Source: Moniliella sp. 'wahieum'
Taxonomy: Eukaryota; Basidiomycota; Moniliellomycetes; Moniliellales; Moniliellaceae
Assembly: GCA_003971905.1 (NCBI GenBank)
Contig: RSEE01000150.1
Coordinates: forward strand, 1-64,000
Direction: 5' to 3'
Length of the DNA stretch: 64,000 bases
Shown piece after piece: positions 1 to 64,000 of the stretch (its first letter is position 1; every line of letters starts with the position of its first letter). The notes below the pieces were generated by a model. That model saw only the letters and a list, made by a program, of their open reading frames with translations, made no database searches and had not been told where the DNA came from. Made by a program: the position numbers and the translations under genes.

Positions 1-787
1 CCGCTGAGCGATTTCGTCATGTCCAAAAGCTCGCAGCAGAATCCGAGGAAACGTGGCGCAAGCTCTGGACGGCGTACCATCAAGTGAAGAACCAAGTGTC
101 GGCTGTCATCCCAGTCAAGGTGTACGAACAGCTGGTCCAGACCGCCCAACGTTACCCGCAATTCGTCCTGCCGCTGCCCAGACCGTTGTCACCACTGCGG
201 ACGGGGAGAAGCGGCGGTGGAGGACCCAGAGAGCGGGAGGCGACGCGCGGTGCAGCCCATGCCACCGGCCCGGTGGAGCAGGGTTTGAGATGTACTTTTT
301 GCAATGGGCGTTTTTGCCCGCGCCAGCGTCGGGCGGACCTCCAGCCAGCACGGTACTCTTCACCCCGCTCGCCGAGTACAAGTTGCGACAGAGTTTGCGC
401 AGCCGTTGCTTGTGCTGACCCACTACCCCGATCTGGCCAAGGACACCTCCCTCGTCCTGATGCGCGGGGAGATTACGGATGTAGCTGGGGCGCGTGCGGC
501 GCCGACGGGCGTGGCGGCTGCAATGGCTGCGCGAGCGCGCGGTGCGTCGTGAGGAGCAAGCGCGCTTATCGGCTCCGCTCCAGACGGAACGCCACGTTCA
601 CTGTGGCCAACGCTGGGTTGCTGGCAAGCATGCTGCAGCGCTTTTACCTTTCGCAGGGCCAGACCATGGCCAGGCCGCTTCGGGCCAGCAGCGGAGAGAC
701 TTGCTGGACCGCTTCCATAATCGCCCGGGCGAGTTTGATGTGCAGCAACTGCTCTCGTCGGTCAACAACCTCACCTCCGAGGTGTAA
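1..787 (+). CDS. ATP11: ATP11, F1-ATPase assembly chaperone (5' truncated)
   Basis: Mitochondrial matrix chaperone that binds free F1 beta subunit during assembly of the F1 part of ATP synthase. The reading frame is already open at base 3, so the presequence and start lie outside the window. Recognisable blocks are YHQVKNQVSAVIPVKVYEQL followed by YPQFVLPLPR (about 100-180), MYFLQWAF and STVLFTPLAEYKL (about 290-390), EFAQPLLVLTHYPDLAKD and LVLMRGEI (about 395-475), and a C-terminus with RRDLLDRFHNRPGEFDV ending in NNLTSEV and a TAA at 785-787. These blocks sit in different frames, so the sequence has several indels, probably errors in G/C runs. Block order and spacing fit the ATP11 family. 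The gene is convergent with the permease downstream. Confidence 0.85.
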
Positions 788-1152
788 CTGTAACATGTAA
801 CTGCTGGGCCAGGTACCTCGACTTCACTCGCTATGGCATTCCAGCTCTCCCTATCTCCCAACTCCCAAGGCGTTTGCATGCGTTGCTAGTACTACTTTTT
901 CTTTTTTTCTCCTTGTGGCCTGTTTGCATCGTAGGCCCCTCTACCCTGCAAAGAAGGGGTGCGATCGTGCCAAGTGACGTGTTTTCACATTGGATTGCGT
1001 GGGATGGCGATCCAGTCGGATTCGGATTGATAGATTAGTGGTACAACGATGGAAAGGATCGTAAGAGGTAGGAAGGTATCGACAGGGCACCTGGGTCAAC
1101 AGGGAGAAAGTGGGGGAGGTGGGTGGGGGGGAATGGGGGTCCTTGTTGGCTC
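788..1152. other. Convergent spacer between ATP11 and the permease
   Basis: This 365 bp spacer lies between two 3' ends. It has T-rich stretches around 894-915 that could serve 3'-end formation of ATP11. I see no gene, repeat or structured RNA in it. Confidence 0.6.
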
Positions 1153-2875
1153 TTATGCAGCCATGGGCTTGGACTCGTGCGAGGCAAAGTCCTCCACCTC
1201 ATCCTCTTGCATGGCGCCCACTGGGCCGCGGTAGGTCTTGCGCCCGACCAGCCAGTAGCCCGCCGCACACACCACCACAACGCCGAGACGACAATGGCAT
1301 AGTTCATCGTGCTTGGCGTGACCTGCTTCGTGGTCGGGCAGGAGAAGATAACGATGGCAAGGATGATCCAGACAAAAGTGACAATGTTGGCAAACCAACC
1401 AAACGCACCGAGGCTGTAGGGTGCATTGGCCAGCTTGACCCTGCGTTGGACCAGGGACATGCAAATGGGAATGGCGTAGGAGAGGGAAAGCAAGATGGTG
1501 GCGGATCCGGTAAACGCATTGAACGCGGCGCTGGCGCCTTCGTAGATCACGCCCAGCGCGGCAATCACAATCGACGTCAAGATCATCGCATTGACAGGCA
1601 AGTCGAAGGTCTTGTTCACCTGGCTCCAGTACTTGTGGCCGGGAATGCCGCCGTCACGGGAGAAGGACCAGACGGCGCGGAGGGCGACGGTGAGAGAGCC
1701 TACGCCAGCAAAAAAGAAAATGCCAAGCAAGAGGAAGAGGAGGCCAAACCCCCGCTCTTGCCTCCGGTGGCGTTGTAAACACAACGGCGATCGGTTCACC
1801 CGGCGGCAGCCAACACGTCGTTGATGCTGGGCAGAACAAGAGGACGGAATAATGTAGACCAAGCCAGAGAGCGAGGCGGCCAAGACACTACCGACAATCG
1901 CGCGCGGTACCTCGTCCGCGGGTTCCGCGACTCTTCACACAAACTGGCCACTGTGCCGTACCCCGTCAAGGTGTACCCGGCCTGGAGCAGGCCCACAAAG
2001 AAGCTCCAGCCGTCGGGCCAGCCGGAACTGTTGACCCAGCCACCAAAGACGTACGCGCCGCTGTTGCGGTGCGGGGCCATGACGAGGAGCGTGATGAGAA
2101 AGATGATGCAGCTAGCGCCGCCCCAGTAGATTGAGGCTGTGTTGAGCGCTTCGAGGTAGTTGTACTTGACGCCAAACAGGTTGACCAGCGCCCGACCAAG
2201 ACACAGGCAAAGAACATGGTGATGACATGCCACGACTCGGGCGCCCATTGGTTCGCGGAAGATGGAGATGCCAGCGAGGATGAGTTGGGCACCGCCAAAG
2301 AGAATGGACAAAGCAAGGCAAATGTTGGCGGCGACATTGATCCAGCCCACGAGCCAGCTGATGGGACGCGCGTAGCCTTTGGGTGCCAGGTAACTCGACC
2401 AGACATACACGCCCCCGGCCGAAGGCACTTGCGAGCAGATCTCTGCCAGAGACGCCGCGATGCAGACCGAGATGAGCGAGACAAAGACCCAGCCCCAGAG
2501 CATGGTCACGGGGCCGCCTAGGAACCAACACAGACGAAGAAGAAAAGCGGCGCTGGGAGTCAGTAGGTCACAAAAAAGCACATGAGGGAACAGGGTGCTC
2601 ACCATTGGTCAACGAGTAGACGGCCGATGTGGAGATACCAAAGGGCGCGGCAATGATGCTGAAGGACAAGCCAAGGATGGCGCCCATGCCGAGGGAGCGT
2701 TTGAGCTGGGCTCGTACCCCATGCGGGCCAGGTCGGCGTCCGCATCGCCCGCGGCCACCGACTGGTCAAAGGGCTGGACAGCGATCTGGGGCTTGCCGAC
2801 GGCGGCGCCGTGGCTGGCGGGCAGCTCCTTGCCCAGATCCGAGACGCTCGTGGTCGACTTTTCAGCAGACGCCAT
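1153..2875 (-). CDS. Amino-acid/GABA permease, APC superfamily
   Basis: Multi-pass plasma- or vacuolar-membrane transporter of the amino acid-polyamine-organocation superfamily, closest in style to fungal GABA/choline permeases (UGA4/HNM1 type). The N-terminus (MASAEKSTTSVSDLGKEL) is hydrophilic and cytosolic. The core has GGPVTMLWGWVFVSLISVCI, then AEICSQVPSAGGVYVWSSYL, a typical APC TM2-TM3 block, then further hydrophobic helices. One is a late block containing AGVGSLTVALRAVWSFSRDG and another begins NAMILTSIVIAALGVIY. About 12 membrane segments can be traced. An intron of 85 bp at 2518-2602 (GTGAGC...CTAG) joins TNG to GPV. The C-terminus ends SHESKPMAA. The frame changes near 2240, 1890-1800 and 1280, consistent with small indels. 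The substrate cannot be assigned from sequence alone. Confidence 0.85.
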
Positions 2876-3218
2876 GGCGAAGAGGGAGGCGGAGGAGACG
2901 GGAAGGGCGAGAGCAAAGGACGAGGGAGATGGAGGAGCGTACTTAAGCCTGTCGGGTGCCAGGGGGGGGGGCGCACGGGCCCCACCGCCCCCTCCTCCTA
3001 GCGTGGCGGAGTTTTGCTATCGACTATCTGGCTATCTGCGTCTGCTCGCGAGGGGCGCGTGTGGGCTGGTGTGCCTGAGACGCAAACCCACTGATTAATC
3101 AATTCAATTTTAACCTGGGCCTGATTAATGATTGAGGATTCTCAGCGATCGAGAGTGGGGCACTGGCGCAGCGGCAGCGATGCATGATGGTTCCTGCAGC
3201 GCAGTGACTAGTGACTGT

Positions 3219-3247
3219 GCCCCTGCGCCCCTGCGCCCCTGCGCCCG
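3219..3247. repeat. Tandem TGCGCCCC octamer
   Basis: Three and a half copies of an 8-bp unit (TGCGCCCC), just after a TGACTAGTGAC motif. It lies about 340 bp upstream of the permease start. Confidence 0.8.
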
Positions 3248-4613
3248 GCCTGCGAGCGGCGCTACATATTTAGCCGCACACTGGCGCGGCGCGGGGCTGC
3301 GTATCTGAACCAGCGATAGTGGCTGGCACAGCGTGTTGCTGCCGTGCGGGGGGGCGGCTATCAAGTGCTGCGTATCACGCCGCATCACCCACCATGCGCG
3401 CTCGCTCATGCGTCGCAGCAGCGCTGGCAGTTTCCCCGACGCCCAGCTGGCTGCCGTCTGCGAGGGGCCCAGTGCGCTCCAGCGCACTCGCACGCTCTCC
3501 TAGTCGCCCATGCGCCCATGATCGATGATCGCAATCTCAATCTCAATCACGCGCTCCCCCGTGTGGCTGCGATAGTCGACTCCCGATATACGATAGCTCC
3601 ATCCGACATCCCCTTCGATCTACGATAGCCCGTGGCATCAGTCAATTTTTCTCCATTTGTCCGATTGCCCGCCCTGCCGCCTGCCGCCTGCCGCCGCTCT
3701 CTCCCCCCCCGCGCCGGCCTGCCAAGGACACTGTCCCCGTCCGCGCCCCAGGCACCCCCCTCCCCCGCCCTGCGCCAGCCGCTTGCAGCCGCGGCCTCTT
3801 TGTGCGGGAGCCACCTGCTTATCCCTGGGTGCCTGGCCAGCTAGCCAGCCCGCTTTCGGCCTGTTGCTGCGCAGCCCATGCGATGTCCATCCCATGTCAC
3901 ATGCATGTCACACTTCCCCATCCGTCACTAGCTTCACTGTGGTCGCTGGTGGCGGCAATTATTCATCTATCCTCAATCAACCACCACATCCTCCACATCC
4001 CTCCTCTTTCACCGTCATCGATCATCCCATCCGAACCCACCGGGTGGAAGCAGCAGGTGGAACGTGGAGTCCTGGTGGGACGTGCAGTGGTGAGAGGGAG
4101 ATCGGAGATCGGAGAGGCATGTTGGGGCGTGTGGGGCACAGAGACTTGCTTGTTCTGGCCTCGTGTTCACCGTACGTTTCTTCGGTGCCCGTGTCTCGGT
4201 CCTTCTTCCCAAATGCGATCCACGATCCCCAGAGAGCATTGTAACTTTCATCATGCCACGGATACAGAGGGAGATCACTTCAAGTCAATCAAGGAAGAAT
4301 GGACGACGTGAATGTCGAACGTGGACGACCGTTGTACACCTGTACACAGATCTGAGGCAAGAAAAGGGAGATTGAATGGCGAAAAGACAAGGATAGTAAC
4401 TTTTCCTTTGGAGTCGAAACAGCGTCCATAATGATACGGTGCCCCGTTCCACGCCTGGCCGGTGACCGCCTATTAACCGCCTGCTCGCTTGATCACAGGA
4501 GGAATAAGAGCGACGAGCAAAAGGAGTGGCTGGCCAGGGGTGGCGTAGAAAGGTGGTCCCTGTCCTCGGTCACTTGGATCACTTGATCAGTCACTAGTCA
4601 CTCATAGTCACTC

Positions 4614-4940
4614 GAAGCTTCAAGCTTCAAGCTAGTCAAACTAGCCCCAGGTCACTGACTGTGGCCACCAGCCACTAGCAGTCACTGCACTGGAGCCGAC
4701 CACCTGACCCGCGCAGTGACTGGGTACCGCTTCAAAGGTACCCCTGTCGCACGTGTTCGATGGCCATGGGATGCGCGCGGGCTCGTCATGGTATAACGAC
4801 AACTCTATCTGCCCGGCTGTGCCTTGCCCTGAGCTCCCCACCCACCGAGCACCACAGGCTACGACTTAGTGCCACACCAAAAGTCGCAACGGGGGCGGGT
4901 GGGGACGAAGCTTGAAGCTTGAAGCTTGACGACGGTTGAA
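4614..4940. repeat. Inverted repeat of AAGCTTC heptamers
   Basis: The left arm at 4614-4635 consists of GAAGCTTC-type heptamers. The right arm at 4917-4940 carries the complementary GAAGCTTG heptamers. About 18 bp are exactly complementary, with 280 bp between the arms. I see no target-site duplication outside the arms and no transposase frame inside, so it may be a stem-loop or a chance pairing of two microsatellites rather than a MITE. Confidence 0.5.
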
Positions 4941-5276
4941 AGTTGGTGACGGTGAAAGGGGAAGAGGGGTGTTTTGCATCATGCGTTACTACGGAGGAGA
5001 GAAGTGTATCCTGGCGCCGGGACTGTTTGTCATGGGGAACCAGTTCTGGATCCGACGAGGCGGCATGGGAACCTCTCTGCTTGTACTCGTTCGTTCGTCT
5101 GCGTCCTGCGCGCGCACTACGAGAAGAGATGGGTGCGGATTTTTGAAGGGGGGAGGGGGAGATAAGATCCATCTGTCGATCCGACGGGGTGGGTGGACAG
5201 ATGGGACTGAAAACGACAGGAGATGGACTGGGACTGGGACCGAGACTGGGAGATTGGGTGCAAGAGGTATGGGGGA

Positions 5277-5324
5277 ACAACGTTCAACGTTCAACGTGCA
5301 ACGGTCAACGGTCAACGGTCAACG
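5277..5324. repeat. CAACGTT/CAACGGT heptamer minisatellite
   Basis: Six to seven heptamers in tandem, starting as TTCAACG and ending as GTCAACG. The same heptamer recurs near 38262-38306 and 39338-39356, always outside genes. Confidence 0.8.
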
Positions 5325-5427
5325 CTGGGCGAACGGATGCGATCTCCCGAAAAGAGGAAGGCCAAGCAGGAAAAAATTGGGGAACGCGGAGAGCGCGGGG
5401 GGGGGGGGATAGGATAAGGGATTAGAA

Positions 5428-5460
5428 GGTACGGTACGGCCCGGTACGGTACGGTACGGG
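5428..5460. repeat. GGTAC pentamer repeat
   Basis: Tandem GGTAC units interrupted once by GGCCC. It is a simple sequence repeat with no sign of function. Confidence 0.75.
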
Positions 5461-5544
5461 AAGGCAAGAGCAACTGGGAGCAAGGGAATAAAAGAGGAAA
5501 AAACAGCGTCCCTCAGGATTGCTATAATCTAATCTTTCTTATCC

Positions 5545-5870
5545 ATGGAAACCCGATGCAGGAGAGAGGAGAGATCAATGGTAAGCAAACGGGGGAGGGG
5601 GGCGACGGGGAGAAAAAGTGGGGAGAGAAGAGGCGGGGAGAAAATCGGGGGGAGAAAACCGGGGGAAAGAGGCGGGGACGGAGAGGAGAGCGGAGAGGAG
5701 CGCAAAACGGGGGGGCGGGACGGGCTGCACCAACGCGGATCCACCCGCGGTGGACCCAACCACAAAAAACAAGAGAAGAGAAGAGAAAAAAAGGAAAGGA
5801 AACGGAAAAGGAACGGGAACGGGAAGATGAAAAGGAAAAGGAAACGGAAACGGAAAAGGGAATAGAGAGA
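5545..5870. repeat. Purine-rich tract (+ strand)
   Basis: About 320 bp that is mostly G and A on the + strand. It includes runs such as GGGGAGAAAAAGTGGGGAG and, near the end, repeats of AAAAGG and GGAAAC. It lies about 120 bp beyond the stop codon of the PUF gene, so in that gene's transcript it would be a pyrimidine-rich 3' region. Confidence 0.7.
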
Positions 5871-5989
5871 CCAGCCGAACAAGGGGGAGAAGATCGTTCC
5901 AAGCCTTGCTCAAAACGGCCTACAGGGGCGAGGGGCCAACCCTCCCACCTCGCATGTCCAATGTCGATGTCGATATCGATGTCGCATCT

Positions 5990-8900
5990 TCACACCTCCA
6001 ACAACCGCTCAATCGTCGCGATATGTTTGGGGGATGGTCCGACGGAGCACCGAGGGTGGTACGCGGACGCGCGCGCGTGTAGCCATGCGCCTGGACAGCA
6101 GGCACAGGCACGGGTGGCCCAGGCACGTGACGCGGACTCCCACTGCCACCCACACCAACACCGCCACCGGTACTGGGATTGGCGTTGGCGTTGGGCCCGA
6201 CGTGGCTCAGCGCAGGGCTGGCGCGTGCGCTGCCCGATCCAAGCGAAAGTGAAGGCGACACGACCCGCGCCGCCATCGGAGCCGGGGACGAAGAACCCCC
6301 GCGGAAGCAGAAGTAGAAGTAGAAGTAGAAGCATGCAACGCCGCTGCGGCCGCGGCGGCAAAGCTAGCCTGTCCTGCTGGGCCGGGAGTGCAGTTCCGGT
6401 TCCGGTGCCGGGGGGCAGCATGGGAGACGGGCCGAGGGAAGCGAGGGACGTCAGCGGGGCGGTGCGAGGCGGGGGCGAGGTAGGATGGATAGCGCGGAGG
6501 GCCGGACGGAGGACGTGGGCTAACTGTGCTTTGTCCTCTGCTTCGACCAGGTTGAGTACGCGTTGCAGCACGTAGTTGGCGTACTGGTCGTGGAGGAGGA
6601 GGACGGCGGTGGGTGGGCTGGACGTCGGTCCCGACGCCGACGCCTCGTCCGGTGCGCCTGTCTTGTCCCCCGACGGCCCGGCACGGGCGCCAACAAGATT
6701 TGTAGGATGCGGCGGAAAAACGCGCCGGGCGCAGCGTCGGGGCCGGAAGCGGTAGGCACAGCATAGGCTGGCGTATGGGTCTTGGCGGTCGAAGCCACAT
6801 ACTCCAGCACGTTCGAAGCGAATTTGTGCCGTGCCAAGCGAACGAATCGGTGCGGCCCCCCACTTCCTTCGACGCGTCCGGCGGCGAAGCCGGGTCCAAA
6901 ATCAATCGCAGCACCACCTCATGATCGGCAGTTATGGCCGCCGCCTCTTCCTTGTCTGCTGCTGCACTCGTCTCAGCACGGGACGAAGGCGAGGGAGGGC
7001 AAAGGCGGGGACAGTGCGCTGCAGAGCCACTGCACCACATAGTTCCCGTAGGCGTCTTGCATCAGTTTCAGAGCATCTGCCCGCACTTCGTCCACCAAGG
7101 GACGGGTCGTACGCGAGGGCAGACGTTCCAAAAGACGCTGAAGCACGCGGCAAGCGTACGCGTGCGTGGCTAGCACGTGGACACGGGTCAAAAACGCTTG
7201 CACCAACGTAGTCAGTGCCGCATCGGCCTCGGCGCAGGGCTCTACCACTTGCTCCGTCGGCTCGGTGGTGCGGCCAAGACGGCAACAAACTTTTGCAAAA
7301 CGTGGTTAGCATTTTGGTCGGTGGCCAACGTGCGAACATGATCTTCCGTCGTTTGGGCACCCAGGGAAGGGGCCAGCAGTAGGCCAACGGCCAGGGAGGC
7401 TGCTTGGGGACGGCTCACGTAGTCCAGCGCTCGTTGTAGCACCCGACAGGCATAGGTGTGCCGTGCGATGGAAGACAGGTCTCCGTTGGATGGGTCCTCG
7501 TCTTGGCCAGCTGCATTCTCGTCTTCCTTCTCTGTCTCTTCCGTGGGCGCGACGAACCCCAACGCAGTCAGTAAGCGAGAGCGCTGGCCTGCGTCGCCGT
7601 GATCAAGGAGCTTTTGAATGACCTGTCACCGGAGAAAAGAAAAGTCAGAACGATCGCGGTGGGATGCAAGCCTAGACCTAGACGTGGTAATGAACGGAAC
7701 GGGGACATGTAGAACGTACATAGTTTCCAAACACATCGTGCATCAGCTTCTTGGCCTGCGGCAGCACCTCTGCCAAGATAATCGTCGTCGCATCTTCTGC
7801 CTCATCCGTGTTTCCGCGCTGGTCCGAAGCGGCTCGGTCCAACGCATCTTGCAACCGACGTGAGCCATGCTGGTCCTGGGCCATTCGCACCACTTCACCC
7901 TTGAACTGTTCCGGACGACGCGGCCCGGCTCGAGCTGGATGGGTAGCGGGGAACATATGCGGCGCGCAGTGGGGGAGGCATGTGGCGCGGGTGCGGGTGG
8001 GCTGAAGGATAGCCAGCGGGACCGGCACCGAGAGGAACGCCGCCAAAAGGAAAGAGGGGAGCAGCCATCGGAGGCCATCCTGTGGGGCCGGCAGAACGTG
8101 TGTGACGGTGCCGACGGCCTCCTGCGCCTGTACCTGTGCCTGCACCTCCACCTCCACCTCCACCTCCGCCTTGGTTGTTGCTCTGTCCGTACACGTCAAA
8201 GCCACGATTGGCTGCACCTGGGTCACGGCCGATAGGAGCCCATGGGGGAGGCGGCAAATGCGGGAGTTGGAGAGGGCGGTCCGTGGCGGAAGGATTGCGG
8301 CTGTGCCCGCCCGGTGCGCCGATGGAGATGGGCATGGGTTGTGGCGGGGCACCGGGAGGGACAGGAGGCAGGTTGGCGATGGCGGGGCCGGGCGACCAGG
8401 AAGACGGGTCGGGGTAGGTGGGCATGGCGGGCCATTGCCACACCCCCCCTGGGCCGGGGGCTGGGCGGAATAGGGGAGGGCGTCGTCGCTGGTGGGGGAG
8501 CCGAGGGGCGGGGAGAGCACGGCGAGCGGTGGGGGCCAGTAGAGTTCGTGGCCGTCGGAGCGGGGCGAGCGCGGCTGGGACGGGTCGGCGGGGTCGAGCT
8601 GGGGCGGGGGCGCGGGCGGGGGCTGATGGGGTAGGAGTACATGTTGAAGCCGTACGCCATGGGGAGGGGCATGACGGGCGTGGAGAGGGTGATGCTCTGG
8701 CGCGAGCGGCGGCTGGCGCGGCGGGGGTGGCGGGCGGCGGCGCTGGGCGGGTTGGTGCCGGGTGGGGGGGCAGGGCGGAGAAGGGGGGCGGGGAGCTGGC
8801 GATGGAGAAGCGGGGGCCGGGGTACATGTCGGCGAGCGCGCCGGGGCTGAGCGGGTCGGTGTGTACGGACGCGTGGGCGCGGCTGGGCGGGGCGGATGGG

Positions 8901-9182
8901 GATGGGCGCGGCGGTGGTAGTGGTGGTGTGGTGGTGGTGGTGGGGGCAGGAGCGGTGGTGGTGGTGGTGGGGGGCGTGGGCGGGGCGGGGTCGGGCGGAG
9001 ATGGACGTTGACCCGCAGCCCCGAGGCGGGCTTGGGCGGCGGGGCGGCGGTGGAGGAGCGGCGGGGGGCGGGGGGCGGTCGTGGGGCGCGGGGGCCGGGG
9101 TGGAGGCGCTGCGGACCATGCCGGACGCCGAGGACGCCGGGGAGGACACGCCGAGCTCGCGGCCACGCTCAGCGACGGCCAT
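5990..9182 (-). CDS. Pumilio-family (PUF) RNA-binding protein with eight repeats
   Basis: Sequence-specific mRNA 3'-UTR binder of the Pumilio/Puf3 type, acting in mRNA decay, translation or localisation in the cytoplasm. The N-terminal half (about 9182-7930) is low-complexity, rich in Pro, Ser, Gly and His. The C-terminal half carries eight PUF repeats whose RNA-contacting helices read, in order: QHGSRRLQ, FGNYV-IQ (across an intron), YACRVLQ, QNANHVLQ, YACRVLQ, YGNYVVQ, FASNVLE and YANYVLQ. An intron of 97 bp lies at 7623-7719 (GTACGT...CAG). The C-terminus probably ends HIATIERLLEV. Frame changes near 7920, 7245, 6960 and 6570 are likely indel errors. All eight base-recognition positions are intact, which argues for a working gene. 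The start at 9182 is the most upstream ATG of the open frame and is tentative. Confidence 0.9.
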
Positions 9183-11010
9183 GGGGGGGAGAAGGTGGTG
9201 GTGGGGGGGGGGGGGGCGAGAGATTAGGGTGGACGGACCGCATGGGGCGGTGAGGCGGCGGCGTGCGGTGTGGTGCGGGCGGGCGGACGCACTGATGGGT
9301 GATGATAATCAGGCGCCTGCAGGGGACGTGCATATTGCTTGCCCCCTGCAGCCGCATCGCGCCGCACAGCAGCACACGAACCAGGCACCGTCTGGCACAG
9401 CCGCCGCCACACTGCCCCTGCGCCCGCGTCCCTCCCCCACGCCTTTCGCCCAGCACACTGCCGTGGCGCCGCCCCCTGTACGCAGGCACTGCGGCGGTGT
9501 GACCGCTCTGGCCGTGCGCTGCGCACGCTAGGCGCCGCCTGGCACTGGGCCGCTCACGCTGCGCGCTGATCGATCATGCACCCCCTTGCGTTGCGGCGGC
9601 AGACGGCATGCGTCACCTGCACCGCTCGGTGCAATGTTGCAAATCGGCGGCGCTTACTCCTCGCCCCGCCGATCGGCCCAGTCACGTGCTGTGTCACGTG
9701 CCCTGGGCGGGTTAGGGAGGCAACCCAGCAAGACGCAGTGGCAAGCAGGGTTAGCAAGTCTCGTCCGTGGAAGAAGCTGCGACCACTGTTCCAAGGTCCT
9801 GAATGGGACCCGTATAAAGCACGGGAGCAGACCATCGAAGAAGAGCTGGAACGCGACAAGTGGAGCGTGAGGGTGGGGCGCGTGGAGACCAGAGTCGCTT
9901 GAGATAACGTTTTTGGGCGAATCCGAGCAAACCAGCACAGTTCAAGGTCCCCGGCAGCTGATGGGCTCTCTACGGCACTCCCTGGTGCCCACCGCCCCAA
10001 CTGCCCCGAAGAGATTTCGGGATCAACAACACGGGCAACGGTACTATAGCCCAACCGCGGCTGCCCGGCCAAATGCTGGCAGGGGCAGTGGATGAGCACT
10101 ATACTATACTTTGCTCTACCTTGAGCCTGGTCGCCGCCTCGCTGTCGCGGCCGTGTTTGACGGGCCTGCCTAGGTTCTTCGCTTACTGGTCTCTCTGAAG
10201 CTACTATCACTGGTTCCGTGTCTTCGGCTTCTTCTCCCCCTCTCTCTCCCTCCCTTAATTTCATGATAGGAACCATTCTCCCCTCGCTTTCCCCTACCAC
10301 CTTTTGTCGCGGAGTCCAGTGCCCCCCTTTGCCATACTTTTCACCTTTTGGCACGTCCGCATCCTTGACCACGATATCGTATACACAAGTGACCTTTCCA
10401 GTGATGCAGTCATGGCCAGATGAAAAACAAATATGCCACTCAAGGATGCATTGGTTGCAGTGGTCCGGGATTGGGGCATCTGCCCTAGACACCCAACACT
10501 AAGGACTTGGCTGTTTTTGGCCTTGGGCAATGCTGATGGCGTATCTACGACTACTACCACTTGGTTCCACTGTGCCTTGCACCCTTACGTACGAAGTAGT
10601 AAGTAGTAGGCGGCACGAATCCGGAGCGACTCGACTCGACCTGATATCATGCCTGCGTTCTCCGGGTTGGGGAGCGTCCTTTTGACGCTCTCTCGTCTAT
10701 CCAATAATGGATGGCGGTCGTCGCTCGCCACGGCGGCCTTTCCTTCTCCCTCTCGGCCGCGCGATCTCCAAGGCATCCTTTGACATCATTTGGACGGGGG
10801 TGCCGCCGGAGAGTCGGACAAGCACCAAAGGGGATTGACTGGAAGAATCGGACAGGTCCACGTTGGGAAACGCGCAAGTCAGTGCAACGCAGCCTACCAT
10901 TTGATCGACTATGGGATACAGATCATAAGCATTGGGTCAACCTGGAAGCGAAAGCAAGTAGCGAATGCCATGTCTAGTACAGTAGTGCAGAGAGAGAAGT
11001 GAAAGGATGC
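9183..11010. other. Spacer upstream of PUF; no convincing gene
   Basis: This 1.8 kb stretch lies between the 5' end of the PUF gene and the 3' end of the ABC transporter. It should hold the PUF promoter. A 312-codon open frame on the minus strand (10492-9554) has a Cys-containing start (CNQCILEWHICFSSGHDC) but resembles no family I know. Its lower half is compositionally like the GC-rich shadow frames elsewhere, so I do not call it. The stretch 10200-10560 is noticeably less GC-rich than its surroundings. Confidence 0.5.
9680..9702. promoter_or_regulatory. Paired GTCACGTG (E-box) sites upstream of PUF
   Basis: Two copies of TCACGTG lie 13 bp apart, about 500 bp upstream of the PUF start codon. 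CACGTG is the classical bHLH site (Cbf1/Pho4 type). The link to the PUF gene is by position only. Confidence 0.4.
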
Positions 11011-13601
11011 TTATGGGTGATCTTGGCCGCCGGCAAGCCGATCCGTGCTGCGGCGCTCCCCTTCGTGTCGGCCATGCAACGGCTGGGAATCGGACAACCT
11101 CGATACCGATTCGGCCAGGTTGGCTGCGGTGTGGTCATGGTGTCGCCGTGCTTCCTCGGACGCCTCGAGGTAGGAAGAATGAGCGACGCTCTGGGACAAA
11201 GCGCGCTGAGCTTCGTGGGTTCCTCGGCGTCAAGCTCATCGAGGTCGTCCTGGGGTTCCTGGTCAACGTCCTTGTCCGAGTCGGTGAGCTGGGCGCGGAT
11301 GAGGCGCTCAAACTGGCTGCCTGGTACGTTGAGTTGTTGGAAACTGCCCATTTCAGCCACGCGGCCTTGGTCCAGCAAGACAATCACGTCGGCCGACTTG
11401 ATCGTCGACAAGCGATGGGCAATGATCCAGACTGTGGCTTGGCCCGTCTCGACAATGCGTTGGATGGTACTGTTGATCAAATGTTCCGAGTTGGTGTCCA
11501 GAGCCGAAGTGGCCTCGTCCATCAACAAGATCGGTGCGCCACGCAACAGCGATCGCGCAATGCTGATTCGTTGTCGTTGCCCCCGGACAGTTGGCGCGCA
11601 TTGGTGGCCAAGCCGTCGGGCAAGGCACGAATAAAGTCCATGCAATTCGCCGCCTCGGCCGCTTGCTCAATCTCAGCCTGGCTCGCGCCCGGACGAGAAT
11701 ACGCAATGTTCTCGGCAATCGTGCCCTCAAACATGACCTGTCCAAGCCCACTTGGTAGTTAGCATTCCTCCCCAACCACAACAACCTTCCCCCCCCGTAA
11801 AAAAAGGACAACAAAAAAGCCAGCACACGTACCGGATCTTGCCCCACCACACCAAACAGACTGCGCAGCGAGTCCAACTCGTACTCCTTCACGTCGTGTC
11901 CGGCCACGCGGACCTCGCCCCGATCGGGATCGTAGAGGCGGAGAACGAGGGAGTGAACCGAACTTTTGCCCACGCCCGACGCGCCTACCAGCGCGACACT
12001 GGTCCCAGGTCGAATGGTCAGGCTAAAGTCGTTCAGGATCGGACGGTCGGGCCGGCTGGGGTAGGCAAAGTCGACGTTGCGGAACTCGATGGTGGGATGG
12101 GTGCGGTCAGGTACCTCGAGTCGTTTCCCGACTGAATCTGCGGTTCCCGCTCCATCAGAGCAAACACACGCGCACCAGCTCCCATGCCCTTCATGATGCT
12201 GGCGAAAAAGCCAGTCAGGTTGGCCAGGCCGCCACCCAGGTACGCCGTGTACATCATCAGCGATGTCAGATCGCCCGTGGTCAGCACGCCCTTGGCGACC
12301 AAAGAGCCACCATAGGCGAGCAAGGTGAGGATGGCACAGTTGCCAACAAAGCCTGTGCCAGCGTAAAAGTAGCCGGTCGCCTTGGCCTCGGTCACCTGCA
12401 AGCTGACAATGTCCTGGATCGACCGCGATAGGCGAGTAACTTCGCGAGGCTGCGCATTGTACGCTGTGATGGTACGAAACGCGGCTGGGGACAAGCGTTC
12501 TTGTGCGACATCGGTCATTCGTCCTACTGCATCTTGGGTTTTGTGGGTGAGGCCACGAATGTAGCGGCCGTACCACACGGCTCCGATCGCAGCGGGTGGG
12601 ATGATGCCGAGCATGAGGAAAGTTATGTCGGTTGAAATCCACAGCATTGCCAGCCCGCCGCGACGACCGTGACGGCCGCGCGCAGTCCATCGCCCACATC
12701 GCACGTCAGACTGTCACCAACAATCGACGTGTCGACACTGAGCCGACTCACCACATCGCCCGCATGCTTATCGGCCCATTCGACATCTTGTCGTAGCGCC
12801 GAGGCGAAACTCTTGCGCCGCAGGTTTTGGATCAGCCGAATGGCCGACATGTCCAGCAAGATGTTGCTCCCGGCCTTGGACGCGGCCCCAATCGCAAATA
12901 CAACGACCAGCAACGGAGCGATCTGGTTGAACGTCAGTCCCCAAAAGGCATGCGTGTCGTCGCTGGCAAACAAATCGATCAGGCGACCAATCACAGCCGG
13001 AACAGTGAGCGTCACGCCGGACGAGACGAGCAGGAGCAAGAGGGCAAGGAGAAGGGTGCGCTTCTGCGTCGCAGCCAGCTTCCACATCTTGCTCAAGGCA
13101 GGGTACGGCTCTTGGGGTGCCGTACTTGGCTTGCCGCCCGATGGGCGCAGCTGGGCCAGAATCCGACCCAGCACACCCACCCTGTTGGCCTCCGTTTTCA
13201 CCTCGGGCTTCTTTTCCGCTGCCGAACCGGGAGCCGAATCGGGCGCGAATCGGGCGAGGATCGCGTCGGGGTGGAGGCAGGGGCGGGGGGGAGGGTGGAG
13301 CGGGTGGAGGCTAATCTGTGCCCAGCCCAGCGACCGGTGGCCGGAGCCCGAGGGGAAGGGGCCTAGGCAAAGCGGCGGGGCCAAGCGGGTGGGGGGGAGG
13401 ATGTGGGCGCAGGGGGGCGCATATGCGGGGCCAGCGGCGGGCGCCCACATGCGGGGGGCACGCGCATCGCAGGGAAAGAGGTGGCGGTGGTGGTGGGGTG
13501 GTGGCAGTGGCGAAGGTGGAGGTGGCCAGGATAGGCGGTGCCGGACGAGCGAAGAATGACCTGATCGGCTCGGCGTGGGTCATCGAATCGGTGAGGCTCA
13601 T
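11011..13601 (-). CDS. ABC half-transporter, MDL1/ABCB10-like (mitochondrial type)
   Basis: Half-size ABC exporter with one membrane domain followed by one ATPase domain, resembling fungal Mdl1/Mdl2 of the mitochondrial inner membrane. The N-terminal ~130 residues are Pro/Arg/Ala-rich and suit a presequence. The membrane domain spans about 13100-12170 and ends with the family-typical segment GGGLANLTGFFASIMKGMGA followed by RVFALMEREP. In the ATPase domain I see Walker A (GASGVGKSS), Q-loop (GVVGQDP), signature (LSGG followed by QRQRISIARSLL), Walker B (ILLMDEATSALD) and the H-loop (IAHRLS). An intron of 95 bp lies at 11738-11832 (GTACGT, branch GCTAAC). Frame changes near 12650, 12110, 11580 and 11200 are probable indel errors. 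The start among several N-terminal ATGs is uncertain. A peptide-export role is inferred from Mdl1 only. Confidence 0.88.
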
Positions 13602-14183
13602 CGCATCGGCCTCGGGCTGCGATGGCCGAGGAGAAATTTACCCACGGGCTGAATATTGAATCTGAATTGAATACCCCAGTCTTCCCTTCCAACCAAGGCG
13701 CGGGGAAGAATCTCATTATAGTTTGTCTGCCGTCCAGCTCGAAGTTGCCACCACAGCTCGTCGAAGCTTGGCCTGCTCTCCCTTGCTCACCGTCTCCACA
13801 CCTGTACCGCCTCTACGAGACCGCGAGGGGGACGAACGAAGCTACACCTTCATTCGAGAATGGACGTCCGGTGATCGAACTGCATTTTCTAGTCTCGTTA
13901 CGCCCAATTGATTACCATGGACAGGGAAAGACGCTAGGAGGAGGTAGAAGAAGGCAGGAGAGGGGGGGGACAATATGAAGTGAAGCACCAACGAAGCTCG
14001 AAACGAAAACTCGAAACGCGGAACTCGAGATCTTAGAGATCCAAAACCCAAAACAACAAAAAGAACAAAACAACCTGAGGCCTGAGGCTGAGGCTCAAGC
14101 CTGACGCTCAAGCTCAGACCCAAGGGACCCCACCCGCGCACCTAAGCAAGCAAACAAACAAGCAAGCGTAGATACGCGCACGG
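13602..14183. other. Spacer between the transcription factor 3' end and the ABC gene 5' end
   Basis: This 580 bp stretch should contain the ABC-transporter promoter. It includes a run of imperfect CTGAGGC/AAGCCTGA repeats near 14072-14105. I see no gene in it. Confidence 0.5.
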
Positions 14184-17100
14184 TTACTCGTCGGTACAAA
14201 AGTGCTGGAGACTGGTGGCGAACCAGGAATCGAATCCGGGCGGCGCGGTGGCCAGGCCAGAGTCCTCCGCGTGTGGGGGCGAAAGCTGTGGCTCCGACAG
14301 CGGGAGAGAAGGTGCCGTGCCATCCAAGCCGGGCGGCGGGAGCCCCAAGAGGTCGCCTTGTGTGCCAACGCCTTGGTTGGCAATCCACTCAAAGAATAGA
14401 TCGGCCGTCGAGGTGCTGTGCACGTCCCCACCTGAACCTGCACCTGTACCTGTACCGGTTGCATGCTGCCGCTCCCGCTCCCGCTCCGAACGGGGGAAAG
14501 CCCAAGCTAGGATCGGTCGCTACCGTATCGAGCGATGTGCGGGGCTGGTCTGGTGTACCGTTACCGTCCCATGTGCCCGCCGAGCCCGAGGGGAACGAGA
14601 CTGAGAACGTCTGGGACGAAGGGTCCGTCCCGCCTGACGAGCTGGGCGACGGCTCGGTCTCGCACGCCGCCAAAGCCAATTGGTACGAGGCGACAAAACT
14701 AGGCAAATCGAACTGGCCGCGAGTTGGATCGCATGAACGAACCAGAAGCAGCGGCAGGATCCGACGCAGACCAGGCTTGGCGCCCCACTCGGGCCGGGGG
14801 AGAGCGAGAGCGCTGTCCCGTTCGGCCCGATCGCAGGTACCTCCAATGGACCTTGCCCCGGCGGCGGACCGATCAAGTAGGGAAATCGGCTGTGGTAGGC
14901 AATCCGGCGTCCCGGGCGCGCGTCGCTGCGCTGTCGCCTGGAGCGCGACCGGCCAACATGCCCGCCACCGTGGTAGGATGGAGTGCGTCGGAGGTAGGAT
15001 CGGTGAGGTCCTTCGAAGTAGGGGCTGCGGGGGGGCGGTAGCCGCGGGGGTTGCTCCAGTTCGTCCTCGTTCTCATTTCGTACTCGTTCTCGTACTCGTA
15101 CAGCGGGACAGTGTGTGTATCGGCGGTGACGGCCTGCTTGATGCGCAAGGCGAGGTTGAGCACGTTGGTCTGTTCGGACCGGCGGCGTTTGAGTGGGTTG
15201 GACGTGGCCGGTTCGCCTGCGCGGTCGAGGTGGCGGTGCCACTGGGCCGCTTCGGCAGCTTGCATAGCGTGCAGGATGGACAAGGAGCGAGCGACGTAGG
15301 GCGACGTGTGGCGGACGAGGTGCAATGCGCCAACGGCTTCTTGGACATCGCTAAGTGTCTGATGCCGTTCCGCCTCGTCTGACGGCGGCGACGCCAACAG
15401 ATCCAGCAGCAGCACTACCGCCGCATTGAACGACTGGAGCAAGATGAACCAGAGCCGATCTACAATCGTGCCGGTTGCCACGGCGCGCAACTGGCGCTGC
15501 ATGGCCAACAGGGACGTGCCAGCCGTACACAGATCCCGCGTCCTTGCACGTCCGACGATAACTTGACCCGGTGCAAGCGCAGCAGCTTGGAAAACACGCC
15601 TGGTGCAACAGCCACCGCTGCACCGCCACGTCTACGTCCGTCCCTGGCTCCGCCGCCCCGCGCCCCCGGCATGCAACCCGTCCGAGGAGGAAAAGTACGG
15701 CGGCAGACTGGACAAGAGGCAGCGGTAGCGTGCGTCGAGGCGCGCCGTGTCGGCCAGGGTCAGACGGCGAGTAGATCCGTCGTTGGCACCTTGCTTGTCG
15801 CGTTGGTTGAGCAAGTCGGTCGTCTCGCGCACCACGTCGGCCAAGACGCTGGGTTAGCACGTAGGACATTTCCGTGTGCACCGTGTCCTTGTGTGGCGGC
15901 GGGACGCGCGCCGAGCACAGGTCCGATCGTTGTAGTTACCCGGCAACGGGGTGTTGAACGAGTTGCGCTGAATGGTGTATGTACCTGTCGTCTCGGACGC
16001 ACACCAGTCGCGCCAGACCAGCGCCCACCATACCCGGCAATACGTTTGGCGCAGGATGACTGTGCCTGCTGCCTCGCCCGGCTGGGGTTGGCGGTGCTGG
16101 TCGCCAAGTCGGTGAAGGCCCATGTCGTACGCGTGCGGATGGCAATTTGCATCAAGGTGGCCTGTTCCTTGTCGCACTCGGTGCTGTACAGCTCGGCGAG
16201 CAGGATGGACTGAAGCACAGTCACGCTCTGGCTCGCCATGTAGTCCGACAAGATCAGGGTCGTCTTGAAGGCCGAGTACCACGTGTGGACAGTGCGGCCA
16301 TCAAAGAGGAACGTGATGTTGCTGTAGTGCGCAGGCACCTGGCCTGGGTTGGGGTAAAATTGCATGCCCAGCACAAGGATCATCAGCAGCAAGGCCAACC
16401 ATCCCGGGTCGAGATGGTTGACGATCCGCGCTTGCTTTTCCACCGAGCCCAGATCAAATAGCCGGTCCACTTCGCGCAGCACGAGGGGATATGAACCACA
16501 TGTCCCGTCAGGTAACACACGCGCGTGCGGTACACATCGATCAGCTGGAGCGTAATCGGCTTGGGCGGCAAGGTGCGCAGGATGCTGCGCAACACCGACT
16601 CGCGCTCCGGCGCACCGGGACACAGAAACTACATTGGTAATCGATTGAAATTCGCCCGCCACCTCGGCCGCACTGAACGCCCATCCCAACCCCCACCCCA
16701 ACGTGTCGGGCCCCTGCTTGAGACGAAACAGACCCGTTGGCGACGGCCATCTTGGCCGACTCGGCATAGGCCCCAAAGGGGTCATGGGCACTGGGCGGTG
16801 GTCAGCGCCCTGTTGGTCCGACTCTCCCGTGCGGTATGATGGGGACCGGCGGACGGAGCGGGGGCGCGGGGGGGGAAGAACGGGTGGGTGCCGTCGTGCC
16901 GTCCCCGGGGGATGACAGTCTGGTAGAAGAGGAGCCGGCAGCAGCATGATGGGCGAAGAGGGAACGGCGGAGGTCCTCCCTCCCTAGGACCAAACGCATC
17001 GATCCGGCGTGGGTCGAGCAAGTCGATGGACGGGAGAGCTGCGAGCATGTTGGCGTTTTCTGATGCCTCGGCGTGTTCGCGGCAATCGGGGCACGTCTCG

Positions 17101-18379
17101 ACAGAGCAGGCAGCGGTAGGCACGTGGTCGGCGGGAAGAAGCTGTGCCGTCTTGCCCCTGATGCTGCGGCACGTGGTGCACCACCGAAAGCGTCGTGCTA
17201 TCGGGGCGCACGTTCGGAGCCCCAAACAGCGCCACATCCTCCAACACGGTAGCCGCATTGTCGACGTCGGACGAGCGCTCGTCTTGCGCCCGCGGGCGCG
17301 GGCGCTGTTTTTTAGGCCGTCCACGCGTAGCCACCTTGTACTCGGACAGACCGGTGCGGGCCAAGAGCGTCGACAGTGAGGGCACATTGGCATTGACTTG
17401 CTGCTCGTTCTGCGCTCGCTCGGTCGTGCGCTCCATCTCCATCGCGGCCAAGCGCTCCTCCAACTCGGTGATGCGAGCCTTGGCCAAGGCCAGCTCGTCG
17501 GTCGGTTGCGGGGGGACGAGCGGGACAGGCGGGGGACGAACGGCGCACCGGCCTGGGGCCGTGCCAGTTGCCCCCGGCTGCGCTGGGGGGGCAAGGAGGA
17601 CCATCGTACGAAGCTGGATCGCGGGGGATGTGAGACCTGGCCCGCGGTTGCCACGCGACGCGTCCGTCCGACTCGGCTTGCTGGGGCGGGAAGAGTGATG
17701 GTGGTGTCCCTGGTGTCCCTGGTGCGCTGGCGCGGGCGGAACGGGTCCGGGGTGGTAGGGCTGCGCTGGGCGGTCGTTGCAGGCGGAGGGAACGCGGGTA
17801 GTGGCGGCGGCGCCGAGGGCGTGTCCCACGACGCTCTCCACGGCGGACGCGGGGGCGAAGGGGCTGGCCACTGGGCTAGGTCAGCAGGCTCTCGGCGGGC
17901 GGGATGGCGTCGTCAGCGTCGTTGGTGTCGTCGACCTCGTCGGCGTCATCGACGTCGCAGCAGTTGGGATGCCTTGTGCTTGTAGGGAACAATGCGGCAC
18001 GACTGGGCCTCGCCGCGCTTGCAGCATTGGTCGCAGGGGATGCGGCGCGAGCATTTGATCTTGCGCTCGCTGGGGGGGGGGGGGTAGTCAGTATCTCTGA
18101 CATCCAGTCTCCAGTGTCCAGTGAAACGGACAACGTACCGGCAGTGGGTGCAGCTCAAGGTCAAGCGGTTGCGTTTGCGCCGCTCGGGCGGGGCGCGGCG
18201 GTGCCTGTGGCGGTGGCGGTGGCGGCGGCGGTGGTGCCCGGGGCGAGACGCGGGTGGGTGGAGCGGCGGGGCGGGCTGGGCGGCAGCTGGCCGTCGTAGC
18301 CGGCTGCCTCGGGCGACCAGCGGGGCGGATGGTGTGGGTCAGCAGCCCACAGCGCCGGCGGCTCGGCGGCGTACATGGT
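14184..18379 (-). CDS. Zn2Cys6 transcription factor with fungal-specific TF domain
   Basis: Nuclear DNA-binding regulator of the fungal binuclear-zinc class. After splicing a 69 bp intron (18070-18138, GTACGT...CAG) the N-terminal region reads LSCTHCRERKIKCSRRIPCD, continuing QCCKRGEAQSC. This gives the six cysteines in CX2CX6CX5CX2CX8C spacing, with the basic linker expected after the second Cys. An acidic stretch (DVDDADEVDDTNDADDA) and a heptad-like segment (ARITELEERLAAMEMERT) follow, the latter a likely dimerisation coiled coil. The middle domain has a VWWALVWRDW core and SFNTPLPGNYND, as in the fungal-specific TF domain. The C-terminus ends SLQHFCTDE. Several frame changes and at least two more introns are likely (around 17900 and 16900-16700). 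An upstream in-frame ATG at 18589 would add a Ser-Pro repeat region. Target genes are unknown. Confidence 0.85.
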
Positions 18380-19795
18380 GTGCACGCAGGCGGAGGTGGC
18401 GGTAGCGGGGACGCAGATGGATGGCGGTGGCGAAGGCGAAGGCGAAGGCGAAGGCGAACGCAGCGGCGTCCAGCAAATGTGCCGCCCCACCGCCACCGCC
18501 ACGCCCATCGCCACCCGCGACGGATGAGCGCACGGCCGGGGGTGATGCATGATGCGCACGATGCATGATCCCCGGGATTGAATCTTCAATGATTAATGAG
18601 GTAAGATCAGCGATCGGCGACCAGGGTGGGTGATGCGATCAGGGGCGGTCGCAGCAGCGCAGCGCAGCACAGAAGAACCCTTGGAGGTCTAACCCAACAC
18701 AGCCTCAGTCGTCGCATGTCCACCGCTGTTCTTTCGTCTGTCCATCCATCCATCCTCCACACACCATCCACACCATCCGGCCAGTCATCGCACGCAGCAT
18801 GTGCTGCGCACTGCTCCTGCAGCGTGAAACGGTGGGATGTAGGTGACATGTCATATGCCCTACTGGCTCCGATCGTCCGATGGCGCCCAGGGAACACTGG
18901 GGCATCGTCGGGAGATCACATGTCACCGGCTACATCACCTTGGCACGGCTGGGTGTCACATGTCACATGTCCCATCCAGCGCTGCCCAGCACCCGCACGC
19001 ACACGCCAGCCGAGCACAGCCTTGCGCAACTATGGCGTCGGACGGGATGCGTGTGACATGTGTGACATGTGCGTGCGATGGGGACGATCGAGGTCGCAGA
19101 CGAAAATTTTTGACGCGTTCGATGGGACCTGTTGCCTGGTACCTGCTACCGGCTACCTGCTACCATGTTACACCCCGTCCAACCTCCTCGGGCCCCATCC
19201 GCTCTCGCTCTGACAGGGAACACGCTACCTTGGAAGCTTGTGCTTGCTCTTGCTTGGCATGATCCAGCCATCCAACCAGTCAATGAATGGAATCATCGAT
19301 TGCACGACATGGACATGCTCGTCCTTGGCGCACTGGGCGCTTAGCGCGCCCTGCGCAGCCTCTGCCATTTCAACGTTCAATTTCAACTTGCAACTTGCAC
19401 CGCTGGACCACGTCACGTGCCACCTGCCCACGCCTCCAACACACAAGTCCCGTCCTGGCCGACCATCCCATCGTGCCTTCCTCCCATGCCGTCCGGCCAC
19501 CATTGCAGATTGCCACGCGCCATCACAACATTATAACACCTGCCTACGCACCCACGCCCTTGTCAAGTGGCCCAACCCCCCAGCCGCACACTGGCCGCGC
19601 GATCCGACCCAACCACAGACAAGGGGAGAAAGGCGTGGATGGAACCGGTGCCCATGCACCCTGAAAGCGGGATAGTAATACAGCCAATGCTATTCGGGCG
19701 GGAAGGGAGGAGGAAAGGAAAGGTAAGGAAAGGTAAGGTAAGGGGGTAAAGAGGGGGTATCAAAATAGGAAAGTGGAGAGGGAAACGGGATCCGC
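18380..19795. promoter_or_regulatory. Upstream region of the Zn2Cys6 gene with clustered CATGTGAC/GTCACATG sites
   Basis: This spacer lies between two minus-strand genes and should hold the regulator's promoter. Within about 220 bp it carries several copies of the element: GTGACATGTCA near 18843, ATCACATGTCACC near 18915, GTGTCACATGTCACATGTC near 18953, and GTGTGACATGTGTGACATG at 19051-19069. A GATGCATGATGCGC motif lies near 18544. I see no coding frame of note. Confidence 0.5.
18426..18461. repeat. GGCGAA hexamer repeat
   Basis: About five tandem GGCGAA units. If the regulator starts at the upstream ATG (18589), they encode an SPSPSPSP stretch. Otherwise they are in its 5' leader. Confidence 0.7.
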
Positions 19796-22134
19796 TCACT
19801 GCTCGCTCACCGACGAGGATGGCGGTGGGACCGACGAGCTTGCGACCCACACTCTTCCCGCGGTGTGACTGGACGGGGTAGGCATATCCATATTCGTATC
19901 CACGTCCATGCCCAATCCCAATCCGGTCGAGCGGGCACGCAGGACGGCCGACGCCGTTCCAGCGCGGGAGAGGATACGTGCCGAAGCGGAGCGCGGGACG
20001 GACTTGGACCTGCTCGATCCCACCGACTGAGAGCTGACCGAGCGAGTGGACCCCGACCCAACCGATCCGACCGACCCGAGCGACTCGCACCCACCCGCAC
20101 AGGGCTCGACGGAGCAAACAGTATCTCAGCCAACGCCTCCAGTGGCGGAGCAGCAGCCGGCGGGTTCTTCCGAAAGTCCCATTGCTTGCTCGCGGCCGTA
20201 CCGGGGTAAAGCGTTTCAAAGTACAGCGACGGTATCTCGTCTTGCTCTTGCTCTTGTGGTTGTGGTTGTGATTGCGTTTGTGGGTGTGATTGCGCTTGCT
20301 CGTCCTTCGGGTCAAGGAAGAGGTGGCCGTAGAGACGGAGGCTGTGCCCAGCGAGCCAGCCGAAGCAATGGACGAGGGACGAATACGTATGCGGGGGCAG
20401 GTGGGGGTAAGTGTGCCGTCGTGCGGCGCAGCGTCCGCACCAGCGTCAACGGGACGGGTCAACGTCTTGTCCGACGCGACGGATGCGCGATCACGACATG
20501 CGTGGGCACAGAGCGCGCTGGGTGTGAGAGCGCGCGTGGCGCAGGGCATGATGGGAGGTATGTGCCGCATGGGCCGAGAGGGCGGTGAAGTGCAAGTCGG
20601 ATCGGATCGTGTGGGGGTATGGTCCTCCGTTCCGCACGCGCCGCTTCGAGTAACGTGCTGAGCTGTACATGCGCACGAGCTCGCACGTGCGACTCGACGT
20701 ACGGCGCCCAGTTGGGCTCGACCCACTGCACCTTCCGCCCTCGCCCCGTACTGCTCGAACCGGGGTGCGAGTCGTGGCTGGTCATCGACCCGGCTTCGGA
20801 AGATGGCACGCGATCGCTCCCGTCGACCCCGGGACTACTGCCACAGCGTGAACTGTCCCGCGAGCGCTGCAAAATCGAAGTCGAAGCAGCCGAGCTACGC
20901 CGGGCCGAGGCCGATCCCGGTACCGGTAGCGGTACCGGTAGCGGTACGGACGAAGGCGCCAGGACCTCGTCGAGAGGAAGCGTAGATTGGGAAGTATGCG
21001 TTCTCAATGGCGAGGCGGGGGAGGGGGGACGCGCACGGGGAGCAGCCGCGCCACGCATGCGGACCGTCATGGGTGTGGTGGACAGCGCCGTGGTAGGGTC
21101 GGTGGAGGTGATGCACACAAGGTCCGGGACTGGCGTGGCAGTCGCCTCGTCCGCGCCGCGCGACTCGTCGGACGAATCCAGGTCCAATAGGTCCGATCGG
21201 CTCAACGCGGTAAACGTGCCGTCGGCACTAATGTCGCCCTGGGCTAGACGACGGTCGAGCTGCGCCTGTGCCTCGAGCGCCATGTGGGCCAGCTTGCGCG
21301 CCAACGTATCTTGTGGTTCGTCGTACTCGTCCTCGTACTCGTACTGGTCGGGGTCTGCGCGGGGGAGGGTCTCGCTCCTGACGGGGTGCGAGGCATCCTC
21401 CATCTCTTCCAGCCCTTGCTCGGGCCAAGTCTCGAACGAGAGACCCAAGGCGCTCTCTGAGACGGCCATGCGCCGGTTGGTGGGTGCAAGGCCGTATCCG
21501 CGCGGATGGAGATGGTGATGGACGTAGACGCCGTCGCGCGACCGTGCAGAACGAAGCAACTGGTGCAAGTTGATTGACTCGTCCAACGAGCTGGCTGCAC
21601 GCAACCGTTGACGACGAGTGGATTGCGAGTGGCGCACAGTCTCGGAACTGGCAATGCTTTCGCCATCGCTGCTGGGGCGGGCAAGGTGGTCCTTCCCAAA
21701 GGCGGACAGATCGGCATTGTCGAGTGTGGCCAAGGTTTGGTGGATGATGCCGAGCAGTTGCGATAGAGACAGCGCAGTAAGGCGGACGAGTAAAATGGTG
21801 AGGGAGGATAGGATGCGGAGGAGTAACAAGGAGAAAGGCACCACGGCATGGACCAAGGCGTGCAGACTGCCGAGGCCAGTGCACTCGGCAGCCGAGGGGG
21901 GGAGCTCATGCCATCGGATATCGATGGGGGGAACGCAGCGAGGGGTGGCTTGGAGGGGTGTGAATGGGAGGGCGGGGGCGAGCGGACGACGTGCTCGTAC
22001 GAAGGCAGCAGCGCGTCGTCGGGCGGCGGGGCGGCGAATGGGGTGGGCCAGGACGGAGGCCAGAACGCATGGGAGGCATGTTGGGCAGCAACTGGGGGAT
22101 ACGGGGGGAGGGGGGGGGGGGAGGAGGAAGGCAA
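19796..22134 (-). CDS. Unknown protein with Pro-rich N-terminus and one hydrophobic segment
   Basis: I do not recognise this protein. The N-terminus is Pro/Ser-rich (MPSSSPPPLPPYPPVAAQ, with LLPSYEHVV further on). After a probable frameshift comes a long hydrophobic stretch (VVPFSLLLLRILSSLTILLV with AL and LLGII after it) that could be one or two membrane helices. The remaining ~500 residues are hydrophilic, with acidic patches (YEYEDEYDEPQDTLARKL), Ser-rich stretches and one distinctive block, GRGRKVQWVEPNWAPYVES. The end reads SSSVPPPSSSVSEQ. The long open frame from 21856 to 20459 has amino-acid composition unlike the shadow frames, which is why I call a gene. Frame changes near 21860 and 20630 are probable indels. 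It may be a fungal membrane-anchored protein; function unknown. Confidence 0.55.
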
Positions 22135-25014
22135 GGTGGCGCTAAGGACAGGCAGGCATGCCAGGCGGTGGTGGGGGGGAGGCGACGGAGGGCGAGCGGG
22201 CTGGAAGCGGGCAGGAAGCAGGTGCTAAGGGTTGCAGCAGGTGGGTTGCTCACTAAAATAAAAATATACCCAGCGGTTGGGGGCGCGGCGGGCGGAGGCG
22301 ATTTTGGTTGGGGCAGCGCTGGGGCAGGCCGGGGGTGTGATGGGGTTGGGATGGGGACGGCGGATGGGACGATGTGGCCCAATGTCAGTGAAACGACGCA
22401 CAGGCCGTCGGTGGTGGTGGTGGGCGGTGGAGGCGGTGGCGGTGGAGGCCGAGACGATGGCCGGCGAAGTGCAGACGAATGGGGCCGACCGAGGGAACAG
22501 GACGGAGGCAAGGCGGGTATAAGCACTAAGCACTAAACGCAACGCAGAACGTCCTATGCCTGAATCTCAAGCGCTAAGCTGTGCATCCGCCGCCGCACCA
22601 CACTCGCCTACTGGCTCCTGCGCACCTAAACCATCACAGCCGCGTGGCGCCAGTGTCGGATCAGCGTGCGTTGTTCCTGCCCCAACAAAACGATACCCAG
22701 CATGGGCACAGTGGCGCCGTGCTGCGCGGCCCGCGCACATCGGGCTGACACTGCCGCCCATGCGATGCGTCCTATCCCCGCAACCATGCATCATGCATCA
22801 TGCATCAGCGCTGAACGTACTGAACGTAACGTACAGCTTCAAGAAGTGATTGCGTCGGCGCCGCCCTGTTAAGTACTTGGATCTGGATCGTGGACGGCCA
22901 TCCGCGCCCACCGACAAGCCCAGCGGCCTAGAACGGACGATAAGCAAGACGCAATCTGCTCATCACTCGTCATCGCAAAAAGGGAAACACCCCCTCGTGG
23001 GATTAGTTTTGCAGAGTTAGTAGCAAAGAGAGCGCATATATGCGTACTCCGCTCGCTTCGCCCGTATCCATCCTAAGGCCTAAACCCGGCTTGCCAAGTG
23101 GGTTAGTGTCCGCAAACGCCACAGGATCAAAAGAAGCGAGTCTGACGGTGGGTAACGTGCCTGTGTAGCAACGTGCTTGGCCAGATCTTCGTCAGTTTAG
23201 CTTGCTATCTACTCACAGGAGGTTTTCGTCTCCTCTTGTAGCGGTATGTATTTTTGCCTCCCCGTCACCTATATCTCGCTCCCGCGTATACTCGATACTC
23301 CTTCTGCCCCCTCTCTCCGCTGTATCCGTTGTCTGCATCGCGTAGACTGTTTTGTCTCGTTTGCGCTCTGGCATACGTGCGTCGCTACATCCTTTTCACT
23401 GAAATCCCTGCCCAACAACTTGTGCCAATTCCTGAAGGGCCATGGTGCTGCCGTAATCGACACGTGTCGCAAGGGGATCTTCCCTCTCACAGCCACTAGA
23501 TGGCCACTGAGCCAACGGACCACTTTTGGCGTTGTGGGGAAACCATCGATGATGGCCCACACCGTTCCACGGTCCACCTTTCCACCGTAACCCTTCCACC
23601 GTACCCTATACCACGGTGGAGAGTGTAGGGAGAGTAGCTTGGGCAAGCACGCGCGGGCTACTCCTATTGTGCTACGGTAAGCACATATTGCATCCGACCC
23701 ACACCACGAAGACTTTATACCTTGATTCCGGTACAAGAGAGGCCAAGTGTGGTATACACGAGGGAACCGCAACTCCAGGAGAACGTCGGAAGAACACCGA
23801 CAGAAGGAGCTGCTTCGACTGCTGGAACAAGTCCAATGTGGCAAGAGCCAAGGACCAAGGATGTGCTCGAGAGCCATCGTTGTTCTTCCCCTTGTGCGTG
23901 TGAGGGCACGCGGACCATGTCACCAAAGACGAGCAACAACGGTGCCTGAGTACAAGAAGGTATGACTGTGAAGAGTCTCATTGGAGAGGCGGTTCATCGC
24001 TCTCACGCCTCTATCAGCACGCTCATTCGTATCCACCCGCGGTGCACTCGGGCTGGAAGCGAATGGCAGGAGCTAGAAAATCCTGGTCGGCTGACGAGTC
24101 CACTATTAACCTCTTCATTGAGTTGGCACGAAATATAGCAGCAGCACCCCGGACGTGCGAGCCTGGGATATAACGGGCGCAGCGACTCGTTGTCCCTGAC
24201 TTGCCTTTGTCTCACAACAGATATGAATGCAATACCAGGAATAGTGGCCTGGGGAAGCAGTGTAATCGAGAGACTGAGATATAACCTCCCTTTTACAGAG
24301 TCAGTAGAACGCGTGGGTCGAGCACATATGACCACTGGCCCATTGCAAGAGGCTCACCAAGACGGAGCACTAGTCCGAGCGGCTGGCCAGTCCAAAAGCC
24401 GGGCAATTGATTGTCATCGCCACATACGGACTCGTATACGTCTTTCCCCCCCGAGGCTGGATCACCTGCAGTGTTCCTTGTTGATCATGTCGGGGAGATA
24501 CGAACTAGAGATCCAGACGTATATACACGACGACAAGTGATCCTGAGGGGCATGAGCAAACGGGCTATTATACGCATCCCCACGGTCCCTTGTTGGTACA
24601 CTTTGGTTGAAAAAGGGGTCGAACACGGCCAGACGTGTGGACCGGTGACACGTTGAGGTACTAGGATTTGTGCATTTCACTGGGGATCCGTCGGCAACGC
24701 CCTGTACAGAGGGCGTGGGTCTTCGTTGGGGTGGGTGCGCGCCGAAGCGGGCCGTGGCGGATGGTCGCTTCCAGCGCGGGTCGAAGGGGCGGGCGCGGAA
24801 TTGGGGCGGCGGCCGGAAGAAGATTTTGACGGGGACGATGACGTCAGGGCGGCGGGGGCGGGCGAGGCACACTGGCGCGTGGCGGGGCGGGACGGACCAT
24901 TTGAAACGGGCGCGGGCGAAACGTTCTATCGTTCCATCGCTTTCGCTGCCCAGCCGCCGCAGGAGATAAAACGCACCCGCGAGCGGCGTGCTTTTTGCAA
25001 CCCCCACCGCCACC
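22135..25014. other. AT-richer spacer upstream of mtHsp70, possible element debris
   Basis: This 2.9 kb stretch is clearly less GC-rich from about 22900 to 24650 than the flanking genes. A 202-codon open frame on the minus strand (23877-23269) contains WYRVRWKGYG followed later by VVRWLSGHLVAVRGKIPLRH. This vaguely recalls the tail of retroelement integrases. I cannot extend it to a known protein. CATGCATCATGCATCATGC repeats lie at 22785-22805. The last 120 bp are the mtHsp70 promoter, with TTC-type repeats (CGTTCTATCGTTCC) that could be a heat-shock element and a GATAAAAC at about 24964. Confidence 0.4.
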
Positions 25015-27082
25015 ATGCTTGCTCGGACTCTTCGCCAGGCTGCGCTCCCCTCCGCCCGCCTCCTTGCCGCCCGCTCCGTCGCGGCTGCGGCGCCGCTCAA
25101 CGCCGCCCGCCTCGGCGCCGTCCGCTTCAACTCGACCGGCAGCAAGGTCAGCGGCCCTGTGATTGGCATCGACCTGGCAGTGCGTATCTTCCTCTTCTTG
25201 CTTTCTGTTGCCGTGTGCGCGCTGCTCACCACGCCTCTTGTCGTCTCCAGCGACCAACTCGTGCGTCTCCATCATGGAGGGCCAGCAGCCCGCGTGATTG
25301 AGAACGAGGAGGGTGGCCGCACCACCCCCTCGGTCGTCGCGTTCACCAAGAACAACGAGCGCCTGGTGGGTGTGCCTGCCAAGCGCCAGGCCGTCGTCAA
25401 CCCCGAGGCGACTCTGTTTGCCACCAAGCGTTTGATTGGTCGCAAGTTCAAGGACGCCGAGGTGCAGAAGGACATTAAGAACGTCCCCTACAAGATTGTC
25501 GCCCACTCCAACGGCGACGCCTGGCTCGAGGTACGCGGCCAGAACTACTCGCCCCAGCAAATTGGTGCGTTTATTGTTGGTAAGCTGCGGGAGACTGCCG
25601 CTGCCTACCTCGGCAAGCCCGTCAAGCACGCCGTCATTACTGTCCCTGCCTACTTCAATGACTCGCAGCGTCAGGCCACCAAGGACGCTGGTACCATTGC
25701 CGGCCTCGACGTTCTGCGTGTGATTAATGAGCCTACTGCCGCTGCCTCGCCTACGGTCTTGACAAGGACCAGGCGGCTACGATTGCTGTGTTCGACTTGG
25801 GGGGGGTACGTTTGACGTGTCGATTCTCGAGATGCAGAACGGCGTGTTTGAGGTCAAGTCGACCAACGGTGACACCCACCTGGGTGGTGAGGACTTTGAC
25901 ATTGTGCTTGTTGAGCACCTTGTCCAGGAGTTCCAGAAGGAGTCTGGCATTGACCTCTCGGCGACCGCATGGCCATCCAACGTATCCGTGAGGCTGCTGA
26001 GAAGGCCAAGATTGAGCTCTCGTCGGCCCCCTCGACCGAAATCTCGCTCCCTTACATTACTGCCGACGCCAGTGGGCCCAAGCACATTAACCAGAAGCTC
26101 ACTCGCACCCAACTCGAGGTGCTGGTGGGCAAGCTGGTCGAGCGCACGGTGGAGCCTTGCAAGAAGGCCTTGGCCGACGCTGGCGCCAAGCCTTCTGACA
26201 TTGACGCTGTCATCATGGTGGGTGGTATGAGCCGTATGCCCAAGGTGCTCTCCACTGTCAAGGACATTTTCAAGCGTGACCGAGCAAGGCGTCAACCCCG
26301 ACGAGGCTGTTGCCATTGGCGCTTCGATCCAGGGTGGTGTGCTTTCCGGCCAAGTTACCGACATTCTCCTCCTCGATGTGACCCCTCTGTCGCTCGGTAT
26401 CAACACTCTTGGTGGCGTCTTTACCCGTCTGATCAACCGCAACACTACGATCCCGACCAAGAAGTCGCAGACGTTCTCGACTGCCGCCGATGGTCAGACG
26501 GCGGTGGAGATCCAAGTGTACCAAGGTGAGCGTGAGCTGGTCAGGACAACAAGTTGCTCGGCAATTTCAACCTGGTGGGCTTCCTCCCGCGCCTCGTGGT
26601 GTGCCTCAATCGAGGTGACCTTTGACATTGACGCCGACGGCATTCTTTCCGTCAGCGCCAAGGACAAGGCTACTGGCAAGGACGCCAACATTACTGTGGC
26701 TGCCTCGTCGGGTCTGTCGGACTCGGAGATTGAGAACATGGTGCAAGACGCGGAGAAGCACGCTGAGGCTGACAAGGCGCGGAAGGAGTTGATCGAGGAG
26801 GCGAACCGGCGCAAGGGGTGTGCGCCGAGACCTCCAAGGCTCTTGGCGAGTTCGCCGACCAGCTGCCTCAGGAGAGAAGGACAAGCTCAATGAGCTGATC
26901 AAGAAGACGGAGGAGTTGGCTGCCAAGGCACAAAATGGCGACTCGGACATCACCCCCGACCAAGTGCGGGAACAGATCAACGAGACCCGCAGGCTTCGCT
27001 CGGCCTCTTCAAGCAGATCTACGAGAAGCGCAACGCCGAGAGCCAGCAACAGGAGAGCGAGGGCGCCGAGAAGAAGGAGTAA
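25015..27082 (+). CDS. SSC1: Mitochondrial Hsp70 chaperone (Ssc1)
   Basis: Matrix Hsp70 that drives protein import (with Tim44/Pam18) and folding. The presequence ([19 protein letters not shown]...) is Arg/Ala-rich and ends near VRFNST. The nucleotide-binding domain shows [37 protein letters not shown] and [11 protein letters not shown]. The linker is followed by [11 protein letters not shown], the substrate-domain start. The C-terminus ends SEGAEKKE, without the cytosolic EEVD or ER KDEL signals. A 71 bp intron sits at 25180-25250 (GTGCGT...CAG), inside the phosphate-binding loop. Breaks are all repaired by one extra G or C: DL(G)TT at 25177, AA(L)AYG near 25746, FDLGGGTFD at about 25798, S(G)DRMA near 25966, two near 26279-26289, and RDNKLLG near 26543. 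Nothing suggests true decay. Confidence 0.97.
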
Positions 27083-27520
27083 ACGTCAGCTCGTTGTGGC
27101 TTGATCTTCTCTTCATCTTTCTCCTTCTCCCCTCCCCTCCCCCCCCCGTCGCCCCTGTCTGCTCATGGTGTCTCGACAGACATTCAATGGGTGTCTAATC
27201 TCTTGGTGAACCTCACCTTGTACACTAGCAACATCCCCCCTCACCCCACTCCTTGATCGTCTGTCCGACAGGATGTGTCCATTCATTCAACCTATCTGAC
27301 GCTCTACGAGCAAATGCATTCTCTACACCACTCTGCGATTGCACCTGTCTTGCGATAGTTGAACCATGCGCCATTCTCTATAGGGGAAGACGTTGGTGAA
27401 GGGAGGGGGGATATCCCAGAGTGAAATGATGAGAGGGGTCTGGCATGCGCGATGAGACCAAGGCAGCCCAGGCGCAGTCAGGTGCATGCGTATGCATATG
27501 CGTATGCGGATTGGAAGGGC
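27083..27520. other. Convergent spacer, mtHsp70 and agmatinase 3' ends
   Basis: It holds pyrimidine-rich sequence just after the mtHsp70 stop and a short alternating run (GCATATGCGTATGC) near 27490. I see no gene. Confidence 0.5.
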
Positions 27521-29016
27521 TCACGATTGGGTGTCAATCAAGGGTCCGCGCTTGACCATCACGCTGAGCACTTCGAACATCAAGTCGGCCGCGACAAACT
27601 GGGTGAGCATGGCCTGGTTATCGTAAGCCGGGGCGACCTCGACGATATCGGCGCCGACAATGTTGAGGCCTTCGAGGCCGCGCAGGATCCTGCGCATCTC
27701 GCGGCTGGTCCAGCCACCAGTTTCGGGGGTGCCCGTGGCCGGCGCAGCGGACGGGTCGAGGACATCAATGTCGATGGAGAGGTAGACTGGGTTCTGGCCT
27801 ACTTGGGTACGAATGTTGTCAATGATGCCTTGGGTGCCAATGTCGTCAATCTCAAACGCATGGTCCAGGCGGAAGCCGCACTGGCGATCGTTCACATAAT
27901 CGTCCAGTCCGCCCAGCCGGGTACGGATGCCTGCATGCGCCGAGCTCCCGTTCCGAATCAAGCCTTCCTGCGCCGCGTGCCAAAAGAAGGAACCGTGGTT
28001 GATCGTCGCGGCGGCCTTGCCGCCTTGTTGGTGTACGAGTCGGGGCGCCAGGTATCGAGGTGCGAGTCAAAGTGGATGACCGAGACGGGGCCATAGGCCT
28101 TGTTGAGCGAACGGAGGATGGGCAAGACAATCGTATGGTCGCCGCCCAAGGTGAGCAGTTTGGGATGCACGCGGCCCGTCTTGCTGAACAGCGGGCGGGT
28201 GTGCACCGTGCCATCGGGCGTGGTCAGACTGGTAGTGGTGGCCGAGGAAAAGAGAAGCTTGTCGTACCCGCGCTCCATTTGCTCCAGCGCGACCGAATTG
28301 TCCAGCTGGCTGACGGGAATGTCGCCACAATCGAGGATTTTGAGCCCTTGGGTGAACGGGTTCAAGCCCATGGGCACATTGTAGCTTTTGAGCTTGGTCA
28401 TGCGCTTGCTGCCTTCGCGAATGCCGTTGGGGCCAAAGCGGGCGCCAGGGCGGAAACTGGGCAAGACAGCCGGACCGTGTCAGTCAGCCACCACGCACAC
28501 ACGGAAAAGGCGAGAGGAGAGAGGAGAGGATACGCACGAGGTGGCCGTGTCGAAGGGCATGCCGACAAACGCCACATCAAAGTTGCTGCCCGACTGCACT
28601 TCGTAGATCAGCTCTTCGTTGTCGGGCAGGATGTGGGTCCAGGGGGAAAAGCAGGCGCCGTAGGGAGATGGGCAAAGGTGGCCAGGCCGGCCATCAGACT
28701 GTCGCCGGCCGGCGTGGTGAGCGGGACCTCGTCGTGGCGTACTGGGCGGGGTAGGGCGCAGGTTCGCGTGGGCCATGGGTGTGGGCAGAGGTGTAGGCAG
28801 CATCTTGTCCTGCAGCAGCTCGGCCGGGACGAGAGGCATGGGGTTGAGGCCGCCGGGCCAGAGGTCGCGGTACACGCCGTGGACTTGCTCCATGTGCGCG
28901 GCATCGGCGTGGTCGTGGTGGAGGGGGTGTTGGTGGGCCTGGGCCTGGACGGTGGCCTGGAGGCCGACGGCGACGGCCACGATGGCCGCGAGGACGGACG
29001 AGCGGATGCCCGGCAT
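27521..29016 (-). CDS. Agmatinase-like ureohydrolase with signal peptide
   Basis: Mn2+-dependent ureohydrolase of the arginase/agmatinase family, which would convert agmatine (or a related guanidino compound) to putrescine and urea. The protein begins with a clear signal peptide (MPGIRSSVLAAIVAVAVGL...VQAQA), so it is probably secreted or vacuolar, followed by a His-rich stretch (HQHPLHHDHADAAH) that may bind metal. The catalytic domain has the metal-ligand motifs GGDHTIVLP, HFDSHLDTW and SIDIDVLDPS, plus GARFGPNGIREGS near its start. A catalytic-loop segment contains HAGIRTRL. An 81 bp intron lies at 28457-28537 (GTGCGT...CAG). Frame changes near 28730 and 27990 look like indels. The gene is divergent from the 2OG oxygenase. 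Substrate (agmatine versus guanidinobutyrate) is not settled by sequence. Confidence 0.9.
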
Positions 29017-29525
29017 GGAGAAGAGGTGTGGGGGGGGTATATTGTGGTGCGTACATGTTACACACTTATCGATGCGATATCAGTAAAGAGCCTAGCACGG
29101 CGCCGTCGGGTGTCGCAGCGTAGCCGCGCCACGCGACATGCATTTCAAATGGCAGTGTGATCACATGTCACACCCGCCATCTCCGAGCATCCTCGCCTCC
29201 GCTCCTCAGCGCCCCCACGCCCATCGCTTCTGGCGAGAAGGAAGCCATGGGCGCCGTCTTCCCGTGTGCAACCCGCCCCAGCAAGTAGTAGTCACTTCCC
29301 CTCCGTCCCCCCCGACGGCACATGGCCTGTGCAAAAAACCCCGCCCACGCTGCCCCCGCCGCCGAGACATTCCAGCCGCGGCCCCAGAGCAGTTGCACAT
29401 CCGTGCCTGGCCCCGCGCCTCTCGGCCGGCCCTCTCTCTCTCACCCGGCAGCCCCTTTTAACTCCCCCTTCCATCGCTCTCCAGGGACCGTGTCCCTCCA
29501 GCCCAAGCTCTCTCCAAATCGCGCC
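29017..29525. promoter_or_regulatory. Bidirectional promoter between agmatinase and 2OG oxygenase
   Basis: This 509 bp stretch between two divergent start codons carries GTGATCACATGTCACACC at 29157-29174, another copy of the recurrent GTCACATG element, placed about 140 bp from the agmatinase start. The half nearer the oxygenase is C-rich. Confidence 0.5.
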
Positions 29526-30557
29526 ATGCCACTCCAGCTCCCCGTCGTGCACTTGGACGCGCCGCCGGCCCAGCTGGCCGAGCAGATCAAGCGGGCGTGC
29601 GAAAACGAAGGCTTCTTTTACCTCGCCTCCAACCCCTACATCCAGCAGCAGGACATTGACCGCGCGTTTGAGCTCTCCTTGGCCCTGTTTAGCGACCCGT
29701 CGCTCGACGCGGTGGCCGATCGCGAAGCGACGGCCAACCGGGGGACAATGCAGGCTTTGTCCGCCTCGGCGGCGAAGCGCTCGAGCCGGGCAAGAACGAC
29801 ATCAAAGATGCTTTATGCTGAAACGCTTTGCCTCCCGCGCCGATCTGCAGCCTGCCCAACCTCTGCCTCGCGTCTGGAGCGCCCACGACGCACGCGCCGA
29901 GCTCAACAAGTTTTACGAGGCGTGCTATGCCACCTCGCTCCTCGTCCTTCGGGGTTTGCCCAGGCGCTGGGGTTGAAGCCGGAATTTTTCACCCAGTGGC
30001 ACCAGGGGCAACTGGACCGGCTCCGCTTCCTCCATTACCCGCCTACCCAAGTCAGTGCCACGCCCGAGAGCGGCAACTTGATTCGTGCGGGGGCGCACAC
30101 GGACTATGGGTCGGTGACACTGCTGTTCCAAAAAGACGTGGGCGGGCTTCAGGTGGATTTGGAGCACCAGACGATACCGACCCCGATCGGGCCAGCCAGG
30201 CGGACCGGGATGTGTGGACCGACATCCCGCCGCAACCAGGCATGATTGTGTGCAACGTTGGGACGCGATCCAGTTCTGGAGTGCTGGGGTGTACCAAGAG
30301 CACGGTGCACCGCGTCGCGTTGCCCGTCACGCAGCAGCAGGCGCAGTCCAGGTACTCGATTGCCTACTTTTCCCAGCCGGACCAGGACGCTCCGCTGCAG
30401 CCGCTGTCGAGCTGGTCGACGGCGCGCCGGCGTCGGCGGCAGCGCGCGCTTGGCAGAGCGATTCGCCCGCGTTCAATGCCAAGTTTGCCAGCTTGCCCAA
30501 GGACCGGGTCGTGACGGCGGCGAGTACTTGAGTGCACGCCTGGCGGCCACGTACTGA
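29526..30557 (+). CDS. 2-oxoglutarate/Fe(II)-dependent oxygenase, isopenicillin-N-synthase-like
   Basis: Soluble non-haem iron oxygenase of about 340 residues. The N-terminal DIOX_N part starts MPLQLPVVHLDAPPAQLAEQ and has ACENEGFFYL. The double-stranded beta-helix shows the iron ligands HTDYGSVTLLFQ (HxD) and STVHRVALP (distal His), then RYSIAYF with the 2OG-binding Arg. VGDAIQFW-like sequence before the distal His fits the fold. It ends YLSARLAATY. Frame changes near 29745, 29950, 30165 and 30260 are probable single-base errors. The family covers many small-molecule hydroxylations, and the substrate cannot be read from sequence. Sharing a promoter with agmatinase might hint at amine or amino-acid metabolism, but this is weak. 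Confidence 0.88.
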
Positions 30558-30878
30558 ATGCAGGCAGGAGACTGTCCCCGTCTTACGTTGCTCCTAGAGC
30601 ATCTTTGGTTCCGATCTTGCCTGTTAGAAAAAGTAGCGGCCAGGACGCGCGGATGGGAGTTAGGGGCCATGCCAGGCGGGGTTATAAATTAAGGCCTAGA
30701 ATGGCCTGAAATCAATTTGTATCGGCAGCGGGCCAGAAACTAGCCGGTGGCGAGTGGCGCGGGGTGCGTAAACGTGGTGAACAGCCACCACCACCACCAC
30801 CACACCATATCAGCCTGCATTCCGCCGCAGCTTCCTCCCTCCCCAGCTGCATCCTCTGCCCACCTCGCCCCACACACT
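30558..30878. other. Spacer between the 2OG oxygenase and PEX4
   Basis: This 321 bp stretch includes a TTATAAATTAAGG sequence near 30684 that could serve as the PEX4 TATA region, and a (CAC)n run at 30788-30803. I see nothing else. Confidence 0.45.
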
Positions 30879-31458
30879 ATGGCTGTGCCTGCCAAGCGGC
30901 TGCTCAAGGAATGGAAGCAGCTCCAACGGGGCGCACATGGCGCTGCGAGTGCCGGGTCGGACGGCACGATGGCGGACGTGGTGGACCTGCGTCCGTCGGA
31001 TGGCGCGGGGCAGAACCTGCTCGAGTGGAGTGCGCTTCTGGCGGCCCAGCGTCGGGCAACTATGCCGGCGGGCTGTTCGAGGTGGCGATCTCGGTGCCTA
31101 GCACGTACCCGCAAAAGCCGCCCAAGATGCGGTTCGTGACGCGGATCTGGCACCCGAATGTGTCGTGGAAGGTATGTGGATGGAGGGGGGATGTATGGAT
31201 GTATGCTGCGTGTGACCGCAGCGGGACGCGGACGGCGTACAGACAGGCGAGATCTGCCTGGACGTGCTGCAGAGCCAGTGGACGCCCGCGTGGACGCTGC
31301 AGTCGCTGTGCCTGGCGGTGCTGGTGCTGCTGGATGCGCCCGAGCCCGACTCGCCGCTGAATGTGGATGCGGCCAACGTGTTCCGAGCGCAGGACGCCGT
31401 CGCGTACCGCTCGGCGTGCCAGATGTACATGCTGCTCTACGCGGCCGAGAACCAGTAA
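30879..31458 (+). CDS. PEX4: Peroxisomal ubiquitin-conjugating enzyme E2 (Pex4-like)
   Basis: E2 enzyme that, on the peroxisome surface with Pex22, mono-ubiquitinates the import receptor Pex5 so that it can be recycled. The start MAVPAKRLLKEWKQL is the E2 helix 1. The core then has YPQKPPKMRFVTRIWHPNV, and after a 50 bp intron (31172-31221, GTATGT...CAG) GEICLDVLQSQWTPAWTL with the active-site Cys, followed by PDSPLNVDAANVFR. The short spacer between HPNV and GEIC, the SPLNVDAAN block and the small size (about 175 residues) fit Pex4 better than Ubc4/5 or Ubc13. One frame change near 31040 (AALLAA/ASGNYAGG) is a likely indel. The family call is firm; the Pex4 subgroup call is somewhat less so. 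Confidence 0.82.
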
Positions 31459-31671
31459 GGATGGCAAGCGTAGTATGCCCGTGTGATGGCACGGTGATGT
31501 GCCAGGTGATATGCACAGGTGATATGCACAGGTGATAGGCACACACAGCCGGAATCCCGAACGCACACCGCGGCGGAATTAGCCCAGCAGGCCTGAGTCA
31601 CACGCCGACGTTCGTCTTCTTGCGGGCGTCTGCCCACGCCCTGCTTCTCCCACCACCACCACACCACCACG

Positions 31672-33732
31672 ATGACCACGGCGCCCTCGCAGGTCAAGAA
31701 GGATGCCCACCCCTGGGACCGCGCTCTGCTCGAAGGCCTGATCACCAAGCGCTTCTTCTACAACCCCTCCTTTGAGATCTACGGCGGTGCGTCTTTGTTC
31801 CTCCCCTTCTTGCCCTGTTTCCCCCGCCGCTAACCCGCATCTGCTCCAACAGGTGTTGCCGGTCTGTACGACTATGGCCCCACGGGCGCGGCGCTGCAGC
31901 CAACATCATCTCCGAGTGGCGCAAGCACTTTATCCTCGAGGAGGACATGCTCGAGGTCGACCCCACCATCATGACCCTCGACGAGGTGCTCAAGACTTCG
32001 GGCCACGTTGAAAAGTTCTCCGACACATGTGCCGCGACGTCAAGACGGGCGACATTTTCCGTGCGGACCACCTGATTGAGGGTGTGCTCGAGGCGCGCTT
32101 GAAGGGCGATGCCGAAGCGCGTGCGCTCGAGCAGGGCAAGACGATCGACAAGTCGGCCGACGCGCCGGACGCCAAGGACGACAAGAAGACGGCCAAGAAA
32201 AAGAAGATCAAGTCGACGGCGGTCAAGTTGTCGGACGAGGCCAAGGCCGAGATTGAGTACGTGCTGGCGCAGATCGATAACTACACGGGCCCCCAGCTGG
32301 GTGAGCTGATCACCAAGTTTGCCATCCGCGCCCCGAGACGGGCAACGAGTGACGACCGAACCGTCGAGTTCAACCTCATGTTCTCCACTGAGATTGGTCC
32401 GACGGGGACCCAAAAGGGCTACCTCCGCCCCGAGACGGCCCAGGGCCACTTTGTCAACTTTGCTCGCCTCCTCGAGTTCAACAATGGCCGGATCCCCTTT
32501 GCGTCGGCGCACGTTGGCAAGTCGTTCCGAAATGAGATTAGCCCGCGTGCGGTCTGCTGCGGGTGCGCGAGTTTGTCATGGGCGGCGAAATTGAGCACTT
32601 TGTCGATCCCGAAGACAAGAGCCACCCTCGCTTCGCCGACCCGGTGGCGCATTTTGACGCTGCCGTGGCTGCCCAAGGGCACCCAAGAGGCCGGTAAGAC
32701 GGAGATTACCTACGCTACTGTGGGCGATGGGTGGCCAAGGGCATGTGCGACAATGAGACGCTGGGTTACTTTGTTGCGCGCATCTGGCTGTTCCTGGAAA
32801 AGATTGGTAGGACACGAACCGCATCCGTTTCCGCCAGCACATGCACAACGAAATGGCCCATTATGCGTCCGACTGCTGGGACGCCGAGATCAAGACGTCG
32901 TATGGGTGGATCGAGTGTGTGGGCTGTGCAGACCGGAGCGGTACGACCTTACGGTCCACGCACGTCGGACCAGAAGAAACGCGGTGCACCAGCTCTGACC
33001 GAGCCCAAGGTGTACGAAAAGTACATTCCGACCTCAACAAGAAACTGCTCGGCCCCAAGTTCAAAAAGGACGCCAAGGCAGTGGGGAGCAGATTCTTGAA
33101 AGGGACCAAGCCCAGCTCGAACGTTTGGCCCAAGCCCTCCAGGCGGGTCAGGCCACGATCACCGTCGGTGGCCAAGAGCGGGAGTTGAGCTCGGACTGGT
33201 CACTGTCGAGCACAAGACGGTCAAGGAGCACACGCGTACCTATGTGCCGAATGTGATTGAACCGTCGTTTGGCATGGGCCGGATTTTCTACGCGTTGCTC
33301 GAACATGCGTTTTGGTCGCGCGAGGAGGATGCTCAGCGTGGGGTGCTGAGTCTTCCCCCGCTCGTGGCGCCGTTCAAGGCGCTGATCGTGCCCATTTCGT
33401 CCAACAAGGAGTTCCAGCCGTTGGTGCGCGAAGTGACGCGCAAGTTGCGTGCGGCGGGCGTGGCGAGCCGCGTGGACGATAGCAATGCGACCATTGGCCG
33501 GCGCTACTCGCGCAACGATGAGCTCGGCACGCCGTTTGCGTGCACCCTCGACTTTGCGTCGTTGGAGAAGGGTACGATGACCCTCCGCGAGCGCGACACC
33601 ACTTCCCAGCTCATTGGCCCCATCGACGAGGTGATTGCGGTGATCAAGGGCTTGTCGGATGCCACGCTGACCTGGCAGGAGGCCCAGAAGAAATTGCCCA
33701 GCTACAGTGGCGAGCAGGATGTGCAGCAGTAA
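31672..33732 (+). CDS. GRS1: Glycyl-tRNA synthetase (class II)
   Basis: Charges tRNA-Gly in the cytosol and, in fungi, often in mitochondria from the same gene. It begins [20 protein letters not shown], with [20 protein letters not shown] formed across a 66 bp intron (31787-31852, GTGCGT...CAG). Other marks are [35 protein letters not shown] then [12 protein letters not shown], motif 2 (FRNEISPR), [15 protein letters not shown]-like sequence, motif 3 ([18 protein letters not shown]) and the anticodon-binding domain ([15 protein letters not shown]). There is a Lys/Asp-rich insert ([16 protein letters not shown]). The length and lack of a WHEP domain match yeast Grs1. Frame changes near 31900, 32020, 32335, 32550, 32680, 32820, 32960 and 33070-33190 look like indels. 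Start context is good and close to PEX4 (213 bp). Confidence 0.95.
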
Positions 33733-34157
33733 GCCATACATGGCCGCCACCCGTTGGCTCCTGTTCCCTTTTGTCATTCATTGTCTACCTTTCCCATACG
33801 TGTCGTCGAGATGCAAAGTAGAGGTCGGTCGATAGTTGCCCGTGTTATATGAGAGGTACCCAACGCCTATTATATCCGAACAAGAGAACATGAACAGGAT
33901 AGACAGTTGACCCAAGTGATGGATGAATCCTAAACCGGGTGCAGAGAGGCAGTGCGACGGAGGGGGCGCATAAGTACACTTGAACTCACGCAAACAACGA
34001 AACGATGGACAAAAAAGCGAGAAAAATGAGTAGGAAGAGGGAGAAAAACGTAACCACTGGCAACTACAGTAGTCCTGTTACACTCAGCGCTACTCTGAAC
34101 CTCAGCGCTGGAGACACAGGAGAGGGAGTGGCACAGCGGCTACACCCAGATGGGATC
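33733..34157. other. Spacer after GlyRS
   Basis: AT-richer sequence after the GlyRS stop. I see no gene, repeat or clear signal. Confidence 0.4.
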
Positions 34158-34475
34158 CTAGATTTTAGGCCCTTTGCCAACAGTGAACAGCCCAGCCAAC
34201 TCCAGATCACTCCCCGCCTCCGCGTGCTTGCACGCCTCTTCGGCCGAGAGTGCAATGTGGACCTGTTTTTCGTACAGCTCCGCATCGGACTCCGCCCCGC
34301 CGGGCTCGATGAGGTCGAGTACGATAATGTGGGGCCGGGTGAGCCTAAGGTCGTAGACGGAAACGTGTTTGGCGGTAACGGACGCGTTGGTATTATCATG
34401 CTCGGAATGGGCCGGGGGATCAGCAACCCTGTATCCGAATACCGCGATCGCGATGCAGGCCGGGGCGGGCACCAT
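34158..34475 (-). CDS. Possible small or partial protein, unknown
   Basis: A 105-codon open frame with a natural-looking composition (acidic, few Arg/Pro): it reads TRPHIIVLDLIEPGGAESDA, then YEKQVHIALSAEEACKHAEA and ends LFTVGKGPKI. I recognise no family. It sits just outside the tandem duplication and on the same strand as the duplicated genes. It could be the last exon of a gene whose upstream part has been disrupted, or a chance frame. Confidence 0.3.
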   Translation of the reverse strand: MVPAPACIAIAVFGYRVADPPAHSEHDNTNASVTAKHVSVYDLRLTRPHIIVLDLIEPGGAESDAELYEKQVHIALSAEEACKHAEAGSDLELAGLFTVGKGPKI

Positions 34476-35358
34476 TGAGAAGGCAGGCTCAGGTGGAAGG
34501 CTGTGCGGCCGATCAGATGGTGATCTCGATGATCTATGGAATGGCAGTGGTGCTCTCCACAGCTGAATTGCTGCCAGTGGTTGATAGTAGATGCGATCGT
34601 TCCATGCTCTTTGTGAGCGTTTGCATGACGGCGCTTTCGCCGCCCAAATGAAAATCAGAACAACCCGAAAGTGGCGGTGCGGTAGTCATCGAGGTCATCA
34701 GTCGGGTGTTGCTTATCCCCATCTGTCTCTCGCCAGCCCACTCCCCTCCCTTTTTTGCCCACTGCAACCACCATCCATTTTCTACTGTGGGAGAGCCCTC
34801 GTTGGATTTGGACATTGCCACCACCGCCTTTCCCTCTCTACTACCCGCTGAGATGAACCCCCTCTCCCGCCCGCCTCTGTCCTGGCATCCCGGCACCCCA
34901 ATTACAATGCGGGAGGAAAACACTCCGTAACTGGATATTGTTCACATGCCTCAGTCCTCATGAGTTAGAGTCCGCCCGTGGTATATGCATGTTGAGCTAG
35001 GTGGCTTGTGCTTTGGCCAATGCCCTTCTCAGTTCCTCCTCAGGCCTAGGAGTTCTTCTGTTTTCCCTCTCCTGTTTTTCTCCTTGTCCCGCATCTTAGT
35101 CCCTGAGGGCGACTCGCTGTTTGATGGTCCTCTGTAGGCATTGCTGGTTTCCACACCCCACCACCAATAGTGCGATTGCCTCACCCTCGAGGACCATCAT
35201 GCATCAGGACTCCAGGTCTCATCAATGCTTGATGCTTGAATGGTAAATGGAATCGGCCAATCTTCTTCCTCGGAAGACTCACTGCACAGGGGAGGTTAAA
35301 AGATGATTAGTATGAAGTATTAAGCAGGGAATCAGAGTTTGGATGCAGCACCCTCAAC

Positions 35359-35877
35359 TTACTCGATCGAGCCTTCGTGCTGTAATTCAGGAATCCAGAT
35401 CCAACAAGTGCATGTTTGGTTTAGGAGATTCATCAACTCTGGCAGCAGCCCTGTGCGCAGGGGCTGATCTGGGTCGTCGTTATTGTCCTCCAACTCTATC
35501 TGCCAGCTGTAGTCATTGGTGTAGACTTGCAAAAAGGCCCATCCCTCCGTCAGACCCATGCGTTGCTGAGCCTCGGCTTGGAGGTCAATTAGATCTTGGG
35601 CTGGTACTTGGGAGGAAGTGGAATGGACCATCGGATGCCCGTAGTTGTCGATCGCAAACTCCCACTTTTCCGCCGCGGGGCCGAGGCCATTGAGGAGATG
35701 GATCAGTATGTTTCGGTTTGGAACGGGAAAGTCGGCGGCCAGGTCCTGCACACTGTACCATTCCGAAGGCAGCTTCATCTCCATCTCGAGCGGTGTAGAG
35801 ATAGGGGGCGGCAGGAGGGGGACATTGGTGGGAGTGACAACGGTGGTGGTTGGACGGAGAATGTCGAGAGAACTCAT
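35359..35877 (-). CDS. Unknown protein, tandem paralog A
   Basis: Intact, intronless frame of 172 codons with no family I recognise. The start at 35877 (MSSLDILRPTTTVVTPTNV) is chosen because it aligns with the start of paralog B and lies 34 bp downstream of a TATA box; a longer in-frame ATG at 35955 lies upstream of that TATA. Conserved core segments are WYSVQDLAADFPVPNRNILI, LLNGLGPAAEKWEFAIDNYG, QVPAQDLIDLQAEAQQRMGL and TEGWAFLQVYTNDYSWQIEL, followed by an acidic stretch EDNNDDPDQPLRTGLLPELM and a Cys-containing tail. No signal peptide and no membrane segment are visible. Predicted soluble and acidic. The lack of frameshifts contrasts with the housekeeping genes nearby. Retroelement-gag-like or effector-like roles are possible but unsupported. 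Confidence 0.7.
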   Translation of the reverse strand: MSSLDILRPTTTVVTPTNVPLLPPPISTPLEMEMKLPSEWYSVQDLAADFPVPNRNILIHLLNGLGPAAEKWEFAIDNYGHPMVHSTSSQVPAQDLIDLQAEAQQRMGLTEGWAFLQVYTNDYSWQIELEDNNDDPDQPLRTGLLPELMNLLNQTCTCWIWIPELQHEGSIE

Positions 35878-35910
35878 ACTAGGGGATGATTGGTGCATCC
35901 GCAGCCGCTG

Positions 35911-35930
35911 TTTATACGCGGGCACACTTC
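35911..35930 (-). promoter_or_regulatory. Conserved TATA element of paralog A
   Basis: Read on the minus strand the sequence is AAGTGTGCCCGCGTATAAA. The same block, GTGTGCCCGCGTATAAA, occurs at 38152-38168 before paralog B. The spacing from TATA to the chosen ATG is 34 bp here and 35 bp in B. Confidence 0.65.
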
Positions 35931-37568
35931 TAGCGACACTGATGCGCCGATGCATGAGTTACACGCATCCCACACATCTGTCTTCTGACTCTATCGACTC
36001 GCAAAAACATTTGAAGTTGAAGTTGAGGCTTCCTGAGGCGCCTGAGGAGTGTTGCACCGTAGCCGTTGGGAGTAGGTTCTGTTGCCACGTGGTTGGCTTC
36101 ACCGATCGCGGTGCACTTCCCGCCTCATATAGGAGGGCCGGCTGGACTGGCACCCTCCCCCTCCATGCTTGAGGAGAAGGAGGTAGTCTTTGTTTGATTT
36201 GCACCCTGAGAAGCTCTCAGATCTCACTAGTCACTTCTCATATTTCACTCCCACTGAACCCGTAACGTATTGTTACGATTGTCGAGAGAGAGCGTGTATT
36301 ACTAGTTACTACTACAGGTGGCCACCAACTCTATACGTATCCTTGGCGAGAAGTTTTCGCCCCCAACACATCCGCCTTTTCCTTTCCAGACAGCGCTGTG
36401 CTCCTATAGTATGTTGGGTCAGATCTCAGAGCGCTCATCTCGTTCGTTTGTTCCCTTGGTCAACGCGGACGCAGTATCCTCTCTTGTGCACAGCACGTTT
36501 TGGGCCTACATCTGGTCACGGCACATCCTTGGTATCTACACAAAGTGAGGGATGTGCCTTCCCACACAGTGGCTCCAGACGGTCCAACTGCTGGGAAGTT
36601 CAAACTGGCTACGCATCAGACGGGGCGAACAAAGTTGTTCTACAGGGGCAAGAGCCATCTTGAAAAGGCTAGTAGTATCAATGAGCGGGACCGAGGTCAG
36701 GAACAGAGCAAAAAGCGTTGCGGTGGTAAGGAGACTAAGTAAGAGGGGAAGAGGGGGGTGCGCCCGGGCTGGGCGGAGCGGGCGCTGAGTGGCCCCGTGA
36801 GGGTGCGGATACGGAGCCAGCTGAGCAAGCTATCATCCGTATACCGTCCCTTGCACGTACCAACAAAACTTGTCTACCAACCCAAGCGCCCAACGGTTGG
36901 TTCACCTCCGGAAGGTATATAGAGTGTCCGTTCTCATATATATCATGGAGGAGGGCCGGCTGGACTGGTACTCTTCCCCTCCACAGCGTGGGGCTGATGA
37001 TCTCCATGACCCATGGGAATGACAGTGGTGCTCTCAGCTGAATTGTTTGTTATGATTAGGTGTGATCGTTCCATGTTGTCTGTGAGCGTTTGCATGAAGG
37101 CGCTTGCGCCCACCCAAGTGAAAACCAGAGCAAAACCGCAAGTGGCGGGGCGATGATCATCGAGGTCATTGGCCAGTCGGGTGTTGCTCCACCTGGTCTG
37201 TCTCTCAGGCCCCCTCCCGTCCCTCGTTTTGCCCAAAATCACCATCCCTTTTATGCTGCAGGAAAACCCTCGTTGGACTTGGAGATTGCCATCACTACAT
37301 ATACTCTTCGCCTCTCCCTCTCTACTACCCGCCGCTATGAACCCCTTCCCCCGCCCCTCTGCCCCCCGCGGTTCTGGGCACCCCAACTATACAATACGGG
37401 GAAGCACCCTTTAACTATATATGGTTCACAGGCCCCAGTATAGAGTCCGCCCATGGTATATGCATGATGCTTCAAGGGTAAATGGAATCGCAAATGGCAA
37501 CTTGGTCCGGAAGAACCACTGCACTGTCTGGCAGGGGAGAATAAAAGACGAAGATGAGAATCAAGGAA

Positions 37569-38117
37569 TCAGAGTTTGGAAGATGTAACACCCTCATCTT
37601 CTGATTTAATCGAGTCGGGCTCTGAGTCCGGAAGGGAGATCCAACAATCGCATGTTTGGTCCAGGAGATTCATCAACTCTGGCAGCAGCCCTGTGCGCAG
37701 GGGCTGATCTGGGTCGTCGTTATTGTCCTCCAACTCTATCTGCCAGCTGTAGTCATTGGTGTAGACTTGCAAAAAGGCCCATCCCTCCGTCAGACCCATG
37801 CGTTGCTGAGCCTCGGCTTGGAGGTCAATTAGATCTTGGGCTGGTACTTGGGAAGAAATGGGATGGACCATCGGATGCCCGTAGTTGTCGATCGCAAACT
37901 CCCACTTTTCCGCCGCGGGGCCGAGGCCATTGAGAACGTGGACCAGTATGTTTCGGTTTGGAACGGGAAAGTCGGCGGCCAGGTCCTGCACGCTGTACCC
38001 TTCGCAAGGCAGCTTCATCTCCATCTTGAGCGGTGTAGACATAGGGGGTGGTAGGAGGGGGATATACGTGCGAGTGACGAGGCCAGTGGTTGGACGGAGA
38101 GTCTCGAGAGACTGCAT
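37569..38117 (-). CDS. Unknown protein, tandem paralog B
   Basis: Intact, intronless frame of 182 codons, paralogous to 35359-35877. It starts MQSLETLRPTTGLVTRTYIP and has the same core: GYSVQDLAADFPVPNRNILV, LLNGLG-type segment (here VLNGLGPAAEKWEFAIDNYG), AQDLIDLQAEAQQRMGLTEG and LQVYTNDYSWQIELEDNNDD. It differs at the C-terminus, which is longer and acidic (SEPDSIKSEDEGVTSSKL). By eye, about ten base differences separate the two genes over roughly 350 bp of the core, whereas the first 50 codons and the flanks differ much more. Function unknown. Confidence 0.7.
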   Translation of the reverse strand: MQSLETLRPTTGLVTRTYIPLLPPPMSTPLKMEMKLPCEGYSVQDLAADFPVPNRNILVHVLNGLGPAAEKWEFAIDNYGHPMVHPISSQVPAQDLIDLQAEAQQRMGLTEGWAFLQVYTNDYSWQIELEDNNDDPDQPLRTGLLPELMNLLDQTCDCWISLPDSEPDSIKSEDEGVTSSKL

Positions 38118-38151
38118 AGGAGTGGGTAAGCTATTTTTGATGTCGCCGATA

Positions 38152-38170
38152 TTTATACGCGGGCACACTT
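38152..38170 (-). promoter_or_regulatory. Conserved TATA element of paralog B
   Basis: Minus-strand AAGTGTGCCCGCGTATAAA, the counterpart of 35911-35930, placed 35 bp upstream of the chosen ATG. Sequence further upstream (GATGCATGAG, the TCGACTC region) is also partly shared with copy A. Confidence 0.65.
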
Positions 38171-38261
38171 ATATGGATACTGATGCACTGTTGCACTGAT
38201 GCATGAGCCACAAATCACACAGGTCTGACTCGATCGACTCCGACTTTGTAAAAAAAGGTTG

Positions 38262-38306
38262 AAGCTGAACGTTGAACGTGTTGAACGTTGAACGTTGAAC
38301 GTTGAT
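38262..38306. repeat. GAACGTT heptamer repeat
   Basis: Five GAACGTT units with one GTGTT interruption, the complement of the repeat at 5277-5324. It lies upstream of paralog B. Confidence 0.8.
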
Positions 38307-38560
38307 GATCGCGAGACAGAGAGAAGATGACTAAACCCCGAACGTATAGGCATGATGCATGATCGTCGAGCGATCGTGTACCATGTCCGATAGTCGAGAG
38401 AGATGGCCACCGACCCTACATAACCTTCTTGGCGAGATGTTTGCCCCTAACACACTTCCCTTTTCCTTCCCATATCGCGCTGCGCTCCCATCATGTTGGG
38501 TCAGCTCATCTCGTTCGTTTTTTCCCTTTTGATGGCCAGCGCGGCGGGAGCAGCCTCCTC

Positions 38561-39803
38561 TCTTTTGGCACTGGCTCCGCCAATCCTTTTTGCTTTCCCC
38601 CATTATCCCTCTGCTGCATTGTTTCTCCCTCACTACTACCTCCATCTTTGCAACTAGTTCTTCGTGGGTTTCCCCCGGGCCACAATCCATTGGCATCTCC
38701 GCCTCCTTCGTCAACCATACAGCCCGCTGCATGCGTATCATGCCGAAGCAGTATTGGCCGAGGAACACGCCACGCTGGCCCAGCCCTCCTGCCCCGCTCC
38801 AGCTCCAGCTCCAGCTCCCGCACCCAGCTGGACCAATTGGGCTCCCCGAGCCGGCATTTGGACCGGCTAAGCCCGGCCTCGAGCTTATCTACCGCCAGCG
38901 CTTCAACTGCCATATCCCGCTCTAGTCGGTCGACCGCGACACCGTATCGGCGTCCTCCGGTTCGGGATTAGGTTCGGCTGAATCGGGATGGGGATCGGGA
39001 TGGGGATCGGGAGGGAACACGCTTGCCACGTCCTTCAGGCTGGGTCCCACTCCGTCGCCCCACCATGGCACTGGGGACGTGGGTGGCGGTGGTGCGCATT
39101 GACAAGGCCGTCCGTATATGTCTTGCGCGTGCTTGCGGCCTTGGGGCAGATATAGGAATCATGGTGGTTAGGGATGGTAGGTGATAGATGATACTAGAGA
39201 TGGGGGTCCCTGAGCTGCAAGCAACCTGCGAGGGGCGAGGGGCGCACAGGCCCACGCTCCACCCGCAGTATACGAAGTGAAACACGCATATGAAACCAGT
39301 CAGATGGTACAGGATAATAGATTAGCGTTCTTGACAATGCGTTCAACGTTCAACCGTTGAGTTCAGTTGGGGGGGCGAGGTGCGGGGCGCGGGAAAAACA
39401 GGACACACGGCAGGAGGAAATAGGAAATACGAGAGGCGGGGGGATGGCAAAGCAGGACAGGTAAAAGGTACAGTGCAGGGAGCGAGGCAGAGGGGACGAG
39501 AGACAAACAAGAAACAAGAAACAAAATGTGCAGAACAGAGACTCTATTATTGGTTCTCAACGTTGCACACCAACGAACGAGCGAACGAACGCACGAACGA
39601 ACGAACGAGAAGATATCCGTGTTTTGGTACAGGGACGAAGGCATGCGAAGCCCCCCCCCTTGCCCTTCCCCGGACCAGCACAGACGAGCTGAAGGGGTGT
39701 ACCAAAACGGTTCAAGGTTCAACCCAGGAAGAAGTGGAGGCGGGGGGACGCATGCAACTGGGAACCATTGGAGGCCTGCACCTTGGGCCTCACCCTCACG
39801 CCC
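38561..39803. other. Spacer; no convincing gene
   Basis: Two overlapping plus-strand frames end naturally (one as PGLELIYRQRFNCHIPL at 38925), and low-complexity Ala/Pro or Ser runs precede them. No family is recognisable and opposite-strand frames are equally long, so I leave it uncalled. A GGGATGGGGATC repeat lies near 38986-39011, a CGTTCAA heptamer pair at 39338-39356, and an ACGA repeat at 39580-39612. Confidence 0.4.
39580..39612. repeat. ACGA tetranucleotide microsatellite
   Basis: Imperfect tandem ACGA/GCGA units over about 33 bp in non-coding sequence. Confidence 0.8.
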
Positions 39804-40910
39804 TCATACGAGCAGCCGCAAAGCAGGGCGCACAAGGCGGCGCACCGCGCAGACCTGAGGCTCAGGCTTGACGCCTACTAAGCAGCGGCCAACCATCCAA
39901 ACCGTACCCACCACCACTCCCGGTCCACATGCGTCACTGAGAACCGAGTGCCGAGTACGGAGTACGAGTACAGAACAGAGCAGGAGTAGTGGTGCGGACG
40001 ACGACGGTCGGTCCCTGCCACGGGGGGTGATGGTTGCGGTACCAGTCTCCCCCCTTGGCTCAGGGGGCGTTCCAAGCGGGCCCAAGACGGGGGGGCACAA
40101 CGGCCGCTCGTTCTTCCGGTCGACGTAAGGGGGATAGGCGGGATGGGATGGGCGTTGGACCAGACCCGGTCCTGGTCTTGGTCCAGGTCTTGGTTTTGGT
40201 TTTGGTCCAGACTTGGCCGGAAGGGTACCGCGTCGCATGGTCCGGTAAGGCGAGGTGGGTGGGAAGTGGCGCCCGAGTGTCAGGGACCAAGGGATCGGTC
40301 CAGTGAGGAGCGGTCGACTTGGCAGTCGGATCAGAGTGCGGGGAGCGAGGTGCGGTCGCAGGGCCGTCTTGCCCTTCTTGCTCTTCGTCCACTCGCGTCC
40401 CGGAGGCAGGAGACCTTCGATGAGGATCGGAGGAGGACGATGGTATGGTTGACCCAGCGTGCGGATCACCTGTTCCACGCCCTGGTGGCGTAACATGTTT
40501 TCATCCAACACCCCAATTGCCGTTTTCCGATTAAGATGGAGGAAAGCTTGGCGAAAGTCGTGGGTTGCCTGGTGCAACGCCGGGGCCAAGGCGAGGGACA
40601 CGGTGCCGGTGCCATCGAGCGGGTCCCCATTGGCAGAGGAAGTTGAAGATCCCGACCGCGCACGCAGCGCAATCATCTCCTCCATTCGTTGTCGCGCTGC
40701 TTCGACGTGCTTTTCGCGGTAATGCGCCAAGGCATTGTGTTGTCTCGTGAACCGCGACCCGCAGGGATGAAACAGACATCGAAACCGTCTTAAGGCGCCG
40801 TGCGTGGTGCGCCAGTGACGTCCTGCATGGCCCGTCGTGCTGAACGTCAAACTGCACCCAGGCCACCCACACGGGTACCGTTTCGTTCCTTTGACCAACA
40901 CAGGGGCCAT
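39804..40910 (-). CDS. C2H2 zinc-finger protein (two fingers)
   Basis: Probable DNA-binding protein. Two adjacent C2H2 fingers lie at residues about 14-39 and 44-70: CGWPGCSLTF with HWRTTH, and CLFHPCGSRF with HYREKH. Both have C-X4-C-X12-H-X4-H spacing, as in the GLI/ZIC and fungal Aft/Azf types. A region rich in Ala/Ser follows, then a conserved-looking stretch (FLHLNRKTAIGVLDENMLRH, TLGQPYHRPPPILIEGLLPP) and a basic, Pro-rich tail with KPKPRPGPRPGPG repeats. The open frame is intact for 368 codons. The C-terminal ~100 residues may come from a wrong frame. The fingers may be the 3' part of a larger gene with the Ser/Pro-rich region upstream (see 41102-43027). Targets unknown. Confidence 0.8.
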   Translation of the reverse strand: MAPVLVKGTKRYPCGWPGCSLTFSTTGHAGRHWRTTHGALRRFRCLFHPCGSRFTRQHNALAHYREKHVEAARQRMEEMIALRARSGSSTSSANGDPLDGTGTVSLALAPALHQATHDFRQAFLHLNRKTAIGVLDENMLRHQGVEQVIRTLGQPYHRPPPILIEGLLPPGREWTKSKKGKTALRPHLAPRTLIRLPSRPLLTGPIPWSLTLGRHFPPTSPYRTMRRGTLPAKSGPKPKPRPGPRPGPGLVQRPSHPAYPPYVDRKNERPLCPPVLGPLGTPPEPRGETGTATITPRGRDRPSSSAPLLLLCSVLVLRTRHSVLSDACGPGVVVGTVWMVGRCLVGVKPEPQVCAVRRLVRPALRLLV

Positions 40911-41101
40911 CTTGGGCCGGTTCTGTGGAGCGGCGGCGGCGGCAGATGCTCATGCGCATGCGCGTGCGATGCAGGCAAGGCAGAGTAACCGTTCGGACTG
41001 GGACCTGGGACGGAAGCTACACCATGTATAATTCCAATCCCCAAGCAAAAGAGGCAGAGAAGCAGGTCAGTATGGATCCGCACGAACATTGAAGGCAGAG
41101 G

Positions 41102-43027
41102 TTAGGTGGGCCTTGGGGAGCCCAACCAAGACTGCACACAAGAGGCTGGCGCCCAGTTAGCACGAGAGGAAGCTGCCTGCGTACCTGGGTGTGAAGGGTG
41201 GACTGCGTAGGTGGCGAACGGGGAGGCGAGCGTCGCTGGGCAGGGGGGGCGGTACGCGCGGGACTCCATGTACGCTTCGGAAGTTGTAGGATCAAGTTGC
41301 GTCGACTGAAGTGGACCGCTAGCCCAAGTGGGAGCGGGGGTAGGGGCAGGGGCATCCGCCGTGGTATCTGCCAGAGTGTACCCATTCCCATTCCCGTGCC
41401 CACCATGGCCCCCATGACCAGTGGCCGACGCCACCGGCTGGGCCGGCCACGACGAAGAGGGCGGAAAGGAGTGGTGCGCTGAGGCCTCGGGCTCCCATCG
41501 CCAGGACTCGGCAGAGTAGAGCGGCGCGGGCGGTCGTGGGCCAGGGCGGCGGGGGGGTCCGAGGGCGGGCGGAGGGACGAGGGAGGCACAGCAGCCGTAG
41601 GGGGAACCGAGTGTGGGTGTGGTGGTGTGGGTGCTGGTGTGGGTGCTGGCGGGGTCCGACATGGGGCTCGGCTGGGTTGTCTGGGCGGGCGAGCCGGCCG
41701 AGGGGACGGAGGAAGCGTACCCGATGCAGCTCGGCTCGCCAACATGGTACGACGCTGCTGGCTTGCCCAGCGGGGCAGGGGGCGGGATCGGCATAGGGAG
41801 CAGGGGGTGGCGGATCGGCATAGGGGGCAGTGGTACTGTTGCCCCCAGCCACAGAGAACATGGTCGAGGTGCCTGGGCGTCGTACAGCACCGAAGGGCGG
41901 TACTGCGCGGCGGCCTGGCTCGGCGCCGGGGGAGGCAAGGGCTCGCCCTGGCCCTGGCCCTGGCTTGGCCTGCGGATGGGGGTACGGGATGGGCAAAGGC
42001 GCGGGGCAAGGGGGTCGGGTGGGGGGGCAGGTGCGGGTCGGTGTGACTGCGTGGGTGGGGGTGGAGGGGAGGAAAGGCGAGTCCGTTCGGCGCATCGGAC
42101 GCAGCGTCGGGTAGGTGGTGTGGACGGATGCAGGACTAGGGCTGGGGCCGGTGGGATGGACGATGGGCGGCACGGCGGGCGCAGCGGGCGCCGAGGCGGG
42201 TCCGACGGGGGCGAGGAAGGCGGATGCGCCGGCGCCTCGGTGGGCCCACCGGGTTGGCTGGCTGCCGCCAGGAAAGCTAAAGTAAATCCATCGGGGCGCT
42301 GGAGCTGGCGCTTGCATGGTGGGTCGTCGGACCGGTTGCCGGCCAGCCACTAGCAAGTCCCGGTGTGGGCGTGGAAAGCGGAGCTTCCTCTGCCCCACCA
42401 GCTGCCTCGGTCGTGGAGACATAGCTGGGCGGCAGCGGAGTCGTCGGCCCAGGACCAACGCCCACTACGGCGGGGGGACGGGAGTGAGCGGAGGCTGCCC
42501 CGCAGAGGGAGGAAGGCAGGCGCGGCGGGTGTGTAGCGGAGACGCTTGGCGGCGGGAGCGTTGGCCTCGGCTCGGCGGGCGGCGGTCTCGGCTTTGAGTT
42601 TGGTGAATGCCTGGGCAGGGGAGACGGGTGGGTGGAAGCGGGGCGTGAGCTGGCCGGGGTCGGTGCGCAGGGGCGGCGTGGCGATGGTGGAGACGGAAGA
42701 GGAGGAGGCGTGTGGAGGAGATGGGGGTTGGAGCTGGTGCTGGTGCTGTAGGAGGAGAGGGAGGAGGAGCTGGGCATGGCCCATGATGGGCGGGAGGAGG
42801 CGGAGGAGGAGGAGGAGGAGAAGGAGGAGGCAGAGGACGGGTGGGTGCGCTGGAGCGGACGGAGGTCGGGGCGACGGGGCGCCGTGGCGGGGGCCGGGAG
42901 GGGCGGTGCTGACCATGGCCACGGTTGGGGATGGCGGGCGGGGGGCTTTGGCGTCGACGGTTGTGGCGGCGCTAGGGCTGGGCGCGGGGAGAGCAAAGAG
43001 GCTGCTGACGGATGGATGGCCGCGCAT
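41102..43027 (-). CDS. Ser/Pro-rich protein region, possibly the N-terminal part of the C2H2 gene
   Basis: Low-complexity coding region whose codon phase changes several times. It starts MRGHPSVSSLFALPAPSPSA and has PPVSPAQAFTKLKAETAARR and AEANAPAAKRLRYTPAAPAF, the latter with a basic KRLR patch, later HVGEPSCIGYASSVPSAG, and near the end ATYAVHPSHP. An intron of 53 bp at 41132-41184 (GTACGC, GCTAAC branch, CAG) fits well just after SHP. The exon beyond it runs toward the zinc-finger frame only 190 bp away, so both may be one transcription-factor gene of roughly 1000 residues. No folded domain is recognisable here. Frame changes near 42600, 42280 and 41820 are probable indels. Confidence 0.5.
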
Positions 43028-44899
43028 GGTGGTGTCGCCGGTGCGGATGGGAGTGGGCGGCCCCGTTGGTCTGGGCGGGAGTGCGGGTGGTGTTGCTTGC
43101 GGGGAGGAGAAGAGAAGAGGCGCGGAGGGACAGATGGTGGCGGGGAGAGAGACGAGAGACAGAGACAGAGAGAGACAGAGAGCGCGAGGAGCTGTGGGCT
43201 GTGTGCTGGCCGTGTCGATCGGAGGCGGCGAGGACGGACACTCCGATGGAGTACGCCGTGGCTGAACTGACCGCGTGACGCACCCCAGCCAGGGTGCTCG
43301 GTCCCCGGAGTCGGTAACCGGTAACGACAGTGGGCATTCGGCCACTCGTACCCAGTATTCTCTGTAGGTTAGCGCAGACACTCGCAGCTGGGCTGTGCCT
43401 GCGGCTATCCCTGGCTACTGTCGTACCGGCGCGGTTCCGAGCGGGAGCAGAGGCGGAGTGCGTCCGTGTCGCTCTGCGTCTGGGTGGGTGACGCAGCGAC
43501 GTGTGACATGGGAGGTTCGTAGACGGGCCGTGTTGCCGAGGCCGTGTCTGTAATACCTGGTCGATGTGGGATCTGGCTTCGCAGAGCAGGACGCAGCAGC
43601 CCTCAGGCTGAGGCGCGAACGCCCCACCGCGCTGCTGCGCCTGGCGGCGGGGTGGCGTTGGGGTGTGGGATGTGTGGGATGTGTGCGATGGAGATGGCCG
43701 TGGGCAAAAGGGCCTGTGTGACATGTGACAGGTGACAGCACCTATGAGTGTGATCAATACCCAGCGACGGAGGGGCTGGTTCGTCTGGCCGATGGAACAT
43801 GGGACAGGGATCTGGGCCATGAGATGATGCGTGAGTCAGAAGACAGGGTTTAACGTTAACGTTCTGGCTCAGCCTGAGGCACGTGCTGAGACGCATGCGA
43901 CTGTGACATGCAAAGAACGCGCCTGGTGGCGTCCAGCACACCCTCGAACACCGCCACCCTCACACACCAAACCCATCTGTTGGATCTGACACCGTCACCG
44001 CGTCACCCTCCATCGAATACCACATCAAGCGCATTTGGAATTGCCATTACCAAGGCTTCAACCTTCAAGGAAGACTCCCTGGCTGGTTGGGAATGGATAG
44101 CACGCTTGGCCCCTGCTTGGTGCCCCCAGTTCCTTGCCTTTTTGCTCCTGTCGAACGAAGGCTTGCTCAATCCAACATCGATTCCAGCGACCATCAATGT
44201 CATGCATCATCCATCCATGTCATCGATCGCCCACTATCGATTCTCCATCCTGCCATGGGTACCTGGGTGGTAGTTTCCGATCTCAGACTGAGATATTCCA
44301 TCTCAGATCTCAGATCGGACAATCGGGACCGTCGGGATGCTGCATGTCTGATGCGCGAGGACACACATCACCGATCAACTAACGCACTCTATGCTCAGTT
44401 GCTCAGCGTTTGACAGTGCGTCTTGGCCCGCCGATGGTTTCCGCCCATCTCGCCTAGGAGATGGATCGGAAAATAACAAACGGGAGCCTGTCGCAGACGG
44501 CAGCAGCTACTCCGTACTCTACCTCACGTCTCATCGTCCCTATCTGTAGCACCGCGGTCGCTTCCATCTTCGTGCACCGATCCTCGCTCCCCTCCAGACC
44601 CTCCTACTATGCGTCACGCGTTACTAGTTACTAGTTACTCATGGTCGCTTGGTCACACGAGTCACATGTGATGTCAGGGTTAGAGTTCCCAGTTCACATT
44701 TCCATGTCACCATGTCACCGGTCACCTGCCCGCCCATCCATCGACCATCCCATCCCAGCGATTCTATTTCCCTCAAATCTGTAGCGGACCAGTGTGGCTC
44801 ACCGGACCCTGTGGCCTCTCTCTCGGATGGTCGATGGTGGCGCTCCTGCTTTCCTCGATCTCCACTCGACCCACAGCGCCGATCGCACACCGCGTGTGG
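43028..44899. promoter_or_regulatory. Upstream region with clustered GTCACATG/CATGTGAC sites
   Basis: This 1.9 kb non-coding stretch precedes the Ser/Pro-rich/C2H2 gene. Elements: an AGAGAC-type repeat at 43145-43185, GTGTGACATG near 43500, TGTGTGACATGTGACAGGTGA near 43714, TGTGACATG near 43900, CACGAGTCACATGTGATG near 44655 and CATGTCACCATGTCACCGG near 44703. TTACTAG heptamers lie at 44621-44638. I see no coding frame of note. Confidence 0.5.
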
Positions 44900-46308
44900 A
44901 TGCCTTGGACCAGTCCATGGACGTTAAGGACAAGCGCGACGCCGTAGAGCAAGTGACTCGGTTGAAGGCTTGACTTGTAGGCCGCGGTTGTAACCAGGTC
45001 AAAAGGGGGGGATACTTTGACACGTACGCTCCACTTGCCAACAGGTAGACTACTTGGCGGGCTCTGTGCGCGCAAGCGGTGCTCAAAGGTACGGTTCTTC
45101 TTCATTGGGATGCGGAGAGTGCGTTTACTCAACGTACACTGAAGGTGGAGTTGTACATTGCGGTTCCCGAAGGGGTATAAGACGTGCCCCCAGGGAAAGT
45201 GTTGCGTTTGGTCAAGAGTTTCTACGGGACAAAGCAAGCAGCCCGCGCCTGGTCCGAGATGCTCCGTGACGCCCTCGTTGCTATTGGCTTTGTGACGATG
45301 CCCAGTGACCCCCTGTTTCTACCAGTTGCGTGACGGCACTCGGTGCATGTACTTGATCACTTGGGTGGACGATATCATCACTAGCAGTCCTTCGGAGTCC
45401 TGGTTCGCCGCTGTTCTGCCCAAGCTCCAATCCAAGGCTGTCATCAACTCACTTTGCCCAGTGCGATCGGCTCTGGGTTTTAAGGTGGTGTATGACCGCA
45501 ACGGCATTTTTTCACTGGATCAGGCTGGGGCTTCAAAGATGATTCCGGCTCGCTTCGGATTGGAAGGCGCTAAGCCACGCACGCTGCCCTTGCCCCAGAA
45601 CGGACTGAACTAAGCGTTGGCTGCGGCCAAGGAGGAGCAGGCGGTAAAAGGGTTCTCCGTCAACTATCGCGCTGCCGTCGGTCCAGTTCTTTACCAAGCA
45701 ATTGGTACGCGTCCCGATCTTGCTATGCCCTTCACGTTGTTACTCGTTTCCAGCAGAAGCCCAACTGCATCGCTTGGACCCTGCTCAAGAACCTGATTTC
45801 CTATGTCGGACATACCGCAAACACTGGGATTGTTTACCAGCGAGATGCCGCTGCTGGAGGGCTGCAACAAGGATGGTGTGACGCGGCCTTTGGAGAGAAC
45901 TCGGATTGTCGGAGCTTGTGCGGGTGGTGTGTTTACTCTGGCCGGAGCACCGTTGGAATGGTACACAAAGAAGCAAACCAAGGTTACTGTCAGTACTCAG
46001 GAAGCCGAGTTGCATTCTGCATTTTTGTCGCACTGAAGGAGGGCACGTGGTTGAAACAGCTAGTCAAGGATCTTGGTATCCAGGAGGGCCTGATTACCAT
46101 TTACTCTGAAAGCCAAGCGGCACTGGCGTTCATTCAAGACCACTCGGCGCATGCTCAGACTAAACATTTCGACGTTGAGCTCCAAAGCCTGCACGAGATG
46201 CATCGGTCTAGTGAGATCAAATTCGTTTATGCTCCCACGCAAGAGATGCTGGTCGACGAGTTCACGAAGGCTCTCTTTTCCGCGTCCTGGGCTTGTGCTT
46301 CCCACTGA
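44900..46308 (+). mobile_element. Ty1/copia retrotransposon relic (RT and RNase H)
   Basis: Decayed 3' half of a copia-type pol gene. The RT part starts near VKDKRDAVEQVTRLKA and shows FDTYAPLA, WDAESAF, LVKSFYGTKQAARAW and YLITWVDDI (the YVDD box as WVDD). The RNase H part shows VSTQEAELHSAF, YSESQAALAF, KHFDVELQSLHEM and ends LVDEFTKAL. Stops interrupt the frame just before the RT core, within it and before the RNase H part (for example near 44970, 45045, 45178 and 45611), and there are at least three frame changes. No integrase, gag or LTR is recognisable around it. The element is dead. Confidence 0.9.
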
Positions 46309-48824
46309 GAGAGTCACTTGTGTTCACGCTTAGTTAGTCAATGTACTGCCGTACTGGCCTGCCCGCGTTATTGGCTCTCTTCCTTCACCGTTTTTCGTCT
46401 TATCGCCCTTGTCTCCTCCGGTCTTCCCTTCGTCCTTTGTCAATGGCTGACGCTTATGGCTTCACTCCTCAAAGGATTGTCTGTTCCCTCATTTCCTCTC
46501 CATAGTTGCCTCGTCGGGTCCTGGGTCCTTTGGCCCCACATCAAGAGACGAAAAGGTCACCGACGAGGCCCAACAAGCACGTCTCTCGGAACGAGCAGCC
46601 GCATGCGGCACCAACAGGCGGCGGCCCTATGGTCGAGACCTTGATATCAGTGGCGCACGCAGTGATTCAACTCCCACGTCGATGGTCCCCGCATGGTTGC
46701 CTTGTCCGGCAGACGGGGGTGGCGGTGCTGTTGGATGGCCACCTATCGAGGGGTTAGCTGGACCATTCACTCATTTGAACGAAACGCAATTGCGTCTGCC
46801 CGATGGGTCCCTCTGTCGGGGGAGGTAGGTGGTGGCCTGTGTGACGGTTCGATCGCATACAAGGGCGCGCTCTGGGCGGGGCGGATGATTTTCGCACCGC
46901 TGTGCGTGCCAATAAATGCGGAGCGAGTGTCAGTGAAGACCTACGTGGCGGGGTGGATTTTCTTCATTGGCGGGGCATGTGTCTTCGGGAGGGTCGCTAA
47001 TGTGGCGAGCCTCCCGACCCAGTGTGCGCCGGGGCAATGCAGCGGCGTGTGATGTCGCTGTCCGCCCGGGTGCGTGCTTGGCATGTGCTCTACTGGACCC
47101 CTTTACCGTGGACGTTGGCGTTGCCGCCGGCCGTTGCTCCTGTAGCACTGGAAGCCGTGCGGATGCCTGCCGAGCCCCAAGCGCCGCCCTCGCATAAAAG
47201 AGTGTGGGTGGGAAACTGCCCAAACATGGGTTCGAGCAGTCGGAGGCCAACTCCTGCAGAGACTGTACCTGCAGCTAAAGTGGCCAGCTTGGGCGCGCGG
47301 TCGTGGCGATTCTCCGCACCTAGACCCTGCTAGGCGGGGCGATCATGCCCAGGCTTGGCGGGGCGGTCGGTGCGTGTCAGGCGGCGACCTGGCGTGGCAC
47401 GCCATTTTTCCCGGCGTAGAGACCCGACAGGGGTTCTCTGAGTGGGGGTGTTCCTTCGATCCGATGCAACTGTCATGCGCGGGGGCGGTTTCGTCGAACC
47501 ACACTTGACCAGAGACCTCACGGATCTTGCACAGCGATGAGCAGGACCTAACCTGGTGGCTGTACCCCTTTCGTTCGTCTTTCTCCCTGGCTGCCTGAAC
47601 GCAACACCATGGCTCATACATGGGTATGGGGGCGAAATGCTCCCTCTTCGCCCTGCAGAACCTGACCCTGCAGTATACTGGCAGCTACGAAGCTTGGCAT
47701 CTTTCTCCCATTCCGACTCTCTTTGGTTCCCCTACGCCTCCAACCGGCTCACGCAAGACTGCAAGAGCACCATTGCCTGAACACAGGTTCAGGTAGGGCA
47801 CGGCCCGGGACCTGCAAAGACTGACCCTGCGGCTTCCCCGGTCGAGTTGGAGGCTTCCGACACGGTTGACTGAACTGTATACGTTCGGTAGGTTGAGATC
47901 GCTTGTCCACGATCTGGAGGCCCCAAATTAGGTTGCCACATCGGACACACGGAAGCAAGAGCGTGGTTGCTGGGGGGGGGGGATGGAGGCAGATGGGGAG
48001 GAGCACCCAAGCCTGTCGGACAAACTGTCGTGCTCCGATACGGCCAAGACTGATCTGAAAAGCTGTTGATCGTCTTCCCCTCCCGTTTCTTGGCAGGGAA
48101 ACTGGCACGCGGGGCAGAGCGCTGGGAGGAGTGAGCGGGCGCACGAGTACGTGGGCTGACGGTGGCCTGGGGCAGATGAGGGAGTACCAGGCAAGGCCAG
48201 TAGCGTGTGGAAGGGTCGGGACAAGGTAGACGTACAAGCATAGCATGTTCACCCCCGCCGTTGTCGTTGTCGTTGTCGTTGTCGTCGTCGTCGTCGCTGT
48301 GGATGGCGGAAGTGCGCCGGGGGATGCGGGTGCGAGGCGGAGGAGGCAGGCAGGTATACTTTCTCCTATAATCACCCAGCAGCCCCCGCACCGCTATGTG
48401 GCCCCGCCGCATCCGCTTACTCAACAGACAGGGGCAGGCGGACTCTAAGGGGAGGCGTGGTTGGTCTTCGCGCGTCTATCAGAGAATGGGTATGGATGCA
48501 TAGCCGCTCGTGCCTCTTGAAGCTTGAAGCTTCACGCCGCCGCGTTCCTCTCTCCCGTCCCGTCGCGCCGCGATGCGGCCTGCCATGAGCCCCGCCGGCC
48601 GCCCAGCCGGCCCGTCACCCGCAGCGGCACGTACCGCCTTGTCGACGTGCGCGACACGCCCCCCCGAGCCAGCGAGCGACGGCGGTGCGCGTGCCTGGTG
48701 CACCGACGCCGTGTCCTGGAGCAAGGGTGCCGCTTCGGCTTCGTGTGCCGGCGCCGGGGCGGGGGGTTGTGCCAGCGCAGTCGCAGCCAGTGCGTGGGGC
48801 GATGCCGGACCGCGGCTGCGCGCA
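46309..48824. other. Spacer between the copia relic and the iminopeptidase
   Basis: This 2.5 kb stretch has no recognised gene. A plus-strand frame at 46693-47052 with a hydrophobic patch (VAGWIFFIGGACVFG) and one at 47022-47333 have no known relatives. Minus-strand frames at 48424-47749 are Pro/Ser-rich. Part could be the 3' flank of the dead element. A trinucleotide microsatellite lies at 48257-48297. Confidence 0.35.
48257..48297. repeat. GTTGTC/GTCGTC microsatellite
   Basis: GTTGTC units followed by GTC units, about 40 bp in total. Confidence 0.85.
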
Positions 48825-49984
<1,160 letters not shown>

Positions 49985-51617
49985 CTCCCCGAGGAGAGGC
50001 GCGATGCGCGGTCTTCCGTCGTGCGCTTGCCTAGGGCAGTGCGTTGGACGAACGCTTGGAGCGGTTCGGGGGGGGGGGCGCGCTCTTGGGGCCAGAGCGG
50101 GAGCGGGCGACACGGGATGGGCCGCGTCTCGGTTGGGGCGCGCGGGGGGGCGGGAGGAGCAGGCTGGCGGGGGTGCTTGGTGGGGTGGGGGTGGGGGTGG
50201 GGCGTGGAAGCGCGGGCAGGCGCAGGCGCAGGCGCGTCTCCATCGTCGTGGCGGCGGCTGTGGGGTCGGGAAAAGCGGGTGGCGCAGGCGAGCAAAGAGG
50301 ACCATCGGGCAGGCAGAGGAGGGTGAGGGCCTGGCGCGACGACGACGACGGGTGGGGGGCTGGGCTGGAGGACGGAGCAGGCTGAGTGGAGCGCCGAGGA
50401 CGAATGGGCGCGCTGAGTGGGAGCACGTGAAGCTTTGGATGAGAAGGCCCGTGAAAGGCCAGGGTGTAGTGGCGCTGGCACTGCCGCCGTGGCAGCTGTC
50501 GCTTGTGCGCTGGAAAATGTGCGCTCAGCTGAGCGATCAATCGATCAGGCGGATATTGGTCGCTGAATTGTCATGATCTGCAAATCACATGCCCTCGGTC
50601 AGCAGCGCCAGCCCCGCCCTTCCTGGCCAGTTTGGCCTCCCGGTAGGCGCCGCCACGAGCGCCTGATTAGCAACAGCTCGTCAAGCTTCAAGCATGTGCA
50701 TGCTCCTCCATCATACTGCAACTGTCTCTGTGTTCGTTTCCCCAAGGTCACATGTGGCGGCCACATGTCACACATCCATTGCGACGATTAGAAAACGGTT
50801 CATGCATCATGCATCATGGCCCTGATCATTGAGTACAACAAAACAGCAATTCATTACGGAGGAGACGGGGGGGTGCAGGCAGCACGACACTTACCACTTC
50901 ACAAGGCCAATGTTAATGAACGTTGAACAGGGGGAGCAGGCCAGAGGGAGAGGCGATGTGGATGGAGGAGGATATCTGTGTGGGAATCAAATAAGCCGGG
51001 GGACCTGGGTCAAAAGGAGCAGTGGCAGGGGCCGATGCTACGTGTGCCGCACACACAGAGGATGGTCCTGGATTCAACTCGAGTCAGTCTCAGCATGCCA
51101 AGAGGCAAAAGAACGGCAGGGGGGATCAGGGTAACTATGACAAGATCTCGAGTCATCGTGTCCGACCCATGGTAGATAGGTCGGCCTTGAGAAGAGTGGG
51201 GTATTGTCATCCTCTCCAGAGGAGAAGAGCAAGACGTACCTTGTGGGAGGACCCGCATCCGGGGTTAGTGGTGGTCGGTGGTCGGTTGGTGGTTGTGCGG
51301 TTCAGTGGTGGGGAAAACGCTGGAGAGGCAGGGGTCTCAACGTGCGTGATATACGCCGCAGGAAAAACTTGCACCTCCACGAGGCGGAAGACGGGTGGCG
51401 GGCGGAATGACTGCATCACCTGAAATTGCAAGACTGCACCTGAACGTTTAACCGCCTTATCGAGCAAGTTGCAATTTCATTTGGCCCATCCTCTAACCAC
51501 AGGTCCGCAGGACCGCCACGCCGCTGGGTTGGGCCAACGACGGAGACGGGGCTGATTAATGATTGCCAGTGATAGTGATAACGAAACCCTCCCCATGGCC
51601 TGCCCAGCAAGAGCGAC
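49985..51617. promoter_or_regulatory. Bidirectional upstream region of iminopeptidase and YIH1
   Basis: This 1.6 kb stretch lies between divergent start codons. The part nearest the iminopeptidase (49985-50480) is very GC-rich with C/G runs. The middle has AAGCTTCAAGC near 50684, the palindromic CACATG pair at 50746-50775 and a CATGCATCATGCATCATGG motif at 50801-50819. No further gene is seen. Confidence 0.45.
50746..50775. promoter_or_regulatory. Inverted pair of GTCACATG elements
   Basis: ACATGTGGC and GCCACATGT form a perfect 9-bp inverted repeat around a single G, extended by GTC on the left and CACAC on the right. It is the most symmetrical copy of the element seen repeatedly in this window. 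Confidence 0.5.
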
Positions 51618-52856
51618 ATGCGACCGATCGAGGTACTCGTCTCCACGCTTCGTGCGCACGAGGAGAAGCATGGTGCGCAGGCGAGGCGGCAGGCGCATTG
51701 GCCGCGAGTTTGGTGGCGGTGAGCAGCATCTACCAGCCGGACCAGATCCGTGTCCTGCCGCTCGGCACTTGCACCCGTTCTGCCCCTCCGCCCGCACCCG
51801 CTGGCGCTTCGCAACGCCAAAGCTTGGACCAGGACGGGCTGGCACGCGCCTCCGCCTATGTACCAGGCCAGCCGTTGCGCCTGGCCGTGACGATGGAGCT
51901 GGAGGTAGCGGTGGAGGAGGATCCGCTGTACGGTCGACCTGGGCTGGGGATACCCAGCCCGAGCCGGTTGACGTGCACATTTCCATCACGCTTCCGCCCA
52001 GTACCCCGACACAGAGCAGGCACCGCAGCTAAAGCTGCTCAATCGGTTTGTCGGAGCGTATGTGGCGGACCCAGGGCTGGTCCAACAGGTGCTCCATTGT
52101 TTCTCGCCCGATCCGGCCAGGCGGTGGAGCCTGCTTCGTCGGCGCTGCGCGGGCTGACGTGGTACAGGGGCGAACCGGTACTGTTCCAAGCGCTCGAATG
52201 GACCAAGCAGGTCGTGGAGCGCTGGTACAAGGTCAAGGAAGAAGTTGCGCGCACGTTCGGAACAGTTGGATCGGGAACGTGAGGCGCGGGCTGAAGCGGC
52301 TGCCGCAGCAGGTTTGCCTCCTGATCCTTTCCCTTCCCGTACCGAACGTAAACTCCACAGCGATACACACCAAGCAGGAGTTGCAAGCGCTGGTGACCAA
52401 GTTGGGATTCCAACGTCCATGACGATTGTTGATCGAAATCCGAGTTGTCGGGTACGTGTGCAAGTTGGAGCGCGCGGCGCAGGTGCCGTTGGTGCTGGAA
52501 TGGGTTCTGCAGATCAACGCGTAGCCCGCGCCGCCCACCCAGCCATATTTGCCTATAGCGTCACCTGCCCGATGGCACCACCCAGCGGGACTTTGAGGAC
52601 GATGGAGAGGCGGCTGGGGCACGTTGGGCGCATCTGCTTTCGCTTCTGGTACGTGCCGATGTTGTGGCAGGGGGAAGGGGGGATGGAGTGCGATACTGAC
52701 GTTTGGGTCTGGCGCGTGGCAGGACCTGGACAATGTATTGGTCATCGTGACGCGGTGGTGGGGGGGCGCGTTGTTGGGAGGATCGGTTCAAGCACATTAA
52801 CCGCGTTGCTCGCGATGCGCTCGAGAAAGGGGTTTGTCGCGCCGGGGGCAAAGTAA
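51618..52856 (+). CDS. YIH1: YIH1/IMPACT homolog (RWD plus UPF0029 domain)
   Basis: Cytosolic inhibitor of Gcn2 activation through binding Gcn1. The N-terminal RWD domain starts MRPIEVLVSTLRAHEEKHG and has ALAASLVAVSSIYQPDQIRV, VDVHISITLPPS, LKLLNRFVGAYVADPGLV and GEPVLFQALEWTKQVVE. A charged linker (EQLDREREARAEAAAAAG) follows. The IMPACT domain shows VGYVCKLERAAQVPLVLEWV, HPAIFAY, DDGEAA and LLSLL, then across a 74 bp intron (52649-52722, GTACGT...CAG) DLDNVLVIVTRWWGG, DRFKHINRVARDALEKG. Adding two G in the run near 52830 gives a normal GGF-type ending (GGFVAPGAK). Frame changes elsewhere also need only one or two bases. The acidic mid-domain and intact DRFKHIN motif make the assignment firm. 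Confidence 0.88.
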
Positions 52857-53500
52857 GTAACGTATATTTATGGTCGGTTGGCCAGTGCGTATCAGGGCAT
52901 CCTCTGTGTTGGGTCCATCGGGATTCGACCCTCTGGGGTTACGACCTCTACTCACACCGCCAGCCCCAACACAGCATGCAAAGGGGAGACGGTTAGTAGA
53001 GGACACAGAAAGGATGCTTTTTCTTGCACTCTCTCCCCACTGGCCAGTCCGCGTCCGAGCCAGGACAACACAATGCAATACAACTATGATGCCATGCACA
53101 GCAGGGGAAAACGTACCTCCGCTTGAGATCATATATAGTACCTGCCGATGTAGTTAGTGATGTTGTGGTTTGAGGGTACGAAACGTGTTGATCTCGGTGG
53201 TCACACTAAGTACACAGCGGCGCGTCCCCCTTGGGACTCCCCCCATGACCGACAGACTCCGTGAGGACACTTGTCGTATCTCCCTCAGGTCCAAGTGCCG
53301 CGTCTGTCACGCCGCCAAACCAACCCCCCTGCTTCGCCGCCGCGCATCTTGGACGGGCGTCGCTGTCCATCCTTTCGGTGATTGAGCGTCGCCTCTACCG
53401 TCTCACTAGTATGGCCGCACTGGGCATATCTATGTGCACGGGTCGAAACCCAGTTGGGTCCTGAGGATGATTATTAGCCAGAACGCTTAGTTGTGATGCA
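52857..53500. other. Convergent spacer between YIH1 and NOP14
   Basis: This 640 bp stretch has an ATATATAG sequence near 53130 but no gene. None of the CACATG elements seen in promoter spacers occur here. Confidence 0.5.
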
Positions 53501-56429
53501 TCACCGCCTCCGCTTCAGATTGGCCTTTTCGCGCTCGTGCTTCTTCTGCTCTGACCTCTCTGTCTGGAGGTCGGACATGATGCGGTCGATGTGTTTCTTG
53601 TAGCGTACATCTTCCTCTTGCTGCTCGCGTTCCTTGATCGAAGCTGTGAACCGTGCATCGCGGCGCAGTTCGCGGATGGTCGACTTGCGTTCCTTCTTGT
53701 GCAACGCACGCAGCTTGCTCGCCTCGGCGCGCTCGGGATCCGGGTCGGTCGAGACACCCCGACACTGAAAACTTGGGTGCGTGCATCTCGAGTGCCTTGG
53801 CGCGGTGCGCCTGCAGACGGAGGAAGCGACGACGCGACTGGGCTCACTCGCCTGTCCAACCCTTGTGCCAAAGCAGATAGCTCAGGCCCACCTGCCTTGC
53901 CTGCACCCTTGACCAAGTTCACCACCGGATGGAAGAGATCCACGTACGCTTCGCATCCCGTGTAGAGCCGAGCAAAGATTTCGATCAATTTGGTTGCTTG
54001 CAATAAAAGTTGGGCTCCAGCGTGCGGTGCCTCCCCCTTGCAAGCCAGCAGACTCACCAAGTCCACGCGCTTCCTCCACCCTGCCTCGCCCTCAATCAAC
54101 GAAGCCTCGTCCGTGGCAGCAGAGACTTTGACTTTGGGCTTTCGCTTGGGCTGGAGAGAACTGAGTGCCGCCAGGTCGTCCTGGGAAACAGCCATGCCGT
54201 ACTCGGCCGCCGAGTGGAGGGCAGCGAGACGGTCCGTGTCGGAGAGAGGCACCAGACCCAAAAGAACCAAATGTAAGAAATTGAGCGCCTCGGGTACGAT
54301 CCGTTTGCTCTCCTTCTCAAACGACGCGGAGAGAGAGACGAGGTAGAGCCCGGCGGCCGTGTCGGCGACAGCGGAGGCAGGACGAATCCGCGCATGAGCC
54401 AAGTACTGGGCCATGAGGATCTGGGCAGACGTGGATACAGGGTGGGAGCGATCCGAGGTGGGCCAGATGAGCCCAACGAGACGCAGGAAGCAGAGTTCAG
54501 AAAACGATGGCCAGGTTCGTCCGCTTCTTCTCCTGTTGCCGCGGCAGCCAGACCACGCGTCAGGTTGCGCTGCATCAGCGTAAGTTTGGTGCAGAAAATG
54601 TGAGCTGCCGTGTCGGGGAAGAGCTTGGAAAGATCAAGGATGTGAGGCAGGAGCGTGTTGAGAAGAGAAACTGCCTCTTTACTGTTCACCTCTGCCTCAC
54701 GCCCGCTGGCAGCCTCCTGCGCTTGTGCACCAAGGTAGAGAATGATCCACCAGGATCTCGAGGAAGGTTTCGGTGTGCTCGCGGTTCTGCGGGCCAAGAC
54801 TGGGATTGTACAGCGTTCGGATCCGCTTAATCACGGTCGGTACCTGCTGGGTCTCAACGTTATGCTCTTCAAGTAAGGCAAGAAAGTCGCCATGCGTCTC
54901 GGGAGCAGGGAATGTGAAGGGAAGTTGACTCGGTTCCTTTTTCGAGCTGGATGGGGCCTGCTTGCTCGAAGCACGGACGAGTGCCTCAGTTTCACCACCA
55001 GCCACGACCTCCTCGTCCGAGTCCATGTCTTCCCCTGGCTTGGACAGGCCCTCCAAGTCGGCCAAGTCATTGTAATTGTGTTCGTGGTTCTCGATCTCCT
55101 CTTCGTCGTCATCGGAGGAGCCAGCACTTTCGTCTGCGGCGTCAGAGGTATCCTCTTCCTCCTCTTCAGAACCCGATTCTGCACCAAGACCTTGCCCCAG
55201 CCCGTAAGCCTCTCCTGCCGAGACACCCTCCAGAACAAAGTCGTCATCCAAATCATCCGCACCACGCTCGTGACGCTCCAGAAGCTTGGCACGTTTGCGT
55301 TTGCCCGCGCCCGTCGCAGTCGCTTCGTCCTCCGCGGCCATTTCGTCCTCCGAGTCACCACGCATGCGCCGTAACCGTTCTCGCTCAGCAGCTTGAAGCC
55401 CTCTGCTTTGCCGCCCGCTCCTCGTCCGTCTTCATCCGGTCCGTTGGCTGGCCCTTCGCTCATACACCAAACTGCGGTACAGTGCATCGTACGTGCTCCC
55501 GCCATCGGCCGGCATGGCATTGGCGCCCGTTGCTGGTTTCTCAGCGGTAGGCAGTGTGGAAGGGGCAGGAGCCTCGCTGGGACGCGTCGGGGCTGGTCGC
55601 ATGGACAAAAGATCATTCTTAATGTCCTCCAGGGCATCGTCTAGCTCGTACGCGTTTCCTCCATCTTGTTCCCGAACCTTTTGCCGCTCGTACTTGGCAT
55701 TCTTGGACTTGAGCATCACCTCCGCCATAATCTCCTCTTTACTCCGTGGCTTTCCTTCCGCATCGTGCCTGTCCACACCTTCCGGTACCCTACTCATCAT
55801 CAATGGGTTGTAGGTCTGCTGCGCACCTCCTTCCTCCTCTCGTCCGTGCCGAGCCCAGCACCAAGAACACCATCGTCCAGACCGGATAAGCTTTGGCCAA
55901 AGTGAGTCAACCCTTCGTCCTCCGAGTCGTCCAGGTTGAACAGGCTGGCCTTACCGGCGCGTCGGGCGGTAGCCGATCCACTTGTCAGCTGGCGTTTCCG
56001 TTCGGCGGTAAACCGTTCGAGCATGCGCTGCTCAACCGACATGTTGGGGTTGTTCTCGCCAAAGCGACGATCGACAAATGCGCCGCTCTTGTGCCGGTCC
56101 TGCAGCTGGGGAGCAGCTGGGCCTGCCGTGCAGCAACAGCGGCCGACTTGGACTCGGAAGGACGACCAACGGTGCCCTTGGCGTTCTTGTGCTGGATGCT
56201 GGCGCGGGTGAGGATGTCGCGCTTCTGCCGGGTGACTTTGGTGTCGAACGTGCTGGCAAACGCATCGCCCAGCGCAGAGCGGGCGTCGTGGCGTGCGCGT
56301 CTGGCGGTGGCGGTGGCGGCGGAGGCAGACGAGCGCCGCTTGCTCTTGCCCAGAGGGGCCGCCGCGCAGGCCGTCGCTGACGGCGCGGTGCTTGAGCTGC
56401 GCCAGCTGCGAGCCGCCCTTCTTGGCCAT
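53501..56429 (-). CDS. NOP14: NOP14, nucleolar 40S biogenesis factor
   Basis: Component of the 90S/SSU processome needed for 18S rRNA processing and 40S assembly. The start is MAKKGGSQLAQLKHRAVSDG. The N-terminal NOP14 block shows FASTFDTKVTRQKRDILTRA, FVDRRFGENNPNMSVEQRML, ERFTAERKR and LFNLDDSEDEGLTHFGQSLS. Then come KSKEE-type and KYERQKVREQDGG segments, an acidic region (ESGSEEEEEDTSDAADES and a second, DDDEEEIENHEHNYND), and FTFPAPETHGDFLALL followed by IKRIRTLYNPSLG. The C-terminal half has ILMAQYLAHARIRPASAVAD, and the end reads LQTERSEQKKHEREKANLKR plus RR. Length about 960 residues is normal. Frame changes near 56340, 56120, 55840, 55420, 54745, 54440 and 53760 are probable indels; no intron is needed. 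It shares a 222 bp promoter with DBP8. Confidence 0.95.
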
Positions 56430-56651
56430 GGCTGTGGGTGGGATGGGATGCGGGTGGTGTGTGGTTGCTGCGCAGGAGAGCCATATTTTTTTTGGGCCCG
56501 CCGATCGGTGCAAGTGCGCCGCACTCTCAGTTTCAATCTCGACCACTTTTTTTAATTACGGGGCTGCCGCACGTGAACCGCCGAGGGTTACACTATTACC
56601 CCCAGGCGCCCGCACCACCATCTCCTCCATGCCGCTCCCGTTCTCCCGAGG
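56430..56651. promoter_or_regulatory. Short bidirectional promoter, NOP14/DBP8
   Basis: Only 222 bp separate the two start codons. It holds two T-rich runs (ATTTTTTTTGG near 56485 and ACTTTTTTTAATTA near 56545) and a CACGTG at 56571. Poly-T next to a GC-rich core suggests a nucleosome-free divergent promoter. Confidence 0.6.
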
Positions 56652-58401
56652 ATGGCCTCGGCGCCCACCGCGCGCATCGCTCGCTCCCATGCCGCTCAGG
56701 ACCGCATCGAAGCCAGCTGAAGGCCGCGGCCACGGCCACCGCCGCTCCCCCGGCCCCGGACGCACATGCGCAGCAGGACCAACACGTCCCGATCGCAGCG
56801 CCTGTTCCTGCTTCTGCTTCTGCTTCCCCCACCACCTTCCCTCGGCCGTGTCGGATTCGAAGCCGCAATCGTTTCGGCCAGCTGGGCATCTCCCCTCCTA
56901 TCGTCCGCTCGCTTTCCAACCTGGCCATCACCGTCCCCACCGACATCCAAACGCTTACCATCCCCTGCCATCCTGGCTGGCGGGAGGGACGTTTCGGTGG
57001 CGCCCAGACGGGTACCGGTAAGACGCTCTGCTTTGCTCTGCCCATCTTGCAGCGCCTGATGTGATGGCCGATCCTGTCGCTGGCTTTGCTCTCATCCTCA
57101 CCCCGACACGCGAACTGGCCATGCAGCTCCACCAGCAACTCGTCGTTGTCGCCCATACAGGCGTCCGGCCGCCGCTTGGCTTGCACTCGGCACTTATTGT
57201 GGGCGGTCTGGACCAGCTCAAACAGGCCTCGACCCTCGCTAAAGTCCGTCCGCATGTCATCATCGCTACCCCCGGTCGACTGGTGGACCTACTGCGGCAG
57301 CAGTGGAAACGGATACAATGGTCTCCTATCTCGGTGCCGCTTCGTCGTACTGGACGAGGCGGATTCGCTCTTGCCACCTTCGTTTGTCCCGGAGCTAGCG
57401 TATCTGGTCCAGCAGGCTCTGCCCACCTGCCAAGCAGAGACAAACGCTCCTTCACTGCCACTTTGACCCAGTCGATCGATGCGCTGGTGGCTAAGAATGC
57501 GACGCGCGCCTCCGAGCAGGATAAGCTGCCCCGTGATTTGCAAGATTGATCAAGTTACCTCCACTCCTAGGACTGGTTCAGCGCTACATTCTCGTTCCTT
57601 CCCATATGCGCGAACCTCACCTGTGCCATATGCTACGCCATTCGCCGGCCTTGCGTCAATTGGTGCGCAGGCCTAAGGAACGTGCCTCGGATAGCGGCCG
57701 CTGGGCGCGGACAAAAGAAGAATGAGGAGGGCGAGCCAGAGGAGGAAGAATAAGAAGAGAAGAAAGTACGAGTCACCCCTCACGAGGAAGAAGGGGAGAG
57801 TGAGGACGAGGAGAAAATGTAACCCAAACTCAAGCAAGACCCTAGCATCATCTTTGTCACACTTGCTCATGGCAGAGCAAGTGACCAGAGCTGACTCTGC
57901 TGGACATTCCCAATGTGGCGTCTTGCACAGTCTGTTGGACCAGAGACCGAGACTGGACAACCTACAAGCGTCCGTGCGTGCGGCCAAGTACGCTGTGCTT
58001 GTCTCCACCGACGTGGGGTCACGCGGGCTTGACATTCCCCAAGTCCAGTGCGTGATCAACTTTGACGTACCAGCGGCATGGGAAGAGTACGTGCACCGTG
58101 TTGGTCGGACGGCGCGCCATGGCAAGTCCGGTTGGGGCATGAGCTTTGTGATGGAACACGATGTGGTCAGTCATCGATCGAAGATAAGATAGGCACTCGG
58201 GTGACGGAGCTCAAGGAATGCACGGACCGCGTCGGCGGATCGGGATTTACGTTGCACAAGACAGGAAAGAAACGGTGTTTGCAACACTTGTCCCGCGTCA
58301 TGGCGGCCAAGCGCACTGCTGCTCGCCTCGACATGGACGATGCCAAAATAGGCGAGCGACAGGACCGCAACAACGCAAAGGCCAGCTTCCATCCGACTTG
58401 A
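56652..58401 (+). CDS. DBP8: DEAD-box RNA helicase, DBP8/DDX49 type
   Basis: Nucleolar ATP-dependent RNA helicase needed for 40S maturation. Motifs in order: Q-motif region [14 protein letters not shown] with VPTDIQ, motif I AQTGTGKT, Ia [14 protein letters not shown] ([10 protein letters not shown]), Ib [62 protein letters not shown] and [17 protein letters not shown]. Then VMEHDVV and [14 protein letters not shown] match the Dbp8 C-terminus. [15 protein letters not shown] before Ia is also Dbp8-like. The N-terminus before the Q motif is low-complexity. The start at 56652 ([20 protein letters not shown]) is chosen by frame and position. Several frame changes are present, and an acidic linker (57720-57830) between motifs III and IV carries in-frame TAA codons that simple G/C-run errors do not explain. 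Confidence 0.9.
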
Positions 58402-59644
58402 GCCATAAAAACTGAAAATGCACAAGCCCAAACCCAGGCCCAGCACAAGCCCAAGACCTAGAATGGAACACAAGAAGGAAGGAAGAATGGATTGGGCAGC
58501 ATGCCTGTAGCAGAGCGTAGCGTAGCTTAGTCGTCCGACAGAGCCATCGGCAGCGGAGCACAGACCACTCTACGCCCTCGGACTGGAGCAGGTTGTACGT
58601 CGATGCGGCGTGGCCGTACCTTGCACGCTTGCACCGCGACTTGGATGCCCAGTTGCCCCAGTAGGCTCGGATGGGGTACGGCAGAGGTAGCCCGAAAGCC
58701 GTACCAAAGATGAGGGTATCTGGGCAAACAACAGGCGAATTCAATTTCAGAGGGGATGCACGGACCCGGCGTGGGTGCTACCACCTCGAACAATATAGCT
58801 TCCAAGATTCCGTCTGGCCGTCTGCTTGTCGAGCCACGCCTCCCAGCCTGCGACTTTCGTCAACACGGACGGCCGTGGGCTGAGGCGGGCACAGAAATTT
58901 AAAAAGGGTATTATTGTGAGGAGGATCACGGCTCCTCGGTCCACTGCCCCGTCGAAAGAAGGCAAGTGTCCCCTACGTGCTGGCGACCCCGGAGGAGCGG
59001 TGCGGTCGGGCTTCCCCACTCACGTCACCACCTGCTCGTCAGAGGTTGACGTAGTTGCCACGCCGCCGCCTGTGCTTCGGAGCGAACGTCCGTGTGCGAT
59101 CGCGCCCCCGCGGCACACGAGCCCACGCCGCGGACAAGGACTTGAGGTGGTGGTGGGATCGTGTGGGGGGCGCAGGGGCGCGGAAGAAGCGCCGCCGATA
59201 AGAGCGCGCGATGCTAGTTACCCCACAGACGCGTTAGCCGCACCTATCCCACAAGCAACCCAACCCCAGCCACCGGACTGTGGCAGCTCGCCACCGCTGG
59301 GCTTTGTTGAGCCCCCCCAAGCAGCTGACTAGTGGCTCGTCATCCGCACTGCTGGCCTGTGGGGTATTTCCCACCTGGCGGAATGAGTTCCGCTGGACGA
59401 CCCCGCATCTGGCACTCGTCACGCGTCACGCGTCACCGCGCCACCACTGAGTGCAATCCCGTACCTCTCGCGTTCGACAAACGCATGCTAGCTGGCCTGC
59501 CGGCGCTTGCGGGTCTATGGCGTGGCTCACCTGGTGGTGCACATCAAGATGTATGGTACAAATGCAAATGAGGGATGCGCGCAGGAAAGGGCAAATGAAG
59601 AAGGAGGATACTGATCAAAGACAGCAAGCAGAAGACGTTGTGGG
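58402..59644. other. Convergent spacer between DBP8 and the UNC93-like gene
   Basis: This 1.2 kb stretch has no confident gene. On the minus strand 58805-58527 a 92-codon frame contains YPHLWYGFRATSAVPHPSLL and another frame the similarly natural TLIFGTAFGLPLPYPIRAYW. One may be a short spliced gene, but I cannot identify it. A CGTCACGCGTCACGCGTCACC repeat lies near 59418. Confidence 0.35.
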
Positions 59645-61369
59645 TTACTTTTCATTATTCGATGGCTGTTGCTCCATGTCGTACGAGGGAAGAGCGAGGG
59701 TAGTAGTGTTGGCAACAGCCGTGTCGGCGACTGCGACTTCATGGTGCAGCTCGCGGTCGAGGGTGGTGTGGTTGGTCACGCGCCAAATGAGCAATGGGAC
59801 AACGATTAAGAGTGCGCCCACATTGAGACCCCATGCGACGCCCAGTTGCTCCTCGAACGATTTCTTGTTGTTCTCCATCCCCCATCCTGCCACGTTGCCG
59901 GCACTCTGGATGGCCTTGTACAGACCACTGATGTACGCAAGTTTGGAGATATCGTTACTGAGCATACCAAAGATCGAGTAGCACAGTACCTGTGTGCAGG
60001 CGTCGATCAGACCCATGAACATGTACAGCACGGCCCGGCCGCCGTAGGGGTTGGGCTCGGTCCAGGGATTGTCGGTGCAAGGAGCCACGTGGTAGCCACA
60101 GTGGATGTCCAGTCCGACGCGGGTGGAACTCTCGGCGTACTGCCGAAGACTCATCCCCTCAGCCGCATAGTGCTGCTTGAATTCCATCAGGACCTTGTAC
60201 GAGCCACCCCACACGGTCCAGCACACCACACAGGTGATCGCCCACCCCGCCCAGGCACGGTGGCGCCGAGTCAAGCGCGGCGTGTCCAGCACAAAGCCCA
60301 TGACCATCGCACCGAACATTTGAGCCAGCCAGTAGAGCAGCGAGTTGAGTCCTCGAGCGCGAAGTGAGAAAAAGTACCCGTTGTACACGGTTTGTTGCCA
60401 CGCATAGCAGTAGTTGGAACTGAGCGCAAGAGGGATCGAGAGTAAGATCCATGGGTCTTGCCATAGCACACGCCCATGCCTGTCAACTCCTCCTTCAATG
60501 GCAACTCGGTGGGAGGAACGACGATGGTGCCGTCGGATCGGACTGTCTTACGCGGACTGCGCAGCAAAAGGGTCGCGCAGGCACCAACAAAGGTAATCAC
60601 CGTAAAGGCAATGTAGGTGCTGTTGCTCACTTGGTTGTCGGACGTGTTCCATCCCAGACCCATCTCAATGGCGGAGCCTAGCACGCCTCCCAGGTTAAAG
60701 ATGATCCAGAACAAGGCGATGGCTGTATGGGGAGCAGTCAGGAGGGAGCAGCTCACTATGCAAGAAACGCAAGAGGGAACGTACCTTTGCCCTTGTTTTC
60801 CTCGGTAGGGTAAGAAAGCATCAAAGCACCCTGTCCCGTCCAGAGGAAGGACGCGCACAACCCAAGAATCGCACCGGCAGCAATGACAAAGTTGGTGTTG
60901 CCATTGATGTTGTAGCTGAGGAAGGAGCCCGTGTAAAGGCAGTAGCCAAGCGCCTGGGTTGCACAATGTCAGGGGGTGGGACGCAACACACAGAGACCCC
61001 CGGGGGGGAGAAACAACGTACCAATAAAGATCATCGTCTTGGAGCCCACAATGTTGTGGACACTGCCCGAGAAGAACGAGGCGCCCGCAAAGACAGAGTA
61101 CAAGGCAATGTTGGCCTTGACTGCGGCACTGGGGTCGGAGAGGCCACCGCCTCCCATGCCGCCCAGCGCATTGAACATGCCTGGGCCAAGGAAACACACA
61201 AAGCCAAGAATGCACACCTGGACCATGGCCGAGTCGTACCAGCCCAGGAAGCCTTTGCGGCGCACGACATGGACCACGTCCACCTCCCCGCTGGGCGGGA
61301 AGGCAGCGAGCTCAATGTCGATGGGGTTCTTGTCGAGCGACCCGGGGTGGAGGCCGAGGCAGCGGACAT
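59645..61369 (-). CDS. UNC93-like MFS membrane protein
   Basis: Multi-pass protein of the UNC-93 branch of the major facilitator superfamily, found in many fungi without a known substrate. It starts MSAASASTPG and continues SLDKNPIDIELAAFPPSGEV. The first helices show MVQVCILGFVCFLGPGMFNA and the family-typical LGGMGGGGLSDPS. Then ALYSVFAGASFFSGSVHNIV, LGYCLYTGSFL, WTGQGALMLSYPTEENKGK, ALFWIIFNLGGVLGSAI and LYKAIQSAGNVAGWGME follow. The end is SYDMEQQPSNNEK. Introns lie at 60954-61021 (68 bp) and 60723-60784 (62 bp), both GTACGT...CAG, and frame changes near 61345 (one G short) and 60475 look like errors. The WTGQGA and YPTEE motifs are diagnostic. About 11-12 membrane segments fit. Role unknown. 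Confidence 0.88.
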
Positions 61370-61637
61370 GGCGGAGAGGGGGTGGGTGTGGGTGTGGGTG
61401 TGGTGGTGGGGAGGGAGGGGCGGGCAAGGCGCCGGAGCAGGACGGGGCGAGGCTGAGTCGGAGCGGAGGACGGGCGGGGCGTGGCTGGATTGGGTTTTGG
61501 GTTGCGGTGCGGACGAAGGGGCGGGAGTGGCAACGTACAGTGCGGCTAAGCCTGAGGCAAAGTCGCGTGTCTTGCGGTGCCCGCGGGGGCCAAGCCAGGA
61601 ACGGCCGGAAGATCGACACGAGCCAACATGGGGCGTG

Positions 61638-61668
61638 GGGCCTGGCGCCTGGCGCCTGGCGCATGGCA
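61638..61668. repeat. CTGGCGC heptamer repeat
   Basis: Tandem CTGGCGC units over about 30 bp in the upstream region of the UNC93-like gene. Confidence 0.75.
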
Positions 61669-62326
61669 CGGCGTGTGCTCGCTCCCGCGCGCCTTGTCCC
61701 GGCCACTGCGCGCCTGCCGGCCCGCGGCCCGCCACCCGCACGGCACGGGGCTCGCGCCTCGGCCGCCGCGACACTGGCGCCCTGCCCCGCGCGCCGGCCG
61801 GCTCCTGGCGTCCTTACTAAGTAAATCGTTAATCCTTCCAGCTGGGCGGCTCTTGTCCCGGGGCTGTGCAGCGGACGGGGGCACTGTGGCGCTGTCGGAT
61901 CATGCGCCGTCCCACACTTGTCCCCCCCCTGCGCACGCACACGGCCAGTGTCGCCTGCGGTTATCGACAGTATCTCTTCCCAGCTTAACGTTTCGTGTGC
62001 GCAGCCACCACCCGCCGCCGCCCACTGGCCACTGCCCTGCCTGCTATCGACTATCTCTGCAAGGAGCACCTGGCACACGTGGCACAGGTCCCCTGCCCGC
62101 CTACTAGCTACTAACTATACCAGCCAGCCACAGCTGATACTATACGCCCGCCACAAGCAGCCACACAAGCCCGACGATCGCGTAGCGCTTACCTCGGCAC
62201 AACCCGACAGGAGGTTTCGCCGCGTGTAAACCTCACCCCCTTGGGCCATCTCACATCTCAATGTACGCTGATCCATAGGCGAGAATGTCGACCAGGCCGC
62301 ATCGTCAGCATCAACTTGCTTCCAGG

Positions 62327-62352
62327 ATCACTAGTCACTAGGCACTAGGCAC
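62327..62352. repeat. CACTAGT/CACTAGG heptamer repeat
   Basis: Three to four 7-bp units. Related TCACTAG heptamers occur at about 4589, 3203 and 36228. Confidence 0.75.
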
Positions 62353-62750
62353 TGGTTGGTCGCTTATTCTGTGCTCCCCGGTAGCGCTTTTCCCTAGCGA
62401 TCAAGAGCTTAGCCCCGTGGTTAACTATGCTTCCCCTCTCGCACACACCAGGCACCTCACCAATGATTAATGACCTGCATCACCTGTATGACTCGGACTT
62501 GTGTCGATCCGTTCTATCTACAGCCGATCGTGCCAAGCGTCGTTCCGAACAACAGCAATCCATCCAGCAGTGTACCTTGGAGTCGAGGCCAACCTTTAAT
62601 CACAACAGCACTGGACCCTATGTCCCGTCAGGCCTCAGGTGAACAAAGAACCGCAACAACATGGTGCCGTAGCTGTTCCGCACCACCGTCAGATCAAAGA
62701 AAAATCATGGTGGGTGGACGCTTGAAGCACGACAGGACGTGCCAGGGAGA

Positions 62751-64000
62751 TTACTCGGGTTGCCTGAAAGCTATTGGACACAGAAGGAAAACGTTAGCGT
62801 ATAGCTTCCACGCCGCCGTTGCGACAGAGGTAAAGAAGCAAACAAGAAAACAAGCAAGCAAGCAGGCTTGTTGACCACATGCTGTCCAACGAAGAAAAGG
62901 AAACGTACAACCAGCCTTGATGAGATGTTTGTGGACGCGCACCATGCGAATCGCGACCCCAGCCACGCACAGGGCAGCCATACAACTGCCCACCCAAACG
63001 ACGAGCGGGGCAAACCCGAAACTACCAACGTGCCCGTTCGGGGGGTGGGGTCAGCGACGAACGAGCCAGAGGACAGGGAGGTAGGATCGTCCTTCCTGCC
63101 CATTTGCAGCAGCGCCGCGGCAATAAAGGGACCTGCGAGCGCTGAAATGCCCTTGACCGCACTAAACATGGGCAGAATCGTGCCGCTGGGTGTACCACTG
63201 AGCGTAGCCACGTCCCGTGCCGATCGGCCCCACGTCGCACCCAACCCTCCGGCCGTGACACCAAACAGTATGGCAAACACAATGATGATCGCAACGTTGT
63301 TGGTCGACAAGCCAAATAAGACCAACGACGCCACACAGGATACCCCTCCAATCGCAGCTACCGTCACACCATAGTCCACCCGATCCACCATCCAACCCAC
63401 CGCCAGCTGCCCCAAAAACGAAGACGCATTCAGAATGGCAAGTCCTCCCGTCGCGGTCGTCGTCGACATCCCGGCGTAGCGCATGTACTGCGTCAGATAC
63501 ATCGACACGGGAAGGTACCCTGCTGATCCGATGAGGTTGGCGATGAACTGTGGAAGAGGGCAAGGGGAAGGGGAAGGGGGAGGGGGGCATCAGATCAAAG
63601 CTCTCTCAAGGACACGGGGGTGGAGAGGGGTGGGATACGTACATTGATTTGCCAAGTGGAGGTAAAGAACCATTGGACACTGGGCGGGAACGACTTGTAG
63701 TGCCACCAAGCGTGTTTCGGGGAGGAACGGGCGAGTCGTGCAGTGCGCCCGAGGTGGTGGGCACAGTACGCTGCGAGCCAACAGGAAGCCGGGGCTTGAT
63801 CAAGCTCAATGCGAGTCCAGCGACAAAGAGGTTAATCAAGGCCCAGATACGCAGGGTCCAGCGGAAGCCAATGTTGCTCAAGCACGCTTGGAACAGGAAA
63901 GGGTACACGATGCCCCCAGACCGTTGCCACTAAAGATAAAGCCCACGGCAAACCCGGTACGGCGGTGGAACCATTCGGGCAAGAACATCATTACGGGGCT
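62751..64000 (-). CDS. MFS transporter, monocarboxylate (MCT) type, 5' truncated
   Basis: C-terminal two-thirds of a 12-helix major-facilitator transporter. The visible part begins with a MMFLPEWFHRRTGFAVGFIF-like segment and shows GGIVYPFLFQACLSNIGFRW, RIWALINLFVAGLAL, then a cytosolic loop, then FIANLIGSAGYLPVSMYLTQ and YMRYAGMSTTTATGGLAILN. SFLGQLAVGWMVDRVDYGVT follows, the typical MCT-family second-half motif. The last helices end in RMVRVHKHLIKAG. Introns lie at 63548-63642 (95 bp) and 62771-62908 (138 bp, CGCTAAC branch), both GTACGT...AG; the short last exon gives SFRQPE. The cargo, perhaps a carboxylate, is inferred from the family only. Confidence 0.85.

Follow-up and report, generated by a model that had tools for sequence, protein, structure and literature searches.

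The near-identical core shared by a tandem pair of genes in Moniliella sp. 'wahieum' is very probably the product of interlocus gene conversion. Interlocus (ectopic) gene conversion between tandem paralogues is an established process, and the pattern of sites at this locus points to at least one conversion-like transfer in each of two haplotypes, after the haplotypes had split and confined to the core. The pair lies in a 64,000-nucleotide stretch (hereafter the window), which is part of contig C150 in a genome of 69.5 Mb and 223 contigs. A second contig, C121, which looks like the alternate haplotype, carries three copies of the gene (CA, CB and CC) against two in the window (copy 1, W1, and copy 2, W2), with CB the positional counterpart of W1 and CC that of W2. 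To the left and right of the core, sites group the copies by position, so the duplication would predate the split of the haplotypes; sites within the core group them by haplotype, so the core would have been homogenised after the split, separately in each haplotype. Gene conversion restricted to the core had been proposed in the first-pass annotation, and the grouping of the core by haplotype and of both its sides by position supports that proposal.

Two tandem copies with a shared core

Both genes were taken to be intact on first inspection and both are indeed uninterrupted open reading frames (Table 1). Over the ungapped core (35412-35766 against 37652-38006), 13 of 355 sites differ between W1 and W2; the first-pass annotation had estimated about ten by eye. 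The stretch of about 190 bp that it had described as free of differences corresponds to a longest identical run of 191 bp, and its flanks, said to differ at roughly a quarter of positions with indels, are 75.1% identical over 502 columns with 30 gap openings. Divergence along the copies is anything but uniform: in bins of 60 bp, identity is 93-100% in the six bins from 35410 to 35769 and 39-88% in the remaining bins with aligned bases, and four bins of unit 1 (34990-35229) are without a counterpart in unit 2. Silent divergence between W1 and W2 (Nei-Gojobori dS) is lower in the core (0.074, codons 38-155) than in the N-terminal codons (0.206, codons 1-37); the C-terminal codons give 0.66, a value drawn from only about ten silent sites. 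Open frames called mechanically on the antisense strand overlap the core. Elsewhere in the window, an open frame on the plus strand (33244-33732) contains an HGTP anticodon-binding domain and probably forms the terminal part of a gene for an aminoacyl-tRNA synthetase, which we take to be of the glycyl type.

Table 1. Features of the tandem pair, in window coordinates (C15 relative: the family member on contig C15)
Feature	Position	Strand	Description
Copy 1 (W1)	35359-35877	minus	172-aa open reading frame, unknown family; omega 0.48 against the C15 relative
Copy 2 (W2)	37569-38117	minus	182-aa open reading frame; omega 0.47 against the C15 relative
Putative conversion tract, copy 1	35423-35613		191 bp identical to copy 2
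Putative conversion tract, copy 2	37663-37853		Counterpart of 35423-35613
Rest of core, copy 1	35614-35751		Seven W1-private sites; CB equals CA and CC except at one CB-private site
Diverged left flank, unit 1	34518-34991		75% identity to 36995-37466
Diverged left flank, unit 2	36995-37466		Pairs with 34518-34991
Upstream region, copy 1	35878-35957		TATAA-containing stretch common to copy 2 and, in part, to distant paralogues (alignment)
Segment with two C121 counterparts	34687-34808		C121 84391-84515 and 85922-86049, the edges of the C121 extra unit

A second contig with a third copy

Contig C121 is colinear with the window in reverse orientation from 10757 to 59626, the limits of the region compared, with small breaks and the extra gene copy and with 83-96% identity per matched block; because of this colinearity it looks like the alternate haplotype. 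The allelic background mismatch between the two is 4.41% (1402 of 31757 aligned sites), from a filter on match coordinates that omits the matches at 19457-34199 and 34199-34808 and includes both the block 34687-38268, which holds the core, and one 228-bp match to the CA unit. Genes used as probes of ploidy gave no clean two-copy picture, with three loci for phosphoglycerate kinase and 24 matches for enolase. Two of the phosphoglycerate kinase loci are whole (on C31 and C34); the third, on C1 (1258049-1259226), was matched in three pieces and could represent a pseudogene, an intron-bearing gene or indel errors. Among the 39 of 1571 candidates scored, 5.8S rRNA occurs in at least 14 places on at least 13 contigs (C2, C6, C21, C33, C37, C39, C41, C83, C89, C103, C137, C178 and C195); six of the matches listed begin within 3 kb of a contig start, bit scores run from 148.6 to 120.3, and the matches suggest rDNA of more than one sequence type.

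The extra copy, CA, has a C-terminal end that resembles copy 1 and an N-terminal end that, together with the sequence beyond it, resembles copy 2; judged by its sequence, it is evidently a recombinant of copy-1-like and copy-2-like parts. The two edges of its unit (Table 1) are 87% identical to each other. It adjoins a dispersed repeat of about 400 bp (C121 85441-85843), which we call LTR-like from its size and spread. This repeat has at least 40 other strong matches, 39 at 95-99% identity and one at 92% (40 of 900 candidates scored), and an 89% match on C150 (80902-81288). In both CB and CC the frame is broken near the N-terminus, perhaps through decay or through an error of assembly or sequence.

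The core groups by haplotype, its surroundings by position

At 35341-35422, 23 of the 35 polymorphic columns split W2 and CC from W1, CA and CB, and at 35752-35874 half of them (15 of 30) split W1 and CB from W2, CA and CC; neither of these outer stretches holds a single haplotype-type column. Between them, at 35482-35664, the split is W1 and W2 from CA, CB and CC in 18 of 22 polymorphic columns, the other four being three W1-private columns and one shared by CB and CC. Within the 191-bp tract, from 35482 on, 14 of 15 polymorphic columns are of the haplotype type, the exception setting CB and CC apart from the rest.

The same division appears when all 15 unrooted five-taxon trees are scored for each segment. 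The best tree for the core (35423-35663) joins W1 with W2 and separates them from CA, CB and CC, and the tree by position (W1 with CB, W2 with CC) is 60 lnL worse (AU 1e-7). The left segment favours W2 with CC, puts trees that join W1 and W2 more than 54 lnL behind and leaves the order of W1, CA and CB open; the right segment favours W1 with CB, and trees that join W1 and W2 fall more than 92 lnL behind. Since the borders of the segments used for columns and trees, like the permutation range, were chosen after viewing the five-copy alignment, the tree values are descriptive and not a blind test. An independent recent duplication in each haplotype is ruled out by the trees beside the core.

When the order of sites was permuted 20,000 times (columns 150-720, each multi-column gap counted once), the longest run of agreement was never reached for either W1/W2 or CB/CC. 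Permutation values fell below 0.05 in eight of the ten copy pairs, and so beyond these two key pairs (of the other eight, six at P 0.0017-0.0224 and two at 0.059 and 0.96), as expected because flanks and core are both blocky. Beside the core, positional counterparts stay close in bins of 60 columns: W1 and CB are 93-100% identical on the left and 95-100% on the right up to the start codon, beyond which indels lower the figure to 69-75%, and W2 and CC are 98-100% identical on the left (67% in the first bin) and 86-98% on the right. Three marks of gene conversion were found: a duplication older than the split, clustering within haplotypes in the tract and a tract bounded on both sides.

A proposed course of events

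An old tandem duplication would have given rise to copies 1 and 2 before the haplotypes separated. A break in one copy would then have been repaired with the neighbouring copy as template, so that a short stretch was overwritten, its length reaching about 190 bp at most in the window haplotype and about 300 bp in that of C121. In window coordinates the former tract would lie within 35423-35613, and the tract in CB would extend to about 35751; it appears longer because, at seven sites within 35614-35703, W1 has a private state and CB the state of both CC and CA. That same agreement suggests that the transfer into CB came from a copy-2-type donor. Transfer was probably limited to the core because only the core retains enough identity, and the diverged flanks would block strand exchange. 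The hybrid copy CA was probably made by recombination of the same kind. We infer the nonreciprocal repair step, and a double crossover would leave these sites in an identical pattern.

The gene family and its protein

Further members of the family were found as two allelic-looking pairs, one on C15 and C39 (94-95% identical) and one on C21 and C170 (87-91% in four main blocks, with protein matches that are short or split over frames), and there is a marginal match on C75 (E 0.007) that has no DNA match with any of these four; all 15 of the 15 first-look candidates from the genome search were scored, and the counts are lower bounds. C15/C39 resemble C21/C170 at 80-85% over about 500 bp that take in upstream DNA, and all nine aligned copies have part of the upstream region in common. 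C15 largely retains the DLAADFPVPNRN..L.H.LNGLG stretch found in the window copies, and C39 and C170 retain it with more changes. The frame of C15 is broken near the N-terminus and that of C39 further along, which may reflect decay, sequence error or, in C39, an unrecognised intron.

Omega is 0.47-0.52 for W1, W2 and CC against C15, with dS of 0.70-1.02 (Nei-Gojobori counts, given as such and without a significance test). For these comparisons only the part of CB and CC beyond their frame breaks and the part of C39 ahead of its own were used, with C15 taken as a single open stretch; the CC row runs one residue past the stop, and stop codons were skipped. Omega values of about 0.5 support a protein that is real but under loose constraint. 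The first-pass annotation had found the genes unlike any family, and database searches agree, with no credible match in Pfam, NCBIfam, PDB, or viral or prokaryote contigs, eukaryote genomes lying outside these libraries. Pfam returned nothing for copy 1 and a single hit for copy 2, at 13.2 bits (E 0.13) where the cut-off is 27, and NCBIfam had no match at E<=1 for either copy. Copy 2, the only copy searched against PDB, had no match there at E<=10; its pattern matched 5 times in viral contigs and 59 times in bacterial and archaeal genome contigs, none of them confirmed. Structure prediction for both window copies gave a mean pLDDT of 36 and an unusable model. Our guess is that the family is lineage-restricted.

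Alternatives to gene conversion

Identity at silent sites could also be kept in both copies if the DNA or RNA were itself constrained, through an overlapping antisense gene or a regulatory or structural element, and both the 191 bp without a W1/W2 difference and the antisense open frames over the core would be in keeping with this. Between the haplotypes, however, the same tract has 11-12 substitutions and a 3-bp (codon) indel, a divergence not below the 4.41% background (P 0.23 for at least 11 substitutions, 0.14 for at least 12), and conservation of the tract in the C15 relative is poor (dS about 1, dN about 0.55). With the core diverging between haplotypes about as much as the background does, frozen silent sites are ruled out as the cause, and such constraint is an extremely improbable account of the core. 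Nor is the identity likely to have been introduced by assembly or polishing, with reads of both copies merged over the core. The identical stretch is short, and the broken frames of CB, CC and C15 may point to indel errors in the assembly, but the version of the core tracks the contig and not the similarity of the flanks, seven W1-private sites fall inside the core and CB has private sites too, and both contigs would have to carry the error at one and the same position, yet with differing content. Because each haplotype has its own version of the core, including two in-frame codon indels, and W1 has private variants, the collapse of the two copies that the first-pass annotation had raised as an alternative is very unlikely.

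Homogenisation could instead have come about by unequal crossing over and turnover of copies, with no nonreciprocal transfer. A copy number of two against three speaks for it, as does the hybrid CA with its copy-1-like and copy-2-like ends; against it, W1, W2, CB and CC have kept position-specific sequence to the left and right of the core. Since one flank would be swapped in a single crossover, each event would take a closely spaced pair of them, and we hold this route to be highly improbable beside gene conversion.

Selection and the haplotype-typed core

Ten of the 11 haplotype-type substituted codons are replacements when CB and CC are compared with W1 and W2, and two codon indels come in addition; in the same comparison with CA, replacements make up 9 of 11 and one further change is silent. 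This excess is not significant against neutrality (P=0.27 at omega 1 and 0.052 at omega 0.5, values that use the site numbers of codons 88-152 for tested codons at 71-132), and the replacement ratio in the core does not differ from that of the divergence to C15 (Fisher P=0.72, rounded counts). Positive selection on the core is therefore rejected as an explanation, the excess being within neutral expectation, and diversifying selection is not claimed. The C15 relative sides with C121 in the amino acid of codons 78, 93 and 124 and in length at one of the indels; it sides with the window once, in length at the other; with its agreement so divided, both lineages seem to have changed. Conversion may conceivably spread one amino-acid version of the core through all copies on a chromosome, giving each haplotype, perhaps each nucleus, a single replacement-rich core type and making this a haplotype-typed locus, as might be expected of a protein for recognition or interaction that evolves under diversifying selection, but we consider this very unlikely.

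Known systems and implications

The locus has the features of interlocus conversion as it is known, with a short near-identical tract between old duplicates, diverged flanks and paralogues that are closer in the tract than positional counterparts are. Nothing essential is different; the setting here is two haplotype-like contigs of one assembly and a small unnamed family. In Aspergillus flavus and A. oryzae, paralogues are reported to have undergone ectopic conversion in both lineages, accompanied by split and lost genes (PMC12844118); there the lineages are species, whereas here they are two contigs from a single assembly. Nucleus-specific rDNA subtypes are described from the dikaryotic Puccinia striiformis Pst104E (PMC12129025), and the likeness is that each haplotype of one individual has its own homogenised version of a repeat. 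Unlike that rDNA array, the repeat here is a protein gene in two or three copies of which only the core is homogenised. Since conversion of fungal paralogues (PMC12844118) and haplotype-specific rDNA subtypes (PMC12129025) have already been described, the present locus is a new example of a known process.

Its value lies in its compactness as a natural example: two haplotype-like contigs of a single assembly, differing in copy number, each record a separate conversion over the same segment of an old tandem duplicate. A near-identical core in tandem genes need not imply constraint or recent duplication, and such cores call for caution in dating duplicates or inferring selection from them.
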